Assembly (NCBI GenBank): GCA_029262065.1
Contig: JAJDAC010000002.1
Location: 124,001-188,000 of the forward strand
DNA length: 64,000 nucleotides
Direction: 5' to 3'
Source: Candidatus Krumholzibacteriota bacterium
GTDB taxonomy: Bacteria; Krumholzibacteriota; Krumholzibacteriia; JAJRXK01
Shown here: positions 1 through 64,000 of the stretch, in pieces
Position numbering within the stretch: the first letter of the stretch is position 1
Layout of the letters: each line of letters starts with the position of its first letter
Translations under genes and position numbers: made by a program
The notes under the pieces: generated by a model
The model's input: only the letters and a program-made list of their open reading frames with translations
What the model was told of the DNA's origin: nothing
The model's database searches: none

Positions 1-2
1 CA

Positions 3-530
3 GCAACACCGACGGTTACGTCGGAACAACGAATAGACACCCTGCAGGAGCTCGAAGAGTTCGCGCTTCGCAGTGGCCCCAGTGCGGTTTCCCAGCTACT
101 CGTGGTGGAAATGACCGCGAGGACCTGCGCTGCCCTGAACGGGGGCGGGTTCGTCAACACCATCGTAGGCAACGATGGAGCACTCCAGGCCTCCTGGACC
201 GACGAGAATCTCCTGCGAATGTGGTCGTTGAAGTGCTGGAATGGAAGCCCGATGTTTCCCGGCGGCGAAGAGCTGCCCATCTGCGGATTCGACCTGGCCA
301 TGCCCCGCCCAATCGAGTGCCTCCAGATGATCGAGGCGGCCGTGACTGTTCTGCGGGGAATGCATAGCATCGACGGGTACACGTTCTTGTACCAGAACGT
401 GAGTGCCATCGATCAGAACGAAGAGTTCGAAGTCTGGTTTGCCGATCCCGAAGGTCGCGTCATGTATTGGCGCTGGATCCAATCCGGGGCCGTCGACGTA
501 CCCAACACTGGCGTTCCAGCCGCTGGCTAG
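3..530 (+). CDS. Hypothetical protein, 5' end outside window
   Basis: The frame is open from the first bases of the window to a TAG at 528-530, so the true start lies upstream; the first ATG inside the window (position 102) is probably internal because residues before it (EQRIDTLQELEEFALRSG) look like ordinary protein. The visible part is about 175 residues, soluble, with no signal peptide or membrane segment in view and a Trp-rich C-terminal half (EVWFADPEGRVMYWRW). I do not recognise a family. Its last four bases overlap the end of the convergent DUF1579 gene, a common arrangement in compact genomes. Function unknown. Confidence 0.55.
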   Translation, partial: ATPTVTSEQRIDTLQELEEFALRSGPSAVSQLLVVEMTARTCAALNGGGFVNTIVGNDGALQASWTDENLLRMWSLKCWNGSPMFPGGEELPICGFDLAMPRPIECLQMIEAAVTVLRGMHSIDGYTFLYQNVSAIDQNEEFEVWFADPEGRVMYWRWIQSGAVDVPNTGVPAAG

Positions 531-1123
531 GAACCAGCGCGGGTGGCGATCACCTCGGCGACCGTGAATTCGTCACCCGTGCCCAGATAGTCAGTGAACG
601 TGAACTGGATCCTGTAGGTGTCTGCATCCTGCTTATGGATAACCAGCACGTAATGGTGCACCTCGTCGGTGAGCGGGTCGGTTTCAGACCCCTCGAGCCG
701 GAGGTCGCCGGTGGCTGCGTCGACCTGACCGCGTGACGCGGTGTACTTGGTGGTCATGGTGTCGAAGCCCACGTGGAAGTACTCCTGCGCCGTACGGTCG
801 TAGCCCAACATGCCCAGCGAGTGCATGGCCAGTGGACCCTCCCCGCCCTCGGAGTCCAGGCTCAGGTAGCGACCGCCGAGTACCAGCTCGTTTACCGATC
901 GACCCGACATGTGCAGAGGGTCGGCTCCCGGTGTCATCCATAGGCGCATTTCCTGGTCCCATTCCCCCACCAGGTTCGCCAACCAATCGTGCTCGGGGCC
1001 GGGCACGATCATGTCCATGACTCGACCGAGATCCTCGCCATCGCGTTGGGCGAACGCGGCTTCAAGCGCGCAGCCGCTCAAGGCCAGCATGAGTATGAAA
1101 AATCGCAACGTACGTGAAACCAA
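527..1123 (-). CDS. DUF1579-family lipoprotein
   Basis: About 198 residues. The N-terminus is a hydrophobic signal ending in a lipobox (LALSGC), so the mature protein is probably a lipoprotein. The rest matches the DUF1579 pattern: 'GPEHDWLANLVGEWDQEM', then a beta-rich fold with 'ELVLGGRYL', 'MLGYDRTAQEYFHVGFD' and 'TKYTASRG'. DUF1579 proteins are small beta-barrels of unknown function, often exported. The start chosen is a TTG at 1121-1123 because GGGAGG sits six bases upstream; an ATG eleven codons further in is possible but would truncate the signal peptide, and reading further upstream gives an implausible charged extension that runs into the preceding terminator. It is the last gene of a minus-strand run. 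Confidence 0.75.
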   Translation of the reverse strand: MVSRTLRFFILMLALSGCALEAAFAQRDGEDLGRVMDMIVPGPEHDWLANLVGEWDQEMRLWMTPGADPLHMSGRSVNELVLGGRYLSLDSEGGEGPLAMHSLGMLGYDRTAQEYFHVGFDTMTTKYTASRGQVDAATGDLRLEGSETDPLTDEVHHYVLVIHKQDADTYRIQFTFTDYLGTGDEFTVAEVIATRAGS

Positions 1124-1172
1124 GGTTTTCCTCCCGCGTCCGTGTCTCGCCAAGCGATCCCCTGTTACAACG

Positions 1173-1204
1173 AAAAAAGGCCCCGCGCGGTTGCGCGAGG
1201 CCTC
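1173..1204 (-). terminator. Rho-independent terminator after the 1229..1747 gene
   Basis: On the minus strand a GC-rich ten-base-pair stem (arms GAGGCCTCGCGC and its partner, one mismatch, loop AACC/GGTT) is followed directly by TTTTTT. It lies 25 bases past the stop of the 1229..1747 gene and just upstream of the DUF1579 start, so it separates the two transcripts. Confidence 0.85.
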
Positions 1205-1228
1205 TTCATTCATCCGACGCCAGGGTAC

Positions 1229-1747
1229 CTAGAAGTTGGCCTTCACAGTTCCAAAGCTGTCGAAACGAGTGCCTACGCTGGCCAGATCCCAGGCCGCGAG
1301 GTCCAACAGATCATTCAGGCAGCCCTCGGGCCAGCCAGTGTTTTCGATGCAGACCGTGAACACACCAGCGCCCAGCGGCACGATGTACTCAAGGAAGAAC
1401 GCATCGTCGTGTCCGGGCACCACACCAAAATTGGTGAGCTGGATGCCAGGATCAGAGAACGTGACAGGGCCCGCCGCGCTGAACGGGGGCAGTCCCACCT
1501 GCTGGCAGAGCATCGCCACGGCGATGGGCTCGGTCACGGTACCAAGAATGTCATTCACATTCACGTTGAGCACGAGCTTACCATTGGCGTCCACGCAGGG
1601 CGCCTGGAAGCCATTCTGCACTTCGTGATTCACGTAGTCAGGAAACAGATTCTCAAACTCGGGCAGGGTCACCACGGGCGATGCCACGGCGGCAGAAGCC
1701 ATGGCGACACTGGCCAACAGAATGCCAACCATGAGCATTCTTTTCAT
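1229..1747 (-). CDS. Secreted hypothetical protein
   Basis: About 172 residues. Start ATG at 1745-1747 has AGGAGG eight bases upstream; the longer upstream reading has no coding character. The N-terminus (MKRMLMVGILLASVAMASAAVASP) is a clear Sec signal peptide with an AxA cleavage site. The mature part is mildly hydrophobic and has three spaced cysteines (QAPCVDANG, AMLCQQVG, VFTVCIENTGWPEGCLND), suggesting disulfides in the envelope. 'DILGTVTEPIAVAMLCQQVG' and a 'FFLEYIVPLGAGVF' strand look like a beta-sandwich. I do not recognise a family. A strong terminator follows, so it is the end of its transcript. Confidence 0.7.
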   Translation of the reverse strand: MKRMLMVGILLASVAMASAAVASPVVTLPEFENLFPDYVNHEVQNGFQAPCVDANGKLVLNVNVNDILGTVTEPIAVAMLCQQVGLPPFSAAGPVTFSDPGIQLTNFGVVPGHDDAFFLEYIVPLGAGVFTVCIENTGWPEGCLNDLLDLAAWDLASVGTRFDSFGTVKANF

Positions 1748-1926
1748 AACGAGAGACCTCCTGGTGCGGTCCAATGGGATTGAAATGCAAGTACGGAGAG
1801 ACGCATCCACTTGAGATCGTGAGAGATTAGCACAGAGCGCGCAAAGACGCTCTGAGCCTGCGGCCCCTCTCGAAGACCTGCGGATCATAAAGGTACTTCC
1901 TAAGGGTGTCAACTTTTCGAAACCCC

Positions 1927-3171
1927 CTATTGACCGGGCGTTCCGACCAGAGTCACCTCGACCACCGCCAACTGGGGCACCGGTGCCCAGGGATGGGAAA
2001 ACTGGCCGTAGATGGTTTTCTTCCCGGCGGCGGGGCTAAGGGTGAAACTGGTGGTCGCGGCCAGCGGGAGCCAGGACGCGCCCACGAACGCCGGATCCTC
2101 GCTGAACGCCATGTAGCCCGCTCCCGGCGCGATCGGGATCAAGGTGATTTCCGTTGTCACCACGACGCTGTCCACGGCCTCGGCAATCTGGAAAGTGGCC
2201 GTTTCCAGCGTGGCCGGAATCAAGGAAACCGAATCCACGAAGCTGTAGCCGAAGTCCGATTCGAACTCGGCCAGCAACGGCGCGGGATCTTCTTGATTGG
2301 TGACGTTCACGGTGAAGGTGGTATCGGGAGGCATCCACGACGCCAACGCCAACGCGGTCCGCGTGGTGGCGAAGCGAAGCTGGGTAACACCCATCGTATC
2401 GACTCGAACCTGTAGCGTGGTATCGGCTACCGAATCGATCATGGGCCCCGTGCGCGTCGTGCCATCGATCGACACCATGGGCGTGAACGCGGTGACCAAT
2501 GGCAGGACGGCCGCGCCCAGCGACACGCCGGTATCACGGGCACGACCATGGACACGGAGGGTGTCACCATTGGCCGCGGCGGACCCAAGGTCCCAATCGA
2601 TGCTTTGTACGGGATCAACCAGTGGAAAAATGGTGGAACCTGAGAAGTCAGCGTTGGGCGCCAATTCGATTTCATCGCCCACGCCGGAACGGACCAATAG
2701 CGTCACCATGCGACTGGCAACCGAGGCGGATCCACTGTTGGTTGCGATCGACAGCTCGGCGGCAATCACGGCCGCCGTACCCAGGTTGGCCGCGGTACGG
2801 TTCCCTTCCGCGTCCACGACCCTGATGCGGTAGTAGTTCGTCTCGTAGGGAACGAAGTCGGTGTCGGCGTAGGTAATGATGGGGGCGATGCTGGCCGCCA
2901 CCTGACCTACTCGTACGAATTCACCATCGATGGACGGGCTGCGAAAAACCTCGTGCGTGAACTGCTCGCCGGGGCTGTTCCAGGTGAGGAACACATCCGA
3001 TCCGCGGAAGAGTGCTTTCAGTTCGAACGGGTCTCCGCCCAACGCGGGGTCCAACGGGTTGTCGAACTCGGGATCGTCGGGGCGGCTGGTGCAGGAAGCC
3101 GCTCCCACCAGCAAGACGGTCAACCCCAGCGCCATGATTCGCCGCGCAATTCCTGGTCGGTTGGTTCTCAT
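1927..3171 (-). CDS. Lipoprotein with fibronectin-III-like domain
   Basis: About 414 residues. The signal sequence ends in a lipobox (LLVGAASC) and is followed by the acidic 'DDPEFDNPLDP' stretch seen after the lipid-attached Cys of many FCB-group lipoproteins. Residues about 45-125 look like a fibronectin type III domain ('DVFLTWNSP', 'FRSPSIDGEFVRVG', 'YYRIRVVDAEGN'). The remaining 250 residues are beta-rich, Thr/Asp/Val-rich repeats typical of surface proteins. The ATG chosen overlaps the stop of the upstream PEGA gene by one base (TGATG), so the two are probably translationally coupled and work together at the cell surface. Specific function unknown. Confidence 0.75.
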   Translation of the reverse strand: MRTNRPGIARRIMALGLTVLLVGAASCTSRPDDPEFDNPLDPALGGDPFELKALFRGSDVFLTWNSPGEQFTHEVFRSPSIDGEFVRVGQVAASIAPIITYADTDFVPYETNYYRIRVVDAEGNRTAANLGTAAVIAAELSIATNSGSASVASRMVTLLVRSGVGDEIELAPNADFSGSTIFPLVDPVQSIDWDLGSAAANGDTLRVHGRARDTGVSLGAAVLPLVTAFTPMVSIDGTTRTGPMIDSVADTTLQVRVDTMGVTQLRFATTRTALALASWMPPDTTFTVNVTNQEDPAPLLAEFESDFGYSFVDSVSLIPATLETATFQIAEAVDSVVVTTEITLIPIAPGAGYMAFSEDPAFVGASWLPLAATTSFTLSPAAGKKTIYGQFSHPWAPVPQLAVVEVTLVGTPGQ

Positions 3172-3890
3172 CAGAAATCCACCACCCATCCCACGCGCAT
3201 TTCCGTACCGCGACCCGAGGCCAGGTCTGGCCCGGCCGACGTGAACACCTTGTCGAATTGCAACCATGCGTCGATCGCGCTAAGTACCGCCGTGCCGATC
3301 ACGGCCCCCAAGGCCAAGTTGCGCATGGTTTCGGCCGAATCCAGATCGGACTGGGCCTTGTTGAGTTCGCCTCGCCAGAAAGCCACGTCGTCGCCGCTTA
3401 CGGCGGCGTCGTATTGAACCTGGGCATCCACCAGATCGTCACGGGCCCCCTTGAACTGCGCCTCGCCCAGAATCGCTACCCCGGCCGCGGCAAGCTCCAC
3501 CCCCATGAACACCCAACCACGATTGGGTTTTCCCAGGTGGTGCTGACCAAGACCGGCCAGCAACAGGCTGTAGACCACGGGCGCAGTTCGTTGTCGCGCC
3601 AGATGCGAAATCCGCACGGCCATGCCGTGATCGGCACCGCCCACGTCGATCAGCTCTTCGTAGTCCAGGTGCCCCTGTAGGCGTGACACTACCCGGTAGG
3701 TACCCTCATCGAGCGTGAGGGGTTCGAGCAAAGGTAGCGTACCTATTTCGCGACCGTCGATCTCAATGAGCGCGCCGACGGGACCTTGAATGACCACGGT
3801 GCCGCCGAAAGCCACGCCGGAGGGAAACCCCGCCAACACCAGGCTCAAGCCGACGAACGTGCCCAAGACTCGGACGGAACGATGCATCAT
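3171..3890 (-). CDS. PEGA-domain membrane protein with DUF5683-like region
   Basis: About 239 residues. Signal peptide (VLGTFVGLSLVLAGFPSGVAFGG), then a PEGA domain at about residues 30-85 ('VVIQGPVGALIEIDGREIG', 'LDEGTYRVVSRLQGHLDYEE'), which usually sits on the periplasmic or surface side. The second half has two membrane-type segments around a charged coiled stretch: 'APVVYSLLLAGLGQHHLGKPNRGWVF' resembles the DUF5683/TM2-like motif, and 'LALGAVIGTAVLSAIDAWL' is near the end. Two adjacent ATGs are possible starts (3890 or 3887); GGGAG lies nine bases upstream. It leads directly into the lipoprotein gene at 1927..3171. Confidence 0.72.
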   Translation of the reverse strand: MMHRSVRVLGTFVGLSLVLAGFPSGVAFGGTVVIQGPVGALIEIDGREIGTLPLLEPLTLDEGTYRVVSRLQGHLDYEELIDVGGADHGMAVRISHLARQRTAPVVYSLLLAGLGQHHLGKPNRGWVFMGVELAAAGVAILGEAQFKGARDDLVDAQVQYDAAVSGDDVAFWRGELNKAQSDLDSAETMRNLALGAVIGTAVLSAIDAWLQFDKVFTSAGPDLASGRGTEMRVGWVVDF

Positions 3891-4034
3891 GCGAAGGAAC
3901 TCCCTGCACCATTTGAAGATGTGCAAACAACCACTCGAATGAAATTCGATCAGGGTCAGGACATGAAATCCAGAGGCGATGGAGGGCATGAGTATAGAGC
4001 ACCTCTGCCGCCGACGGCAGGTGAAAAGCTGACC

Positions 4035-4841
4035 TCAGGGTGCCACTTCATCCAGGCGACGCGCAATGGCCGCCACGCCGTCGGTGAGGGCCGCCGGCCC
4101 TGGCTGCAAGATGATCGAAGCGTCGATCTCATGCACGGCGCCGTTGGCTACCGCGGGTACCGAATCGAACCTTGCGCGAGAGCGGAGGGCCTGGGCATCG
4201 AACGGCTTGCCGCACCAGCTGGCCAGAATGAGTTCGGGCGCGGCCTCCACCACCTCGTCTGCGGTGACCGTGCGTTCGCTGGCCATGGCACCGCCGGCCC
4301 GGTCCCGAAACACATCGACACCGCCGGCCAGTTCGATCAACTCGCTGACCCAGGCGATGGCGCTGATCTGGGGATCGTCCCACTCCTCGAAGTACACACG
4401 CGGCGCGCGCGAGCGCCGTCGGCCCCGCTCTTCGATAGCCGTCAGATGACGCACATACTCCGTCACCAGCGACTCGGCCCGTTCAGCCGCGCCCACGATC
4501 TGGCCCAGGGTCACGACCACGTCGAGGATCTCTTGCACGGTCCGTTGGTTGAAGATGAGAACGGCCAGCCCGGCCTTGATGAGGTCGTGGGCCAACTGGG
4601 CCTGGATGTCGGAAAAACCCACGACCAGGTCGGGCTTCAACGCCGAGATCTTGTCTACGCTGCCGCCGATGAACGCCGACACGACGGGCTTATCCCTGGA
4701 CGCCTCGGGTGGTCGCACGGTGTAGGCACTGATGCCCACGATTCGATCCTGCTCGCCCAGGGCGTAGAGGATCTCGGTGGGTTCTTCGGTCAGACAGACA
4801 ATGCGTCGCGGAGTTCGGCCCGCCGCGTAGCGCGGGCTCAC
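4035..4841 (-). CDS. BtuF-like periplasmic-binding-fold protein without signal peptide
   Basis: About 268 residues matching the class III solute-binding fold of BtuF and iron-siderophore binding proteins: 'RIVCLTEEPTEILYALGEQDRIVGIS', then 'SALKPDLVVGFSDIQAQLAHDL', the long connecting helix with 'IVGAAERAESL', and a C-terminal lobe with 'ELIELAGGVDVF' and 'EVVEAAPELILASWCGKPFDA'. Such proteins normally carry an export signal; this one starts directly at the first strand, so it is probably cytoplasmic and may sense or carry a cobalamin-like or metal ligand rather than feed an ABC transporter, none of which is nearby. The start is a GTG in a GTGA overlap with the stop of arginine deiminase, and there is no separate ribosome binding site, so it is translated by coupling. 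Confidence 0.82.
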   Translation of the reverse strand: MSPRYAAGRTPRRIVCLTEEPTEILYALGEQDRIVGISAYTVRPPEASRDKPVVSAFIGGSVDKISALKPDLVVGFSDIQAQLAHDLIKAGLAVLIFNQRTVQEILDVVVTLGQIVGAAERAESLVTEYVRHLTAIEERGRRRSRAPRVYFEEWDDPQISAIAWVSELIELAGGVDVFRDRAGGAMASERTVTADEVVEAAPELILASWCGKPFDAQALRSRARFDSVPAVANGAVHEIDASIILQPGPAALTDGVAAIARRLDEVAP

Positions 4842-6106
4842 AAGGAATCGCGCACGAGCGCGTGCGTGAGACAGTGAGGCCCCCCGCGTGCCCGACTCAT
4901 CTCGTAGCTGGGCAGAAGAATGCAGATACGCTGAGGATCATCCAGGTCCACGTGCGCTTTGCCCGCCAGAAGCTCGGCCGCGGTGACCACCTTGAAGCCC
5001 CGTTTGTCGAGGGACTCAGCGGTAACCTGGTTGCGATCGTACAGAGTTATCACGCCCGGAGCGAGCGCGAGCGCGTTTGCGCCATCTGTCCACTGCTCAC
5101 GCTCCTGGTGCAGCAGATCGTCGCCACCACAACTGATGGGCTCCAGATCCACGCCGCGTTGGCGTAACGTCGTAAGAAAGTCGTCGGCCGTGCGGGGGCG
5201 CACGTCGGCGCCGTGCAGGTCAATCACATAGGCCGGTGCGGGCGATACGTGCCCTCCCAGAATGACGGGCTCGTGCACGAGGCAGGCATTGTTGTCGACC
5301 GGCGTAAAGATGGTATCCAGGTGCATATAGGCCCGTTGCTGGGGCACCGAGACCACGACCATCCAGCGTGGCCCACCCTCACGATGGAAAAGCGCCCGCG
5401 CCAATCGACGAATACCCGAGCGATTGGTCCGCTCGGAGTGCCCGACCGCGATGACCTCAGGAGAAAGCACCAGCACGTCGCCACCCTCGAACGTCGGACG
5501 CGTGAGGCCCAGATACATGGGCTGACCATTCTCGACCTGCAGAGGATCGAGGATCACGTGGGTGTCGCTCAGCCGCGGATGGAACTTGAACAACAGACGC
5601 GAAAGCAATGACTCTCGCCAACGCGTGGGCATGGCCATGGACGAGATGATGACGCCGTTGCCCAAAGCAATCTGAGGGTCGCGCTGAAAACAATAGTTGG
5701 GCAGGGGAACGATCTCGAACAGCTCGCCGGCGTCGATGCCGCGGCGCTTGGGGTCGCTACGAATGCCGTGGACCAGCATGCTGGCCAGATCCTCGGGCTG
5801 GGCGTCGGACAACTGCTGACGCACGCCCGTGGGCAGGTCTTCGGCCAGGGCGGCCATGATCCAGTCGCGCGCGGGGGGTTCAGCCAACGCCTCGCCCAGC
5901 ATGGCCTGGGCCTGCAAGACCTCCACCCCCAGATGCTCCAGGACGCGAAGAAAGCTCTCGTGCTCCTCGCGCGCCGCGTCCCCGAACAAGATGTCGTCGA
6001 AGAGCAACTCCTCCATCATCGACGGGACCATGCGGTCCACCTCGAGGCCGGGCGCGTGGGTGAGCACCTGACGCAATCGACCGATCTCTGAGCGGATTTC
6101 CAGCAC
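4838..6106 (-). CDS. arcA: Arginine deiminase
   Basis: Hydrolyses L-arginine to citrulline and ammonia, the first step of the arginine deiminase pathway. About 422 residues, the usual length. The guanidino-modifying enzyme motifs are all visible: N-terminal 'SEIGRLRQVLTHAPGLEVDR', 'CFQRDPQ', the acid motif 'FEGGD', 'MHLDTIFT' with the catalytic His and Asp, and the catalytic Cys near the C-terminus in 'RGGPHCLTHALVR'. No carbamate kinase, ornithine carbamoyltransferase or arginine/ornithine antiporter lies in the window, so the rest of the pathway must be elsewhere or the role differs. Start: a GTG at 6104-6106 with AAAGG six bases upstream; a TTG seven codons earlier is the alternative. It is coupled to the downstream BtuF-like gene by a four-base overlap. 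Confidence 0.93.
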   Translation of the reverse strand: MLEIRSEIGRLRQVLTHAPGLEVDRMVPSMMEELLFDDILFGDAAREEHESFLRVLEHLGVEVLQAQAMLGEALAEPPARDWIMAALAEDLPTGVRQQLSDAQPEDLASMLVHGIRSDPKRRGIDAGELFEIVPLPNYCFQRDPQIALGNGVIISSMAMPTRWRESLLSRLLFKFHPRLSDTHVILDPLQVENGQPMYLGLTRPTFEGGDVLVLSPEVIAVGHSERTNRSGIRRLARALFHREGGPRWMVVVSVPQQRAYMHLDTIFTPVDNNACLVHEPVILGGHVSPAPAYVIDLHGADVRPRTADDFLTTLRQRGVDLEPISCGGDDLLHQEREQWTDGANALALAPGVITLYDRNQVTAESLDKRGFKVVTAAELLAGKAHVDLDDPQRICILLPSYEMSRARGGPHCLTHALVRDSL

Positions 6107-6149
6107 GGGGTGCCTTTCGAATACCAATGGGCGGGCGAGCGAAGATAGT

Positions 6150-6184
6150 CCAACAAAGCGGGGCGGAGCGCAACCGCGCCCCGC
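6150..6184 (-). terminator. Probable terminator after the 6213..6956 lipoprotein gene
   Basis: A perfect eight-base-pair GC stem (6158-6165 with 6177-6184) followed on the minus strand by TTTGTTGG. It lies about 30 bases past the stop of the lipoprotein gene and upstream of arginine deiminase, whose promoter would then have to lie in the 40 or so bases between. Confidence 0.55.
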
Positions 6185-6212
6185 CCCGGGATCTCAACTC
6201 GCTGTCATTGGC

Positions 6213-6956
6213 TCAACGTGCGCCGGGCTCGAACTGGAAGATCATGTGACTGCCTTCCAGCATCAGAAACGCCGTAACGGGTCCGTCGACCGCGGATGCG
6301 TCCCAGTAGGTCCAATAGGCCTTTCCGTCTTCACCTTGCACGGTCAACCGGTCCGGTGCGGCCGGAGCATTACGACCACCCAGCCCACCTCGCCAGGCCG
6401 CGTCGCCACTCACCGGGCGCCGCACTGCAGCCGCGCGACGAACCGAGGGGCTTTTCACGGGCAACCCGAAACCGGACGAAGCGAAGCCCAGTTGGCTCGG
6501 ATCGCTCACGGGCGCGTATTCCGGAGCTTCATATAGGTAGGTAGCGCCGGGACCAGAGCTTTGCTTGGCCCGCAGACCAAACTTCTCCGACCCCGTCCAA
6601 TCGTCGACCGGCTGAAGCCATACGCCGTCGGCCGTAACCAGACGCAGATCCTCCCGATCAATCCGCACCGGCTCATCGCTCCGGTTCAGAACGATCATGT
6701 CCATGGTCAGATAGCCTTCCTGCTCGAACAAGGCGCAGGCCACGTAGAGGTCGTCGTTGCCGGCGATGAGCGCATCTCGCATGACGCTACCGTGGCCAAG
6801 CACATCCTGCGAAGACAGACCGTCGAGACGACGGGAGAAACCAGACTCCACGGGGTTCCAATACGAGGAACCGTGGGAAGTCGTATGAATGACCCCCTGC
6901 TGAGGCGTCGCGCAGCCCGTGGCAATGAGTAGAAAACCGAACAGAAGTGGGCGCAT
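6213..6956 (-). CDS. Hypothetical lipoprotein
   Basis: About 247 residues. ATG at 6954-6956 is preceded by GGAGG. Signal sequence with lipobox (MRPLLFGFLLIATGCATP), so a lipoprotein. The middle section, 'LYVACALFEQEGYLTMDMIVLNRSDEPVRID', with 'LRLVTADGVWLQP', resembles the beta-sandwich 'non-essential protein with exposed DUF4352-like' type of folds, but I cannot name a family. The region around residues 150-200 is Ser/Pro/Arg-rich and probably disordered. A terminator-like hairpin follows. Function unknown. Confidence 0.65.
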   Translation of the reverse strand: MRPLLFGFLLIATGCATPQQGVIHTTSHGSSYWNPVESGFSRRLDGLSSQDVLGHGSVMRDALIAGNDDLYVACALFEQEGYLTMDMIVLNRSDEPVRIDREDLRLVTADGVWLQPVDDWTGSEKFGLRAKQSSGPGATYLYEAPEYAPVSDPSQLGFASSGFGLPVKSPSVRRAAAVRRPVSGDAAWRGGLGGRNAPAAPDRLTVQGEDGKAYWTYWDASAVDGPVTAFLMLEGSHMIFQFEPGAR

Positions 6957-7259
6957 GGAGCCTCCGGAATACCAGTGATGGATCGTGGGGTGGGCGGCAG
7001 AGCTTGCCGGTCTGACCGCGGACCCACGGCCATGAGCAAGTTCTCTGCCCAACCTCCGGCCAGGGCTCCTAACGCTCGAAAACGGCCGTTTCCCTCGAAG
7101 AACAGCCGCGGGCGGTGTGAGACCCAGTTGCGACCCGGCACAACTTGCACGTAGGGACTTGCATCACGAACTCTCCCTCGTTTCCTTCTTGACCGGTTCC
7201 CGCGCGGGCTTGCACCCTCGCGATGGATGATTCACCCGAACGACCCAGGAGACATCGCG
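6957..7259. other. Divergent intergenic region upstream of mdh
   Basis: About 300 bases without a credible gene, between the divergent lipoprotein and malate dehydrogenase genes; it must carry promoters for both. The only striking element is a perfect 12-base palindrome, AAACGGCCGTTT, at 7080-7091, which could be a repressor site. TTGACC at about 7189 is a possible -35 but I see no matching -10. Confidence 0.4.
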
Positions 7260-8246
7260 ATGTCCGAACCCAAGCGCGTAGCGGTTACCGGCGCCGCCGG
7301 CCAGATCGGCTACAGCCTTCTTCCTCGCATCGCGGCCGGCGAGATTTTCGGCCCCGAAACCCCGGTCATTCTTCAGTGCCTGGAGATTCCGCCCGCGCTG
7401 GGGGCCCTCAAGGGCGTCGCCATGGAGATGGACGACTGTGCCTTTCCCCTCTTACGCGGCGTGGTTTGCACCGACGACCCGAAAGAAGCGTTCAAGGACG
7501 CCGACCTGGCCCTCTTGGTGGGAAGCAAACCCCGCGGCAAGGGTATGGAACGCGCCGACCTCATTCGCGAGAACGGTCCGATCTTCGTTTCGCAGGGTCA
7601 GGCGCTGCAGGCCGTGGCCAAGTCCGATGTACGTGTGGTTGTAGTGGGCAACCCATGCAACACGAACTGCCTCATTGCCATGCACAACGCGCCGGAACTT
7701 CCCAAACGAAACTTCTCGGCCATGACCCAGCTGGACCACAACCGGGCGTTGGCCCAATTGGCGGGTCGCGCCAAAGTGCACTCGTCGCACGTACGCAATC
7801 CCATCATCTGGGGAAACCACTCCAACACGCAGTTTCCAGACTGGAATTTTGCCACCATCGGCGGCAAACCAGCCCAGGAAGTCATCGGCGATGTCGAGTG
7901 GCTGCGCGGCGACTTCATCTCCACGGTGCAGGAGCGGGGCAAGGCCATCATCGAAGCCCGCGGGCTCTCGTCGGCCATGTCGGCCGCCAACGCCGCGCTC
8001 GATCACGCTCGCTGCCTGTTCAAGGGCACGCCCGAGGGTAGCTGGACCAGCATGGCCGTGTGTTCGGACGGCTCCTACGGCGTTCCCGAAGGCATCATGT
8101 GCTCGTTTCCCGTGACCTGCCGCGGCGACGGCAGCTACGAAATCGTGCAGGATCTGAAGTTCGACGATTTCGGCAAAGCGAAGTTTGAGATCACGGTGAA
8201 CGAACTATTGGGCGAACGCGAGACCGTCGCCGATCTTCTGAAGTAG
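7260..8246 (+). CDS. mdh: Malate dehydrogenase (NAD-dependent, type 2)
   Basis: Interconverts malate and oxaloacetate in the TCA cycle. About 328 residues. The Rossmann motif '[15 protein letters not shown]' opens the protein; '[11 protein letters not shown]' holds the substrate-binding Arg of the mobile loop, 'GNPCNTNC' the NAD-binding strand, '[11 protein letters not shown]' the Asp of the relay and '[11 protein letters not shown]' the catalytic His. This is the type found in Gram-negative bacteria and in eukaryotic cytosol, rather than the lactate dehydrogenase-like type. Start ATG at 7260 has CAGGAGA upstream; an ATG eleven codons earlier lacks a binding site. The mannosyltransferase-like gene begins 12 bases after the stop and is probably cotranscribed. 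Confidence 0.95.
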
Positions 8247-8258
8247 TTGCTCCATACC

Positions 8259-9320
8259 ATGCGGTGGTTGCTCATCGAACCGTACTACGGTGGCAGCCAC
8301 CGCCACCTCGTCGATCTGCTGCGACGAGAACTCGCGCCCGACTCTTTGCTGTGGACCCTCCCCGCCCGCAAATGGAAATGGCGCATGCGGGGAGCCGCGC
8401 CGCATTTCGCCGCCCGTTTCGCGCAAGATCGCCCAACCGTCGACGCAATCTTCACTTCGAGCCTGCTCAACGTTGCGGAACTGCGAGGGCTGCTCCCTGC
8501 TTCGGCCAGAACCATTCCCATTACGCTGTACTTCCACGAGAACCAGCTGGCGTACCCCGTGCAGCACGCCGATGCTCGCGACCATCACTTCGCGTTTACC
8601 AATCTTCTGAGTGCATTGGCCGCGGACCGGGTCCTTTGGAACAGCCAATACAATCGGGACTCGTTTGCCGATGGTTGTCGAGCGCTCATGCGAAAGATGC
8701 CCGACTACCCCTTGGCCAACGCCGTCGAACAGGTGCTGGAAAAGTCCGAGCTGCTTCCGGTACCAATCGACGACCTCACGTTCGATCGCCCGCGGCCAAC
8801 CCGCGCCGGACCGTGTCACGTGGTTTGGAATCACCGGTGGGAGTACGACAAGGGCCCGGACACATTGCTCGAGTGCATGCAGGGCGCGCTCGACAGCGGT
8901 GAAGACTTCGAAGTCTCGATCCTCGGTCAGGGCTTCCGTAGCGAACCCGGGGAAATGGGTCAACTCAAGCGGGCATTGGGTTCCCGCGTGCGCCAGTGGG
9001 GATTCCTGGAGAGCCACGAGGCGTATCTGGACCATCTGGCCAGCGCCGATGTCGCGCTTTCCACCGCGCGGCATGATTTCCAGGGCCTCTCCATACTGGA
9101 AGCGGCGGCGCGCGGCGCGGTACCGCTGGTGCCCGACGGGCTGGCGTACCGCGAGATATGGCCAGCGCGCTACCGCGCAGCCGCGAATGAACTGCCGACT
9201 GCGTTGGTGGAGCGACTGCGCGATGCTTCCCGCTGGCGCGAGGAAGACCCGATGCAGCACGCGCAGGCCTGGCGCTGGACACGCCTGAGGGAACGCTGGC
9301 GCGACGTATTCGACGGATGA
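8259..9320 (+). CDS. tRNA-queuosine alpha-mannosyltransferase-like (DUF3524/QTMAN family)
   Basis: About 353 residues, GT-B glycosyltransferase fold. The N-terminal half carries the signature of the DUF3524/QTMAN family: 'LLIEPYYGGSHRHLVDLL', 'LWTLPARKWKWRMRGAA', 'ITLYFHENQLAYPVQ' and 'LWNSQYNRDSF'. The C-terminal half is a GT4-like nucleotide-sugar domain with 'VWNHRWEYDKGPDTLL' and the 'GLSILEAAARGAVPLVPD' acidic motif. The animal member (GTDC1/QTMAN) mannosylates queuosine in tRNA-Asp; bacterial members are annotated by homology and their substrate is largely inferred. ATG at 8259 was chosen; the family N-terminus starts here. No strong ribosome binding site is visible, which fits coupling to mdh 12 bases upstream. 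Confidence 0.85.
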   Translation: MRWLLIEPYYGGSHRHLVDLLRRELAPDSLLWTLPARKWKWRMRGAAPHFAARFAQDRPTVDAIFTSSLLNVAELRGLLPASARTIPITLYFHENQLAYPVQHADARDHHFAFTNLLSALAADRVLWNSQYNRDSFADGCRALMRKMPDYPLANAVEQVLEKSELLPVPIDDLTFDRPRPTRAGPCHVVWNHRWEYDKGPDTLLECMQGALDSGEDFEVSILGQGFRSEPGEMGQLKRALGSRVRQWGFLESHEAYLDHLASADVALSTARHDFQGLSILEAAARGAVPLVPDGLAYREIWPARYRAAANELPTALVERLRDASRWREEDPMQHAQAWRWTRLRERWRDVFDG

Positions 9321-9374
9321 TCGTGAGATCAGCTGGGGTGCGTGGAGCTTGTGGCCTTCGTGCGCGATACCCTA

Positions 9375-12300
9375 TCAGAACACGGATCCATTGCCGCCCG
9401 TCGCTACGACCGGGGCCGGTCGCCGACCAAACCGTTGCTGCATCTGGGCCAACCCGAAATAGAGTACCGGCACCACGATCAGCGTCAGGAACGTGGCCAC
9501 GGCCAGGCCCCAGATGACGGCCACGCCCATGGGTCCCCACCACTGACTCGATTCGCCACCCACGATGACCGCGTGGGCCAGGTCGCCTCGAAAAAGGTTG
9601 CCGAAGTTGATCGACAGACCAGTCGACAACGGAATGAGACCCAAGATAGTGGTAACCGCGGTAAGGATAACCGGGCGGAAGCGCGTACGACCGGCGGTAA
9701 TCACGGCCTCGCGCAATTCCATTCCCCGGTGCCGGAGTTTTAGCGTGTAGTCGAGCAACACAATTGCATTGTTCACCACGATGCCGGCCAAAGATATGAC
9801 CCCGACCCCCGTCATGATGATGCCAAACGGCATGCGCATGACGACAAGCCCCACGAACACACCGATGAGAGACAAGATCACGCTGGCCAGAATGACGAAC
9901 GGGATGACCACGGAATCGAACTGGGTGATGAGCACGATGGCGATGAGCATGATGGCAACGCCGAAGGCGCGCGACAGGAACGCCTGGGCCTCTTCCTGAT
10001 CTTCACTCTCACCGGTGAAGTCAAATCGATACCCGGCGGGAAGCTCGAACGCGTTCAACCGGTCTTGTACCTCGGCCAGCAACGCGTTGCCATTGTAACC
10101 CGAGGCAACGTCGGCACTCACGGTAACCACGCGACGCCCGTTGATGCGTTGGATGGCCCCGTAACCCGTGGTAAACCGTATGTCGGCGAACGACGACACC
10201 GGTATGCTCTGACCCTCGTAGAACACCGTGAAATTCTCCAGGTCTTCTGCGCTGGCCCGGCTTGGCGATTGGTAGCGGACCACGATGTCGTACTCATCCT
10301 CGCCCCGCCGAAACTCCGAAATGTCCTCGCCCTTGATGGCGGTACGAATCGTGCGCGCTAGATCCATGGTACGAAGGCCCAGTCGCGATGCCTTGTCGAC
10401 GTCCGGGATGACCTGGATCTCGGGGCGGCCTTCGTCGAAATTGCTGCGAATGTCGACCACGCCAACGATCTCTCCCAGCTGCTCCACCGTGCGTTCTGAC
10501 AGTTCGGCGAGCACCGCGAAGTCGTCCCCGACGATCTCCACGTTGATGGGCTTGCCCACCGGTGGCCCCTGCTCTTGCTTGTCGATGGTGAGTTTGGCGC
10601 CGGTGAACGTCGTCAGTCGCGATCGCAAGAGGTCCAGGCCGATACTCGACGATTGCGTCCGGTCGCCGTGCTTTACGAACTCCATACTGAGGCGGGTCAG
10701 GTGCGGTGGCGCCGCCTGGGTGCCGCCGAAGTTGGAGTCTCCGCCGGCTCCCACCTCGGTGACCGAGGCCTTGAGATCAGGAATATCCTCCATGGCCTGT
10801 TCCACGGTGCCGGCGTAGGCGTCACTCAACTCGATCCGGGTACCCGACGGCGCCTCGATCTGCACGAATGCGTAGGTCGGGTCCACGTCGGGAAAGAGCT
10901 CCACGCCCACGCTGAAGTTCATGAACAATACCAGCGACCCCACGAAGGCCAAGATCGCCAACGCGATAACCGCCGCGCGGTGGCCCAACGCCCAGTTCAG
11001 GAGGGGCTCGTAGCGCTTCAGGGCCGCGTCGATGAGTCGGGATCCCACCGTCGCCCGAGCGGACGTAGGCACCTTCATGAACTTCGCACACAACACCGGA
11101 TTGAAGGTAAGGGCTACCAGCAGTGAAGACGCGAGCGTAACCACCAGGGTCAGCGGCAGGTACTTCATGAACTCACCCATGAGCCCCGGCCAGAACAACA
11201 GCGGGCCGAACGCACACAGGGTGGTGAGCGTGGATGCGATGACCGCGGTGGCAACCTGACTCGTTCCCTTGTTGGCCGCGTCTTCCGCCTCCATGCCCTG
11301 GGTACGATGACGGAAGACGTTCTCGACGATGACGATGGCGTTGTCCACCAGCATGCCCAGCGCCAGGATGAGCGAGAACAACACCACCATGTTCAAGGTT
11401 ACGCCCATGGCCTCGAGTACGATGAAGCTGATGAGCATGGACAACGGAATGGCCACGGCCACGAACAACGAGTTCGTGAAGCCCAGGAACAGGAACAGCA
11501 CCAACACCACGAGTACCAGCCCACTCAGTATGTTGTTCTCGAGTTCGGTCACCATGTCGCGAATGATCACGGATTCGTCCACCATGATCTGGACGCGCGC
11601 ATTGGGTCCCAACGCCGGAACGGCTTCGGCCAACGTGGCGTGTACTTCTTCGGCGATCCGAATGATGTTTTCGCCGCTACGCTTCTTCACGCTGAGCGTG
11701 ATGGCTTCGGTGCTCCCCGATCGTGATATCGTGCTGCGATCGGCCACGGAAAAACCCACGTCGGCCACGTCGCCCAGATACACGGGGACATCTTCAGCCG
11801 GGTTCAGGATGATCCCGCCGATGGTATCGACGCGCGTGAACTCGCCGGGTACCCGTACCTGGTACTCATAGGTACCCAAGCCGATTTCACCGCCCGGCAG
11901 CGTCACGTTCTCGAGCGACACGGCGTCGAGAACGTCATCCATCGACAAGTCGTAGAACTGCAACCGGGTCGGATCCACGTCCACGCGTATCTCGCGCTCG
12001 ATACCACCGGTCATATCGACGGCCAGCACGCCGCGGATCTGCTCCAACCGTTCCTGAAGCTTCTCGCCCTGGTCTTTCAACACCGCCAGATCGGGGGAGC
12101 CCGACAAGATCACCTGCATGATCGGCCAATCACTGGCTGAGATTTCGTACACCAAAAGGTCGTCGCGAACGTCCTGTGGCAAGTCAGGCTTGGCCAACTC
12201 GACGCCGTCGCGCACCTTCTGCAGCGCGTCGGTCATCTCTACGTCGGGGGTGAACTCCAACAGGATCGAGCACACTCCCTCGGACGAGGTGCTGCTCATG

Positions 12301-12536
12301 GTGTCCAGATCGGGAAGCGCCTTGAGCTGATTCTCGATCTTGCGCGTAACCAGGTTCTCGATGTCCCCCGGGCTCGCCCCGTAGTAAGGGGCATACACCA
12401 TGACGAAGGGGATCTTTACGTCAGGCGACGATTCGCGCGGTAGGCCCAGGTATGAAATGACCCCGGCCACGATCAGGAAGAACATCATGGTGATGGTGGT
12501 CATCGACTTCCGGATGGCCAGTTCGGTCAGCTTCAT
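9375..12536 (-). CDS. RND efflux transporter inner-membrane pump (HAE1 family)
   Basis: 1053 residues, full length for an AcrB/MexB-type proton-driven pump. Begins 'KLTELAIRKSMTTITMMFFLIVAGVISYLGLPRE' (TM1), has the two large periplasmic loops and the tandem set of membrane segments; TM4 carries 'LALGMLVDNAIVIVENV' with the proton-relay Asp, and the second half repeats with 'ISLAGIVVNNAIVLLDYT'. 'DVDPTRLQFYDLSMDDV' and its counterpart 'DVDKASRLGLRTMDLARTI' are the docking/porter strands. It is the last gene of a tolC-adaptor-pump operon and overlaps the adaptor by four bases (ATGA). Substrates cannot be told from sequence; drugs, bile-type detergents or metals are possible. Confidence 0.95.
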   Translation of the reverse strand: MKLTELAIRKSMTTITMMFFLIVAGVISYLGLPRESSPDVKIPFVMVYAPYYGASPGDIENLVTRKIENQLKALPDLDTMSSTSSEGVCSILLEFTPDVEMTDALQKVRDGVELAKPDLPQDVRDDLLVYEISASDWPIMQVILSGSPDLAVLKDQGEKLQERLEQIRGVLAVDMTGGIEREIRVDVDPTRLQFYDLSMDDVLDAVSLENVTLPGGEIGLGTYEYQVRVPGEFTRVDTIGGIILNPAEDVPVYLGDVADVGFSVADRSTISRSGSTEAITLSVKKRSGENIIRIAEEVHATLAEAVPALGPNARVQIMVDESVIIRDMVTELENNILSGLVLVVLVLFLFLGFTNSLFVAVAIPLSMLISFIVLEAMGVTLNMVVLFSLILALGMLVDNAIVIVENVFRHRTQGMEAEDAANKGTSQVATAVIASTLTTLCAFGPLLFWPGLMGEFMKYLPLTLVVTLASSLLVALTFNPVLCAKFMKVPTSARATVGSRLIDAALKRYEPLLNWALGHRAAVIALAILAFVGSLVLFMNFSVGVELFPDVDPTYAFVQIEAPSGTRIELSDAYAGTVEQAMEDIPDLKASVTEVGAGGDSNFGGTQAAPPHLTRLSMEFVKHGDRTQSSSIGLDLLRSRLTTFTGAKLTIDKQEQGPPVGKPINVEIVGDDFAVLAELSERTVEQLGEIVGVVDIRSNFDEGRPEIQVIPDVDKASRLGLRTMDLARTIRTAIKGEDISEFRRGEDEYDIVVRYQSPSRASAEDLENFTVFYEGQSIPVSSFADIRFTTGYGAIQRINGRRVVTVSADVASGYNGNALLAEVQDRLNAFELPAGYRFDFTGESEDQEEAQAFLSRAFGVAIMLIAIVLITQFDSVVIPFVILASVILSLIGVFVGLVVMRMPFGIIMTGVGVISLAGIVVNNAIVLLDYTLKLRHRGMELREAVITAGRTRFRPVILTAVTTILGLIPLSTGLSINFGNLFRGDLAHAVIVGGESSQWWGPMGVAVIWGLAVATFLTLIVVPVLYFGLAQMQQRFGRRPAPVVATGGNGSVF

Positions 12537-13687
12537 CGCTGTCCTCGCTCGGTACCTGAAACCGGGGTGGGCGAGGCAGACCCGCGATCATCGCGGGGAT
12601 CGGGAACATGCGCCCGCACCACGTCGGGATCGGTGCTGATGGAACCGTCCCACTGGTCGGCCACCTCTTGCACGATCACCGGCGAACCAGAATTCAGATC
12701 GCGCTGCCCGCGCACGACCAGTCGGTCGCCCACTTCCAGCCCGGAGGTGATCTGCACCATCAGCCCCTGGTCCACACCCAGCGTTACGCTGCGCAGTTCT
12801 GCCTTGTCATCACGAACCACGAATACCCGCGCCTCGCCCGGCAGCAGCAACAACGCGTCTCGGGGCACGGCCAGGATGTTTTCGTGCACGGCCTTGACCA
12901 CCCGGGCGCGACCCACGACTCCCGCCCGTACGCGCAGATCTTCGTTGGGCAGGCGAATCTCCACGGGGAACTTCCCGTTCTTCGGGTCGGCCTCGATGCC
13001 CACGAATTGAACCGTGCCTTCGATCGGCTGATCGTACCCGTCCAGGGAAACCACGGCCGAGGCACCTTCGCTTACCCCGCCCACCTGGCGTTCGGTCAAC
13101 CAGCCGCGAAGCTCGAGAACGAACGGATTGACCACGCGAGCCACGACCGTCCCCGGGCTTACCAGTTGTCCCACTTCAACGTGGCGAGCGGCCACCACAC
13201 CGTCGAACGGCGCCTTGATAGCGGCGCGTTCGTACCGCAACCGGGCAATGGCCGCGGTCTGCCGGGCTTGTTCCAGTTCGGTGTAGGCAATCAGAGCCTC
13301 TTGCTTGCTCGCCGAGTCCTCGTCGAACAACGTGCGGGTGCGATCTTCGTTGTATTCCCGCAGGGTGGCCGTGGCCTCCGCCGATTTCATTTCCGCGGCC
13401 AACAGATCGCGGTCGAGCTGAATCAGGATCTGGCCACGCTTCACCACGTCGCCCTTGTCCTTGCCGATCGTCCGCACTACGCCTGCTTCTTCTGTCGCCA
13501 CATCGGTGGCCTGCACGGCGCGCACCGGGCCCGACAGGAACAGTTGCTCGGGTAGATTGCCCGCGACGATTTCCACGACACGAACATTGTGGGGTGCTTC
13601 CCCCGTCGCATGCTCCTCGGTATCTGCCTCCGGTTGTCCGCAGGCAACCAGGAGTAGGAGCGCCAGCACAAGACGCAGATCAATCAT
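12533..13687 (-). CDS. RND efflux periplasmic adaptor lipoprotein
   Basis: About 384 residues. Signal sequence with lipobox (LVLALLLLVACGQ), then the membrane fusion protein architecture: first barrel half ('GPVRAVQATDVATEEAGVV'), split lipoyl domain ('KGDVVKRGQILIQLD' and 'IKAPFDGVVAARHVEVGQLV') around a short helical hairpin ('LLAAEMKSAEATATLREYNEDRTRTLF'), beta-barrel and membrane-proximal domains. It bridges the pump and TolC. ATG at 13685-13687 has GGAGG upstream and overlaps the tolC stop by eight bases; its own stop overlaps the pump start. The C-terminal tail is Asp/Pro-rich and probably disordered. Confidence 0.93.
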   Translation of the reverse strand: MIDLRLVLALLLLVACGQPEADTEEHATGEAPHNVRVVEIVAGNLPEQLFLSGPVRAVQATDVATEEAGVVRTIGKDKGDVVKRGQILIQLDRDLLAAEMKSAEATATLREYNEDRTRTLFDEDSASKQEALIAYTELEQARQTAAIARLRYERAAIKAPFDGVVAARHVEVGQLVSPGTVVARVVNPFVLELRGWLTERQVGGVSEGASAVVSLDGYDQPIEGTVQFVGIEADPKNGKFPVEIRLPNEDLRVRAGVVGRARVVKAVHENILAVPRDALLLLPGEARVFVVRDDKAELRSVTLGVDQGLMVQITSGLEVGDRLVVRGQRDLNSGSPVIVQEVADQWDGSISTDPDVVRAHVPDPRDDRGSASPTPVSGTERGQR

Positions 13688-15197
13688 CGGCGGATCCTCC
13701 GGCGGTCGCTTGCGCGATCGACTGGGCCAAGGTGGATGCGGGCGAAACGCCCATGGCACGCTTCAGGGTGGCCGTTCCCACCAACACGTCGAAGCGCGCC
13801 TGTATGAGATTGCCGCGCGCGGAAAAACGTTGGGCCTGCGCATTCAGGACATCGAGCTGATCGGCCTTGCCCAACTCGTAGCGACGGGTCATCTGGCGGA
13901 AGGCCACTTCGGCCATCTCCATGTTGAGACCGGCGGCCGAGAGATTCTCGCGCGCAACCACCAAGGCATCTACCGCGGCCATGACCTCGGCCTGGGCAAT
14001 ACGCTCCTGCTCGCGCTGGCCGAACTCGTTGCGACGCAGGGCGGCTTCGGTCTCCTTGATCTGCCCGTGGGCAAGTCGCCCGTCGAACAGGGGCAGAGTC
14101 AGGGTGACCGCCAGTCGCCAGGTATCAAGACCTTCGTTCCCCAGGTTGCCGACCTCACGGGCCACGTACCCGTAGGAGCCTTCTACCGTGAAAAACGGGT
14201 GATTCTGGGCCTTCTGCACACCGCGCTGGATACGAAGGAGCGCCGTCTCCAATCGCTCGCGCTCCAGATCGGGGCGCTGCTGGGCCAGTCGCAGAGCGGC
14301 TTCGAGGGAAATCGACTCGTCCTCGATGGGGAATTGGACTTCGACCGAGAGCGGAGCGTCTGCGTCGCGACCCAGAAGTACGTTCAGGTCTCGCCCGGCC
14401 GCGCGTACATCGCTGTGGGCTCGTCTCAGCTGCGGCCGCAGGTTGGCGAGGCTCACCGCCGCCTGCAAGGTGTCCAGAGGCGCGGCCAGGTCGAGCCGAA
14501 ACCGACGGCGCGCCACGGCAAGAAACTCAGCGCGCGCGTTCAACTCGGCGTTGAGAGCCTGCGCGTTCTCTTGCGCCAGTACGATGCGATGATAGGCCGC
14601 GAGCACATCTTCGACCGTGCGATGCTCAAGGTCCTTGACCACCATCTCCTGCTGGGCCAAGGCCGTGCGTACGGCCCGCAACAGACGCAGCAAGCGGGTG
14701 GGCTGCACCTCCCACCGGGTTTCCAGATACGCACGATAGAATGTCTGGGCGGGGATCAGCGAGGGGTCGGGGACCAATCCGAATTGGCCCTCTTCAACGG
14801 GGATGGCCAATGCATCGTAGATGGGCTCCAGCACTGGACCCAGATCTCCGCCGAACGACTCGTCGAGCGCGAAACTGGGATCCCGGGCGCGTGACCAGCT
14901 CCCCTTCAGATCGAGCCGGGGTAACCCCTCGGCCCGCGTCTGGGTGACCTGCCCGCGAATTTCCTCGAGCCCGGCCCGTTCCTGGGCCAGCGAGTCGTTG
15001 GCCTCGAGGGCGCGCTCGACACAAGAGTGCAATGTCATGGCGGTGGCCGCACCGGGTAGTACTTCTATGGATTGTCCCGGCGCAAGAAAAGCCGTGTCCT
15101 GGGCCCTACCAACGCCAATCCAACCGCACCACCCGATCAGGACCGCCGCGGTTGAAGCGACCAGCCGTCGCCTACCCATCGAAATATGACAACTCAT
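13680..15197 (-). CDS. TolC-family outer membrane efflux protein
   Basis: About 505 residues with an N-terminal signal sequence (RRRLVASTAAVLIGWCGWIGVGRAQ). Two homologous halves with long coiled-coil helices are visible: 'TLHSCVERALEANDSLAQERAGLEEIRGQ' in the first and 'SLEAALRLAQQRPDLERERLETALLRIQ' in the second, plus 'LTLPLFDGRLAHGQIKETEAALRR', the OEP-domain hallmark. Forms the outer-membrane channel of the tripartite pump. Start ATG at 15197 gives a full signal peptide; an ATG six codons in is also possible. First gene of the operon; the divergent hydrolase gene starts about 120 bases away, so that spacer carries both promoters. Confidence 0.93.
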   Translation of the reverse strand: MSCHISMGRRRLVASTAAVLIGWCGWIGVGRAQDTAFLAPGQSIEVLPGAATAMTLHSCVERALEANDSLAQERAGLEEIRGQVTQTRAEGLPRLDLKGSWSRARDPSFALDESFGGDLGPVLEPIYDALAIPVEEGQFGLVPDPSLIPAQTFYRAYLETRWEVQPTRLLRLLRAVRTALAQQEMVVKDLEHRTVEDVLAAYHRIVLAQENAQALNAELNARAEFLAVARRRFRLDLAAPLDTLQAAVSLANLRPQLRRAHSDVRAAGRDLNVLLGRDADAPLSVEVQFPIEDESISLEAALRLAQQRPDLERERLETALLRIQRGVQKAQNHPFFTVEGSYGYVAREVGNLGNEGLDTWRLAVTLTLPLFDGRLAHGQIKETEAALRRNEFGQREQERIAQAEVMAAVDALVVARENLSAAGLNMEMAEVAFRQMTRRYELGKADQLDVLNAQAQRFSARGNLIQARFDVLVGTATLKRAMGVSPASTLAQSIAQATAGGSADD

Positions 15198-15315
15198 TCG
15201 GTTTGTACCCCGGCCGCGGTAATATCTGTTTGGGCGACGTCCGTGGTGAAGGAATTTAACGTAGCGTCAGGAACACCACCACCCGATCGATGGTTCGCTC
15301 AGGGAGAATTTCTCG

Positions 15316-15963
15316 ATGGAATCACCACTGGCGGAAGAACGGCTCTGGATCGATGGTCCTGTCGGCCGCCTCGAGGCAATCCACCGGCCATCTCGACAAG
15401 AAGTCGAGCGCTGCGCTCTCTTGTGCCACCCCCACCCCCTCTTCGGGGGGACCATGATGAACAAGACCCTGTATCGCGTGGCCAAACGCCTGCCCGAGGA
15501 GGCGGCCATGCCCAACTTGCGATTCAATTTTCGCGGCGCCGGTGCGAGCGACGGTTCCTTCGACAACGGTGAAGGTGAACAGGGCGACGTTGCCGCCGCC
15601 TTGGATGTTCTTTCGCACCTGTACCCCGATTGCCCCATCAGCCTCATTGGCTATTCCTTCGGCGCGGTCGTGGGGTTGCGTGCGGGATTGGTCGATGCCC
15701 GTGTCGACCGGCTGGTGGCCCTGGGTCTTCCCCTGGACCACGACTGGGACCTGGACTTCCTCCGAGAACTGGCCAAACCCACATTGTTCGTCCACGGAGA
15801 GAACGACGAATTTGGTTCGGCGGCCCAATTGGAGTCGTTTGTGGCGGAACTACCGCCGTTCGGCCGCACCCACGTGGTGCCGACCGCGAACCACTTGTTC
15901 CAAGGCCAGGAAGACGCGGCCGTGGATGCGGTGGTTCAATACCTACACCCGGACAAAAAGTGA
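15316..15963 (+). CDS. Alpha/beta hydrolase (COG2945 type)
   Basis: 215 residues, cytoplasmic. Characteristic of the small dienelactone-hydrolase-like COG2945 group: 'CALLCHPHPLFGGTMMNK' oxyanion region, 'LRFNFRGAGASDGSFD', nucleophile elbow 'IGYSFGAVVGL' (catalytic Ser), late Asp in 'FVHGENDEFG' and final His in 'VPTANHLFQGQE'. Substrate unknown; members are usually annotated as esterases. Start has AGGGAGA eight bases upstream. No signal peptide. Confidence 0.88.
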   Translation: MESPLAEERLWIDGPVGRLEAIHRPSRQEVERCALLCHPHPLFGGTMMNKTLYRVAKRLPEEAAMPNLRFNFRGAGASDGSFDNGEGEQGDVAAALDVLSHLYPDCPISLIGYSFGAVVGLRAGLVDARVDRLVALGLPLDHDWDLDFLRELAKPTLFVHGENDEFGSAAQLESFVAELPPFGRTHVVPTANHLFQGQEDAAVDAVVQYLHPDKK

Positions 15964-15999
15964 AGAACCGGTAAATCCCCGACTAAAGGTTTCGGGGGG

Positions 16000-16030
16000 T
16001 TGTGCGCGGGACCTCCGAAACTGTTATACT
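16000..16030 (+). promoter_or_regulatory. Candidate promoter for the S1-domain gene
   Basis: TTGTGC at 16000-16005 and TATACT at 16025-16030, with a 19-base spacer, about 65 bases before the S1 gene start. The -10 is close to consensus; the spacer is slightly long, so this is tentative. Confidence 0.4.
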
Positions 16031-16093
16031 GGCCCCCTTCTTATTCCCGCATCGCGGTCCACCTTTCAAAGAACTTCAAAGGCAATCAACTCC

Positions 16094-17611
16094 ATGACCC
16101 ACGGCCCCGAGCACGCGCCCGAGACGAGCCCGAAGGCAGCGGCAACCGACCATGACCAGTCTGTCGACGCCCAGCCCGTCACCGAAACATCCACCGACGC
16201 GGCGCCAGCCCAGCCCGAGCCCGTTGCAGCCGAGACTGCGCCGACCGAGGCCGCCGAGTCCCAGTCGCCGCCACCGGTCGTTGTGGAGATGCAGACACCG
16301 GCTGAGTCGAGTCCCACAACGGTGGCCACGGAAACCGCGGAAACCGCAGTGACGGAAGAGGCGGGTGCTGATGCCAAAGAGGTCAGTGCGTCCGACGCTG
16401 CGGTCGCCGCCAACCTGACGGCGCCCAGCACCACCGAACTCAAGAAGGGCCAACGCCTCGACGTGAAATTGGTGCAGATCGGCGAGACCGATTGCTTCGT
16501 CGACTACGGCGGGCGCAGCGAGGGCATGATCTCCACGCTCGAACTCAAGGCCGACCCGAAAGCCGAAGAACTGCAATTCAAGGAAGGCGACAAGTTCCAG
16601 GTCGTGGTCAAGAGCGCCAGCGACCCGGTGGTCTTCACGTTGGGCCGTCGTCCCATGTCGCCCGGGCTCATCGAGATCAAGAAAGCCTTCGAAAGCAAGT
16701 TGCCCGTGCAAGGCACCGTCAAGGCCACCAACAAAGGGGGCTTCGAGATATCGCTCGCCGGTGGCCGCGCCTTCTGTCCCTTTTCACAAATCGAATTGGG
16801 ATACTGCGACAAGCCAGAACAGTACGTGGGACAGAAACTCCCGTTCCGGGTCATGACCTTCGAACGCAACGGCAAGAACATCGTACTGAGTCGACGTCCC
16901 CTGTTGGAGGCGGACGCGAAGGAAGCCGCAGTGGCCACACGCGAACGACTCGCGGTGGGTGAAGTGTTTCCCGGCGTCGTACGACGACTACAGCCCTACG
17001 GTGCTTTTATCGATATCGGCGGCATCGACGGCCTCGTGCACGTTTCAGAAATTCGTCACGGCCACGTGGGTGACCCGAAAGATGTTCTGAAAGTGGGCGA
17101 GTCAGTACAGGTGAAGGTGCTGAAGATCGACGGACTGGGCTCGAACAAAGAACGCGTGAGCCTTTCCATGAAAGGCCTCGAGCCCGACCCCTGGACGACT
17201 ATCGAGACCGAGCTGGCTGCGGGCACCGTGGTAAAGGGCAAGGTCGTGCGTCTGACCGAGTTCGGCGCGTTCATAGAGCTCCAGCCCGGTGTCGATGGAC
17301 TGGTCCACATTTCCGAACTGGCCGAGGGCCGGGTCGAGACTCCCCAGGATGTAGTGTCGGTCGGCCAGGAAGTCGATGCGCGAGTGTTGGCCGTGGACGC
17401 CAAGTCGCAACGCATTTCGCTGTCGCTACGCGCAGAGGGCTCGTCCCCGGCGCCACGCCGGCCACGCTCCGACCGCCGCCCCGAGCGCGAATCCACCCCG
17501 ATGAACTACCGAAGCGAGTCCGAGAGCGAGGTCAAGAAGGGCCCCGACGTGTCCGGCATGGACTACGACGATGCCCTCGAACTGCTGCGGAAGAAGTTCA
17601 AGGGGAACTGA
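16094..17611 (+). CDS. S1-domain RNA-binding protein (four S1 repeats)
   Basis: About 505 residues. The first 110 are a Pro/Glu/Ala/Thr-rich, acidic, probably disordered tail. Then four S1 (OB-fold) repeats: 'KKGQRLDVKLVQIGETDCFV', 'KLPVQGTVKATNKGGFEI', 'GEVFPGVVRRLQPYGAFIDI' with 'IDGLVHVSEI', and 'GTVVKGKVVRLTEFGAFIEL' with 'VDGLVHISEL'. The last two are the canonical RNA-binding kind. This could be the ribosomal protein S1 equivalent, but that usually has six domains; a secondary S1-like regulator is the alternative, so no gene symbol is given. The real start is the ATG at 16094: the frame is open further upstream but overlaps the hydrolase gene and has no coding character. A Rieske gene follows closely. 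Confidence 0.88.
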   Translation: MTHGPEHAPETSPKAAATDHDQSVDAQPVTETSTDAAPAQPEPVAAETAPTEAAESQSPPPVVVEMQTPAESSPTTVATETAETAVTEEAGADAKEVSASDAAVAANLTAPSTTELKKGQRLDVKLVQIGETDCFVDYGGRSEGMISTLELKADPKAEELQFKEGDKFQVVVKSASDPVVFTLGRRPMSPGLIEIKKAFESKLPVQGTVKATNKGGFEISLAGGRAFCPFSQIELGYCDKPEQYVGQKLPFRVMTFERNGKNIVLSRRPLLEADAKEAAVATRERLAVGEVFPGVVRRLQPYGAFIDIGGIDGLVHVSEIRHGHVGDPKDVLKVGESVQVKVLKIDGLGSNKERVSLSMKGLEPDPWTTIETELAAGTVVKGKVVRLTEFGAFIELQPGVDGLVHISELAEGRVETPQDVVSVGQEVDARVLAVDAKSQRISLSLRAEGSSPAPRRPRSDRRPERESTPMNYRSESESEVKKGPDVSGMDYDDALELLRKKFKGN

Positions 17612-17618
17612 CGCTTCG

Positions 17619-17993
17619 GTGGACGCGCACTGGCATCGCGTCGCCGCGTCTGGGGATGTGCAGGGCAAAGAACCCGTGGCCTGCCAGGCCGCCGGCATTG
17701 CGTTGGCGCTGGTAAGGCTGGGCGAAGAAGTATTCGCCGTCGAAGATCGTTGTCCGCACATGGCGTATCCGCTTACGCAGGGCGTGGCCCGCGACGGGCG
17801 CCTGATCTGCACCTGGCATCACTGGGAATTCGACCTTCCCGACCAGCAGCGCTTCCTGCAGCCACATTGCCGGTGCACGATCTATCCTGTGCGTGAGAAT
17901 GACGGCGCGGTGTACGTCCAGGTTGATCCCGAGAATCTACCGCCGCCTCCCGGCGGGTTCCCAAGACCCGATCTGACCAAGTCGAACGACTAG
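17619..17993 (+). CDS. Rieske [2Fe-2S] ferredoxin-like protein
   Basis: About 124 residues forming a single Rieske domain. The cluster ligands are clear: 'CPHMAYPL' (Cys-x-His) and 'CTWHHWEFD' (Cys-x-x-His), 18 residues apart, as in nitrite reductase NirD-like and biphenyl-dioxygenase ferredoxins. It probably shuttles electrons to an oxygenase or reductase not in this window. The GTG at 17619 starts eight bases after the S1 stop; an ATG 16 codons upstream would overlap the S1 gene and adds unrelated residues. The 3' end overlaps the next, convergent gene by four bases. Confidence 0.85.
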   Translation: MDAHWHRVAASGDVQGKEPVACQAAGIALALVRLGEEVFAVEDRCPHMAYPLTQGVARDGRLICTWHHWEFDLPDQQRFLQPHCRCTIYPVRENDGAVYVQVDPENLPPPPGGFPRPDLTKSND

Positions 17994-18421
17994 GCCCGCA
18001 GGCGCAGATTCACCGTGATCAGGGCCATGCCGTAGGGCACGACCTTCCAACCCAACAGCTGGTCGCCCAATCGGGAACGAAGCTCCTCGAGTTTCGTGTC
18101 GGTCAAAGCCACCGCCAACGCCACCAGCTCGACTCCCCCGGAAACCGATTCGAGTTCGGCTTCTTCCGGCTGCAGAATCGCAAGCGCGGCGGCGATGTTC
18201 TGCTCGGCTATGCTGCAATGGGCTCCCGGATCGGGATGCGGGAACAATCGATGGGGCTCGATCCAATACGTGGCCCGATCGGGCAGAAACACGACGCGCG
18301 CGCCGTTGCGCCGCGTGTTGATCACCGTGCCCACCTCGCCCGCGCGACCCAGCTGTTCAGCCAGGCGCGGATCGTGGACGAGCACAAGATGCCCGACTTC
18401 GGGTTGGTATCCAGAAACCAT
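17990..18421 (-). CDS. Hypothetical protein
   Basis: 143 residues, soluble. The N-terminal 55 residues look like a small SH3-like beta-barrel ('GHLVLVHDPRLAEQLGRAG', 'GTVINTRRNGARVVFLPDRA'); the rest is helical with an Glu-rich stretch and ends 'WKVVPYGMALITVNLRLRA'. I do not recognise a family. Convergent four-base overlap with the Rieske gene. A terminator for the next minus-strand gene lies just upstream of its start, so it has its own promoter in the short space between. Confidence 0.6.
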   Translation of the reverse strand: MVSGYQPEVGHLVLVHDPRLAEQLGRAGEVGTVINTRRNGARVVFLPDRATYWIEPHRLFPHPDPGAHCSIAEQNIAAALAILQPEEAELESVSGGVELVALAVALTDTKLEELRSRLGDQLLGWKVVPYGMALITVNLRLRA

Positions 18422-18473
18422 CGTGGTCCCAGCTTAGAAGACGGTGCGCGTTCCGGCTACAACGGCCGGCCGG

Positions 18474-18511
18474 AAAAAAACGAACCCCGGATCCCAATAC
18501 GGGACCCGGGG
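18474..18511 (-). terminator. Rho-independent terminator after the 18540..19652 gene
   Basis: On the minus strand an eleven-base-pair stem (one mismatch; arms 18501-18511 and 18485-18495, five-base loop) is followed by CG and TTTTTTT-type bases (complement of the A run 18474-18480). It lies 29 bases past the stop of the repeat lipoprotein gene. Confidence 0.8.
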
Positions 18512-18539
18512 CGGAAGGAATCAGGCTGAGCCGTTTGTT

Positions 18540-19652
18540 CTACGGTTTCTCATCGCCGTCGTCATCGCCGGCGTCGCAGATCTCAGCCCAGCCACCCTGG
18601 AAGAAGCCGCCATCTCGGGGGCCCCCGCTCCTGGTCTGGCCGCGTAGCACACCCATGTGCTCACCGTTGCGGTTGACCCAGCGACCCACGAAGGTCCCCA
18701 TTCCATCGTCGTTGCCAGAGGGCTCCCATACGCCCTGCATCAAGCCACGGATGCGGCCGCCGCGCGCCAGGATCTTGCCGGCAAACACGTTCTCACCCGC
18801 ATCGTTGGTACCCCAGCGCCCGCGCAGGAATCCGCCCAGGCGACCGTGTTGGCTCACCCAGTGACCCTGGAAGAAGCCGCCGTTGGTGTTGGGGAGGTTG
18901 ATCCAGTAGCCGCCCAGAAAGCCGCTCGGGCACACGTCAGGACGATCCACGATACCCTCGAAGGAAACCGCGTTGCCCAGATCGTCTACGCGAATGGTCT
19001 CGGAAAGGTCGGCGATTTCAGCAATCGCGTACGACTGGGTCAGCGGACCCGTGCGGAACGTTACTTCGCCCGGCAACGATCCATCTTCGGTCGGCTCACT
19101 CAGAATGCACATCAGCACGCCGTCCACGTGAGGACCCGTCACGCTGTGGAAACCGACCGTCTGACGGTCGGTGCGCGGCAGGCGATGATCGGTGCCGCGC
19201 TCGAACAAGATGGTCTTGCGCAGGACGATCACACCTTCGCTCACGCTGACCGTACCGTCCCACGTGGTCCAGTTCCGCTCGGCGTCGGTCAGCTCATCGG
19301 TGCGCGCAGGGTCGCCATCCATCTGGCCCCAGACAATGCGTAGATAGGTACGAACCAGGTTGTCCCGGTCGATTTCGGGCGAGTCGTCGAGAAGCTCTTC
19401 TTCGCTTTCGGCTTCGTCCAGCGCAGCCGTGTCTTCCACCAGTGCTTCGTTCAGAAGATCAGTGTCACCGAAAGCCTCGGTTTCGTCGGTGTAGGCGAGT
19501 CCGCCGTACGCCTTGTTCAGATCGATATCGTCCATGCTGTTGCCGGACGAGGGTACTGTCCCCGTGAGGTCATTGGTCTCCGAGCAGCCCACCGCGAACA
19601 TCATCGCGGCCAACAGCACCAGAGCCAGGGTCATCGGATTCGTCGTTCTCAT
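18540..19652 (-). CDS. Lipoprotein with C-terminal GxFxGxW (MORN-like) repeats
   Basis: About 370 residues; ATG at 19650-19652 with AAGGAAG upstream. Lipobox signal (LLAAMMFAVGCSE). The N-terminal third is very acidic (DETEAFGDTDLLNEALVE). The middle is a beta-rich domain with 'RIVWGQMDGD', 'WDGTVSVSEGVIVLRKTI' and 'HVDGVLMC'. The last 130 residues contain repeats of the form GxFxGxW: 'GGYWINLPNTNGGFFQGHW', 'GGFLRGRWG', 'RGLMQGVWEP', 'GTFVGRWVNRNGEHMG', 'GGFFQGGW'. These resemble MORN repeats in spacing and in the Gly/aromatic pattern but are not canonical. A surface or envelope role is likely; the exact function is unknown. Confidence 0.75.
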   Translation of the reverse strand: MRTTNPMTLALVLLAAMMFAVGCSETNDLTGTVPSSGNSMDDIDLNKAYGGLAYTDETEAFGDTDLLNEALVEDTAALDEAESEEELLDDSPEIDRDNLVRTYLRIVWGQMDGDPARTDELTDAERNWTTWDGTVSVSEGVIVLRKTILFERGTDHRLPRTDRQTVGFHSVTGPHVDGVLMCILSEPTEDGSLPGEVTFRTGPLTQSYAIAEIADLSETIRVDDLGNAVSFEGIVDRPDVCPSGFLGGYWINLPNTNGGFFQGHWVSQHGRLGGFLRGRWGTNDAGENVFAGKILARGGRIRGLMQGVWEPSGNDDGMGTFVGRWVNRNGEHMGVLRGQTRSGGPRDGGFFQGGWAEICDAGDDDGDEKP

Positions 19653-19783
19653 TTTGCTTCCTTCTGTATGCCAGGCGAGTCGATCCCAGCGTTGGTTCAG
19701 CCAGCACCATGGCCTAAAGCAACCCCGGGGCCGCACCCCCGCGATCCACACAAGCCTATCTGAAATAAACAGTTACGGAAACA

Positions 19784-19827
19784 GCCCCCCTGAAGGGGCA
19801 CACTATTTGCTGTACCCCCAGGTACAG
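19784..19827. promoter_or_regulatory. Two inverted repeats in a divergent promoter region
   Basis: The 220-base spacer between divergent genes at 19652 and 19873 has GCCCC/GGGGC arms (19784-19799) and a seven-base inverted repeat CTGTACC-CCCA-GGTACAG (19810-19827). The second is 45 bases before the outer-membrane gene start. They could be operators or 5'-leader hairpins. Confidence 0.35.
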
Positions 19828-19872
19828 ACTGGCGTTTGACGTACAACAGCCCCCAGATCTCGAGGTATCCCA

Positions 19873-20439
19873 GTGATAGGACGGTCCCAGAGGCAGACCA
19901 TCGCGGCGGCGTTCGCGTTGCTGCTCGGCCTGAGCCTGATCTCCAGTGATGTCCAAGCCTCGATCATGGGTCTGGCTCGATATGGCGTGGGACCAGTGGG
20001 TGGCTACAACCTCCCAGTTGGCCAGGCCGATGCCGAGCCCGGAACCACGTTCGGAATGCGGGGCCGCTACTCGATCACGCCACACCTCATCATGGAGCCC
20101 GCGCTTGAACTTCTGCGCAACGGTTCGGCCAGCACCGTCACCGGCGGCTCCATTCCGGCCCCCAGCATCAACAGCTTCGGCCTGAACGCCCTGATCACAC
20201 CGGGCGGACGGTCGAAATCGGTGTACTTCACGTTGGGCCTGGGCCTCGCCAGTCTTGATGTGCCCGGAGCTTTGGGAAGCTCGCGAGAACTGACCTACAA
20301 CGTCGGTGTTGGTCTGGAAGTGGGCGTTGGGCCCATTGCGCTGGATCTGAGCCCGCGCTTCCTGGTGGTTCGCACCGCCGACGGCGCGTCCCGCAAGCAC
20401 CTGACGGTGGTTCTGGGCGCCAACTACTACTTCCGCTAG
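19873..20439 (+). CDS. Small outer-membrane beta-barrel protein
   Basis: 188 residues. Signal peptide 'RQTIAAAFALLLGLSLISSDVQAS', then alternating amphipathic strands ('YGVGPVGGYNLPVGQ', 'FGMRGRYSITPHLIMEPALEL', 'KSVYFTLGLGLASLDV', 'YNVGVGLEVGVGPIALDLSPRF') and a terminal 'LTVVLGANYYFR' ending in Phe-Arg, as in OmpA/OMP_b-brl family barrels with eight strands. Start is GTG at 19873 with GAGGT seven bases upstream. Followed 12 bases later by a small lipoprotein gene, probably one operon. Confidence 0.8.
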   Translation: MIGRSQRQTIAAAFALLLGLSLISSDVQASIMGLARYGVGPVGGYNLPVGQADAEPGTTFGMRGRYSITPHLIMEPALELLRNGSASTVTGGSIPAPSINSFGLNALITPGGRSKSVYFTLGLGLASLDVPGALGSSRELTYNVGVGLEVGVGPIALDLSPRFLVVRTADGASRKHLTVVLGANYYFR

Positions 20440-20451
20440 GAGACCAAGATC

Positions 20452-20970
20452 ATGCGTTCACTTCGCATCTCCACGACCATGGTGCTGGGCACGGCCCTAC
20501 TGACCGGGTGTCTGGTGTCCGATACGCAGGTGTTTGAATACGACGTGATTCGCAACGGCAACTTCGGGCAGCCGCTGGACACCACGGCGGGATTCGACAG
20601 TGCGCTGATCGAGCTGAACCGCATTGCCGCGTTCGAAGAGAGCCAGGGCGACATCAAACTCGTGGACCGAGTCGGATTCGAAGCCACAATAGCCACGGCC
20701 GGCGCGGCCTCGACGGTTTCGCTCTACTTCAGCGAAAGCCCAGATCTCACCGATCCCGCGCAGGAGGCGACCCCGCTGGCGATGGATCTGCCGGTGCCCA
20801 CGAACGGTCGTATCCTCACCTACGAGGAGTCCGAAGCCCTTCTGGTGAACTTCGGGCCGCTTCAGGCCGCAATCGAGAACGGCGAGTTCACGCTGTACGT
20901 GGTCTCCGGCACCGGCGGAGTCCAATTCACGGCCCTGAACATGGTGGTTACAATCACCGTTGGCTTGTAG
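20452..20970 (+). CDS. Small lipoprotein
   Basis: 172 residues. ATG at 20452 with TAGGAGACC upstream. Lipobox signal ('TTMVLGTALLTGCLVSDTQ'). The mature part is beta-rich with 'IKLVDRVGFEATIATAGAASTVSLYFSES' and 'GEFTLYVVSGTGGVQFTALN', suggesting a beta-sandwich. No family recognised. Cotranscribed with the small barrel gene upstream. Its stop codon lies in a six-base-pair hairpin (20968-20984, TAGGGG/CCCCTA) without a T run, which may still help end the transcript. Confidence 0.7.
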   Translation: MRSLRISTTMVLGTALLTGCLVSDTQVFEYDVIRNGNFGQPLDTTAGFDSALIELNRIAAFEESQGDIKLVDRVGFEATIATAGAASTVSLYFSESPDLTDPAQEATPLAMDLPVPTNGRILTYEESEALLVNFGPLQAAIENGEFTLYVVSGTGGVQFTALNMVVTITVGL

Positions 20971-21015
20971 GGGTTTCTCCCCTAAGTCCCTGTCAAATCA
21001 AAACTTGCCGTCGAC

Positions 21016-21044
21016 TTGACGGATCGCCGCCGGCCTGGCATGAT
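21016..21044 (+). promoter_or_regulatory. Candidate sigma-70-type promoter for the M1 peptidase gene
   Basis: TTGACG at 21016-21021, exactly 17 bases, then CATGAT at 21039-21044; five of six and four of six consensus matches. It lies about 140 bases before the M1 aminopeptidase start in a 214-base gap. Confidence 0.5.
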
Positions 21045-21184
21045 CTCATTGTGGCTGCCCCTCATATAGAACCCTGCGGATCGCCCCGCGGTGTCTCGTA
21101 GCCCTGGCACAACCAAGAAATTCGCATCCAAAGTACCCAAGGAACGCCAGACAACTCAGGATAAAGCCGGGCCTGAACTCAATC

Positions 21185-23236
21185 ATGAATCTCCCCATGC
21201 TTGCCAAGAGCCGTGTCTTGGTAGCGCTGCCCGTGATGTTTGTCGTTCTGATCCAGAACGCAACCGCGCCGTACGCCACCGCAGCCGAAGAAAACAACCC
21301 TATTCGGATGCATTGCCGACCCATGCCGGCCCAGGACTCGTTGGTCCCGCTGTCGCCATGGCATGACCTGCAAACGCAGGAAGTCGCCAAGCGGGCGGTG
21401 ACCAATCAGGACGAATTCGACGTCATCCACTACGGACTCTCCCTCTGGCCTGATTTCGACGCGAAGTCGATCACCGGCTCGGTGTCCATCGTGTTCCGCG
21501 CGCTTTCGCAGGGACTCGACCATGTCGATCTGGACCTGTACGACGCCGACTATTCCATCATGTCGATCTTGGCCAACAACACCGCGCAAACCTTCAGCCA
21601 TGCCAACGATGTCTTGAGCGTCGACTTGAACCCGCCCATGAACGCGGGCGAAACGCGCTCGATTCTCGTGAACTACACCGGCGTGCCGCAGTTTTCCGGT
21701 TTCCTCGGCATGCAGTTCCTGGAACACGCCGGCGATCCCATTCTGGCCACACTCAGCGAACCCTACTACGCGCGCAGCTGGTGGCCGTGCAAAGACGTTC
21801 CCGAAGACAAGGCCACCGTCTCGCTGTCGTGCGAAGTCCCTTCCAGCATGTACGTAGCGAGCAATGGTGCGCTGGTGGCCCAGCTTCCGCGCCCGGGCAA
21901 CAAGACGCAGTACATCTGGAATTCGACGTACCCCATTACCACCTACCTGGTGAGCGTGGCGGCCAGCAACTACGTGGGCTGGACCGAGCAATACCAATCG
22001 CCGATGGGTCGGCCCATGACGCTCGAGTACCAGGTCTTCCCGGAGGACCTGGCCGACGCGCAGGTGGACTTCCAGAACACCGCCAACATGCTCGACTACT
22101 TCACCACGAAGTTCGGCGAGTACCCGTTCATTGAAGACAAGTACGGCATGGCCGAGTTCGTATGGGAAGGTGCCATGGAGCACCAGACCATGACGAGCTA
22201 CGGCGACTTCCTGATTACCGGCGATCAGTTCTTCGAGAGACTCGTGGCCCATGAGCTCAGTCACCAGTGGTGGGGCAACCTTCTCACTCTGAGCGACTGG
22301 AACGAAACCTGGCTACACGAGGGCTTTGCCACGTACTGCGAAGCACTGTGGCTCGAAGAATCGCAGGGTCAGGCCGCCTACGACTCCTTCATGTGGAACA
22401 ACTCGCTGAACTCCAGCGGTTTCATTGGTCCCATCGTGCCCCCCAACAACCTGTTCGGCAACACGGTGTACAAGAAGGGCTCATGGGTGTTGCACATGCT
22501 GCGGCACATCCTGGGCGACAACGAGTTCTTCATGGCCATGCGTGACTATGCCATTGGCAGCCAGCAATACGGCAACACCAGTACGACCGAGCTGATCAAC
22601 TCGTTTGAGACCAGCACCGGCCTACAACTCGACTGGTTCTTCGATCAGTGGATCTACCGCGCCGGGCGCCCGCACTACACGTTCGATTGGGCAAGCCAAC
22701 TACAGGACGATCGGTACCGACTCGACGTGGATATCACCCAGATCCAGGGCGGCGATCCGTACATCATGCCGCTGGACATTCGCATCGACACCGCGAGCGG
22801 AAGTGAAACGCAGGTCATCTGGATAGGTTCGAACGCCACCTCGCTCACCTTCTTTCTGGACGAAGAACCCACCGACGTGCAACTCGATCCCGACAAGTGG
22901 GTCCTCAAGTGGGTGGACAGCGGCACACCAACCGCCACCCCCACACCCAAACCATTGCCCACGGCCCACCTCCTTCCGAACTACCCGAACCCGTTCAACC
23001 CGTCTACGCAGTTGCGGTTGAACCTGGGACAGCCTTCGGATGTTTCACTTCGCGTGTTCGACACGCGAGGACGTTTGGTGCGCATGCTGCGTCCGGGCCA
23101 ATTGACAGCGGGAACCCACGCCATTCCGTTCAACGGGTTGGACGAACAGGGTCGCTCCCTGGCTTCGGGCGTCTACCGGGTCATCCTGGATTCCACCGAG
23201 GGACAGTCGAGCCAAAGCATCACCCTGATCAAGTAG
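21185..23236 (+). CDS. Secreted M1-family zinc aminopeptidase with FlgD-like sorting domain
   Basis: 683 residues. Signal peptide at the N-terminus, then the M1 fold: N-terminal beta saddle (residues about 60-240), the exopeptidase motif 'WEGAMEHQTM' (a variant of GAMEN with His for Asn), and the zinc site 'VAHELSHQWWGNL' followed 18 residues later by the third ligand in 'ETWLHEGFATYCE'. The proton-donor Tyr is likely in the 'FGNTVYKKGSWVLHML' stretch. The last 85 residues ('LLPNYPNPFNPSTQLRLNL', 'LRVFDTRGRLVRML', 'GVYRVILDS') are a FlgD-like type A sorting domain of FCB bacteria, so the enzyme is exported and probably surface-attached or released. It likely trims peptides outside the cell, alongside the convergent subtilase. 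Confidence 0.93.
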   Translation: MNLPMLAKSRVLVALPVMFVVLIQNATAPYATAAEENNPIRMHCRPMPAQDSLVPLSPWHDLQTQEVAKRAVTNQDEFDVIHYGLSLWPDFDAKSITGSVSIVFRALSQGLDHVDLDLYDADYSIMSILANNTAQTFSHANDVLSVDLNPPMNAGETRSILVNYTGVPQFSGFLGMQFLEHAGDPILATLSEPYYARSWWPCKDVPEDKATVSLSCEVPSSMYVASNGALVAQLPRPGNKTQYIWNSTYPITTYLVSVAASNYVGWTEQYQSPMGRPMTLEYQVFPEDLADAQVDFQNTANMLDYFTTKFGEYPFIEDKYGMAEFVWEGAMEHQTMTSYGDFLITGDQFFERLVAHELSHQWWGNLLTLSDWNETWLHEGFATYCEALWLEESQGQAAYDSFMWNNSLNSSGFIGPIVPPNNLFGNTVYKKGSWVLHMLRHILGDNEFFMAMRDYAIGSQQYGNTSTTELINSFETSTGLQLDWFFDQWIYRAGRPHYTFDWASQLQDDRYRLDVDITQIQGGDPYIMPLDIRIDTASGSETQVIWIGSNATSLTFFLDEEPTDVQLDPDKWVLKWVDSGTPTATPTPKPLPTAHLLPNYPNPFNPSTQLRLNLGQPSDVSLRVFDTRGRLVRMLRPGQLTAGTHAIPFNGLDEQGRSLASGVYRVILDSTEGQSSQSITLIK

Positions 23237-23283
23237 TCGAGGCCATCGCAGCGCGGTCGCCTACCAACCACGATGAATTCAAG

Positions 23284-23315
23284 AAGGCCGGGATGCATAC
23301 GCACCCCGGCCTTTT
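23284..23315 (+). terminator. Terminator between convergent peptidase genes
   Basis: Nine-base stem AAGGCCGGG (23284-23292) with CCCGGCC (23305-23311), followed by TTTT. It lies 48 bases past the M1 peptidase stop and 36 bases before the convergent subtilase stop; on the minus strand it is followed by TTCTTG, so it may work in both directions. Confidence 0.75.
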
Positions 23316-23350
23316 CAGTCCGCCCTTTCGGGCACCGGTTCGGCTGTTTT

Positions 23351-26300
23351 CTACTTGATCAACATCATGCGCCGGGTCTCCACGTTCGACCCCGCCTGAA
23401 TGCGATAGAAGTACGCGCCCGACGCGTAGCCGGTAGCGTTCCACTGCACATCGTGCACACCCGCCGGATACTTGCCATCGACGATGGTCGTAACCCGCCG
23501 GCCCTTCAGATCGTATACGTTCACCTGCACGTGCTCCTCGGTAGGCAGCGCGAAGCGGATGGTCGTTACGGGATTGAAGGGGTTGGGGAAGTTCTGCGTC
23601 AACGCGAAGCGCTGGGGCAACGCTTCCTTGCTGGCCACCTGCGGCGTGTCCTCGCTACTCGAGCCCGGCGTCAGGCCACGGAACTCGATGCTATCTATAT
23701 ACACGTCGTCACCGTTGCCGCTGGCGTCACAACGGAAGCGAAGTTGTGCGTTCGTCGGGTAGTTGAACGTATTGGGAATCGAAACCGTCGTGGTGTAGAA
23801 CGTGTTGTTGTTGAAATCCACACCCCGCGCAAACGATGCCACGGTCGTCCAGGTTGATCCATCGAAGTACTGCACCCAGAAATCCTCGTTGTTCTCCATG
23901 CTTACGGCCTTGAAGAAGAACTCCACTTCCAGGTCCACGTAGCCGGACACGTTGTGTCCCGTACTGTGATAGAACGAAGAAGAAACGCCACTGTTGTCCT
24001 GGATGTCCATGGACGCATTGCCCTGCCACGAGTGCGTTCCACCCGTGTAGCGGCGGCAGTCGCTACCACCGTCGGTGTAGTTACCCAGACCGCTCTCGAA
24101 ATCATCGAAAGTGATGGTCTGCCATACGCCGCCGCCGCCGCTGGTTACGGTCACGTAGCCGTTCTTGGTCTCGCCGTCCGAGCCAAACGCATTGCTCGCG
24201 GTCAGCGACACGTTGTAGGTACCGGCCGCGGTATACGAGTGACTGGGGTTCTGCGCGGAAGAGGTCCCGCCGTCGCCGAACGTCCAGCTCCACGACGTTG
24301 CTCCACCGGTGGAAGCATCGGTAAAGCTGACCAGCAAAGGTGCCGTGCCCGAAGTGGGTGTCCCCGTGAAGTCGGCCACCGGCGGAGAACCGCCCGCACC
24401 CGCCGTCACGCTGATGTCGTCGAAGGCGTGGCCATCGGTCGTGATGCCGTAGTTGTCATACTGCTGGAACTTCACCACAAACGTCGACGTGAGGCTTAGT
24501 CCGGCTCCACTGGCCAACGCGTCCAGGTCGAGCGCGAAGTTCTGCCAGGTGTTGTTGGTGTAGCTGGCGCCATTCAGATCGAACACCTTGGTGAAACTCG
24601 AACCACCATTGTTCGAGAAGTACACACCGTCCTGGGCGTGGGTCTCGTCGCCAAACTCTTTCCACCAGAAATCCAGATCGACCTGGGTCTCACCGCTGAG
24701 ATCCAGGTGCATCCAGGCTTCGTTCTGGCTGTAGGCACCACCGTTGACCGTGTCGTCCATCGTCAGGTGGAAGCTTCCACTGTGCGGCGTGTTGGCCGAG
24801 CTGACCTGGATGCGCCCCTCGGTCCCCTCGGTCGTGGTCCAGTTTCCGTCCAGTGCCCCCGACTCGAAGCCGGTGCTGTACGGCAGGCTCACATACAAAC
24901 TGCCAGGGTCGGTCACCGTGATGTACCCGGTCTTGGTTTCGCCGTCCGAACCGAAGGCATTGGTTGCGGTCAGCGTGACCGTGTACGTCCCCGCCGTCGT
25001 GTAGTTGTAACTGGGGTTCTGAGAGCTGGAACTACCACCATCACCAAACGTCCAGCTCCAACCGGTGGGGCTGTTGCTCGAGCTATCGGTGAAATTCACG
25101 CTCAACGGAGCGAAGCCGCTGGTAGGCGAACCGCTGAAGGCCGCCACGGGCGGATCCATGGGCGCACCACCACCGGTGGCCGCCGCGGCATCGATCATGC
25201 CGTAGCCGGAGTAGCGATCCCATCCGGCCCCCGACTCCACGCTCGTCACGTCCTGGGCGGTGGTAACGAGCTGGTCCCGGATCTGCGCCGGCGTCCAACT
25301 GGGGTTCTTCGACTTGATCAGCGCGCAAACGCCGGCCGCGTACGGCGTGGAGCATGACGTGCCATTGAAGAATCCGCTGTAGTTGCCGGGATCGTAGCCA
25401 CCGGCGCCCTGGATATCGGTGGTGGGCAGGATCGTCGGAGCGATCAGGTCAACCGCACCGGCCGCGTCCTGGCTGTTCACACCGTAGTTGGATCCCCACC
25501 AACGCTCACCGTCGCACGTATACCCGTTGGGATCGGTGTTCACACCGGGATTCACCTCGGCCCCGCTCGAGCTACTGCGCTTGCGCTCGCCGCACGGTGA
25601 AGCAGCGCCTACACCGATTACCAGCGAGTTGATAGCGGGGTAACTGATGGTGCTCGAGTTCTCGTTGCCGGTAGCCGCCAGAATCGTGACGCCAAGACCG
25701 TTTGCGTAGGAAATGGCCGCATCGGTCGACGGGTCGCTGCTGATTGCCGCACCCAGACTCATGCTGATCACATCGGCGCCGTTGTCGGCGGCGTAGTAGA
25801 TGCAATTGATGATGGCCGAGAAGAACAAGCTACCGGCGTTGTCCGCCGCCTTCATGGGCATGATGCTCACGCCGCCGGCGATACCGGCCGAACCCAGACC
25901 GTTGTTCTGGATGGCGGCCGCGACGCCAGCGCAAGCGGTTCCATGACCAGCGTTGCCGCTGTTGTCGTCGGGATTGCTATCGCCCGAGCCGTAGTCCCAG
26001 CCCGTTACCTGGCGTAGATCGGGGTGCCCCACGTCTACACCACTGTCGATGATGGCCACCACGACGCTGGCGCTACCGTAACCCTGGCTATTGTCCCAGG
26101 CGGCGTGCGCGTTGGCGTCGAAGCCCGGCGTACCGACCGTGTTGGGGAGCGTATGCCCGTAGGTTCCGCCCCAATCCAGGTCAGGCAGCTGCGCGGTGTT
26201 GTTGTGTCCCCAATGATCGGGGTGCAGGGGGTCGTTGGGTACGGCCGCCAAGAACGCGCGGTAGTCGGGAGTTGCCTCTTCGACATTGGGGTCACGCCGC

Positions 26301-26704
26301 AGTTGGGCGGCCACGGCCTCCATGTCGTCAGCCTTGGAAAAATCCAGGGAGTACCAGCGGTACGAACCCAAAGCGGTCGCCCGGCGGGAGTCCTTCAGTT
26401 GAACCTGCAGCGTCGGCTGGACCGACTGTAACCCATAGGGAGAGACCGCCTGGTCGAAGCTGGCCAAACCCGTTTCCAGTTCCGAATTCGCCTTCCCGGC
26501 GTCCCGAATCTGGAGCCGGTCGACGGAATCCTGGCGAAACTTCACCAGCACGCGCCCCTCGCGGTAGAGAGATGCAGACTGGGCAAGATCGGAACGGCCG
26601 TCCTGGACCGGTACGAAGTCGCGAGAGGGAGCTTGGGCCAGCGCCGTGGCACCGACCATCAGAAGAACAAGGAATACGAATGAACCCATTCGGATTCGAG
26701 TCAT
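23351..26704 (-). CDS. Secreted subtilisin-like (S8) protease with two PKD domains and sorting domain
   Basis: About 1117 residues. Signal peptide (SFVFLVLLMVGATALAQ), propeptide with the fervidolysin-like 'GRVLVKFRQDS', then the S8 domain with catalytic Asp220 ('AIIDSGVDVGHPD'), His254 ('GHGTACAGVAA') and Ser450 ('NGTSCSTPYAAGV'), and oxyanion Asn in 'LAATGNENS'. Downstream are PKD domain 1 ('WSWTFGDGGSSSSQNPSYNY'), a jelly-roll MAM/CBM-like domain, PKD domain 2 ('WSWTFGDGGTSSAQNPSHSY'), another jelly-roll and a C-terminal FlgD-like sorting domain ('NFPNPFNPVTTIRF', 'YDLKGRRV', 'GAYFYRI'). Likely degrades protein outside the cell. Start: ATG at 26704, or an in-frame GTG two codons earlier that sits closer to the AGAGG. 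Confidence 0.93.
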   Translation of the reverse strand: MTRIRMGSFVFLVLLMVGATALAQAPSRDFVPVQDGRSDLAQSASLYREGRVLVKFRQDSVDRLQIRDAGKANSELETGLASFDQAVSPYGLQSVQPTLQVQLKDSRRATALGSYRWYSLDFSKADDMEAVAAQLRRDPNVEEATPDYRAFLAAVPNDPLHPDHWGHNNTAQLPDLDWGGTYGHTLPNTVGTPGFDANAHAAWDNSQGYGSASVVVAIIDSGVDVGHPDLRQVTGWDYGSGDSNPDDNSGNAGHGTACAGVAAAIQNNGLGSAGIAGGVSIMPMKAADNAGSLFFSAIINCIYYAADNGADVISMSLGAAISSDPSTDAAISYANGLGVTILAATGNENSSTISYPAINSLVIGVGAASPCGERKRSSSSGAEVNPGVNTDPNGYTCDGERWWGSNYGVNSQDAAGAVDLIAPTILPTTDIQGAGGYDPGNYSGFFNGTSCSTPYAAGVCALIKSKNPSWTPAQIRDQLVTTAQDVTSVESGAGWDRYSGYGMIDAAAATGGGAPMDPPVAAFSGSPTSGFAPLSVNFTDSSSNSPTGWSWTFGDGGSSSSQNPSYNYTTAGTYTVTLTATNAFGSDGETKTGYITVTDPGSLYVSLPYSTGFESGALDGNWTTTEGTEGRIQVSSANTPHSGSFHLTMDDTVNGGAYSQNEAWMHLDLSGETQVDLDFWWKEFGDETHAQDGVYFSNNGGSSFTKVFDLNGASYTNNTWQNFALDLDALASGAGLSLTSTFVVKFQQYDNYGITTDGHAFDDISVTAGAGGSPPVADFTGTPTSGTAPLLVSFTDASTGGATSWSWTFGDGGTSSAQNPSHSYTAAGTYNVSLTASNAFGSDGETKNGYVTVTSGGGGVWQTITFDDFESGLGNYTDGGSDCRRYTGGTHSWQGNASMDIQDNSGVSSSFYHSTGHNVSGYVDLEVEFFFKAVSMENNEDFWVQYFDGSTWTTVASFARGVDFNNNTFYTTTVSIPNTFNYPTNAQLRFRCDASGNGDDVYIDSIEFRGLTPGSSSEDTPQVASKEALPQRFALTQNFPNPFNPVTTIRFALPTEEHVQVNVYDLKGRRVTTIVDGKYPAGVHDVQWNATGYASGAYFYRIQAGSNVETRRMMLIK

Positions 26705-26909
26705 CGACACACCATCCTCTTTGAATTTTCGCGTAGGTGGAGTATCGCCTGGACTGTTCACCAACCGTGACCGGAGGGAGCGAGAAAATGGTACTCGAGG
26801 TCGGCGCACAATCCTGTTGAAAGCCACGTGGTGACCCTCGGCGAGACTACGGATTGCGTGTTCGAAGGAGAGAAGGGATAGGCGAGATCTCCCGCTCCGA
26901 GACAAGACC

Positions 26910-26939
26910 ATTTTCGCCGTTTGCCTCTCCCCGTGTCAA
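26910..26939 (-). promoter_or_regulatory. Candidate promoter for the subtilase gene
   Basis: Reading the minus strand: TTGACA (perfect -35, 26939 to 26934), 18-base spacer, GAAAAT (26915 to 26910). About 205 bases upstream of the subtilase start. The 289-base gap 26705-26993 holds no credible gene. Confidence 0.4.
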
Positions 26940-26993
26940 ATAGTAATAGGGGAACCTCGGGTCTCACCTTAGGTACCGAAGACCACGGAACAC

Positions 26994-28460
26994 CTAATCG
27001 GAGGCAGCCACGGCCTGTTTCAGTTTGCGAAATACGTCATGGGCCGAGGTACCACCGTGGTTGGCCAGAAATACAATCGTGTAGCCTGAATCCGGAAAAT
27101 GCATGTACTCAAAAAACGCCCCCGGACCGGTACCACCGTGACCAAACCAACGCCGGCCTTCATACTCGCCGTCCATGAACCCGTAGCCATACTTGCCGCC
27201 AACCGGCTGCTTCACTTTTCCGGTCGTCAACACACGCGTCAGTGATTCCGTGGTCAGTTGCCATTCGTTCAGGGCGCGATCGAACGCAAACATGTCTTGG
27301 AGCGACGCATAGCAGCCGCCGGCCGAGGTTCCCTTCCTTCCCAGTTCAGCGGGAAACCACTGCTCTTTCTCGTCACCCTGCGTCGGTAGAACGAACTCGT
27401 AGGCCAGCGCCGCGGACCCTGAACCGTCGTTTTCGAAGAAACCAGCGTGCTCCATGCCCGCCGGCACCAGAACGCGCTCGCGAATGTATTCAAAATAGCT
27501 GACGCCACTGACCTGTTCGAGAATCAGGCCCAGCACAATGTAGTTGGTGTTGCAGTATTCGTGCTTTGTGCCCGGTGCGAACACCAGCGGCCGATCGGCG
27601 AAGTACGGAAGTATCTGCTTCAGCTCGGTTATTTCCCCCCACTCTTTTTCGTACGCCTCGGTCCAGTATTCTGGCAAACCCGACCTGTGCGTAAGCAGTT
27701 GATCAACTGAAACGGCTTGAGCGACTTTGGCATGGGGATAGTCAGGCAGATGGTCGGCTACGACGTCGTCGAACCTGAGCTTTCCGTTCTCGACAAGTTG
27801 CGCAATAGCAATCGCGGTGATCATCTTTCCGCCCGAAGCCAAGTTGAACGGCGTCGACTTTGAGTTCCGGGTGTTCTTCGCGTGGTCCTGCCAACCACAG
27901 ACTTTTTCGAAGACAGCTTCTCCGTTGCGGGCTACCGCGAACGCACCGGAGAGATTCTGCTCCTGCTCGAGCCAATCGATGTGATCGGAGATCCATGCGC
28001 GGACACGCGGGTCGGCGATACCGCCATCCGGTAGCGGCCGGGGCTCAATGGCATCGGCAATGGCAAACGAGCTGAACCGGCCCTCGTGTTCCTGGCTCGC
28101 GAAGAACTGAAAACTCTTCCACCGACCCGTCGCGCTGGCTTTGGCCGTCACATGACCAGCAATAAACACCGTGCCGTCTCTGACGTCCTGGATTTCGGCC
28201 ACGGAAATCGACCCAAGCTCTTCGCTCAACCGATTGAATACGGTCCGCATTCTCTCGAGTTTTTCTTCCGTAGCGTCGGTGAAGTTCGCCGCAATGAAGT
28301 TGTCGACCAGGCCATCCTCGCCAGCGTTGAAGACGCGCTCAAAATCGGCAAGTCGATCGGACGGACGCACCTCGCCGGCGAAAGCCGAGACTGTCACCAT
28401 CGGCAGGCTCGACATCAGAAGAGTGCAAGCGAGAACGCGATAAGGCGCCAGGGACGTCAC
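26994..28460 (-). CDS. Secreted class C beta-lactamase-fold serine hydrolase
   Basis: About 488 residues. Signal peptide (LACTLLMSSLPMVTVSAFAGEV). Residues about 35-160 form a small alpha/beta domain ('ADFERVFNAGEDGLVDNFIA', 'HVTAKASATGRWKSFQFFAS') like the cystatin-like domain often placed before this fold. The Pfam 'Beta-lactamase' domain follows, with SxxK in 'ASGGKMITA', YxN in 'YCNTNY' and the third motif 'GHGGTGPG'. Members are esterases, D-aminopeptidases or penicillin-binding-like enzymes; real beta-lactamase activity is unlikely. Start is a GTG overlapping the stop of the upstream zinc-ribbon gene (GTGA), so it is translationally coupled. Confidence 0.88.
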   Translation of the reverse strand: MTSLAPYRVLACTLLMSSLPMVTVSAFAGEVRPSDRLADFERVFNAGEDGLVDNFIAANFTDATEEKLERMRTVFNRLSEELGSISVAEIQDVRDGTVFIAGHVTAKASATGRWKSFQFFASQEHEGRFSSFAIADAIEPRPLPDGGIADPRVRAWISDHIDWLEQEQNLSGAFAVARNGEAVFEKVCGWQDHAKNTRNSKSTPFNLASGGKMITAIAIAQLVENGKLRFDDVVADHLPDYPHAKVAQAVSVDQLLTHRSGLPEYWTEAYEKEWGEITELKQILPYFADRPLVFAPGTKHEYCNTNYIVLGLILEQVSGVSYFEYIRERVLVPAGMEHAGFFENDGSGSAALAYEFVLPTQGDEKEQWFPAELGRKGTSAGGCYASLQDMFAFDRALNEWQLTTESLTRVLTTGKVKQPVGGKYGYGFMDGEYEGRRWFGHGGTGPGAFFEYMHFPDSGYTIVFLANHGGTSAHDVFRKLKQAVAASD

Positions 28461-28903
28461 GTAGCGTCCAGCTCGTGCAGCTTGCCCCAATCCTTGTCCT
28501 CGTATCGCTCGTGCGTGGCCAGGTCGTAGGACTCGATCGCCGGTGCAAACTCGATCCCCCGATGGATGGCTTCGCAGTGGTAACAAAGCGCGATTTCGGG
28601 CAATTTCAAATACAACGCGAGGTCGATGAGCGCGGCCACCACCAAACTCAACCACTTTGTGAACGGACCCAGTACCGCAGCCACCGCCACGATAGCCACG
28701 CCCACCTTCCGATTGAAATCGCGCTGGCGGTACATGCGATCACACCCGCATATCCAACACTGCACCAGCCGACCATCGGCATCGGTATGTGGCGTGATCG
28801 ATTGATCGTGTTCGCAACGACGGCAGCGAATGGTCGACGGCTGCTCGCGCTCTTCTACCCACTGACCCAGACCGCAATGGCGGCATCGATAGTTCACGTC
28901 CAA
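28457..28903 (-). CDS. Zinc-ribbon membrane protein, hypothetical
   Basis: 148 residues. The N-terminus has a zinc ribbon ('YRCRHCGLGQ', 'IRCRRCEHDQ') and a further pair ('CWICGC'), then about 40 hydrophobic residues ('VGVAIVAVAAVLGPFTKWLSLVVAALIDLALYL') that probably form two short membrane helices, then another Cys pair 'LCYHCEAIHRG' near the C-terminus. No family recognised. A TTG at 28903 is chosen, with GGGA a few bases upstream; a GTG two codons in is equally possible. Lies between a polytopic membrane protein and the beta-lactamase-fold gene, all on one strand and closely spaced. Confidence 0.7.
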   Translation of the reverse strand: MDVNYRCRHCGLGQWVEEREQPSTIRCRRCEHDQSITPHTDADGRLVQCWICGCDRMYRQRDFNRKVGVAIVAVAAVLGPFTKWLSLVVAALIDLALYLKLPEIALCYHCEAIHRGIEFAPAIESYDLATHERYEDKDWGKLHELDAT

Positions 28904-28922
28904 AGCAATCCCGCCCGGTATC

Positions 28923-29702
28923 TCATAGAGGTAGCTGGTAGGCCACGACGAAGTACGTGGCTACACCCTCGCCCATCAACGCCAGGAACGAAGCCACGTA
29001 CAACAGGCCCGTGGCCGACTGGTTCGCGCCCCGGCGTACGCAGTCGACGATCATGGGCAACAGAACGGCCAGAGCCACGATGGTGAGTCCCCGCTGCAGC
29101 AGGAACGCGAGGTGGTCTATGAAGAACAAGCTCTTGTCGGCTCCCTCCGGAGCCTTGAACAAATCTGCTGCAAACACCGTGACCAGGGCCAACACCAGGC
29201 GCACACCCAGTAGTGCCCCGATGACCCAAACGAAACGATTGAGGTAGCCAAACGACAAGCCCGGCGTCACCAGGTAGAAGTGTCCCAGGATCATGGCCAC
29301 CAGGGTGCCACCGGCCAACAGGCTCGAAGAGAAGGCCGTGGCCAACAGGAACGGCAGACTGGTGTAGAACTCATCTCCCACCAGTTCCACCGCATCGAAA
29401 TACAGCCCCACGGCGCCCAGCACCAACGCCACGCCAATAAAAACCAGAGCGGGCCGGGGCGATATGGACGGATCAATCATGAAACTCAGCATGAGCGCGG
29501 CCGTCGCCCCCGCGCCCCACATGTTCAACTGTCCCAGGTCGCCGCCACTACCCAGCGCGAGCGCGGTGATCCAAAGCCCCATGACGCACAGGGAATTGAC
29601 CACATAGTACGTGCGGCCGATTCGGGTAGGCGGCACCAGGGGTAACGTCGCCAGCATGCCCCAGCCCAGGTGGCTCAGGAAATGGTAGAGAATTTCGTTC
29701 AT
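28923..29702 (-). CDS. Polytopic membrane protein, hypothetical
   Basis: About 259 residues with about eight membrane helices ('LGWGMLATLPLVP', 'YYVVNSLCVMGLWITALALG', 'GAGATAALMLSFMID', 'ALVFIGVALVLGAVGLYFD', 'LPFLLATAFSSSLLAGGTLV', 'FVWVIGALLGVRLVLALVTV', 'LTIVALAVLLPMIVDCV', 'LLYVASFLALMGEGVATYFV'). His residues in the membrane near 'GHFYLVTPGLSFGYLNR' hint at a cofactor or quinone-related role but I cannot name a family. The long frame extends upstream but ATG at 29702 is the start of the membrane protein. First gene of a three-gene minus-strand operon. Confidence 0.75.
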   Translation of the reverse strand: MNEILYHFLSHLGWGMLATLPLVPPTRIGRTYYVVNSLCVMGLWITALALGSGGDLGQLNMWGAGATAALMLSFMIDPSISPRPALVFIGVALVLGAVGLYFDAVELVGDEFYTSLPFLLATAFSSSLLAGGTLVAMILGHFYLVTPGLSFGYLNRFVWVIGALLGVRLVLALVTVFAADLFKAPEGADKSLFFIDHLAFLLQRGLTIVALAVLLPMIVDCVRRGANQSATGLLYVASFLALMGEGVATYFVVAYQLPL

Positions 29703-29823
29703 TGGAATTCGAGCCGAACGGACTCGCTCGCGGGAAGGGACGCTCGACGCAGACGGGGCAGCAGTATAGGCTGCGCGGAAAATGGGTGTCAAACCACGCG
29801 AACGTGAGCTGGAGACCAAACCT

Positions 29824-30477
29824 GTGAGACGGTATGGAGTTCTGCTGGCCGGCAGCGGGTGGATCGACGGAAGCGATCCGCTGCAGGCCCTGGCCTTTCT
29901 GACGGTGGCCTGGGCCAACGGCGATAGCGCCTTCACGGTAGCCAGCGATGACCCGCAGCACGACACCATCAACGCCCTGACCGGCGACCCCCTGCCACCG
30001 CGAAGCATGCGAGCGGAAGCGGCCCGGCTCACGGGCGGCGATTGCCGACGACTCGAGGACACGAGCGCCGTGGATCTGGATGGTTTGTTCGTGCCCGGCG
30101 GGCTGGGAACCGTCAAGTCCCTGTGCGCGGCGGCCGTCGAGGGAAATGAAGCCCCCGTGCACCCGGCCGTGGCTACGTTGATCAACGGACTGTTCGCGGC
30201 GGGTAAGCCGCTGGCGGCCGCGGACGAAGGAGTGGTGCTACTGGCATCGGCCCTTCGGCATCAACAACTCACGCTGGCCGGCCACTCACGCACGCTGCTC
30301 GAACAATCCATTTCGCAGCTAGGCCATCGATGCCCGGAACATCCCGTTGATGCTCCCCTGGTAGATGACCAAGCGGCCGTGGTCACCATGGCCATCGCCA
30401 CCGATGCCCATCCGGCCCAGGTGCACGACGCGGTGCGAAACATGTATCTGAAAATGGCGGCGCTCTCGACGGACTGA
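29824..30477 (+). CDS. ElbB-like DJ-1/PfpI-superfamily protein lacking the nucleophile Cys
   Basis: About 217 residues. It follows the ElbB (isoprenoid-biosynthesis-associated, glyoxalase-like) pattern: 'YGVLLAGSGWIDGSDPLQALAF', 'QHDTINALTG', 'RMRAEAARLTGGD' type helix, 'LDGLFVPGGLGTVKSLC' and 'VHPAVATLINGLFAAGKPL'. In ElbB the next strand ends in the nucleophilic Cys ('GxxCIAPALL'); here it reads 'LAAADEGVVLLASAL', so the Cys is gone and glyoxalase/deglycase chemistry is unlikely. Start is the GTG at 29824 with GGAGA eight bases upstream; an ATG 14 codons earlier has no binding site. Divergent from the membrane-protein operon. Confidence 0.8.
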   Translation: MRRYGVLLAGSGWIDGSDPLQALAFLTVAWANGDSAFTVASDDPQHDTINALTGDPLPPRSMRAEAARLTGGDCRRLEDTSAVDLDGLFVPGGLGTVKSLCAAAVEGNEAPVHPAVATLINGLFAAGKPLAAADEGVVLLASALRHQQLTLAGHSRTLLEQSISQLGHRCPEHPVDAPLVDDQAAVVTMAIATDAHPAQVHDAVRNMYLKMAALSTD

Positions 30478-30728
30478 ATCCGGAGAAAAGGGATAGGACC
30501 GGCCGGACAGTGGCGAGCAGGCTGACTCGCGACGATCGAGCGTCAGACCGGAGGTGTCGGGCCAAACTCGCAAGAGCGTGTCAGGTCCAAGAGGGGCCCT
30601 CCGAGGCCGACGACGACTGGATAAGCGGATCGCCCGATAGCAGTCTCCGCGCACTCCAGCCGGTCCTCCTCCCGGTCGCCTGCGAGAATCCCCGCCGAGC
30701 ATCGCGTGCTCTTATAGACGGCTCGTGA

Positions 30729-30955
30729 CCAACGTTCTCGCGTTACCAGGCGACCCAAAGACGTTGGGACTGTGGAGCGAACGGTCCCTGCGTGGGAAAC
30801 CCCACCCGTTCGCTCCCCAGTACCCATTCGATGCAGGGTCCCAAAGACTTCGCTTCGGCGCTGAGATCCCCGACGCGACTCTTCATGGCAGACCTCACCG
30901 ACGTTGCTAGGTCAGATGAGACCCTGCAGCCCGCGGAACCGCGCATATGGCGCGG
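30729..30955. ncRNA. Candidate structured RNA (four consecutive helices)
   Basis: Directly visible pairings: CCAACGT 30729-30735 with ACGTTGG 30761-30767; a 16-base arm 30769-30784 with 30806-30821 (15 of 16 paired) capped by GTGGG-AAAC-CCCAC at 30792-30805; GCAGGGTC 30833-30840 with GACCCTGC 30920-30927, enclosing GACCT/AGGTC and a CGC-TTCG-GCG tetraloop; and CCGCGC 30939-30944 with GCGCGG 30950-30955. I could not match it to RNase P, tmRNA, SRP or 6S RNA by their conserved boxes. The strand is undetermined because no wobble pair decides it. Confidence 0.4.
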
Positions 30956-31041
30956 CTCGGGAGAACCAAGACGGAACAGGCAGGGACCACTGGAATGACA
31001 ACCTGCCGGCCGTCGTCCTGATTTTCCCGAAAGTCAGCGTT

Positions 31042-31104
31042 CGAGTCGGGGCCTGGCGAGATGCGTAGAGCGCAAGGGTGTAGCGAAATCTCGCGAGGCA
31101 CTCG
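31042..31104. ncRNA. Long hairpin in the gene-free region
   Basis: GCCTGGCGAGAT at 31051-31062 pairs with ATCTCGCGAGGC at 31088-31099 (one mismatch), and the helix continues with CGAGT 31042-31046 and ACTCG 31100-31104 across a four-base bulge. It has no T run, so it is not a standard terminator. It may be part of the same transcript as the helices at 30729-30955. Confidence 0.35.
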
Positions 31105-31325
31105 GCCACGCGGACAGTTCCACGGTGAGAAACGAAGCGGATACAGGTTCCCGGACGACAGTGGGTGCCTGCCAGGTTTCGCTTCCCGTGAATTATTGGA
31201 GATTTCAAGCGCCCAGGCTGGTTGGATAGACAAGCAAGCGCGACTGAAAAACTCTCTGGTTGGAACTTAATGAAGTCACCCAACCATAGTCAAGGGACTT
31301 GGAACAATCACATGATTGGACCGCG

Positions 31326-32087
31326 TCAAGGGTGTTCACTCCGTACGCTGGCCCCCCCGTCCACCACCATGACCTGGCCGGTAACGAATTTGGCAGACGC
31401 AAGATAGGTCAGAGCTGCCTCGATATCCTCGGCCGTGCCAAACTCCCGCAGGGGAATACTCGCCGGGGACGGCTTGGGCACGCTGTCACTCTCCTCGCCG
31501 TCGATCCAGATCGTACCGGGCGCAATTGCATTCACCCGTACCGTCGGCGCCAATGCCAGCGCCGAGGCCCGGGTCAACATGACCAGACCCGCCTTGCTCA
31601 AGCTGTAGGGTAAGTGGTTCGCGTACGGCCTCAGGCCCCCCACGCTCGCCAGATTGACGATGCAACCCGATCCGCGTTCGCGCATACGTCGGCCAAGCTC
31701 AGCCGTAAGCAGATACGGCGTGCGAAGGTTCACGGCCATGGTCGAATCGAACACCCGTTCGTCCGCCTGCTCCAGGGTGGAGTTGGGAAATACTCCGGCG
31801 TTGTTCACCAGCAGCTCGATGGGCCCGAACCCATCCTCCACTTCCCGACTGAGCCGCTCGCACGCTCCGCTTTCCGCGAAATCGGCCAGAAACAGCGCAC
31901 TCGCGGACCCCGCGTCGCGTAGAGCACCAAGCGTGGTCTGGGAATCGGATGACTCGCGGCGGGCGGTGATCGCCACGTCATAGCCGTCGCGAGCGAGGGC
32001 CAGCGCCAGGCGTTTCCCCAGTCGGCGGGCACCACCAGTGACCAGCGCGCGGCGGCGGGGTGTTCTACTCTTGGTTTCCGCGGTCAT
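31326..32087 (-). CDS. SDR-family oxidoreductase, pteridine-reductase-like
   Basis: About 253 residues, classical short-chain dehydrogenase. Cofactor motif 'LVTGGARRLGKRLALALARDG' (the Arg-Arg after GGA favours NADPH and is typical of FolM/PTR1 pteridine reductases), 'NNAGVF', catalytic Ser in 'IVNLASVGG', Tyr and Lys in 'YSLSKAGL', and 'VNAIAPGTIW'. FolM-like enzymes reduce dihydropterins; that is the best guess but not proven by motifs alone. ATG at 32087 with GGGGA six bases upstream. Divergent from the MoxR gene. Confidence 0.87.
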   Translation of the reverse strand: MTAETKSRTPRRRALVTGGARRLGKRLALALARDGYDVAITARRESSDSQTTLGALRDAGSASALFLADFAESGACERLSREVEDGFGPIELLVNNAGVFPNSTLEQADERVFDSTMAVNLRTPYLLTAELGRRMRERGSGCIVNLASVGGLRPYANHLPYSLSKAGLVMLTRASALALAPTVRVNAIAPGTIWIDGEESDSVPKPSPASIPLREFGTAEDIEAALTYLASAKFVTGQVMVVDGGASVRSEHP

Positions 32088-32227
32088 TCTGTTCCCCACT
32101 TCTTCGCCCGGCGGCCCAGGGCCCAACTGGTCACAGTCTGGACCTACAGTATATTGATACGAGCCCTCTGGCTCTACGGGTTCCCCTCTACCCAACAATT
32201 CACCCCGGACACAACCCAGGACATTCC

Positions 32228-33751
32228 ATGCAAATCGAGTCCATCCGCACAGTCGGAGAACTGCGCGCCGCCGGCTACCACTCGCGCAGCGTAAAAGAAG
32301 AGATGCGTGAAAACGCGCTGCGGATGCTTCGCGCCGGTGAGGATCTGTTTCCGGGCATCATCGGCTACGAACGCACCGTCATTCCCCAGTTGCTGAACGC
32401 CGTCCTGTCCAAGCACGACTTCATCCTGCTGGGACTTCGGGGCCAGGCCAAGACCCGGCTCGTGCGTGGGTTGGTTGGATTTCTCGACGAACAACTTCCC
32501 GCTCTCGCCGGTGCGCCACTGGCTGAAGATCCCTTCAAACCCGTCACCGCCGCGGGCAAGCGCATCATAAGGGAGGCCGGTGACAGCGCGCCCATCCATT
32601 GGATCCCGCGCGCCGACCGGTTCCACGAAAAACTCGCGACGCCCGACGTCACCATCGCCGATCTGATCGGTGACGTGGATCCCATCAAGGCCGCGCACGA
32701 GGGCCGCACGCTGGATGATGAAGAGATCATCCAATTTGGCCTGGTGGCCCGCGCGCACCGGGGAATCTTCGCGCTCAACGAACTGCCCGACCTGGCCCCC
32801 CGCATCCAGGTGGGCCTCCTGAACATCATGGAAGAAAAAGACGTGCAGATCCGGGGCTTTCCGCTCCGGCTGTCACTCGAGCTGGCCATGGTCTTCACGG
32901 CCAACCCCGAGGACTACACCAACCGTGGCAGCATCATCACGCCGCTCAAAGACCGCATCGGCTCGCAGATCCACACGCACTATCCCACCGATCTGCTGCA
33001 CGCAATGGAAATCACCGAGCAGGAAGCGTGGACGCACCGCGGTCAGGAACTCCATCTCTCACCCTTTTTGCGACGCGTCGTGGACGAAGTCGTGTTCCTG
33101 GCGCGCGGTAGTGACTTCGTCGACAGCGCATCAGGGGTAAGCGCGCGCGCATCGATCAGTGCCTACGAAAACCTCATCAGCAACGTGGAGCGGCGGTGGG
33201 TTACGCACCCCGCCGAGCCCCCTATTGCGCGCGTGTGCGATCTCGACGCCATGATCCCGGCCTTGGTCGGCAAGGTCGAACTGGCGTACGAAGGCGAAGA
33301 AGAAGGCGTCACCGTGGTGGTACGCGACCTTCTGGGCAAGGCCGTGAAACGTGCTTTCCTGGACGGGCTACCCGACCCCAAGGCGCCGAGCGGCCGCAAC
33401 GAGGCCAACGCTTTGGAAGGACGCAACCCCCAGGATGCGCCCGAGGTGGACCGATCCATGTACGGAAGCATCGTGACTTTCTTCAGCAACCAGGGCCGCG
33501 TGGAGGTGAGCGACAGCCAGTCCAACGCAGAGTACCGACAGGCGCTGTCGCAGGTGACCGGGCTGCGCAACCTGGTGGAGGAGCACCTTCCCGACCTGGA
33601 GGAAGCCGACCTCTACTGCGCCATGGAGATGGTGCTCGAAGGCCTGTACCAGTCGAGCTTCGTGGCCAAAGAGAATCTCGACCAGTCCACCCTGTACAGC
33701 GACATGCTGATGCGCATGTTCGAAGGCATGGGGCAGACGTCCGATGACTGA
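32228..33751 (+). CDS. MoxR/ChlI-type AAA+ ATPase
   Basis: About 507 residues. ATP site: Walker A 'LLGLRGQAKTRLV' (a GxxGxAKT variant), Walker B 'GIFALNELPDL' with Asn in place of the first acidic residue, sensor 1 'MVFTANPEDYTNRG' and an arginine finger region 'PLKDRIGSQI', followed by a helical lid and a C-terminal helical tail. These resemble magnesium-chelatase ChlI and MoxR chaperones, which work with a VWA partner on metal insertion or complex activation; the VWA gene follows 29 bases later. Start ATG at 32228 with CAGGA seven bases upstream; the open frame extends further but without a start with a binding site. Confidence 0.9.
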   Translation: MQIESIRTVGELRAAGYHSRSVKEEMRENALRMLRAGEDLFPGIIGYERTVIPQLLNAVLSKHDFILLGLRGQAKTRLVRGLVGFLDEQLPALAGAPLAEDPFKPVTAAGKRIIREAGDSAPIHWIPRADRFHEKLATPDVTIADLIGDVDPIKAAHEGRTLDDEEIIQFGLVARAHRGIFALNELPDLAPRIQVGLLNIMEEKDVQIRGFPLRLSLELAMVFTANPEDYTNRGSIITPLKDRIGSQIHTHYPTDLLHAMEITEQEAWTHRGQELHLSPFLRRVVDEVVFLARGSDFVDSASGVSARASISAYENLISNVERRWVTHPAEPPIARVCDLDAMIPALVGKVELAYEGEEEGVTVVVRDLLGKAVKRAFLDGLPDPKAPSGRNEANALEGRNPQDAPEVDRSMYGSIVTFFSNQGRVEVSDSQSNAEYRQALSQVTGLRNLVEEHLPDLEEADLYCAMEMVLEGLYQSSFVAKENLDQSTLYSDMLMRMFEGMGQTSDD

Positions 33752-33780
33752 CACCCCTTCGGCCGACAACTAGGACCACC

Positions 33781-34869
33781 GTGCGCTACGAGTACTTCGA
33801 GTGGGACGTGACGCGATGGCGCGACCTGTTGAATCACCAGCAGCTGGCCAGCCTGTTCCACTACATACTCACCGCCACCGGTGGCGACGTCGACGAAACC
33901 ATGCGCGTCATGGAAAACCTCAAGCAGAGAGGTATCCTGCCGGGCAACGTTGACCTGGACCGATTTCGGCGCCAGCTCGAAGAGAACGACGAGGTTCAGT
34001 CCACGCCCACCGGATTCACGCTCACGGGCAAGGGCGAACGCAGCCTGCGACGCGCGGCGCTCGAGGCCGTGTTCGGACGTATGCAAAAGAAGGGTGCTGG
34101 CGACCACGCGGTTCCACGCACCGGCGCGGGTGGGGCTGACGCCGCTGAAACGCGCCCCTACCGCTACGGCGACGAAATTTCACGCGTCGATTTCCGAAAA
34201 AGTTTCCAGAACGCGCTGAAACGCGGCCTGGACGGGTTACAGCTCCGCGAGGAAGACCTCGAGGTCGCCGAAACCGAGCATTTGACCAACTCCGCCACGG
34301 TGCTGTTGTTGGACGTGAGCCACAGCATGATCCTATACGGGGAAGACCGGATCACGCCGGCCAAGCAGGTAGCGCTCGCCCTCATCGAACTCATCCAGAC
34401 GCGCTATCCGAAGGACTCGATCGATGTAGTGCTGTTTGGCAACGAAGCCGTGCGCGTCCCGTTGCGGGAAGTACCGTACGTACAGGTGGGGCCTTTTCAT
34501 ACCAACACCCGGGCGGCCCTGATGGCCGCGCGCAACATCCTGCGCCGCAAGAAGCACGCGAACAAGCAGGTCATCCTGATCACCGACGGCAAACCCACGG
34601 TGATCACCGATGAAGAGGGTGTCGTCTACCGCAACACGTTCGGCCTGGATCCCAAGATCGTCAGCAAGACGCTGGACCAAGCGGTCGCCATGCGCCGTGA
34701 GGGGATACCCATAACCACCTTCATGATCGCCAGCGATCCCTACTTGCAGCAGTTCATCCACCGACTCACCGAGCTGAACCGGGGCAAGGCCTACTTCAGC
34801 GAACCCGGCCAGTTGGGGCAGTATGTACTGGTGGACTTTCTGAGAAACCGGCGACGGCGGTTTCGCTAG
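33781..34869 (+). CDS. VWA-domain protein partner of MoxR ATPase
   Basis: 362 residues. The N-terminal 175 residues are helical and charged ('RWRDLLNHQQLASLFHYIL', 'YRYGDEISRVDFRKSFQNAL'). Residues about 175-355 form a von Willebrand A domain with an intact MIDAS: 'LLLDVSHSM' (DxSxS), Thr in 'NTRAALMAAR', and Asp in 'ILITDGKPT'. Pairs with the upstream AAA+ ATPase as in MoxR/ChlI-ChlD-type systems that remodel or metallate a client. Start is GTG at 33781 with AGGA upstream. Overlaps the convergent hydrolase gene by four bases. Confidence 0.9.
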   Translation: MRYEYFEWDVTRWRDLLNHQQLASLFHYILTATGGDVDETMRVMENLKQRGILPGNVDLDRFRRQLEENDEVQSTPTGFTLTGKGERSLRRAALEAVFGRMQKKGAGDHAVPRTGAGGADAAETRPYRYGDEISRVDFRKSFQNALKRGLDGLQLREEDLEVAETEHLTNSATVLLLDVSHSMILYGEDRITPAKQVALALIELIQTRYPKDSIDVVLFGNEAVRVPLREVPYVQVGPFHTNTRAALMAARNILRRKKHANKQVILITDGKPTVITDEEGVVYRNTFGLDPKIVSKTLDQAVAMRREGIPITTFMIASDPYLQQFIHRLTELNRGKAYFSEPGQLGQYVLVDFLRNRRRRFR

Positions 34870-35711
34870 CGCAGCCACCGATCAAACCAGGCGTTGGTGA
34901 CGTCCAACAACTGTTCCAGGTGCGGCGTGGTGCCTTCGAACGGATGTACGGCGCCAAATGTGTGCGTAGCCCGCTCAATCAGTTCTACCCGGCACCGGGG
35001 AGGCTTGCGATCGGCCTGCAACACCTTGGCTTCGTCCACGGGCACGGCCATGTCGGCGGTGCCGTGAACGATCAGGTGGGCCGCCTCCATGCGTTGGGCG
35101 GCACGAAATAGATCGTAGCGCTCGGACTGCTCGCGCGAATCCCTTACCAGGTCGAACCCCAGCGCCATTCGCTGGCCGGTACGGGCATTGGTGAACTCCA
35201 ATGTCCCTTCGGCCTCCCATTGCGCCAGCTGGCGATCGGTGTAGCGCAGGGCGTGGCCTACGCCCGCCCAAGTGGCCAATGCAACGATGGATGGGTCCTC
35301 GGCGCTGGCGACCATGGCCACCAGACCACCGCGACTATGACCCACCACGCCCAAGGGAGCTTGGCCCAGGGCCGGGGCAAATTCACTCTCCTGGCGAAGC
35401 CAGGTCTTGACCGTTTCGAAATCGCTCAGTTCGGCCGCGTAGGTATTGCGCTCGAACAGATCGAGGCGCGTGAACTCGGTGGGATCATCGCCCACGCCGT
35501 TGTGCGAAAAATTGAAAGTGACCACGGCCGTACCACCGCGCACCAGCTGCTCGCTGACGTAGGGAAAGAAACCCCAGTCCTTGAAACCCTTGAAGCCGTG
35601 GCACACCAACACGGCCTGGGTAACGGGCACGGCATCGTCGTAACGAAGGTCGATCGACAGCGGTTGACCGTCGAATCCCTCTCGTGTGTAGTTGTCTGTT
35701 CGCAGCGTCAT
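34866..35711 (-). CDS. Alpha/beta hydrolase (S9/dienelactone-type)
   Basis: 281 residues, cytoplasmic. 'AVLVCHGFKGFKDWGFFPYV' oxyanion strand, 'VVTFNFSHNGVGDD', nucleophile elbow 'GVVGHSRGGLVAMV' with the catalytic Ser, late Asp in 'IVHGTADMAVPVDEA' and His in 'ERATHTFGAVHPF'. Substrate unknown; homologues are annotated as prolyl-oligopeptidase-like or esterases. Divergent from the HAD gene whose start lies 34 bases away. Confidence 0.87.
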   Translation of the reverse strand: MTLRTDNYTREGFDGQPLSIDLRYDDAVPVTQAVLVCHGFKGFKDWGFFPYVSEQLVRGGTAVVTFNFSHNGVGDDPTEFTRLDLFERNTYAAELSDFETVKTWLRQESEFAPALGQAPLGVVGHSRGGLVAMVASAEDPSIVALATWAGVGHALRYTDRQLAQWEAEGTLEFTNARTGQRMALGFDLVRDSREQSERYDLFRAAQRMEAAHLIVHGTADMAVPVDEAKVLQADRKPPRCRVELIERATHTFGAVHPFEGTTPHLEQLLDVTNAWFDRWLR

Positions 35712-35744
35712 CTGGCCGTCCCAAATCGAGAGAGTAACGAACCC

Positions 35745-36431
35745 ATGAGTTCACCCGTTCGTGCCGTCGCCTTCGACCTCGACGGAACCCTGGTAGACTC
35801 GCGTACCGCCGTCGTGGAAGCCGTAGCCACCGGTTGCGCCGAGGTATTGGCTCGACACGGCGCTTCATTCCGGCCTACCCACGACGCAATCACCGGCGGC
35901 ATGGGCCTTCCGTCCGACGAATACTACGCGCGTCTCCTGCCGCCTGAACTCCAATCGCTGGCCGCCGCGGTCAAGGCCGCCGCCACCGATCACGAGGTCA
36001 GCGCCCTGGCCGAGGGTCGCGGGCGATTGTACCCCAATGTCGCCGTGGCGTTGCAACAGTTGCGCAAGCGTGGATGGAAGTTGGCGGCGATCAGCAACGC
36101 GCAGGAACCCTACTTCCGCGCGGCCCTCGAATATCTGGAGTTGGCACCGCTCTTCGATCATTGCGAATGCTACGAGGAGATGCCGCCGACCACCGGACCC
36201 TCCAAACAGGCGCTGCTGACCCGCGCTCTGGAGGCGCTGGGCACACCCGCCGGTGACACGGCGATGGTGGGTGACCGAGGCGATGACATAGATGCGGGGC
36301 GAGCCCTGGGTTGCGTGACCGTTGGCCTGCGCCAGGGTTTCGGTACGTTGGAGGAACTGGTTCGTGCCCACTTCGTCGTCGATACGGCGGCCGAGGTGCC
36401 AGCGCTCGATCTGTTCGGCCTCATCGACTAG
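35745..36431 (+). CDS. HAD-family hydrolase, phosphoglycolate-phosphatase-like
   Basis: About 228 residues. Motif I 'VAFDLDGTLVDS' with the nucleophile Asp, helical cap with 'MGLPSDEYYARLLPP', motif II 'LAAISNAQ', motif III Lys in 'TTGPSKQALL', motif IV 'MVGDRGDDIDAGRALG'. The Gph-type cap (C1) suggests a small phosphoester such as phosphoglycolate, but the substrate cannot be read from sequence. The ATG at 35745 starts right before the first strand; the frame is open upstream only because it lies opposite another gene. Convergent four-base overlap with the AlaX gene. Confidence 0.88.
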   Translation: MSSPVRAVAFDLDGTLVDSRTAVVEAVATGCAEVLARHGASFRPTHDAITGGMGLPSDEYYARLLPPELQSLAAAVKAAATDHEVSALAEGRGRLYPNVAVALQQLRKRGWKLAAISNAQEPYFRAALEYLELAPLFDHCECYEEMPPTTGPSKQALLTRALEALGTPAGDTAMVGDRGDDIDAGRALGCVTVGLRQGFGTLEELVRAHFVVDTAAEVPALDLFGLID

Positions 36432-37642
36432 TCCATGCCGCCCAACCGGTTGCGCAGGGTCTGGATCATGACCTCGACCAGGTTCTGATCGCCGACCACG
36501 AAGCTGCCCCGGGCGAAGTCGCCGCGGCCCCCGCCCTTGCCGCCCGCGGGCGCGAGCATGTCGTTGAGAACCGCGGTGCAGTCCAATTCGATCGCCGACC
36601 CCCGCGCCACCACCATTTGGTGGCGGTCCTGACCGCGCAAGACCAGGACCACGCAGACATCGGGACCACGGGTCAGGGTCTGGACCACCTCGGCCAGCGC
36701 GTTGCCCGCATCTTCACCCAGTTCGCGAAACACCAGACGGGCGGGACCAAGCGTCTCGGCCTGGTCCAACCAAGCGGGAACGCGAGCCAGCAGTGCTTCC
36801 TTCTGCAATGACAGGGCGCGCCGCTGGGCCGCCTTCAGATCGAGTCGAAGACCGCCAACGGTACGAACCAGGTCGGGCTCACCGGTGGTCAACTCCTGCG
36901 TCAACCTGGATACCAATCGGTCGCGACCCCGTCGGTACCCGACCGCGCGACGGCCGCAGAGAAAATGGAGTCTCAGCATCCCGCCCTTGGCCTTCTCCTG
37001 ACGTTGGATCACGACACAGCCGATTTCCGCGGTGTTGCGTACGTGGGTACCGCCGCAGGCTGAACGATCGAACCCATCCACCTCGATCATCCGTACCAGC
37101 CCCTCACGGTCGGGCGCCTTGCGCAGGCCCGCCGCCGCCACCTCGTGCGGCTCGAGAAAGGTCACGTGCACCGGAAGTCCGCGCCAGATCAACGCGTTGG
37201 CAACGTCCTCCAGATGGGCCATCTGGGTGTCATCGAGCACCGGGTGCTGCAGATCCAGCGTATTGCCCCCCTCTCCCAATCGGGAACTCACGGTCGGCCG
37301 GTCCAGATCGAGCTCGATGACCCGACTGAGTACGTGCTGACCGGTGTGCTGCTGCCGGTGGTCGGACCTGCGTTCCGCATCGATACGAGCTTCGACTTCC
37401 TGCCCCGGCACGGGTTGCCAATCACCTTCCACCACGTGGATCACGCGACCTTGCTCTTCGCGCACCTCCAACACCGGTCGGTCCGACAGCCACCCACGGT
37501 CGTGCATCTGGCCACCGCTGGTAGGGTAGAAATACGTGGATTCCAGCTCCACGAGGGTCTGCTCTTTCCCGGGTTCGACACGTTCGACACGACCCACGAA
37601 TTCGGTGGTGTAGGCGTCCTGGTAGTACATTCGCTCGGTCAC
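36428..37642 (-). CDS. Alanyl-tRNA editing protein AlaX (long form with DHHA1)
   Basis: 404 residues; a free-standing editing domain that removes Ser or Gly from tRNA-Ala. It begins with a beta-barrel ('YYQDAYTTEFVGRV', 'TYFYPTSGGQMHDRG'), then the zinc site 'HRQQHTGQHVLS' (HxxxH) and 'CGGTHV' (CxxxH), and ends with a DHHA1 domain containing 'GGKGGGRGDFARG'. That makes it the AlaX-L type. Start is GTG at 37640-37642 with AGGGGAAG just upstream. The thioesterase gene is divergent 81 bases away. Confidence 0.93.
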   Translation of the reverse strand: MTERMYYQDAYTTEFVGRVERVEPGKEQTLVELESTYFYPTSGGQMHDRGWLSDRPVLEVREEQGRVIHVVEGDWQPVPGQEVEARIDAERRSDHRQQHTGQHVLSRVIELDLDRPTVSSRLGEGGNTLDLQHPVLDDTQMAHLEDVANALIWRGLPVHVTFLEPHEVAAAGLRKAPDREGLVRMIEVDGFDRSACGGTHVRNTAEIGCVVIQRQEKAKGGMLRLHFLCGRRAVGYRRGRDRLVSRLTQELTTGEPDLVRTVGGLRLDLKAAQRRALSLQKEALLARVPAWLDQAETLGPARLVFRELGEDAGNALAEVVQTLTRGPDVCVVLVLRGQDRHQMVVARGSAIELDCTAVLNDMLAPAGGKGGGRGDFARGSFVVGDQNLVEVMIQTLRNRLGGMD

Positions 37643-37723
37643 GAACTTCCCCTACTTGAAGTGACGACAGACCGGCTATTCTGGCGGAACTCGATTTCCC
37701 CCAAACGCCGGTAAGATCCTCGC

Positions 37724-38179
37724 ATGAACAAGTCTACTGTGGTACCCACCGATCGCCCCGTACACCGCAGCCAGTTGCGGGTGCGTTACGCCGAAACGGA
37801 CAGGATGGGCGTGGCCTATTATGCCAACTATCTGATCTGGTTCGAAGTAGCACGCACAGATTTCCTGCGCGAGCACGGACTTCGGTATCGGGACCTGGAA
37901 GCGCGAGGACATCTGCTGCCGGTGGGCACGGTGGACATGCGCCTGGTGGCCCCCGCCCGCTACGATGACGCGCTCCACGTAGACGTATGGCTCGAAGAAG
38001 CCCGCAGCCGCACCATCACCTTTGCCTACATCATTGGGCGAAACGAAGAAACCGGCCGCAATACCGTGATTGCGACCGGCTGTACAACATTGGTAGCCGC
38101 CGACGAACAGTTGAAGCCCAGCGCTCTGCCCGCCGATATCCGCCTTCGCTTTCGCGATCTGTGCGGCGGCGAATCGTAG
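37724..38179 (+). CDS. YbgC-type hot-dog thioesterase
   Basis: 151 residues, single hot-dog domain. The 4HBT/YbgC signature 'LRVRYAETDRMGVAYYANYLIWFEVAR' contains the catalytic Asp equivalent and the long central helix. 'HLLPVGTVDMRLVAPARYDD' and the late strand 'TIATGCTTLVAAD' type follow. Hydrolyses acyl-CoA thioesters; YbgC is often linked to the Tol-Pal envelope system, which is not seen here. ATG at 37724. Confidence 0.9.
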   Translation: MNKSTVVPTDRPVHRSQLRVRYAETDRMGVAYYANYLIWFEVARTDFLREHGLRYRDLEARGHLLPVGTVDMRLVAPARYDDALHVDVWLEEARSRTITFAYIIGRNEETGRNTVIATGCTTLVAADEQLKPSALPADIRLRFRDLCGGES

Positions 38180-38186
38180 GGAAGGC

Positions 38187-38732
38187 CTAGTCGTCCAGTT
38201 TCTCGAGCCGTCGCTGCAGGCGCTCCATCTGACGTTGTAGCGACTTCATCTCCCGTTCCAACTCACGACGCTCATCATCCAGGGAAACGGCCTGTCGATC
38301 TCGCCGGTGTCGGTACGAACGATCGCCGCGCCGCCCGTAGTCGTCCAGATTGGCCAGGCGCGCCATGGCGCGATTCAACGAACCCAGTCCGGCGAAGCCG
38401 TCGCGGTCGTCGGATGAGTAGACCCGCACATTGTCGTCATCGAAGTCGAAATCAAAGTCGAAATCGAAATCGAAGTCCATGTCCTCCAGCGCCTCGAGCG
38501 CGTCTTCGACCGCATCTTCGATATTGGGACCGATCTCGTGTTCCAGGTCCTCCAGCAGCTCGGCCAGGCTTTCCAGATCGTCATCGTCCAGCTGGATATG
38601 CCAGCCATCGCCGGTCGTACGAACTCGGTTGCGCCGGTGGCGCTCGTAGTCATCGTCGCCGGCCAGGCCGGCGGCGAACGGAGCCATCAGGAACAGGGTG
38701 AGCACTACCGCGCCCAGGATTCGCTTTTTCAA
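38187..38732 (-). CDS. Exported acidic protein with Asp-Phe repeat and coiled coil
   Basis: 181 residues. TTG start at 38730-38732 with GGAAGG seven bases upstream. Signal peptide 'RILGAVVLTLFLMAPFAAGLAG'. The mature N-terminus is acidic and helical ('DDDDLESLAELLEDLEHEIG'), then six Asp-Phe pairs in a row, then a basic 'YRHRRDRQ' patch and a C-terminal coiled coil ('RRELEREMKSLQRQMERLQRR'). Looks like a periplasmic stress or metal-binding protein; no family recognised. Convergent with the thioesterase gene seven bases away. Confidence 0.7.
   Translation of the reverse strand: MKKRILGAVVLTLFLMAPFAAGLAGDDDYERHRRNRVRTTGDGWHIQLDDDDLESLAELLEDLEHEIGPNIEDAVEDALEALEDMDFDFDFDFDFDFDDDNVRVYSSDDRDGFAGLGSLNRAMARLANLDDYGRRGDRSYRHRRDRQAVSLDDERRELEREMKSLQRQMERLQRRLEKLDD
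38442..38477 (-). repeat. Six-base tandem repeat encoding Asp-Phe dipeptides
   Basis: Twelve codons alternating Asp and Phe; the DNA is near-perfect tandem copies of GATTTC/GACTTC-type hexamers. Copy number could vary by slippage without breaking the frame. Confidence 0.8.
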
Positions 38733-38787
38733 GGGGTTACCTTCCGCCGATGGGGGTAGAAGGAATACGGCGGTCGGTCCGAACAGG

Positions 38788-39930
38788 TTACATCGCCTGG
38801 CGAGGAATATCGGAGCTCAGGCCGGCCAGGAATTCATAGTGGATGGTACCGGCCCATTCGGCCAGCTGCTCGGCCACGGGCGCCTCCGAAGATTCCGGGC
38901 CCAGAAGGGTGGCCACCTCGCCCACCCTCACCTCGGGCAGGTGGGACACATCCACCATGGTCAGGTTCATGCAGATCCGGCCGCGCACGGGACAACGCCG
39001 CCCGCGAATGAGAACCCAGGCCGAGTCGCTCAACGCCCGGCGGTAGCCATCGGCGTAGCCCACCGGGATCACGGCAATGCGGCTATCGGTCTCGACCTTG
39101 TAGGTGCAACCGTAGCCAATGTAGCTGCCCGCCGGCACTCGCTTCACCTGCGACACCAGCGCGCTCCAGCGCAGGGCCGGCTCCAGCTTCAGGTCGCCGA
39201 GCTGAGCCGCCTGGGCCGATACGAGGGTTTCGCGGCTGGGCCAATACCCGTAGGCCGAGATACCCGGCCGCACCAGATCGTAATGCGTTTTCGGAAACAA
39301 GATGGTGGCCGCGCTGCTGGCCAGGTGCCGGCGCTCGATCTGGATTTTCCGATCGGCAAACGCCGACAGCGCCGATTCAAAGACGCCGATCTGCTTCTGG
39401 GCAAAATCATGGCGCGTGGTGTCTTCGATGTTCGCGAAATGACTGCAGACCCCGGCCACCGATGTCACCCCGTGGCGTTCCAGACAGGCAAAGAAATCGG
39501 GCAAGCCATCGGACGGGTAGCCTTGCCGTTGCGTACCGGTCTCGAGCTTCAAATGCAGGTGAGCCGGTCGGCCGTTGGCGGTGGCGGCTCTTAGCATTGC
39601 ATCGGTGCGTTCAAGATCATGCACGACCGAGTGGTACTCGCGCTGCACGGCTCCGTCCACTTCAGTGGGGTGCAAAGGTCCCATGATGAGGATGGGAAGC
39701 CGCGTGCCGGCCGCGCGCAATCGCTCGGCTTCGCGGAACGAATGAACCGAAAGCCAATCGGCACCGCCGCGTTCGAAGGCCTGGGCCGCGAGCTCCATAC
39801 CATGTCCGTAGGCATTGCTCTTCACCACCGGCGCCAGGGTAACGCGCTTTCCGACGCGACGACGGAAACTACCCACGTTGTCGGCCAGGCGTTTCGTATC
39901 GACATCGATCCAGAGGTTGTGGTCAGTCAT
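38788..39930 (-). CDS. alr: Alanine racemase
   Basis: Converts L- to D-alanine for peptidoglycan. 380 residues. PLP-binding Lys in 'VVKSNAYGHG', the TIM-barrel with 'GVCSHFANIEDT', 'RPGISAYGY', the C-terminal beta domain with catalytic Tyr in 'YIGYGCTYK', 'VGYADGYRR' and 'GRICMNLTMVDVS'. Starts 12 bases after the fur stop, so probably cotranscribed with it. Confidence 0.96.
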   Translation of the reverse strand: MTDHNLWIDVDTKRLADNVGSFRRRVGKRVTLAPVVKSNAYGHGMELAAQAFERGGADWLSVHSFREAERLRAAGTRLPILIMGPLHPTEVDGAVQREYHSVVHDLERTDAMLRAATANGRPAHLHLKLETGTQRQGYPSDGLPDFFACLERHGVTSVAGVCSHFANIEDTTRHDFAQKQIGVFESALSAFADRKIQIERRHLASSAATILFPKTHYDLVRPGISAYGYWPSRETLVSAQAAQLGDLKLEPALRWSALVSQVKRVPAGSYIGYGCTYKVETDSRIAVIPVGYADGYRRALSDSAWVLIRGRRCPVRGRICMNLTMVDVSHLPEVRVGEVATLLGPESSEAPVAEQLAEWAGTIHYEFLAGLSSDIPRQAM

Positions 39931-39942
39931 GCCGCGAGCTCG

Positions 39943-40398
39943 CTAGCGACAGTTCGGGCACAGCCCGTACAGTTCGTGGCGGTGGCGACGCAACGTCCAA
40001 CCACGCGACCGCACGACCTCTTCCTGCAGTTCCTCGATCTTTTCGTTGTGGAACTCGGCGATGGTGCCGCATTTTTCGCAGATCATATGGTCGTGGTGTT
40101 CCTCGTGCCGAGGCTCGAAGCGCGCGAACCCGTCGCCGAAATGCCGCACCGATGCCAGTCCGGCCTGGACCAGAAGCTTGAGGGTACGATACACGGTGGC
40201 GTACCCCACCGCGGCATCCTGCTGTTTGACCAGCTGGACCAGATCTTCCACGCCAATGTGATCCTTACAGTCGGCAAACACGCGTACGATCAGGTCGCGC
40301 TGGCGCGTGGCCTTCAATCCCTCTTTACCCAGGAAGGCTCGAAACTCTTCGACGAGGTGATCTGAGGCGTCTGTGGATCCGGTTTTCTGAGCCGTCAC
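39943..40398 (-). CDS. Fur-family metalloregulator
   Basis: 151 residues. Winged-helix DNA-binding half ('LKATRQRDLIVRVF', 'VGYATVYRTLKLLVQAGL'), then the metal-sensing half with 'FEPRHEEHHDHMICEKCGTIAEF' and a second Cys pair 'LCPNCR' for the structural zinc. Could be Fur, PerR or Zur; the sensing residues do not settle which. Start GTG at 40396-40398 with GGAGA upstream. First gene of the fur-alr pair. Confidence 0.93.
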   Translation of the reverse strand: MTAQKTGSTDASDHLVEEFRAFLGKEGLKATRQRDLIVRVFADCKDHIGVEDLVQLVKQQDAAVGYATVYRTLKLLVQAGLASVRHFGDGFARFEPRHEEHHDHMICEKCGTIAEFHNEKIEELQEEVVRSRGWTLRRHRHELYGLCPNCR

Positions 40399-40490
40399 GG
40401 GGGTCTCCGGAGAGGCGGGACGACGACGCGTAGGCTAGCGGTTTCGTCGTTCAGCGAAACTACCGGGGCCACCAGCTCGTGTCAAGGCGG

Positions 40491-41984
<1,494 letters not shown>

Positions 41985-41988
41985 GACT

Positions 41989-43098
41989 TCATCGCCCCTT
42001 GCTCAGGAAGTCCTTGATGGAGTCGGGAATGTCCGACTTGCCGTCGATCTGACTGGTGACCATGGCTTCTTCATCTTCGAATCGCCCGTCGAGATCGCGC
42101 TTGAACTGACCGGAGCCGTAGGTCGAAGTAACCTGCCCGTAGCAGAATTGGTTTACGCGCGGCAGCAGCTGGTTCTGGAGCAGGTCGAGGCAAATATCGG
42201 TGTCGCCGCCGCCCCAGTTGTCGCCGTCGGAAAAATGGAACGGGTATACGTTCCACTCCGCGACCGGGTAGTTTTCCTCGAGCAATTCCGCACACAGCCG
42301 ATAGGCGCTGGAAATCTTGGTGCCGCCGCTTTCGCGCGTGTGGAAGAACGTGTGGCGATCGACTTCGCGCGCCACGGCATCGTGGATGATGAAATGAAAC
42401 TCCAGGTTCTTGTACTGGCTGCGCAGCCAGGTATCGATCCAGAACGCCTCGATACGAACAATCTCCTTCTGTTCATCCCCCATCGACCCCGACACGTCCA
42501 TCATGTACAACACCACGGCGTTGCTGGCGGGTTCTTCGGTACGGGTCCAACTCTTGAATCGCATATCCCGTTTGATGGGAATGATGACGGGGTCGCGTTC
42601 GTCGTACGTTCCGGTAACCAACTGGCGCTTGAGAGCCTCGCGGTAGGTTCGCTTGAAGTGACGGAGACCGGGAGGGCCCACGTTGCTGATGCCACTGTAC
42701 TTGTCGCGATAGCTTTCGACCGAACGCCGGCCCCGGGGTTCGATCCGGGGCAGCTCGAGCTCCTCGCCCATGAGTGCAGCTAGCTCTTCGAGCGTGACCT
42801 CGACCTCGAGGATGTGGTCTCCGGCCGCGTCGCCGGCCTCGCCCTGGCCGTCGCCTTCTTCGCCGGCGTCAACGGGCTGGCCATCCTCGCCTTCGCCCAT
42901 GCCCACGCCGCCCTGTTCCTTGGCGCCGAACTTGAAGTGAGGCACATCGATGCTTGGGACCGGGATGGAAACCAGGTCCTTTCCCTGACGGCCCACCATC
43001 TCGCCGTGGGAAATGTACTTCCTCAGGTTTTCTTTGATCTTTCCGCGCACGATGTCGCGGAATCGACCAAGGTCCCGGTCGATGCGGCTGATCTGCAT
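41989..43098 (-). CDS. YeaH/DUF444 protein
   Basis: 369 residues. Conserved start '[25 protein letters not shown]', an acidic Gly-rich linker ('[20 protein letters not shown]'), and a C-terminal VWA-like domain with '[19 protein letters not shown]' (MIDAS). YeaH and the PrkA kinase (YeaG) respond together to nutrient stress in proteobacteria. Middle gene of the three-gene operon; starts four bases after the prkA stop. Confidence 0.95.
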
Positions 43099-43101
43099 GA
43101 G

Positions 43102-45165
43102 CTAGGACTCTTGATCCTGTACGTCGCCCCGCGCAAAAATCGAAGATACGAAGTTCAGCACGTCCGTGGCGCTTTCCTCATTGTAACCGTAGTTGCGGAT
43201 GAGGCGCTCCTTGACCACGTCGATCTTCTTCTGGGTTTCCTCGTCCACCACATTGGTCACCAGGGTGCTCAGCTTGATGCTGTCCTTCTGATCTTCGAAG
43301 AGCTTGAGTTCGAGGGCCCGGTGCAGCCGCGCGTTGGTCTTGTAGTTGAAGACCTTGCCTTCGAGCGCCAAGGCGCCGATGTAGTTCATGACCTCGCGCC
43401 GGAAGTCATCTTTACGGCTCTCGGGAATCTCGATCTTCTCTTCGATCGAGCGCATCAGGCGTTCATCGGGCTCTTCATCGCGCCCGGTGTACTTGTTGCG
43501 CACCTTTTCCTTCTGCGTGTAGGCCTTCACGTTGTCGATATAGTTGGCGCACAGACGAGCCACGGCCTCTTCGTCGGCCGAGATGGCGCGTTGAACCTCG
43601 CTCTTGACGATGTTCTCGTACTCTTCGCGCACGGGGATGAAGATATCCTTGTAGCGTTTGCGCTGATCTTCGCTGGTAATGAGCGTTGAGCTACGCAGAC
43701 CCGCCTCCAGCTCGTTCAGAACCATGAACGGGTTGATCGATTGCTCGGTTTCGTTGCTGACCAGGGCATTGGACAGTTTGTCCTGCACGTAGCGCGGGCT
43801 GACGCCGTCCATGCCCTCACGCTTTACCTCTTTGCGCAGTTCCTTGACGTTGTCTTCGGTATACCCCGAAACGCTCTGCCCGTTGTAGAGCTTCAGTTTC
43901 TGCATCAAGGTGAGATTGGCCTTCTTCGGCGCTTCCAGCCGCGTCAGCACCGCCCACATGGCCGCAACCTCGAGCGTGTGCGGAGCCACGTGCTTGCCGC
44001 GCACCTTGTCGTCAGAGTACCCCTTGCGATAGATCTGCACTTCTTTGTCGAGCTTGGTGATGTAGGGAATATCGATCTTCACCGTGCGATCGCGCAGCGC
44101 TTCCATGAACTCGTTGTTCTGGAGCTTGCGATACTCGGGCTCATTGGTGTGACCAATGATCACCTCGTCGATATCGGTCTGCGCGAACTTCTTGGGCTTG
44201 ATCTTGTGTTCCTGCGAGGCACCCAGCAGGTCGTAGAGAAACGCCACGTCCAGCTTGAGTACTTCTATGAACTCCACGATTCCGCGGTTGGCGATGTTGA
44301 ACTCACCATCAAAATTGAAGGCGCGAGGATCGGAATCACTGCCGTAGATCGCGATCTTACGGTAGTTGATGTCACCGGTAAGTTCGGTGGAATCCTGGTT
44401 CTTCTCGTCCTTGGGTTGGAACGTGCCAATACCCACACGGTCCTTCTCACTGAGGATCAGTCGCTTCACGCGAATGTGCGACAGGACCTTTTTCCAGTCA
44501 CCCTGGTAGTGCTCCATGAGCAACGCGAACGTGTGGCGGCATGCCGGGTTCAGCTCGCCCTCGATCTTGATGGGATACGGCAGATCGTGCCCTTCAATGA
44601 GCTCGTTCACGACCTGCTCGCGAATATCGCTGGGGACCAGCTTCAAAGGCTCCTCGTGCATGGGGCTCACGAAACTGGTTTCTTCCATGCCGGGCACATT
44701 GGTGAGATCCCAGCGGTACGTGAACAGCATGCCCTGCGGCTGCTTTGAGTACTCTTCCACGCCCCGCTTGAGTAGACGCACGATGGTGCTCTTCGACGAA
44801 CCCACGGGTCCGTGCAACAAGATTACCCTGCGTTCGGTGCCGTAGCCGTAGGCGGCCGACTTGAACACATTCACGAGCTTCATGAGCGAAATGTCGAGTC
44901 CGTAGACGGCGTCTTCGCCGTCGTTGAACGGATCGTTGAAGAAGGTGTAGTGGACGATCTTCTTCTTGTACTCGGTGTACTCTTCGGTGCCGTACTCCAC
45001 GATCATGTCGTAGAGGCGCTGGTGCGCGTTACGGATGATTCGCGGATCCTTGCGAACCAGGTCCATGTACTCCTCGAACGAACCTTCCCAGTGTTGTTCG
45101 CGGTACGCGTTGATGTCATGCAGATCCTGGATGCGATCCATCCACGATCCAGCTTGGGTTGTCAT
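43102..45165 (-). CDS. PrkA-type serine protein kinase (YeaG)
   Basis: About 687 residues. N-terminal AAA+ domain with Walker A '[18 protein letters not shown]' and '[17 protein letters not shown]', then the PrkA C-terminal domain with '[16 protein letters not shown]'-type helices and '[14 protein letters not shown]'. Homologues are annotated as kinases, though protease/ATPase activity has also been described. First gene of the prkA-yeaH-spoVR stress operon. ATG at 45163-45165 with GGGGAGG upstream; the frame reads on upstream without coding character. A 220-base gap upstream holds its promoter. Confidence 0.95.
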
Positions 45166-45386
45166 TGGCCGAGTCCTCCCCGCAACGAGACCTGTCGATG
45201 GCCTACGAGGTAAAAACTGCAATCTCCGTACCAGGGGCCGAGCGAACCATGAATGGCTCATGTCCAAGTTAGGTATAGCACAAACCACGCGGCAACCGGC
45301 GACGTCCGCGAACATGTGGTGGACTTCGGGCGAACCCAAAGGCGCAAACCAAGTTCGGGTAGGTCAGCGGGGGGTCGGTTTGCGAA

Positions 45387-46157
45387 TCAGCGAAGGATCT
45401 CGATGCGGTGGGCGGTAGCCTCGGAGGCCGAAACAACCCATAGCGCGCCTCCGTCGAATGCGACGGAAACAAACTCGCCGGGGTAATAGAATGCTTCCTG
45501 GCGTACAACCCCGTCCGCCTCGCCGTTGCCCGCTTTCATCCGGTACAGACGGCCGGTGCTGGCATCGGCGCACCAGAACGATCGGCCATCGAACGCCAAT
45601 CCCGTGGGGTAGAAAGCCGGCGTGGGGACTTTTCGTGAAATTTTTCCGTCTTCCAGATCGATCCGAAACATCTTTCTGGCGTTGGCGTCGACCTGCCACA
45701 TGTAGTCGCCGTCGTAGGCCAAACCGCCCGGATGAACGCCCGAACCTGGCAGAGTATTGACCACTTGGCCGTCGCTGGGACGAATCTGGTAGAGGCCCTC
45801 CCGTGTGCCCAACAAACTGCCGCCACTCCAGAGAAATCCGCCAGCCATGGCCAGCCCAGACTCGTAGCTGTCGATTTCGGTGGAGAGCGTTCGGGAATCG
45901 CCGCTGTTTGCGTCGACGATCAGGATTGAAGCCCGGTAGGTCTCTTCGGGCGCTCCCAGCGAAGTGTTCTGGGTCGCCAGTAGACGAAGCTGCCCGCCGC
46001 TGACCTGAATACCGCGGACACCCGTCTGCGGCAGAGCAACCGACGTGGTCCGGGCGGCGTCCAGTCGTGGCAACGAGGCCAGGTCAGCCGCGGCAGCCAC
46101 AGAGGCATGGGCGGCCAGGATCAGAAAGATCGAAACCAGCGTGCGCAAAGGATTCAT
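45387..46157 (-). CDS. Exported beta-propeller protein (glutamine-cyclotransferase-like)
   Basis: 256 residues. Signal peptide 'TLVSIFLILAAHASVAAAADL'. The mature part has repeated blades of the form 'GGLAYDGDYMWQVDANARKM', 'TGLAFDGRSFWCADASTGRL', 'VSVAFDGGALWVVSASEATA', which is the quinoprotein/glutamine-cyclotransferase five- or six-blade pattern. Periplasmic or surface binding or sensing role likely; no catalytic residues can be picked out. Lies 33 bases after the hybrid kinase stop, so it could be its transcriptional partner. Confidence 0.75.
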   Translation of the reverse strand: MNPLRTLVSIFLILAAHASVAAAADLASLPRLDAARTTSVALPQTGVRGIQVSGGQLRLLATQNTSLGAPEETYRASILIVDANSGDSRTLSTEIDSYESGLAMAGGFLWSGGSLLGTREGLYQIRPSDGQVVNTLPGSGVHPGGLAYDGDYMWQVDANARKMFRIDLEDGKISRKVPTPAFYPTGLAFDGRSFWCADASTGRLYRMKAGNGEADGVVRQEAFYYPGEFVSVAFDGGALWVVSASEATAHRIEILR

Positions 46158-46190
46158 TCCTGGGTCGAAAAGGGAAGGCGTTGCGAATGA

Positions 46191-47315
46191 CTATTCCGTG
46201 GCCTGCGCGGGTCCGTTCGTCCGGCGCCGATACAGATCGTGCGCGCGGCGAAGGATCTCGCGAAAACTCTCGAATGCAATGGGCTTCGTACACCCGAAGT
46301 CCACCACGCCGGCCTCGCCGATCTCGAGCGCGTCGATATGGCCGCTGAGCAGGACGATACCCACAGCGGGGCGAATCTGTCGAATCCGTTTTGCCACTTC
46401 CAGCCCATCCACGTCGGGTAGCCCAAGGTCCAGAACCACAACATCGGTCGGCTGGTCGGCGAATCGCTGTTGAGCGAGTTGGCCGGTGGCCGCCACCTCC
46501 ACGGTGAAGCCGTCGAGCCGACACATCTCGCGCAGAACCTCCTGCACAGCCGGATCGTCCTCGACCAGAAGTACCGATCGTGGACCAACTGGCCTTCTGG
46601 CCAGATCACGGGATTCGGGGGTGGCGCCCGGCAATCTGAGCTCGACTCGGGTGCCCTGGCCCGGACTGCTCTCGATCTGAACCGTCCCACCCAGACTCTC
46701 GATTCGACTCACGACTTCAGCCAAGCCCAGGCCGTTGCCAGCACTACCCTTGGTCGTGAAATGGGGCTCCTGGCAGCGCGCCAGCGTGGCGGCGTCCATG
46801 CCGCTTCCGGTGTCAGAAACGACCAGGAGTACGGTGGGACCATCAACCGCGGCGGAAAGGTGGATGCGGTCGCCTTCGGACGTGGCGTCGAGGGCATTGG
46901 CCACAAGGTTCTCTATGACATTGGCCAGATCGGTATCGGACGCCTCGACCCACAGAGGCTCCGCAATGCGCTGGGTCAGCCGCAGGGCGCTTCGGCCCCG
47001 GGCCAGAGCCTCCAGGTCGGCGAACGCACCCCGCAGGATCTTGCTGGCGTCCAGCTTGGGCAGAATTGGCATCTGATCGGAGTCGCCACGCGCGAACCTG
47101 AGCACGCGTTCGTTCAGCTCCCGACAGTTCTCCAGGGCCGCCCGGACGCGCTGGAGGCGCTCAGGGGTGGCTTCGCTGGGATCGGCCGCGGCGATGCTCA
47201 GATGCCCCACGGCCACGCTCAGCCAGTTGGCCACGTCGTGGGCAACGACCTGGGCCTGATGGCCAAGCTGCTCGAAACGACGGGCAGTATCGGGGTTTTC
47301 GTTGGATTCGTTCAT
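46191..47315 (-). CDS. Hybrid histidine kinase with C-terminal receiver
   Basis: About 374 residues, soluble. Phosphoacceptor His in 'QVVAHDVANWLSVAVGHL', then HATPase motifs N 'NVIENLVANALDA', G1 'SDTGSGM', F 'HFTTKG' and G2 'GNGLGLAEV', then a receiver domain with 'VLLVEDDPA', phosphoacceptor Asp in 'VVVLDLGLPDVDG' and Lys in 'CTKPIA'. There is no N-terminal sensor, so input comes from a partner. Start ATG at 47315; a strong hairpin (47324-47347) sits just upstream and there is no clear ribosome binding site. Confidence 0.92.
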   Translation of the reverse strand: MNESNENPDTARRFEQLGHQAQVVAHDVANWLSVAVGHLSIAAADPSEATPERLQRVRAALENCRELNERVLRFARGDSDQMPILPKLDASKILRGAFADLEALARGRSALRLTQRIAEPLWVEASDTDLANVIENLVANALDATSEGDRIHLSAAVDGPTVLLVVSDTGSGMDAATLARCQEPHFTTKGSAGNGLGLAEVVSRIESLGGTVQIESSPGQGTRVELRLPGATPESRDLARRPVGPRSVLLVEDDPAVQEVLREMCRLDGFTVEVAATGQLAQQRFADQPTDVVVLDLGLPDVDGLEVAKRIRQIRPAVGIVLLSGHIDALEIGEAGVVDFGCTKPIAFESFREILRRAHDLYRRRTNGPAQATE

Positions 47316-47656
47316 ATACCAGAAACGCCGGACTTTCGTCCGGCGTTCCCAGGTTACTCGTTGATCTGCGCGATCGTTCGAGCGGTCTTGCCAAAGGGCA
47401 AGTTTTCCTTGCTGGCCGAGCGGTGGAAGCCCCTCGTATTCCTGACACACTTCCGGCCGCCCGGATCCAGCAAGATGGCTTGTTTGCCTATCCACTCACC
47501 AGACATAGCATTCGATGTGCCAAAAATCGCCAAAAGAGAAAATGACCGTAACTTACAATACCGGAATAAGTTAACGGACTGACCGGCAGAGCGATGGAGA
47601 TCTCGATTTCCTGGAAACGCTAAATGAATTTACGCACCGTAAAATGATTTTACGAT
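47316..47656. other. AT-rich gene-free stretch with palindrome
   Basis: About 340 bases with no gene, noticeably more AT-rich than its surroundings near 47540-47660. Contains a perfect 17-base palindrome CGTAAAAT-G-ATTTTACG (47638-47654), which also resembles the neighbouring AAATGAATTTACG (47622-47634), three bases past the stop of the next gene. Probably a regulator site or promoter zone for the kinase. Confidence 0.4.
47324..47347 (-). promoter_or_regulatory. Perfect ten-base hairpin with GAAA loop before the kinase start
   Basis: On the minus strand, AACGCCGGAC, loop GAAA, GTCCGGCGTT, then TTCTGGT and the ATG about eight bases later. GNRA tetraloop on a ten-pair stem is very stable. It could terminate an upstream transcript, block ribosome access, or be a protein-binding leader. 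Confidence 0.55.
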
Positions 47657-48040
47657 CTAGTTCTCCGTGTGACCAGTTTCATGCGGAAAGATCTGGGAGA
47701 AAGGCGTGGGGCCGAAAATCCTGCCGGAGAAGACGATTTCGTCGGGATCGCCAATGACGACGATACTGACGACCGCGCTGGACTGACCCGGAGCGGGCTC
47801 AGCTTCGCCGACAACGGCACCCTGTTCATCGAGCGAGAGATACACCACGACGGGATCGCTGGCGATGATGCGCACGCCAACCAGATTGGCGCCTTCGCCG
47901 ATCGACACATCGGTCGTTCCCGCGGGAACCGTGATCTTCAGATTATTGGCCGCAACCGCGTCGGTAGGGGTGGCCCCGGGCGACAGGATCGCCAGGCCCA
48001 GAACGGCAAGAGCTAGGCAACTGGTGAGAAAGCGAGTCAT
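47657..48040 (-). CDS. Small exported protein
   Basis: 127 residues. ATG at 48038-48040 with AAGGAGG upstream. Signal peptide 'FLTSCLALAVLGLAILSPGATPTDAVAAN', then a beta-rich mature part with 'IGEGANLVGVRIIASDPVVVYLSLDEQ' and a C-terminal 'RIFGPTPFSQIFPHETGHTEN'. Probably a small periplasmic beta-sandwich; no family recognised. A possible short gene ends in an ATGA overlap with this start. Confidence 0.7.
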   Translation of the reverse strand: MTRFLTSCLALAVLGLAILSPGATPTDAVAANNLKITVPAGTTDVSIGEGANLVGVRIIASDPVVVYLSLDEQGAVVGEAEPAPGQSSAVVSIVVIGDPDEIVFSGRIFGPTPFSQIFPHETGHTEN

Positions 48041-48213
48041 CGCCGATCCTCCTTGGCGGGTGCATCCAGAGCGGTGTGTAGCAGAGAGCGCGCCGAATCC
48101 AGCCCGGCGGTCAGATTGGGCCGCCGATGGGGCACGAGAGGCTGTTTGTCAGGTTCCCTGGACTCTTCGATTATACGCTTTTGGCGCCCCAAGCGAAAGC
48201 TTCTTGGCCACAT
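48037..48213 (-). CDS. Possible small protein (58 residues)
   Basis: ATG at 48211-48213 with AGGA seven bases upstream, 22 bases after the sigma54-activator stop, ending in an ATGA overlap with the next gene. It is basic and helical ('RQKRIIEESREPDKQ', 'LTAGLDSARSLLHTALDAP'). Coding character is not obvious, and a promoter-like TATAAT lies inside it, so this may be only a leader. Confidence 0.3.
   Translation of the reverse strand: MWPRSFRLGRQKRIIEESREPDKQPLVPHRRPNLTAGLDSARSLLHTALDAPAKEDRR
48170..48198 (-). promoter_or_regulatory. Candidate promoter for the small exported protein gene
   Basis: On the minus strand a perfect TATAAT (48175 to 48170) is preceded by a 17-base spacer and TTTCGC (weak -35). 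It would give a leader of about 120 bases containing a CGGCGG/CCGCCG hairpin before the ATG at 48040. Confidence 0.4.
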
Positions 48214-48235
48214 GAGCCATCCTGGAGGATGCCGT

Positions 48236-50143
48236 CTAGGGCCTTCCACCGGGCTCGGTGGCCCCATATAGCGCCTCGAACTTCCGCAGCAGATTGTAGA
48301 GAGTTGGTCGGGTGATCCCCAGCATCCTCGCCGCCCGGGTCTTGTTGCCGATCGCCTGAACCACGCCATGGGCAACCAACAGTTCCACGCGTGGCATCAG
48401 GGGTCGGTCCTCGGAATAGTCTTCGGCCGCGATCATCGCTTGGACCGCCTCTTCCACGCTTTGGTGCGGCCGCAGGGTCTGCGCCTGGAAAGCCGGCAGG
48501 TCCTCGAGCCGCAACCGATCGTGCTCGGCAAATACCATGGCGTTCTTGATCACGTTTTCGAGCTCGCGGACGTTTCCCGGCCATAGGTATTCCATAAGAC
48601 GAGCTACCGCTTCCTGCGTGATACCCCGGACCGGACTACCGAACTCGTCGGCGAATTTGTGCACGAAGTGGTCGGCCAACAATCCGATGTCTTCCGTGCG
48701 ATCGCGAAGCGGCGGTATGGGAATGGTGATGACGTTGAGTCGGTAGTAGAGATCCATGCGAAAGCGACCCTGCTCGACCTCCTTGGCCAGGTTGCGATTC
48801 GTGGCCGCGACGACGCGCACGTCCGTTTCGATCGTGCGCGTGCCGCCTACGCGCGTGAAGGACTTCTCCTGCAATACGCGTAGGAGCTTCGCCTGCATGT
48901 CGATCGGCATCTCGCCGATCTCGTCGAGGAAAATGGTGCCGCCGTTCGCCCGCTCGAACACGCCGGCCCGCTGTTCGTGCGCGCTGGTGAACGCTCCTTT
49001 TTCGTGCCCGAACAATTCGCTCTCGAGCAAGGTTGGCGGAATGGAAGCGCAGTTCACGGCCACCATCTCCCGATCGCGCCGCGCTCCCGCTCGATGGATC
49101 GCACGCGCCACCAGATCCTTGCCGGTTCCGTTCTCACCCAGCAACAAGATGGTGACGTCGTTGTCCTTGACCGTGTCGACCATTCGCAGGACTTCACGCA
49201 TGGCGTGACTCTGACCAATCAGACCGAAGGGATTCTCGCCGTCGTAGGAAGTTGCCGGTCGCTCGGGCAGTACGCCGACCGGCGCACTGGGCGAAAGGGC
49301 CACGTAGCCCGCCACCGCCCGCAGGAACGACACCTCGGCCGCACTGAGCACGTGGTCGGCGGCCACCGCCATCCATTCGTTGCGCCCGGCATGGGATCGC
49401 ACCCCGCACCAGGTTTCGTCCTGCAACACCGAGCGCATGGCGTCGGGCGCCGACTCGATCAGCAATTCAAACTCGGCCGGTGGCTTGCCTGATGTAATCG
49501 TTCCACGCACCAGAGCGGTAGCGTCAGCCACTTCGGCCGACACCCAGTAGACTTCTTCACTCGCCAGTCCCGCCGCCGCGGCGCGCAGTGCCCGCTCCAC
49601 CCGCGCCCGACCCCGCTCCTCTGATCCGGCCAACAGATCGGCCAGGATGGCCAGGTACCGGTCCGAACCCGAGACGAACTGCACCGAGGCGTCTTCTTCA
49701 CTCAGCCGATCTTCGAGGCGATGGAATGATTCGGGGACGCGCCGAATTTCGTGGCGCGTCATGAGATCGCGGGCTTCGGCCAGGCTCTGTCGCGCTTTCT
49801 GGGTTTGGCCCAGACGCAACAGCGTTTCGCCTTTGCGAGCCGCCGCCTCCAGTTGTGGGTCGTGCAAACGAAGCATGCCAAAGATCCGATGCGCCGAACC
49901 GAAAGCGTCTACCGCGGGTTCGAGGGCGCCCGTGCGCGTGAGCAATTCGGCCTCGAGTAGATCGAGCATGGCCGTTTCAAACCGGGACCGAACCGCTTTC
50001 AGCGTTTCGCGCGCCTGCTCGAGCCGACGCGCCGCTTCATCCAGGTCATCTTGCTTCAACAACAACGATACGAATCGCCGGAGCGTGGCCAATCGTTCGG
50101 TTTCGTGCTTCGCCTCGTCACAGATTTCCAGGTCCTGCAGCAA
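48236..50143 (-). CDS. Sigma54-activator part of a split regulator (TPR, AAA+, Fis HTH)
   Basis: 635 residues from a TTG at 50143. N-terminal TPR-like helices continue from the gene upstream ('LDEAARRLEQARETLKAV'), then a partial GAF-like region, the central AAA+ domain with Walker A 'LLLGENGTGKDLVA', Walker B 'GGTIFLDEIGEM', 'LRVLQEKSFTRVGG', arginine finger 'RMDLYYRLNV', and a C-terminal Fis-type HTH ('KTRAARMLGITRPTLYNLL'). The sigma54-contact loop reads GAFTSA where most activators have GAFTGA. It is in the same frame as the gene upstream, separated only by TAA at 50162-50164; the frame is open from 50161. A GAGGAGG lies 11 bases before the TTG, so separate translation is possible. Confidence 0.88.
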   Translation of the reverse strand: MLQDLEICDEAKHETERLATLRRFVSLLLKQDDLDEAARRLEQARETLKAVRSRFETAMLDLLEAELLTRTGALEPAVDAFGSAHRIFGMLRLHDPQLEAAARKGETLLRLGQTQKARQSLAEARDLMTRHEIRRVPESFHRLEDRLSEEDASVQFVSGSDRYLAILADLLAGSEERGRARVERALRAAAAGLASEEVYWVSAEVADATALVRGTITSGKPPAEFELLIESAPDAMRSVLQDETWCGVRSHAGRNEWMAVAADHVLSAAEVSFLRAVAGYVALSPSAPVGVLPERPATSYDGENPFGLIGQSHAMREVLRMVDTVKDNDVTILLLGENGTGKDLVARAIHRAGARRDREMVAVNCASIPPTLLESELFGHEKGAFTSAHEQRAGVFERANGGTIFLDEIGEMPIDMQAKLLRVLQEKSFTRVGGTRTIETDVRVVAATNRNLAKEVEQGRFRMDLYYRLNVITIPIPPLRDRTEDIGLLADHFVHKFADEFGSPVRGITQEAVARLMEYLWPGNVRELENVIKNAMVFAEHDRLRLEDLPAFQAQTLRPHQSVEEAVQAMIAAEDYSEDRPLMPRVELLVAHGVVQAIGNKTRAARMLGITRPTLYNLLRKFEALYGATEPGGRP

Positions 50144-50161
50144 CAGGGTGCGGGCCTCCTC

Positions 50162-50164
50162 TTA
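50162..50164 (-). other. In-frame TAA splitting a pseudokinase-TPR-sigma54 protein
   Basis: Read through, the sequence is 'GEVARGAGR-stop-EEARTLLLQDLEICDE', which fits the TPR register of preceding repeats ('GKFEEANKC', 'GRLGEAESC', 'SDYDQSLLN'): the stop occupies the position usually held by Phe, Tyr or Leu. TAC or TAT to TAA is a single change. Confidence 0.75.
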
Positions 50165-52462
50165 GCGCCCCGCACCCCTGGCCACTTCCCCCATGAGACC
50201 GTAGGCTTCGGCTTCGATCACCCGGTGTTGCAGCTGACGCGCCAGGTGCAAGCACTCGGTGGCGCACTTGTTGGCCTCTTCGAACTTGCCCTGCTCGATG
50301 GCCAACAGCCCCAGATTGAGTTGCGTGGCCGCCACCCCCAGGTTGTCACCCATCCTGGTCTTGAGCTCGAGACTCTTGCGCAAACAGGACTCGGCTTCGC
50401 CCAACCGTCCCATGCTGCGGTAGGTAAGCGACAGGTTGTTGTAGGTTCTGGCCACCGCCAGCGGCTCGCCGATTTGTTCGCGCAGCACCAGGGCGCGCTG
50501 AAAGTTCAACAGGCTCTGGTCGTAGTCACTGGCTTCGAGGTAGGCGATGCCCAGTTGGTTGTAGGCTCGGGCCACTTCATCGGCGTAGCGCTCGGGGTCG
50601 AGGATCTTCAGGGTCATTTCACAGTGCGATGTGGATTCGCGCGCGCGGCCCAATCGCATGAGCGCCCAAGCCAGCTCCAGGTACAAGCGGCCGCGTTGGA
50701 TGGCCGGCAGGTGATCCTTGTACCGCTCGAGAGCTCCACTCAGCTGTTCCGCGGCTACGCCGTAACGAGCCCGGTGCAACGACAACTGCCCCATGCGCAG
50801 AATGAGTTCGGCGGCGAGCGGTGCAATGCGCGGCGCCGGTTGGCCCGGTGTCGACTCCAGATGCTGCAACGCATCGGCGAACACGCGATCGGCTTCGGCC
50901 AGATCGCCTTCACGACGATGCTGCTCGCCACAGCAGACGGCCGCGTTGCAACGGTCTTCGAGCGTGGGCAGAGCGCGGTCGGCCGCCAACATGAGTCGAT
51001 CGTAGAAAGCGTACTCCACCAACCCGGCGCCCTGTTTCTGGGCCCGGCGCACAAGTTGACGTACCAGGGCGGGAGCGCGAGCGGGATCGGTGGCCAGGGT
51101 CGCACCGAAGCGCAACCATCCGTACCCCAGACCACGACGCCCCATGGGGCGCTCCAGCGTTGATGACAGGAGCGCCTGGATTTCCTCGTGTCGCTCGTCG
51201 GTCAGCGATAATCGGACTTCAGGCGAGACCAGAAGTTGGGTGCCCGCGGGCGACTCATCGCAGGCTTCGTACGAAACGCGCACCAGACCCGCCACGAACA
51301 GCTCGTGCAACACATCCACGACCGCCGCCGACGACAACGTGAAAGCCTCACGCAACGTGCGATCGGGCAGTGGGCGCTCGGCCATGGACAGCAGCTCGAG
51401 CAGGCGTCCCGCCATACCGCTGGGCAAGCGGGAGTCAACCAACGAGCTGGCCGGCTCAAGATCGTCCAGTTCGTGAAACGCTTCGCTGCCGCGGTTGCGC
51501 AGGGAGGCGATGTACAGATCGGCGGAACCATCCAGTTGCGTTCGCGGCACGATGACCATGGCTTCACGACCATCGATCCAGCCACCTGCCTGTAGCCGAC
51601 CAAGCGCCTCAGCGAACGCGGGGTAGGAATTGAGTCCCCACAGCACGACCAGGGCCGGACCGGCGTCAGCCGGTCGACGGCGCGGCCGCGGGCGCAGGTG
51701 AGGCCACAGCACGAACAGTTCGCGGCCAGTGGCGCGGGCGCTCTTTTCCATTTGTGCCACGAAGGAGTCGACGCGCGCCGATGTGCGAACCAGAAGACTG
51801 CCGCCGGCGTCGTCCATGCCTTCGAGAATTGCCACAACGCGATCTCCGATGACCGATGTGCCGGACGAGGGCATGACTACATCGGGGACTTCGAACGCAA
51901 GACCATGGTCGGTGGCCCAGCTCGACAACTGGTCCAACGCCCCCCGGACGTCGGCCAGAATGCATGAGGGCTGCCGGTGGTTGGGCGACGCGGTCTCGCT
52001 TCGGAGAACCGGTGGCAACGCATAGGCACTCGGCAACAGGTAGGGACCTTCGGCATCCACGGCCAGGTCGGCCAGGTCCACCCTACCCCAGTTGACGCCG
52101 GTGGCTGCCAACCCGGTCAGGGCCTGAGCCAGCTGATCGAGCGCGAGCGAAGCCTTGTCCGGGCTTTGCTCGCTTAGCCAATCGGCGAAAGATACACCAT
52201 CGAACGACGGCAGGAAGATATGCAGCCCTTCGTCGCTGGCGACGGTAAGCCGGACTTCCTGGCTGCGAAACAGTGGCCCGGTGGCCGCTTTCAATCGAAA
52301 GCGCACGGCCACTTCAAGCCGCGCCGCGTCTTTGCCCACCAACGTGAGCAGGACGCCCGATTCCTCGGCGGCGACATCGCGTGCCACCTCCAGGCGAAGC
52401 ACACCCTCATCGCGCAACTGACGCTGCACACGAAAGCGATGAGCTACGAGAGATTCAGCCAC
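50162..52462 (-). CDS. Pseudokinase and TPR part of a split regulator
   Basis: 766 residues from a GTG at 52462 with AAGGA upstream. The first 130 residues look like a degenerate protein-kinase domain ('RFRVQRQLRDEGVLRLEVARD', 'LDQLAQALTGLAATGVNW', 'RVDLADLAVDAEGPYLL') without the catalytic HRD or DFG motifs. Residues about 190-340 are an AAA/NTPase-like region lacking a clear Walker A; then a helical section and at least six TPRs ('YNQLGIAYLEASDYDQSLLN', 'YNNLSLTYRSMGRLGEAESC', 'LNLGLLAIEQGKFEEA'). Kinase-TPR-sigma54 proteins of about 1400 residues are known in related phyla and would match this gene joined to the next. Confidence 0.8.
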   Translation of the reverse strand: MAESLVAHRFRVQRQLRDEGVLRLEVARDVAAEESGVLLTLVGKDAARLEVAVRFRLKAATGPLFRSQEVRLTVASDEGLHIFLPSFDGVSFADWLSEQSPDKASLALDQLAQALTGLAATGVNWGRVDLADLAVDAEGPYLLPSAYALPPVLRSETASPNHRQPSCILADVRGALDQLSSWATDHGLAFEVPDVVMPSSGTSVIGDRVVAILEGMDDAGGSLLVRTSARVDSFVAQMEKSARATGRELFVLWPHLRPRPRRRPADAGPALVVLWGLNSYPAFAEALGRLQAGGWIDGREAMVIVPRTQLDGSADLYIASLRNRGSEAFHELDDLEPASSLVDSRLPSGMAGRLLELLSMAERPLPDRTLREAFTLSSAAVVDVLHELFVAGLVRVSYEACDESPAGTQLLVSPEVRLSLTDERHEEIQALLSSTLERPMGRRGLGYGWLRFGATLATDPARAPALVRQLVRRAQKQGAGLVEYAFYDRLMLAADRALPTLEDRCNAAVCCGEQHRREGDLAEADRVFADALQHLESTPGQPAPRIAPLAAELILRMGQLSLHRARYGVAAEQLSGALERYKDHLPAIQRGRLYLELAWALMRLGRARESTSHCEMTLKILDPERYADEVARAYNQLGIAYLEASDYDQSLLNFQRALVLREQIGEPLAVARTYNNLSLTYRSMGRLGEAESCLRKSLELKTRMGDNLGVAATQLNLGLLAIEQGKFEEANKCATECLHLARQLQHRVIEAEAYGLMGEVARGAGR

Positions 52463-52512
52463 TGATGGTTCCTTGCGGCATTTCCCCGGATGAGCGAGCA
52501 GACGATCTACTA

Positions 52513-53358
52513 TCAGGGTAGCCGAGTGGAGGCAGCCCCGACAAGGCGACCTCCCTCATTGACCTTTGCCCGCCACGAGAGCCCCACCGTCCAACCCACA
52601 TCGAACAGCCGCTCTTCGTCATCGCCCAACGAACCGGATACTCCCGTCACCAACGCCAGACTCCCACCCAACGCCAGTTGAACCTCGCCATCGAGCCACA
52701 CGGCCCGGGACAAGCCGCCGAGCGCCCGCTGAAGGAACACGGAAAACCCGTGGGGCCCCAAATGGCCACGCAGAGACAGGTCCAACCCTGAACCCGACGG
52801 GAAGTACTCCAAGGGAACCGTCCGCTCGTCCGGTGGCGAAACGCGACGCCCCCAGTACCCAAGCCAAAGGCGCCAGCCCCCCCGCCCAATCGGCGACCAC
52901 CGAAGGCGGCCTTCAACGCTGGGGGCCTGGGCCGAGACCGGATAGAGCGTCTTGTCACCAACGGGAGGCACGACTCCCAGATCGATGGCCAGCCCGCCAC
53001 TCTCGGCCGGGGCCAGGTGGGTGGTCCATTGCACTCGAGGCGCCCCACCGCCGTATCGGATGAAGTCCTGCTCTTCCACGCCCGCGTACGCCAATTGCCA
53101 CGCGAATGCGTGTCGATTGCCGATGCGCCGCCACCCCGTGAGGGTGTAGTTCTCGACCCTTCGGGTGTCCACGAGATGATAGACGCGCAGTCGTAGGTCG
53201 ACAGGATTGGATGGATCCAGGTCGTACGGATCCAGAAGCAACGGGGGCTGAATGAGTTGGCGTGGCCGAGGCGGGCTCTGGGCCCAGACTTCGTCGACCG
53301 GCCCGGGGGCTGCGACCAGGGCGATCGCGACAAGACACAAGAGCCACCCATACCCCAT
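52513..53358 (-). CDS. Exported outer-membrane-type protein, hypothetical
   Basis: 281 residues. ATG at 53356-53358 with AAGGA seven bases upstream. Signal peptide 'WLLCLVAIALVAAPGPVDEVWAQ'. The mature chain is made of amphipathic beta-strands with aromatic girdles ('VDLRLRVYHLVDTRRVENYTLTGW', 'HAFAWQLAYAGVEE', 'GLDLSLRGHLGPHGFSVFLQRAL', 'DVGWTVGLSWRAKV'), consistent with a 12-16-strand outer-membrane barrel. No family recognised. Directly upstream of the pseudokinase-TPR gene in the same direction. Confidence 0.65.
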   Translation of the reverse strand: MGYGWLLCLVAIALVAAPGPVDEVWAQSPPRPRQLIQPPLLLDPYDLDPSNPVDLRLRVYHLVDTRRVENYTLTGWRRIGNRHAFAWQLAYAGVEEQDFIRYGGGAPRVQWTTHLAPAESGGLAIDLGVVPPVGDKTLYPVSAQAPSVEGRLRWSPIGRGGWRLWLGYWGRRVSPPDERTVPLEYFPSGSGLDLSLRGHLGPHGFSVFLQRALGGLSRAVWLDGEVQLALGGSLALVTGVSGSLGDDEERLFDVGWTVGLSWRAKVNEGGRLVGAASTRLP

Positions 53359-53492
53359 GAAACGTCCTTAGGGTGCGCGTCAGATGTCGCGCGGTCTTGC
53401 GGGGCTTTGAACGTTCAGGGGTCTTCGACCCAAGTTGAGGGTCCCGCCTCGGACAGCAGCGACCCTCGACTCGAGCCATCGAGCGCCAGCCG

Positions 53493-53897
53493 TCAGCCGG
53501 CGCCCTCGATCAATTGGGTCTCGCCTTGTTCCTTGAAACGAACGCGGATGATGAATCGATTTCCCGGCAGCTCTTCTTTACCGACGACGACCCCGTAGTC
53601 ATCCCAACCACGGTGGTGAACCACGTCGTCGATCTCGTAGCGCGACTTGGGATCGTAGGGACGCGCACTTTCGATGTCGAAGTCGTCGAGCACTGACGAT
53701 GCCGATGGCTCACCATCGGCAATGACATCTTCGCCCGGGTCCTTGATGTGGGGCAGGATTCCCTTGCACTGCGGGCACTTCAGCCACACCACACCATCTT
53801 CGTTGGTATCGCTGACCACGGACATTTCGAGATCAGCTTTGCACACGGAGCAATATTGGCGCATCGCGGTTCCCGAAGCAGGGATTCCAGATTCCAT
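53493..53897 (-). CDS. Zinc-ribbon protein with SH3-like C-terminal domain
   Basis: About 134 residues. ATG at 53895-53897 with GAGGA five bases upstream. N-terminal zinc ribbon ('YCSVCKADLEM', 'LKCPQCKGIL'), acidic linker, then 'RYEIDDVVHHRGWDDYGVVVGKEEL' and 'FIIRVRFKEQGETQLIEG', an SH3-like beta fold. Homologues are unnamed. Two bases-per-turn neighbours both carry zinc ribbons, and the 58-residue gene just upstream on the same strand may be an operon partner. Confidence 0.72.
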   Translation of the reverse strand: MESGIPASGTAMRQYCSVCKADLEMSVVSDTNEDGVVWLKCPQCKGILPHIKDPGEDVIADGEPSASSVLDDFDIESARPYDPKSRYEIDDVVHHRGWDDYGVVVGKEELPGNRFIIRVRFKEQGETQLIEGAG

Positions 53898-53953
53898 TTC
53901 ATTCCTCAAGGCGTTCGGCGAACCCGGTTCGGTAACCAGTGCCGATGTTCTGA

Positions 53954-54130
53954 CTACATGACGATCTTGCAGCACTCGTCGGCGTCGTCTTTCTCGTTGT
54001 ACTTCATTCCGCAGACGAGGCAGCGAAACCTTCCCGCGATTCGGCCTTCGCGCGCGGCCTTCTCGATGAGTTGGTCGTACTTGACGAAGGGCTTTTCCTT
54101 CACCAGGGCCGGATCATCCGGTCTTTCCAT
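53954..54130 (-). CDS. 58-residue zinc-ribbon/rubredoxin-like small protein
   Basis: Short gene with a strong ribosome binding site (GGAGGGGAAG directly before ATG 54128-54130) and typical coding use. Sequence starts 'MERPDDPALVKEKPFVKYDQ'; it has 'RFRCLVCGMKYNEKDDADECC' with a CxxC and a closing Cys-Cys pair near the end, as in small rubredoxin-like or zinc-binding proteins. It is 56 bases upstream of the zinc-ribbon gene 53493..53897. Function unknown. Confidence 0.7.
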   Translation of the reverse strand: MERPDDPALVKEKPFVKYDQLIEKAAREGRIAGRFRCLVCGMKYNEKDDADECCKIVM

Positions 54131-54309
54131 CTTCCCCTCCCTGAAATGATTCGGGATCCATCCTCACTTCGCCACCGTCTGTGCTTCACGTGGAGAGGCG
54201 TGTGTCAGGAAGCTCTTCCGCATGGCGACCCGCATGATACGTAACGGGACTACGGAGGTCAACCCCACGCCAGAGTGCTTAGAACGACACTTAGCGGGGT
54301 ATTTGAGAA

Positions 54310-55455
54310 TCAGTTGAGCGCGCGATCGAGCGCAGCCTTCAAGTCCGCCGCAAGGTCTTCGACGTCTTCCACACCCACGCTGACACGCACGAGACCCTCA
54401 GAAATGCCCATGGCATCGCGATCTTTCTTGGGCACCGATGCATGCGTCATCACCGCGGGGTGACTGATCAAACTCTCGACACCGCCCAGACTTTCGGCCA
54501 GCGTGAACAGTTTTACCGTCTGCACCACGCGTTGCGCCGCATCCAGACTGCCGACATCAAACGAAATGATGGCGCCGAAACCCTTTTGCTGGCGTTTGGC
54601 GAGTTCGTGACCCGGATGGCTCGGAAGCCCGGGGTAGTACATCTTTTGCACCGCTTCATGGTCTTGCATCATGGTGGCCAATGCACGCGTGTTGGACTCG
54701 TGACACTGCATGCGCAGGTGAAGCGTCTTGATTCCGCGCAGGGCAAGCCAACAATCCCATGGCCCGGGTACCGCACCGGCCGCGTTCTGCAGAAACCGCA
54801 TTTGCTCGTGCAGCGCTTCGTCACTCGTGACCAGGATGCCGCCCACCATATCGCTGTGTCCATTGAGATACTTGGTCGTGCTATGAAGCACAGCGTCGGC
54901 GCCAAACTCAAGTGGGCGTTGCAGATACGGGCTCATAAAGGTGTTGTCCACGACCACCTTGGCGCCAAGTTCGTGAACGATTTTGGAAACCGCGGCCAGG
55001 TCGGTGATGCCAAGCATGGGGTTGGTTGGCGTTTCCACGAACACCAGGCGCGTCTGATCGGTCCAGGCCGCCTTGATGTTGTCCACCTCCGTGGTGTCCA
55101 CGTAGTCGAAGGTCAGGCCCAGGTTCTTGTAGACCTTATCGAACAGACGAAATGTGCCGCCGTACACGTTGTTCGTGCAGATGACATGGTCACCCGCTTT
55201 GAGCGTTTGCGCCAACGTGCTGATGGTGGCCATGCCGCTACCGTACGCCAGGCCATACTTGGCGCCTTCGAGAACCGCCACGTTGCGCTCGAGCGCCTCG
55301 CGCGTTGGGTTCTGCGTGCGGGCGTATTCGTAACCCGTGTGGTCGCCGATTCCGGCCTGCTGGTAGGTCGACGTCTGGAAAACCGGAATGGTGACAGAGC
55401 CGGTCTGCGGCTCCGGCTCTTGTCCGGCGTGCACGGCGTCAGTGCCAAATCCCAA
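54310..55455 (-). CDS. Cystathionine gamma-synthase/lyase-family PLP enzyme
   Basis: About 381 residues. Fold type I, Cys/Met-metabolism family: 'GTDAVHAGQEPEPQTGSVTI', 'YEYARTQNPTREALE', 'YGSGMATISTL', PLP Lys in 'HSTTKYLNGHSDMVGG', 'SLGGVESLISHPAVMTH', and 'RVSVGVEDVEDLAADL'. The family includes MetB, MetC and lyases; motifs do not decide which, so no symbol is given. The start is a TTG at 55453-55455 with GGGGGA six bases upstream and matches the family N-terminus; an ATG 21 codons further upstream has no binding site. Confidence 0.92.
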   Translation of the reverse strand: MGFGTDAVHAGQEPEPQTGSVTIPVFQTSTYQQAGIGDHTGYEYARTQNPTREALERNVAVLEGAKYGLAYGSGMATISTLAQTLKAGDHVICTNNVYGGTFRLFDKVYKNLGLTFDYVDTTEVDNIKAAWTDQTRLVFVETPTNPMLGITDLAAVSKIVHELGAKVVVDNTFMSPYLQRPLEFGADAVLHSTTKYLNGHSDMVGGILVTSDEALHEQMRFLQNAAGAVPGPWDCWLALRGIKTLHLRMQCHESNTRALATMMQDHEAVQKMYYPGLPSHPGHELAKRQQKGFGAIISFDVGSLDAAQRVVQTVKLFTLAESLGGVESLISHPAVMTHASVPKKDRDAMGISEGLVRVSVGVEDVEDLAADLKAALDRALN

Positions 55456-55544
55456 TTCTCTTCCCCCTGCGTGTGCGTTCTTCAGATACGTATCCACGGA
55501 CCGGCAACAGTCTACCATACCGCAAGATCAGGAATGGACGCGGG

Positions 55545-56354
55545 CTAGTCGTCGCCCAACGTAGCCATCAGCGCCTCGACCGTGTCAACACCCTGCCTGC
55601 GCAAGAGGGTGACCATGCGCAGGAAGATGCGCGCGGTAGCCGTGGCGTCTTCGACCGCGCAATGATGCCGATCGAGAGGGACGTTGAGTGACTGCGCCAG
55701 CGCGTCGAGGCGATAGCTCTGCAGGTCGGGCAGATGCCGCCGGGCCAGGCGCACCGTACAAAGTCGGGGCACCGATTGCGGACGATAGCCCTCGGCCAGC
55801 AGATGCGATCGCAAGAAGGGATAATCGAACTCGACGTTGTGCGCCACGAAGGTGGCGTCAGCCATTCGATCCATGACGCGCGGGGCGATGTCCCCCATGC
55901 TCGGCGCCGATCGCACGGCATCCTCGTTGATCCCCGTCAGTCGCCGGATCCAGCTGGGAATGGGAATGCTGGGACGCACCAATGTCTCGAAACGATCGAC
56001 GATGGCCAGGCCCTCGATGCGAACCATCCCTACCTCGAGAATCTGGTCGACCGCGGGATTACTACCCGTGGCTTCGAGATCCACCACGGTGAAACAGGCA
56101 TCCTCGAGCGGGGTCGCCACCTCTACCGGCGAATGCAAACTCCACCGGCCCCGCGTGTGCTCTTCAAAACGCGCGTCGCGTTCCAATAGGGCCCGGATGA
56201 GCACGCTGGACACACCCGCGCTTCGACCCGGGCCACCCAACAGGTTTCGGGCGATCTCGGGAGAATCCACCGGCCGACGCACCTCGCGCAGGTAGGTGAT
56301 GACGCGGTCGCGTAGGGTTTCCAGATTTTGTTCGCGCAGAGGATGAAGATCCAA
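55545..56354 (-). CDS. DnaQ-type 3'-5' exonuclease with N-terminal winged-helix-like domain
   Basis: About 269 residues. The exonuclease domain has all three Exo motifs: 'FTVVDLEATGSNPAVDQILEV' (Asp-x-Glu), 'FVAHNVEFDYPFL' (Asn...Asp) and 'HHCAVEDATATARIF' (His...Asp). The first 90 residues ('LRDRVITYLREVRRPVDSPE', 'LLERDARFEEHTRGRWSLH') look like a winged helix, as in some exonuclease-helicase partners of unknown job. Not tied to a polymerase here. The start is uncertain: TTG at 56354 has GGAG six bases upstream, and the frame remains open to about 56465. Confidence 0.8.
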   Translation of the reverse strand: MDLHPLREQNLETLRDRVITYLREVRRPVDSPEIARNLLGGPGRSAGVSSVLIRALLERDARFEEHTRGRWSLHSPVEVATPLEDACFTVVDLEATGSNPAVDQILEVGMVRIEGLAIVDRFETLVRPSIPIPSWIRRLTGINEDAVRSAPSMGDIAPRVMDRMADATFVAHNVEFDYPFLRSHLLAEGYRPQSVPRLCTVRLARRHLPDLQSYRLDALAQSLNVPLDRHHCAVEDATATARIFLRMVTLLRRQGVDTVEALMATLGDD

Positions 56355-56516
56355 AACGATGCTCCGCAGTCCGATGTCGACTCGTACGATGTCGTTTGAG
56401 CGGGTTCGGCGGGGGAAACCGGGAAAGCGCCAGGGGGGAGCCGCCTTCCTCCACAATTGTAGCACAGACCGGAGATTCGACCGGGAATGCGGTCGGGAAC
56501 GCCCTGCGGCGGGGCT

Positions 56517-57341
56517 CTATTGGCCCGAGGCAATCCCCCGCGGTAGCCCAAGAGGCGCTTCGCGCCCGAATCCCACGCAACGCAGCCTGACCTCGGAATA
56601 GAGCGGAGGTTGCGGCGGGCGCGTCCGGCCCGACCCAGAGCCCTCCCAGCGCGACGACGTCTCGGCGGTGGTGACTACTTCCAGCAAACCCAGGATGGGG
56701 ACCGCCGGGCTGATGACGGCACGGGCGTCGAGTACGGTGGCATGGATCAACTCGCGTTGGCCCATGGGAGCACGCGTCTCCTGCGTCTCCGACAGGTGCA
56801 CGGCTTCGCGCGATATTGTCTGCGATCCCATCGACGAATCGGCCAGGGCGGCGCGCTCGATCAGGGGCTCGCGGAACGGGTCTTCGAGGTGTCGGCGGGC
56901 GAACCGACTGCGATGCGCGGAGTCCAGGGACTCCGGCGAAAACGTACGACCATCGTCGGTGGAGAAGAAGGCCAGGATGGCACCGAGCACCGGCCGGTCG
57001 GGGGCCAGGTTCGCGGGATCCAGATGCACGACGAAGCCCTTGCTGGTGCTGGACTGGCCCGCCTGCACCCATACCGTACCGTCGGCGTCAGCCGCCAACA
57101 CATCCACCCGCAACGTGTCCAACCATGACTGGCCTTCGGCGGCCTCGAAACGCTCGAGCTCGATCCAGCTTCCCGCCTCGAAATCCAACGGCAACAGTTG
57201 GCGCTGCCACCACGTGAACAGCTCGGTACCCTGGGCCTGACTAGAAGTGGCGCCAGCCATCAGCAGGCCCACCAGCAATGCACAGGCGACGACGAGCTTC
57301 GGAGTCGATGAAGTTGGATTGGTCATGTTCTTTATTCGCAT
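56517..57341 (-). CDS. Exported hypothetical protein
   Basis: About 274 residues from ATG 57341 (an ATG five codons later is possible). Signal peptide 'KLVVACALLVGLLMAGATSSQAQG'. Mature chain has 'WIELERFEAAEGQSWLDTLRVDVL', 'DGTVWVQAGQSSTSKGFVVHLD', then a low-complexity Pro/Arg end ('GSGRTRPPQPP'). Beta-rich and probably periplasmic; no family recognised. It follows the cytochrome gene 89 bases downstream and could share its transcript. Confidence 0.65.
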   Translation of the reverse strand: MRIKNMTNPTSSTPKLVVACALLVGLLMAGATSSQAQGTELFTWWQRQLLPLDFEAGSWIELERFEAAEGQSWLDTLRVDVLAADADGTVWVQAGQSSTSKGFVVHLDPANLAPDRPVLGAILAFFSTDDGRTFSPESLDSAHRSRFARRHLEDPFREPLIERAALADSSMGSQTISREAVHLSETQETRAPMGQRELIHATVLDARAVISPAVPILGLLEVVTTAETSSRWEGSGSGRTRPPQPPLYSEVRLRCVGFGREAPLGLPRGIASGQ

Positions 57342-57430
57342 AAGCGGACCATGGAGTTCCCAACCAAGAAGATCGCCCAGGAAGTACTCCCGGGCGATCA
57401 TTTTCTCGCCTCGAACCCGACCGTCTCGCC

Positions 57431-58816
57431 CTAGTGGGCGATCTTGGCCCAATAGGTCTCGTAGTCGAATTCAGGGCTGTTCTGCTGGTCGTGACACGTG
57501 ACGCAAGAGTCCTTGGCCTGAGCCAACCACGACCCTTCACGATCGTGCCCGGTGCCATAGCCATGGCAGGCTTCGCACTGCACGTTGGTCAGCGCTTCGC
57601 GACCGGCAACTTTCGCGTCGGCGACGCGATCGTAGCCATTCTTGTGGAAGAACCCTACCGAGTGACAGGCAACGCAGTCTTCGTTGTTGGTCTGCCCCTT
57701 GGTGGTCAACGAATCCCAGGCCCGCGCGTGAGCGCTCTGCAGGTAGTTCTGGAAGGTTTCCTTGTGACAGGTGCCGCAAGAGTGCGCACCGAGAAAACGA
57801 TGGTTGTCGTCGCCCTTGTCACGCGGATGGATGAACGAGGTACGGGTATCGCCCGCGGCCTTGTTCTCTTCTTCGAACTTCTTGACCTTGTCCACGAGCT
57901 CTTTGATCTCCGGGCTCTGCTTGTCGAGAGCGTGGATGGTGAGCGTGGCGTCTTCCACGATACCGGCCTTGCTGACCAGCATGTCCAACTGACCCACGTA
58001 CTTGCCCTGGTTGTTCGCGGCCACAAGGTGTACGTCGCCCACCTTGTTGATGCGGCGGTACTGACGGGGGTCGTGCGACTCGACGCAGATGTCGATACCC
58101 GAGCCCTCGCCCAATCCCAGCAACAGCTCGCGCGTATCCTTGCCACTGAGCTGAGCCAGCAGGACGATCACATCGGCCTTGCCGCGCAGCTCGGGCAGGT
58201 ACTTGTCCAGCGCATCACGCGGTGAATCCACCGTGAACTCGTCGGACGCGGCCGACATGGTCACGATCTTGTAGTCAGGGCCCAGAACCGAGATCACGCC
58301 CACGCGCAACCCTGCCTTCTCGGTGACCAGATACGGCGGAAACAGCAGCTCGCCGTTCGATCCGCGCACGTTCGCATTGGTCCAGCGGAAGTTGTGGGTC
58401 GAAGCCACCTCGCGCAGGTACTCGAGACCGTAGTTCAGGTCCCACTCACCCAGCCCGAAGATGTCGTACCCCAGCTTCGCGGTTTCCTTGATCAGGAACT
58501 CGGTCTGGTTCTTCTCGGCCTCGTTGCGCAGCCCAAACAGGCTACCGCCGTCGAGAACCAGGAGGTTTTCGTGTTCTTTCTTGATGTTGTCATAAAGGGC
58601 AGCCCGCCGGGCCAGCCCGCCAAGTGGCTTGGACTTTCAGCCACAGGGGGCGATTTTGCCCTGCACCGCGCTATGGAAGAGAAGGGTGAGATCCACCAGC
58701 TCCTCTGCCTCGCTCGATGGTCCGCTCGCCGTGATCGTGCCAATGGCTACAACCAGGGCCACGAGGAGTGAGCCGAAGCGACGATGGAGGCTTCGGCGGC
58801 CTTCTGCGTGGATCAT
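57431..58816 (-). CDS. Metallophosphatase-tetraheme cytochrome c, probable selenoprotein (Sec60 = UGA)
   Basis: About 461 residues counting one UGA. ATG at 58814-58816; signal peptide 'FGSLLVALVVAIGTITASG'; then 'VDLTLLFHSAVQGKIAPCG', an in-frame TGA at 58637-58639 (residue 60), and 'KSKPLGGLARRAALYDNIKK'. Homologues of the 5'-nucleotidase/UshA-like metallophosphatase family with C-terminal cytochrome carry 'EPCGC' followed by 'GGLARRA' at this point, so the TGA replaces the second Cys. The next 200 residues are the metallophosphatase fold ('LVLDGGSLFGLRNEAEK', 'LGYDIFGLGEWDLNYG', 'DVIVLLAQLSGKDTREL', 'VHLVAANNQGKYVG'). Four heme sites close the protein: CGTCH, CVACH, CEACH, CVTCH. Likely exported and involved in electron transfer or sulfur/redox chemistry in the periplasm. 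An alternative is a nonsense change; see findings. Confidence 0.8.
58608..58632 (-). promoter_or_regulatory. Candidate SECIS hairpin after the in-frame UGA
   Basis: On the minus strand, starting four bases after the UGA: CC, bulged A, AGCC, loop of eight bases with UUGG, then GGCU and GG. A second choice is CGGG-CUGG-CCCG at 58619-58608, 17 bases after the UGA. Both have a GG in the loop at roughly the distance bacterial SECIS elements use; neither is confirmed. Confidence 0.35.
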
Positions 58817-59164
58817 GATCTGGGTTTTCCTAGTCTGGAGTCGGTGGGTTCGCTGGACGCGACCCATCTGCATGCGAGTTCGCTAAGCAAACGTAGCACC
58901 GTACCGGGTCGTCAGGCAACGACCGAAGACCTTAGTGCGCATAACCTTACGTGGTTTTTACAGCGGCGCTGGGACTCGGCCGGTGCGAGGCGATGATTTT
59001 CGCCCAGCGCCGCGGGGAGGGGGCGGGCGAGGGCGGAGGAGCCATACGAGGGCGATTCAGGCCCCCCCAAAGCCCCCCAAACCGCAAGAACGTGGCTGCG
59101 GACTCCCGTCCATGGAAGCCCGCAGCCGCCGGCGATCGCCGTCTTCTCCACAATGGCGAGAAGA
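58817..59164. other. Gene-free region with long inverted repeat upstream of the cytochrome gene
   Basis: About 350 bases between HU and the cytochrome gene. It has a perfect eleven-base inverted repeat, GCGGCGCTGGG at 58964-58974 with CCCAGCGCCGC at 59004-59014, about 150 bases before the cytochrome start. Another eight-base stem at 59094-59127, 38 bases past the HU stop and followed by ACGTTCTTG on the minus strand, may end the HU transcript. Confidence 0.45.
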
Positions 59165-59461
59165 CTACTTCTTGTTGACGCGGTCTTTGAGCGAGCGACC
59201 CGCCGAAAAGGCAGGTACGCGCGCCGCTGGGATGTTGATGACCTCACCCGTTTGCGGATTGCGCCCTTTGCGCTTCTTCCGCTTGCGCGGCTCGAAGGTT
59301 CCGAACCCCGTGATCTGGACCTTGCGACCACGGGCTAGCTCCTGCGCGATGATCCCGTGCTTGGGATCGGTATCGAAGATCGTGTTGACCACGTCTCGTG
59401 CCTCACGCATGGAGAGCTCGTTCTTCTTCGCCAGCTTCTCCGTAAGTTCCGTCTTGTTCAT
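59165..59461 (-). CDS. hup: HU-family DNA-binding protein
   Basis: 98 residues, the usual HU size. 'MNKTELTEKLAKKNELSMREA' helical base, then the beta arm with 'KVQITGFGTFEPRKRKKRKGRNPQTGEVINIPAARVPAFSAGR', the nucleoid-protein signature (the arm ends in the conserved Pro). Bends and compacts DNA. ATG at 59459-59461 with AAAGGGGG upstream. Confidence 0.97.
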   Translation of the reverse strand: MNKTELTEKLAKKNELSMREARDVVNTIFDTDPKHGIIAQELARGRKVQITGFGTFEPRKRKKRKGRNPQTGEVINIPAARVPAFSAGRSLKDRVNKK

Positions 59462-59557
59462 GACGGCACCCCCTTTCTTGTTCTCGCGGTTTACGTTTTC
59501 CGAAGGGGGGTGTCAACAGGAATTCCCAGATATGACGGGAAGAAATCGACACCTGGC

Positions 59558-62500
59558 TCAGAAATTCGAGAGCCGTCGGAGGGCGTCGCCGGTGTCGCGG
59601 TTGCCGCGCGTCACCTCGAGATCGGGGATGTCACTCAGGTACAGCCGGAAGCCGAAGTCAGACCCGTCGCCCGAAACGATGCGCGAAAACGATAGGGTCC
59701 AATGGTGGAGCTTGCGAGACAGTTCGTAGGTTTGGTTCACGAACTCGCCTCGTTCCGCGTCAAACCCCGCGTTGTAGGACAACGACCATTCTCCGGGCAG
59801 TCGAATTCCGGTGCGCGTAGTCACCGTGGCCGTGGTGTTCGTGGCACCGCTGATCTGGTTCTTGGTCTGCCGCAACGATGCGGTCAAACGAAAGGTCCAC
59901 GGGATTGCATTCTGGTCGGTCCCGTTCTCCAACCAACGCTCGGCGTCGCGTCGCTGGCTGAGTTCGTAGTTGCTTTCTTCCTGGTCGAGCAACGCATCAT
60001 CCGATTTCGTGGTGTCAGCCGCCGCCGTGGGAAACCGATCGATGATGGCGTTCTTCGCCTGCTTCTTCTGACGAAGCGAACCGCCGAGGTCGGCGGTGCC
60101 CTGCAGATTCAAACCGGTGTCGATCGAGCTGCTGAGAATATCGAACGTGTACGGATCGATCGACTGGCTCATCCCCAGGTCGATCGCGCGCGTCACTCCC
60201 GGACGCACGGTGACGCGACTGTTGATGGTCGCCCAACGTCGATCGGGTTGCGCATCGGGGTCGTAGCTACTGGAAAGCGACCAAGTAAGAATCTGGTTGA
60301 GTTTGCGCGTCGCCTCTTCCTTGGGAACCTCAGGCGCTTCTTCCACGCTACCGGCCCGGGTAGGATCGCTCGCGCTACGAGACGAAGCACGGGCGGCACC
60401 CTCCTGGCCCGTGACCTTCAGCGACAACTCGTTGGTCAGGTTGAACGAGAAGTTCTGCGAGCTCTGCTGTTTGTCGCCCAACTGTGGGCTCCAATTGTGG
60501 CTCATGTTCCACGACAGCTTGTGCTTGATACCTCGCACCGGGCCCAACCGGGTGCCGAAGATGCCGTACAGATCGGTGCGCAGACCGTTGCTGAACGAGA
60601 GGCGGGGCGTGAACTCGTTGTCGAGTTCACGAACGGTCCCGTCGGGTACCGCGACCGTGTCTTCGACACGCCCCAGGGGGTTGAAGATGTCCTGGGCCAC
60701 GAACAGGTCCTCTTCGAACTCACGGTAGCGCCATGCTTCGGAGAAGCTCGCGCTACTGGTGAGCACGAACGGCCCAACCCGACTTCGCGGCGCGTAGCTC
60801 AGGCCAAACGACCCGCTGAAGGACGCCTCGTCTTCGACGCTCTCCTCCTTCAATTCACGGTCATAACTCCCGCTGTACCGTTGTGAGAACTGAATATCGC
60901 GCAACACGTTGGCAAACGCATTGCCGTCGCGCCCCGACGGCAATGCGCCAAGCAAGGGCCGTGACTTGAAGCTCAGGGTGAATCGAGGCGCCGTCTGCCG
61001 ATACAGCGTGTTGTTCGTACCCACCCGGTCGTCATCTTCGGCGTTGACGAACTGATCGCGCGAGGCGGACATGCTGAGCCGCGCACCATTGTCGAAGCTG
61101 CGGCTGATCGAGACGTCGCTCCCCAACTGGGCGGGAAGAAAGTCGTTGGTGATGGTGCTACCAATGCGCCGCGTGAGATTGGAAGAACTCAGATTGACGG
61201 CCGCGCTTCCGCTCCAGACTTCCCACAGCTCCGGCTGCCGATGGCTGGCCTCGAATTCCCACTCGTCACCCTCGAGCGATTCGCTGAAGCGACGCAGGTA
61301 ATCGAACCTCATGCGCCCGCTTACGCCGTACCGCACGTTGTAGTTGTTCTCCACGGTGAATCCGGCGTCGTTGCGCTCGTTGTAGTCCATCTCGAACTTG
61401 AAATCGGTGTACTCGTTGGTGGCCCAGTAGAAGCCCAGATCGCGGATATAACGCCCTTCCCGGCTACTTACGCCCAGATTCAGATTGGGAAACAAGATGC
61501 CCGATCGGCGGCCCGACTTCAGCGACTTGTAGTAGAACGGTAGGGTCATCAGGGGAATGTCACTGAGCTTGAACGTGACCTGTCGCGCCACGACGCTCTC
61601 CCCCACCTTCAACTTCATCTTCTTGGCCGCGAAGTGGTAATGCGGTTCGGCCAGGTCGCACGAAGTGTACGTACCGTTTTTTACGAGTAGGGTCTTCTGG
61701 TCGATCCTTCGTATCAGATCGCCCGAATAGTAACCGTCGTCGAAGCGCGTAACGCCATGACGCACGGCCCCGGTCTGGTGGTTGAACAGGTACCCCATGC
61801 GTTCGCCCACCAACTCGCTGCCTTCGTCGGCAAGATAGGGGTTCCCCTCGGCCACCATCTCCTGGGTGTTGGTATCCACCTGCACGCGGTCGGCATTCAA
61901 CTTTAGGGTACCCTGCCCGACCTGAGCGGCTCCTTTGACCTCGATGGTGCCCTTCTGCACGCGAAACTTCGTGCTATTTCCCGCGTAGGTGACGCGCTCG
62001 GCCGACGTGGCGAAGTCCACCAGCTTCGGCGCCGGCGGCAGCGGATCGGCGGCGATCACAGTCAATGTATCCGCACGCGCGGCCAGATCCTCCACCTGCG
62101 TGGAGTCGATCCCACCTACCGAGACCAACGCCGAGTCGGGCACCACCGGTGGCACCACCAACGAATCCACGACCGCGGAGTCGGACGCCGCGATCTGCTG
62201 CTCGAGGATGCGACGCTCGACGAAGCTGTATGATCCATCAACGTTGCCATCGACCTGGACGATGTCGACCACGCCATCCTTGAAACGGATATCGATGGCG
62301 TCGCCCTTCACCTCGTTCACCGAGATGGATTGCGACTGATCGTCGGGCAGGTAGGTGCTCGACGCGCGACCGCGCACCCAGGTGCGAACGATCTCACCGG
62401 CGTCGACGTACACCGCCAGCGTGTCACCGGTCAGTACGTTGGCCAACGGAATCGACGAGAACTGTTGGGCGAGCGTGTCGGGCGATGCGTCGACCAGACG

Positions 62501-63445
62501 ACTGTCGCCGAACACGTCGATCTGCCGCAGTTTCTGATTCTCGTAGGTGAACCGGATCTCGTCACCGGTAAGCACCGTGGCTTCCCGATCCACGCGCGGC
62601 GAGCCCTTGAGTATCAGGAGGTCTTCACCCAGGAACGTCATGGTGTCGGCGGTGGCGTTCGTGGTGCCCTGCCGGAACTTCACGTTCCCAATGGCCTGGC
62701 TCCATTGGCCGGCCTGATCGAAAGCCATGGTGACACTCTCCACGACCATCTCTTCGCGGCTGCGTCGACGCGACGTCAGCCGGGGCAACGAGTCCACCCT
62801 GGCGATGCCGGTGGCCCGATTGAGTTGGCCGTGCTCGCCAACGATGACGGTCGACGCCGCCTGGTCGACCACGCGCACCGAACCGAACGCCTCGAGAAAC
62901 TCAGCGGCGCGGTCGTAGACCAGCGAGTCACCGCTGACCACGAACTCTCCGTCGATCAACCGGGCGTTTCCGACCAACGCCAACCAGTCGTCGCGCTTGC
63001 GATAGTAGGCGCGGTCGGAGGTGCCGATGGTGCCGTCGTCCATTTCCAGTCGAACATTGCCGGTGGCCACGCCGCTCTCAGAGGTTTGGCGGACCCGAAG
63101 CCGGTCGCTCCACAGTTTGAGCGAGTCGGTGACCACGTACACGTCGCCGATGAGCAGGAATTCCCCGGTGGTTTCGTAGATGCGACCCTCGATCGAGGTG
63201 GCCTCGAGATCGTCGCCCCACACGCGCACGGGCCCCGCCAGATAGCCCACGTAGGTGCCGTCGGGTTCCTGCACGAATCGGTATCCACCGGGCGAGTCGT
63301 GGCGGTAGCCACCGGCGCCCGACCCGGGCGCGGTTTCCTGGGCCGTGACCGTCGAGCTCGACGACAGCGCGGCAACCACCACCAGCACGGCACCCAGCAC
63401 CGCGCACAGGCGCCGAACAAGACGATGAAATGGGTCAAAGGACAT
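59558..63445 (-). CDS. lptD: LptD-like LPS-assembly outer membrane protein (very large)
   Basis: About 1295 residues. ATG at 63443-63445 with AGGA five bases upstream; the frame is open further upstream but overlaps the ROK gene and lacks coding character. Signal peptide 'RRLCAVLGAVLVVVAALSSSS'. The first 550 residues are repeated OstA/LptA-like beta-jellyroll strands ('GEFLLIGDVYVVTDSLKLWSDRL', 'EEFVVSGDSLVYDRAAEFLEA'-type, 'MTFLGEDLLILKGSPRVDREAT', 'LKLNADRVQVDTNTQEMVAEGNPYL'), then the LptD barrel ('GILFPNLNLGVSSREGRYIRDLGFYW', 'YTDFKFEMDYNERNDAGFT', 'LSFSRIVSGDGSDFGFRLYLSD'). It inserts LPS into the outer membrane with LptE, not seen here. Longer than proteobacterial LptD (about 780) because of extra N-terminal jellyroll repeats. 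Confidence 0.9.
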   Translation of the reverse strand: MSFDPFHRLVRRLCAVLGAVLVVVAALSSSSTVTAQETAPGSGAGGYRHDSPGGYRFVQEPDGTYVGYLAGPVRVWGDDLEATSIEGRIYETTGEFLLIGDVYVVTDSLKLWSDRLRVRQTSESGVATGNVRLEMDDGTIGTSDRAYYRKRDDWLALVGNARLIDGEFVVSGDSLVYDRAAEFLEAFGSVRVVDQAASTVIVGEHGQLNRATGIARVDSLPRLTSRRRSREEMVVESVTMAFDQAGQWSQAIGNVKFRQGTTNATADTMTFLGEDLLILKGSPRVDREATVLTGDEIRFTYENQKLRQIDVFGDSRLVDASPDTLAQQFSSIPLANVLTGDTLAVYVDAGEIVRTWVRGRASSTYLPDDQSQSISVNEVKGDAIDIRFKDGVVDIVQVDGNVDGSYSFVERRILEQQIAASDSAVVDSLVVPPVVPDSALVSVGGIDSTQVEDLAARADTLTVIAADPLPPAPKLVDFATSAERVTYAGNSTKFRVQKGTIEVKGAAQVGQGTLKLNADRVQVDTNTQEMVAEGNPYLADEGSELVGERMGYLFNHQTGAVRHGVTRFDDGYYSGDLIRRIDQKTLLVKNGTYTSCDLAEPHYHFAAKKMKLKVGESVVARQVTFKLSDIPLMTLPFYYKSLKSGRRSGILFPNLNLGVSSREGRYIRDLGFYWATNEYTDFKFEMDYNERNDAGFTVENNYNVRYGVSGRMRFDYLRRFSESLEGDEWEFEASHRQPELWEVWSGSAAVNLSSSNLTRRIGSTITNDFLPAQLGSDVSISRSFDNGARLSMSASRDQFVNAEDDDRVGTNNTLYRQTAPRFTLSFKSRPLLGALPSGRDGNAFANVLRDIQFSQRYSGSYDRELKEESVEDEASFSGSFGLSYAPRSRVGPFVLTSSASFSEAWRYREFEEDLFVAQDIFNPLGRVEDTVAVPDGTVRELDNEFTPRLSFSNGLRTDLYGIFGTRLGPVRGIKHKLSWNMSHNWSPQLGDKQQSSQNFSFNLTNELSLKVTGQEGAARASSRSASDPTRAGSVEEAPEVPKEEATRKLNQILTWSLSSSYDPDAQPDRRWATINSRVTVRPGVTRAIDLGMSQSIDPYTFDILSSSIDTGLNLQGTADLGGSLRQKKQAKNAIIDRFPTAAADTTKSDDALLDQEESNYELSQRRDAERWLENGTDQNAIPWTFRLTASLRQTKNQISGATNTTATVTTRTGIRLPGEWSLSYNAGFDAERGEFVNQTYELSRKLHHWTLSFSRIVSGDGSDFGFRLYLSDIPDLEVTRGNRDTGDALRRLSNF

Positions 63446-63519
63446 GCAGGTCCTAGCGGCCTCGGACCAGGGGCAACGCGGGAAGCTCCCCATATTGATG
63501 AAGGGAAAGCGTCCCGCCG

Positions 63520-64000
63520 TCAAGCGATCGGACGGATCCCCGCTCCGTTGAAGGAGTCGAGAGCCAGCACGGCGGCCCCCTTGGCCGCTCCCTCCGAGCC
63601 CAGTTCGGCCAGAACCAAGCGCATCGCGGCCACCGGTCCGGGCATGCCACGTTCGTGCAGGGTGGCCCGTGCGGCGTCGAGCAGCGGCTCGCCCAGCCCG
63701 GCGACACCACCGCCAAGGACCACTACCTCGGGATTGAACATGTGCACCACGTTGACGCAGGCCAACCCCAGCCAGTAGCCCGACTCGGCCACAACCTCGA
63801 GGGCCAGCGCGTCGCCGTCGTGCGCGGCGGCACTGATGACCCGCGGCGACATGGCGCCGGCTTGCTCCAGGTGGTGACTCAGCCGCGAGGGGCCCGTCAC
63901 CTGGGCCAACCGCTCCGACGCCCGGCGCGAGATGGCCTGCGCGCTCAGATAGGCCTCGACGTGACCACGATCGCCGCAGGGACACGGCGGTCCCTCGGGA
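63520..64000 (-). CDS. ROK-family sugar kinase, N-terminal part outside window
   Basis: The frame is open to the window edge, so only the C-terminal 160 residues are present. They contain the ROK zinc motif 'CPCGDRGHVEAYLSA' (third Cys replaced by His) and the 'NPEVVVLGGGVAGLGEPLLDA' strand-helix typical of glucokinase/N-acetylmannosamine-kinase ROK proteins. Sugar specificity cannot be judged without the N-terminus. Its stop lies 74 bases before the LptD start on the same strand. Confidence 0.85.
   Translation of the reverse strand, partial: PEGPPCPCGDRGHVEAYLSAQAISRRASERLAQVTGPSRLSHHLEQAGAMSPRVISAAAHDGDALALEVVAESGYWLGLACVNVVHMFNPEVVVLGGGVAGLGEPLLDAARATLHERGMPGPVAAMRLVLAELGSEGAAKGAAVLALDSFNGAGIRPIA

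Follow-up and report, generated by a model that had tools for sequence, protein, structure and literature searches.

Results

The locus and its product

The window, that is, the whole stretch of 64,000 nucleotides analysed here, carries towards its end a gene interrupted by an in-frame TGA, in a neighbourhood encoding a ROK kinase, LptD, an HU-type protein, the putative selenoprotein, an unknown protein and an exonuclease (Table 1). Translation from the ATG at 58816 to the TAG stop at 57433-57431 confirmed the statement of a preliminary description of this DNA that the frame is broken only by the TGA, at 58639-58637. The read-through product has the sequence ...QGKIAPCG-U-KSKPLGGLARRAALYDN..., in which APCG-TGA corresponds to residues 56-60, and four CXXCH motifs are located at residues 347-351, 381-385, 414-418 and 438-442. 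The four hemes foreseen downstream of the TGA were thus found as motifs, which are moreover conserved in the orthologues, and Pfam Cytochrome_C554 (PF13435) matched residues 347-419.

Table 1. Features of the selenoprotein locus (window positions).
Feature	Positions	Strand	Evidence
Gene, very probably of a selenoprotein: UshA-like metallophosphatase-fold and tetraheme c-type cytochrome fusion, 461 aa	57431..58816	-	Translation, NF041198, orthologues
UGA codon, very probably read as Sec60	58637..58639	-	TGA/Cys column in homologues and Sec machinery
Predicted SECIS hairpin, stem 58617-58609 with 58605-58597, loop GGC 58608-58606	58597..58617	-	Covariation over 45 sequences, stem not retained in Cys homologues; folding energy alone not significant
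Putative N-terminal signal peptide region, residues 1-36	58709..58816	-	Hydrophobic helix 16-25, low model confidence; expected for a c-type cytochrome
Metallophosphatase/5'-nucleotidase-fold domain, residues 40-320, degenerate metal-ligand motifs	57857..58699	-	Foldseek, motif table
Tetraheme cytochrome c554-like domain, residues 339-461	57434..57802	-	Pfam PF13435, conservation
Upstream gene, HU-type DNA-binding protein	59165..59461	-	Pfam PF00216, synteny

The order LptD, HU, selenoprotein, unknown protein and exonuclease (window 55545-63985, minus strand) is broadly kept across the class. The gene directly downstream (window 56517-57341, minus strand) encodes a protein with a hydrophobic N terminus and no Pfam match, and an uncharacterised gene of about 300 aa also lies downstream in some relatives. 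The conserved neighbours (LptD, HU and exonuclease) gave no functional or substrate hint, and the HU gene, although a conserved neighbour, is probably not functionally linked.

Against the NCBIfam model NF041198, 'UshA-like (seleno)protein' (UshA_like_PCGU), the product scored 280.9 bits with a curated cut-off of 275, in a match that spans the TGA and includes the PCGU/PCGC motif of the family; the read-through frame is far above chance. The heme domain alone gave 100.3 bits to model positions 398-519, so that the cytochrome is part of the model, and NF041198 was matched by all 39 of the aligned homologues.

Conservation of the TGA codon

Orthologues were searched in a set of 80 genomes of the phylum, most of which have one with exactly one in-frame TGA. 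Residue 60 was checked directly, and TGA is present there in 46 loci. These come from 45 genomes that belong, like that of the window, to the class Ca. Krumholzibacteriia; all have four CXXCH motifs, and their identity ranges from about 30 to 59%. Among family members the residue-60 column otherwise holds only Cys (TGT or TGC), namely in three tetraheme homologues (L053, L054 and L055) and two heme-less relatives (L020, from the same genome as the window, and L056), and in the aligned homologues residue 60 is conserved along with the four CXXCH motifs. The homologue alignment proposed in the preliminary description has therefore been made, and the TGA does fall on a conserved Cys of the family and recurs in dozens of genomes. 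In plasmid records only matches below 60% identity were found, none covering 80% of the query, and those with an annotation are labelled as ordinary nucleotidases.

The Cys-Gly-Sec pair noted earlier is present in the window protein (PCG-U) but is not general. Residue 60 is invariably Sec or Cys, whereas nine aligned members (L062, L063, L065, L066 and L068-L072, from family f4 of the class) have Ala, Gly or Ser in place of Cys58 and retain both TGA and hairpin. An obligatory Cys58-Sec60 bond can therefore not be a general property of these proteins. The existence of such a PAGU-type clade also means that not every member fits the CxU motif as catalogued. The heme-less paralogue L020 (C27:32827-33729) has DCGC at this site, is 42% identical and is without the hairpin.

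Selenocysteine machinery

The genome that contains the window (5.77 Mb, 95.6% complete) encodes selA (467.8 bits), selB (354.1 bits) and selD (336.2 bits), all above the curated cut-offs, as well as a tRNA-Sec (71.6 bits) which was confirmed by ARAGORN with the anticodon tca, so that every component proposed for the check is present in the assembly. No internal TGA occurs in the selA and selB frames. The selD gene (minus-strand ORF 1399-2538 of locus L018) has an in-frame TGA of its own in a GUAAK context, the known UxxK, and appears to encode a selenoprotein itself. SelB scored above its cut-off in 73 of the 80 genomes; since nearly all of them have it, its presence did not tell genomes with the Sec form from those with the Cys form.

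A candidate SECIS hairpin

A hairpin is predicted to start about 20 nt past the TGA, with a GG[A/C] loop beginning 28 nt past the UGA; this covarying stem soon after the UGA, with a G opening the apical loop, has the form looked for in a SECIS element. The stem joins aligned columns 29-37 with 41-49, where 88.6% of cells pair over 44 distinct sequences, and in the window eight of the nine pairs are formed. Double changes numbered 32 against a shuffled mean of 11.8, and the covariation score was 0.313 against a shuffled mean of 0.167, with none of 500 shuffles as high, in a control that ignores relatedness and for a stem partly formed by two conserved Arg codons. When the partner was slid by one column the score fell to 0.141 or less, and RNAalifold independently chose the inner six stem pairs. 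When each peptide was recoded synonymously, nearly every Sec sequence exceeded the recoding mean in number of pairs and lay below it in energy. In the five homologues with Cys, between 4 and 7 of the 9 pairs are formed and the energy is near or above the recoding mean, one of them (L055) being truncated and off register in the hairpin region. The stem is absent from one sequence (L037), and for the window hairpin folded by itself the stability does not exceed that of dinucleotide shuffles (z -0.4 to -0.6).

Metal-ligand motifs and heme ligands

The AlphaFold model of the product (mean pLDDT 86.9) matched 5'-nucleotidases in Foldseek with E about 1e-19. The dimetal ligands of the active UshA/SoxB type (D-x-H, GD, GNHE, H and GHxH) are not found in the selenoprotein, which has SAVQG, DGGS, GEWD, LAQ (LLAQ) and SHDP at these sites, compared with NDIHG, DAGD, GNHE, VVH and GGHTH in L022, a nucleotidase encoded by the same genome whose motifs are intact and which served as a control. 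Among the 39 homologues only two keep the motif-I His and not one has the Asn-His of GNHE. The motif-I Asp is kept in 30, the GD Asp in 34 and two His in 31 and 32; the loss of ligands is most severe in the window protein and its nearest kin. With such degenerate motifs a classical two-metal phosphatase site is unlikely in the selenoprotein and, as most of the metal ligands are gone, hydrolysis of phosphate esters has most likely been lost.

Besides those of the CXXCH motifs, only three His (363, 424 and 461) are conserved over the 39 aligned homologues, hence one heme is possibly without a distal His. Cytochrome c554 likewise has one heme lacking a distal His.

Discussion

The gene in this Krumholzibacteriota genome is very probably a true selenoprotein gene and a member of the known NF041198 family, and the proposal that its TGA encodes selenocysteine is supported by the Cys/TGA column, the Sec machinery and the covarying hairpin. 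UshA-like COG0737 selenoproteins with a CxU motif were tabulated in 2008 with 76 sequences (PMC2398784), they also appear in another paper (PMC9312934), and a 2026 review of prokaryotic selenoproteins lists the family with NF041198 and regards the functions of such predicted families as largely uncharacterised (PMC13188914). The earlier remark that no selenoprotein of this family had been described was thus mistaken, and the gene does not represent a new selenoprotein family. Given that the NF041198 model includes the cytochrome and that CxU members had been tabulated, both the family and the heme fusion were already known. In the literature on Krumholzibacteriota and selenoproteins no paper was found, nor any published analysis of the UshA-like family in the phylum.

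Where a frame is intact but for one TGA, the codon can always have arisen through faulty sequencing or through nonsense mutation of a gene in decay. Here, however, the same TGA recurs in the orthologues from 45 genomes, even at about 30% identity, which rules out both a sequencing error and a nonsense mutation private to one genome, and the domain downstream of it is fully conserved; the comparative data already refute this explanation, and its probability is negligible. Nor can a read-through frame alone name the residue inserted, and a changed genetic code could in principle supply another amino acid such as Trp. Against such a code stand the alternative in the column, which is always Cys, the selA and selB frames free of internal TGA, and the complete Sec system, leaving it just as improbable. 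Termination at the TGA, with a shorter protein made from a downstream start, has a concrete candidate in the 325-aa ORF from the GTG at 58408. That protein would be without the signal peptide needed by a c-type cytochrome and without part of the conserved domain, and both TGA and hairpin are retained across the class; this too is very improbable, if marginally less so.

As to its role, the selenoprotein may still be a metallophosphatase or SoxB-like hydrolase, with Sec acting as nucleophile or binding a metal and the hemes having a side function; models of SoxB and of nucleotidases match it weakly, and the positions of Asp50, Asp92, His222 and His248 are kept in most orthologues. In the selenoprotein itself, however, three of these positions have changed, to Ala (50), Ser (92) and Gln (222), and the family as a whole has lost GNHE, which makes a hydrolase rather unlikely. 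The balance is slightly in favour of a redox role, in which a periplasmic protein dependent on Sec would exchange electrons with its c554-type tetraheme domain. It is proposed, more tentatively, that a metallophosphoesterase fold which lost its metal site may have become a redox enzyme based on Sec and connected to a tetraheme chain; in one clade Sec would then suffice without a vicinal Cys.

During translation, SelB and Sec-tRNA-Sec very probably decode the UGA as Sec, directed by the predicted hairpin just downstream within the coding sequence. The product would then be exported and the four hemes attached at the CXXCH motifs. Judging from the fold and the alignment, Sec60 would lie in the loop that follows the first strand, next to what was once the two-metal pocket. 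There it may react with a substrate, possibly a species of sulfur, selenium or a metal, and may exchange electrons with the heme chain.

The 46 verified Sec forms extend a predicted selenoprotein family over a whole, mostly uncultured bacterial class. Together with the natural Cys variants and the natural loss of the neighbouring Cys, they provide a good comparative set for studying the function of Sec in a fold that, in related proteins, serves the hydrolysis of phosphate esters.

With NF041198 the protein shares its whole architecture, that is, the UshA-like domain, PCG-U/C near the N terminus and the C-terminal multiheme region, although its score is just above the cut-off, its metal ligands are more degenerate than in most relatives, and some relatives in the same class carry PAGU instead. 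The COG and the CxU motif are common to it and to the COG0737 selenoproteins, which the papers cited above list from sequence. The match to NF049981, UshA-like (seleno)protein family 2, is weak and confined to residues 43-128 (45 bits against a cut-off of 140), that family having a CxxU motif and a model of 262 positions. SoxB and the UshA/CpdB metallophosphatases have the 5'-nucleotidase fold in common with the selenoprotein, but the sequence match is partial and the selenoprotein lacks their metal motifs D-x-H, GD and GNHE. Cytochrome c554 (Nitrosomonas CycA) resembles the heme domain, which is matched by PF13435 and NF043010 and likewise has four CXXCH motifs, but here this domain is fused to another one and falls far below the CycA cut-off.
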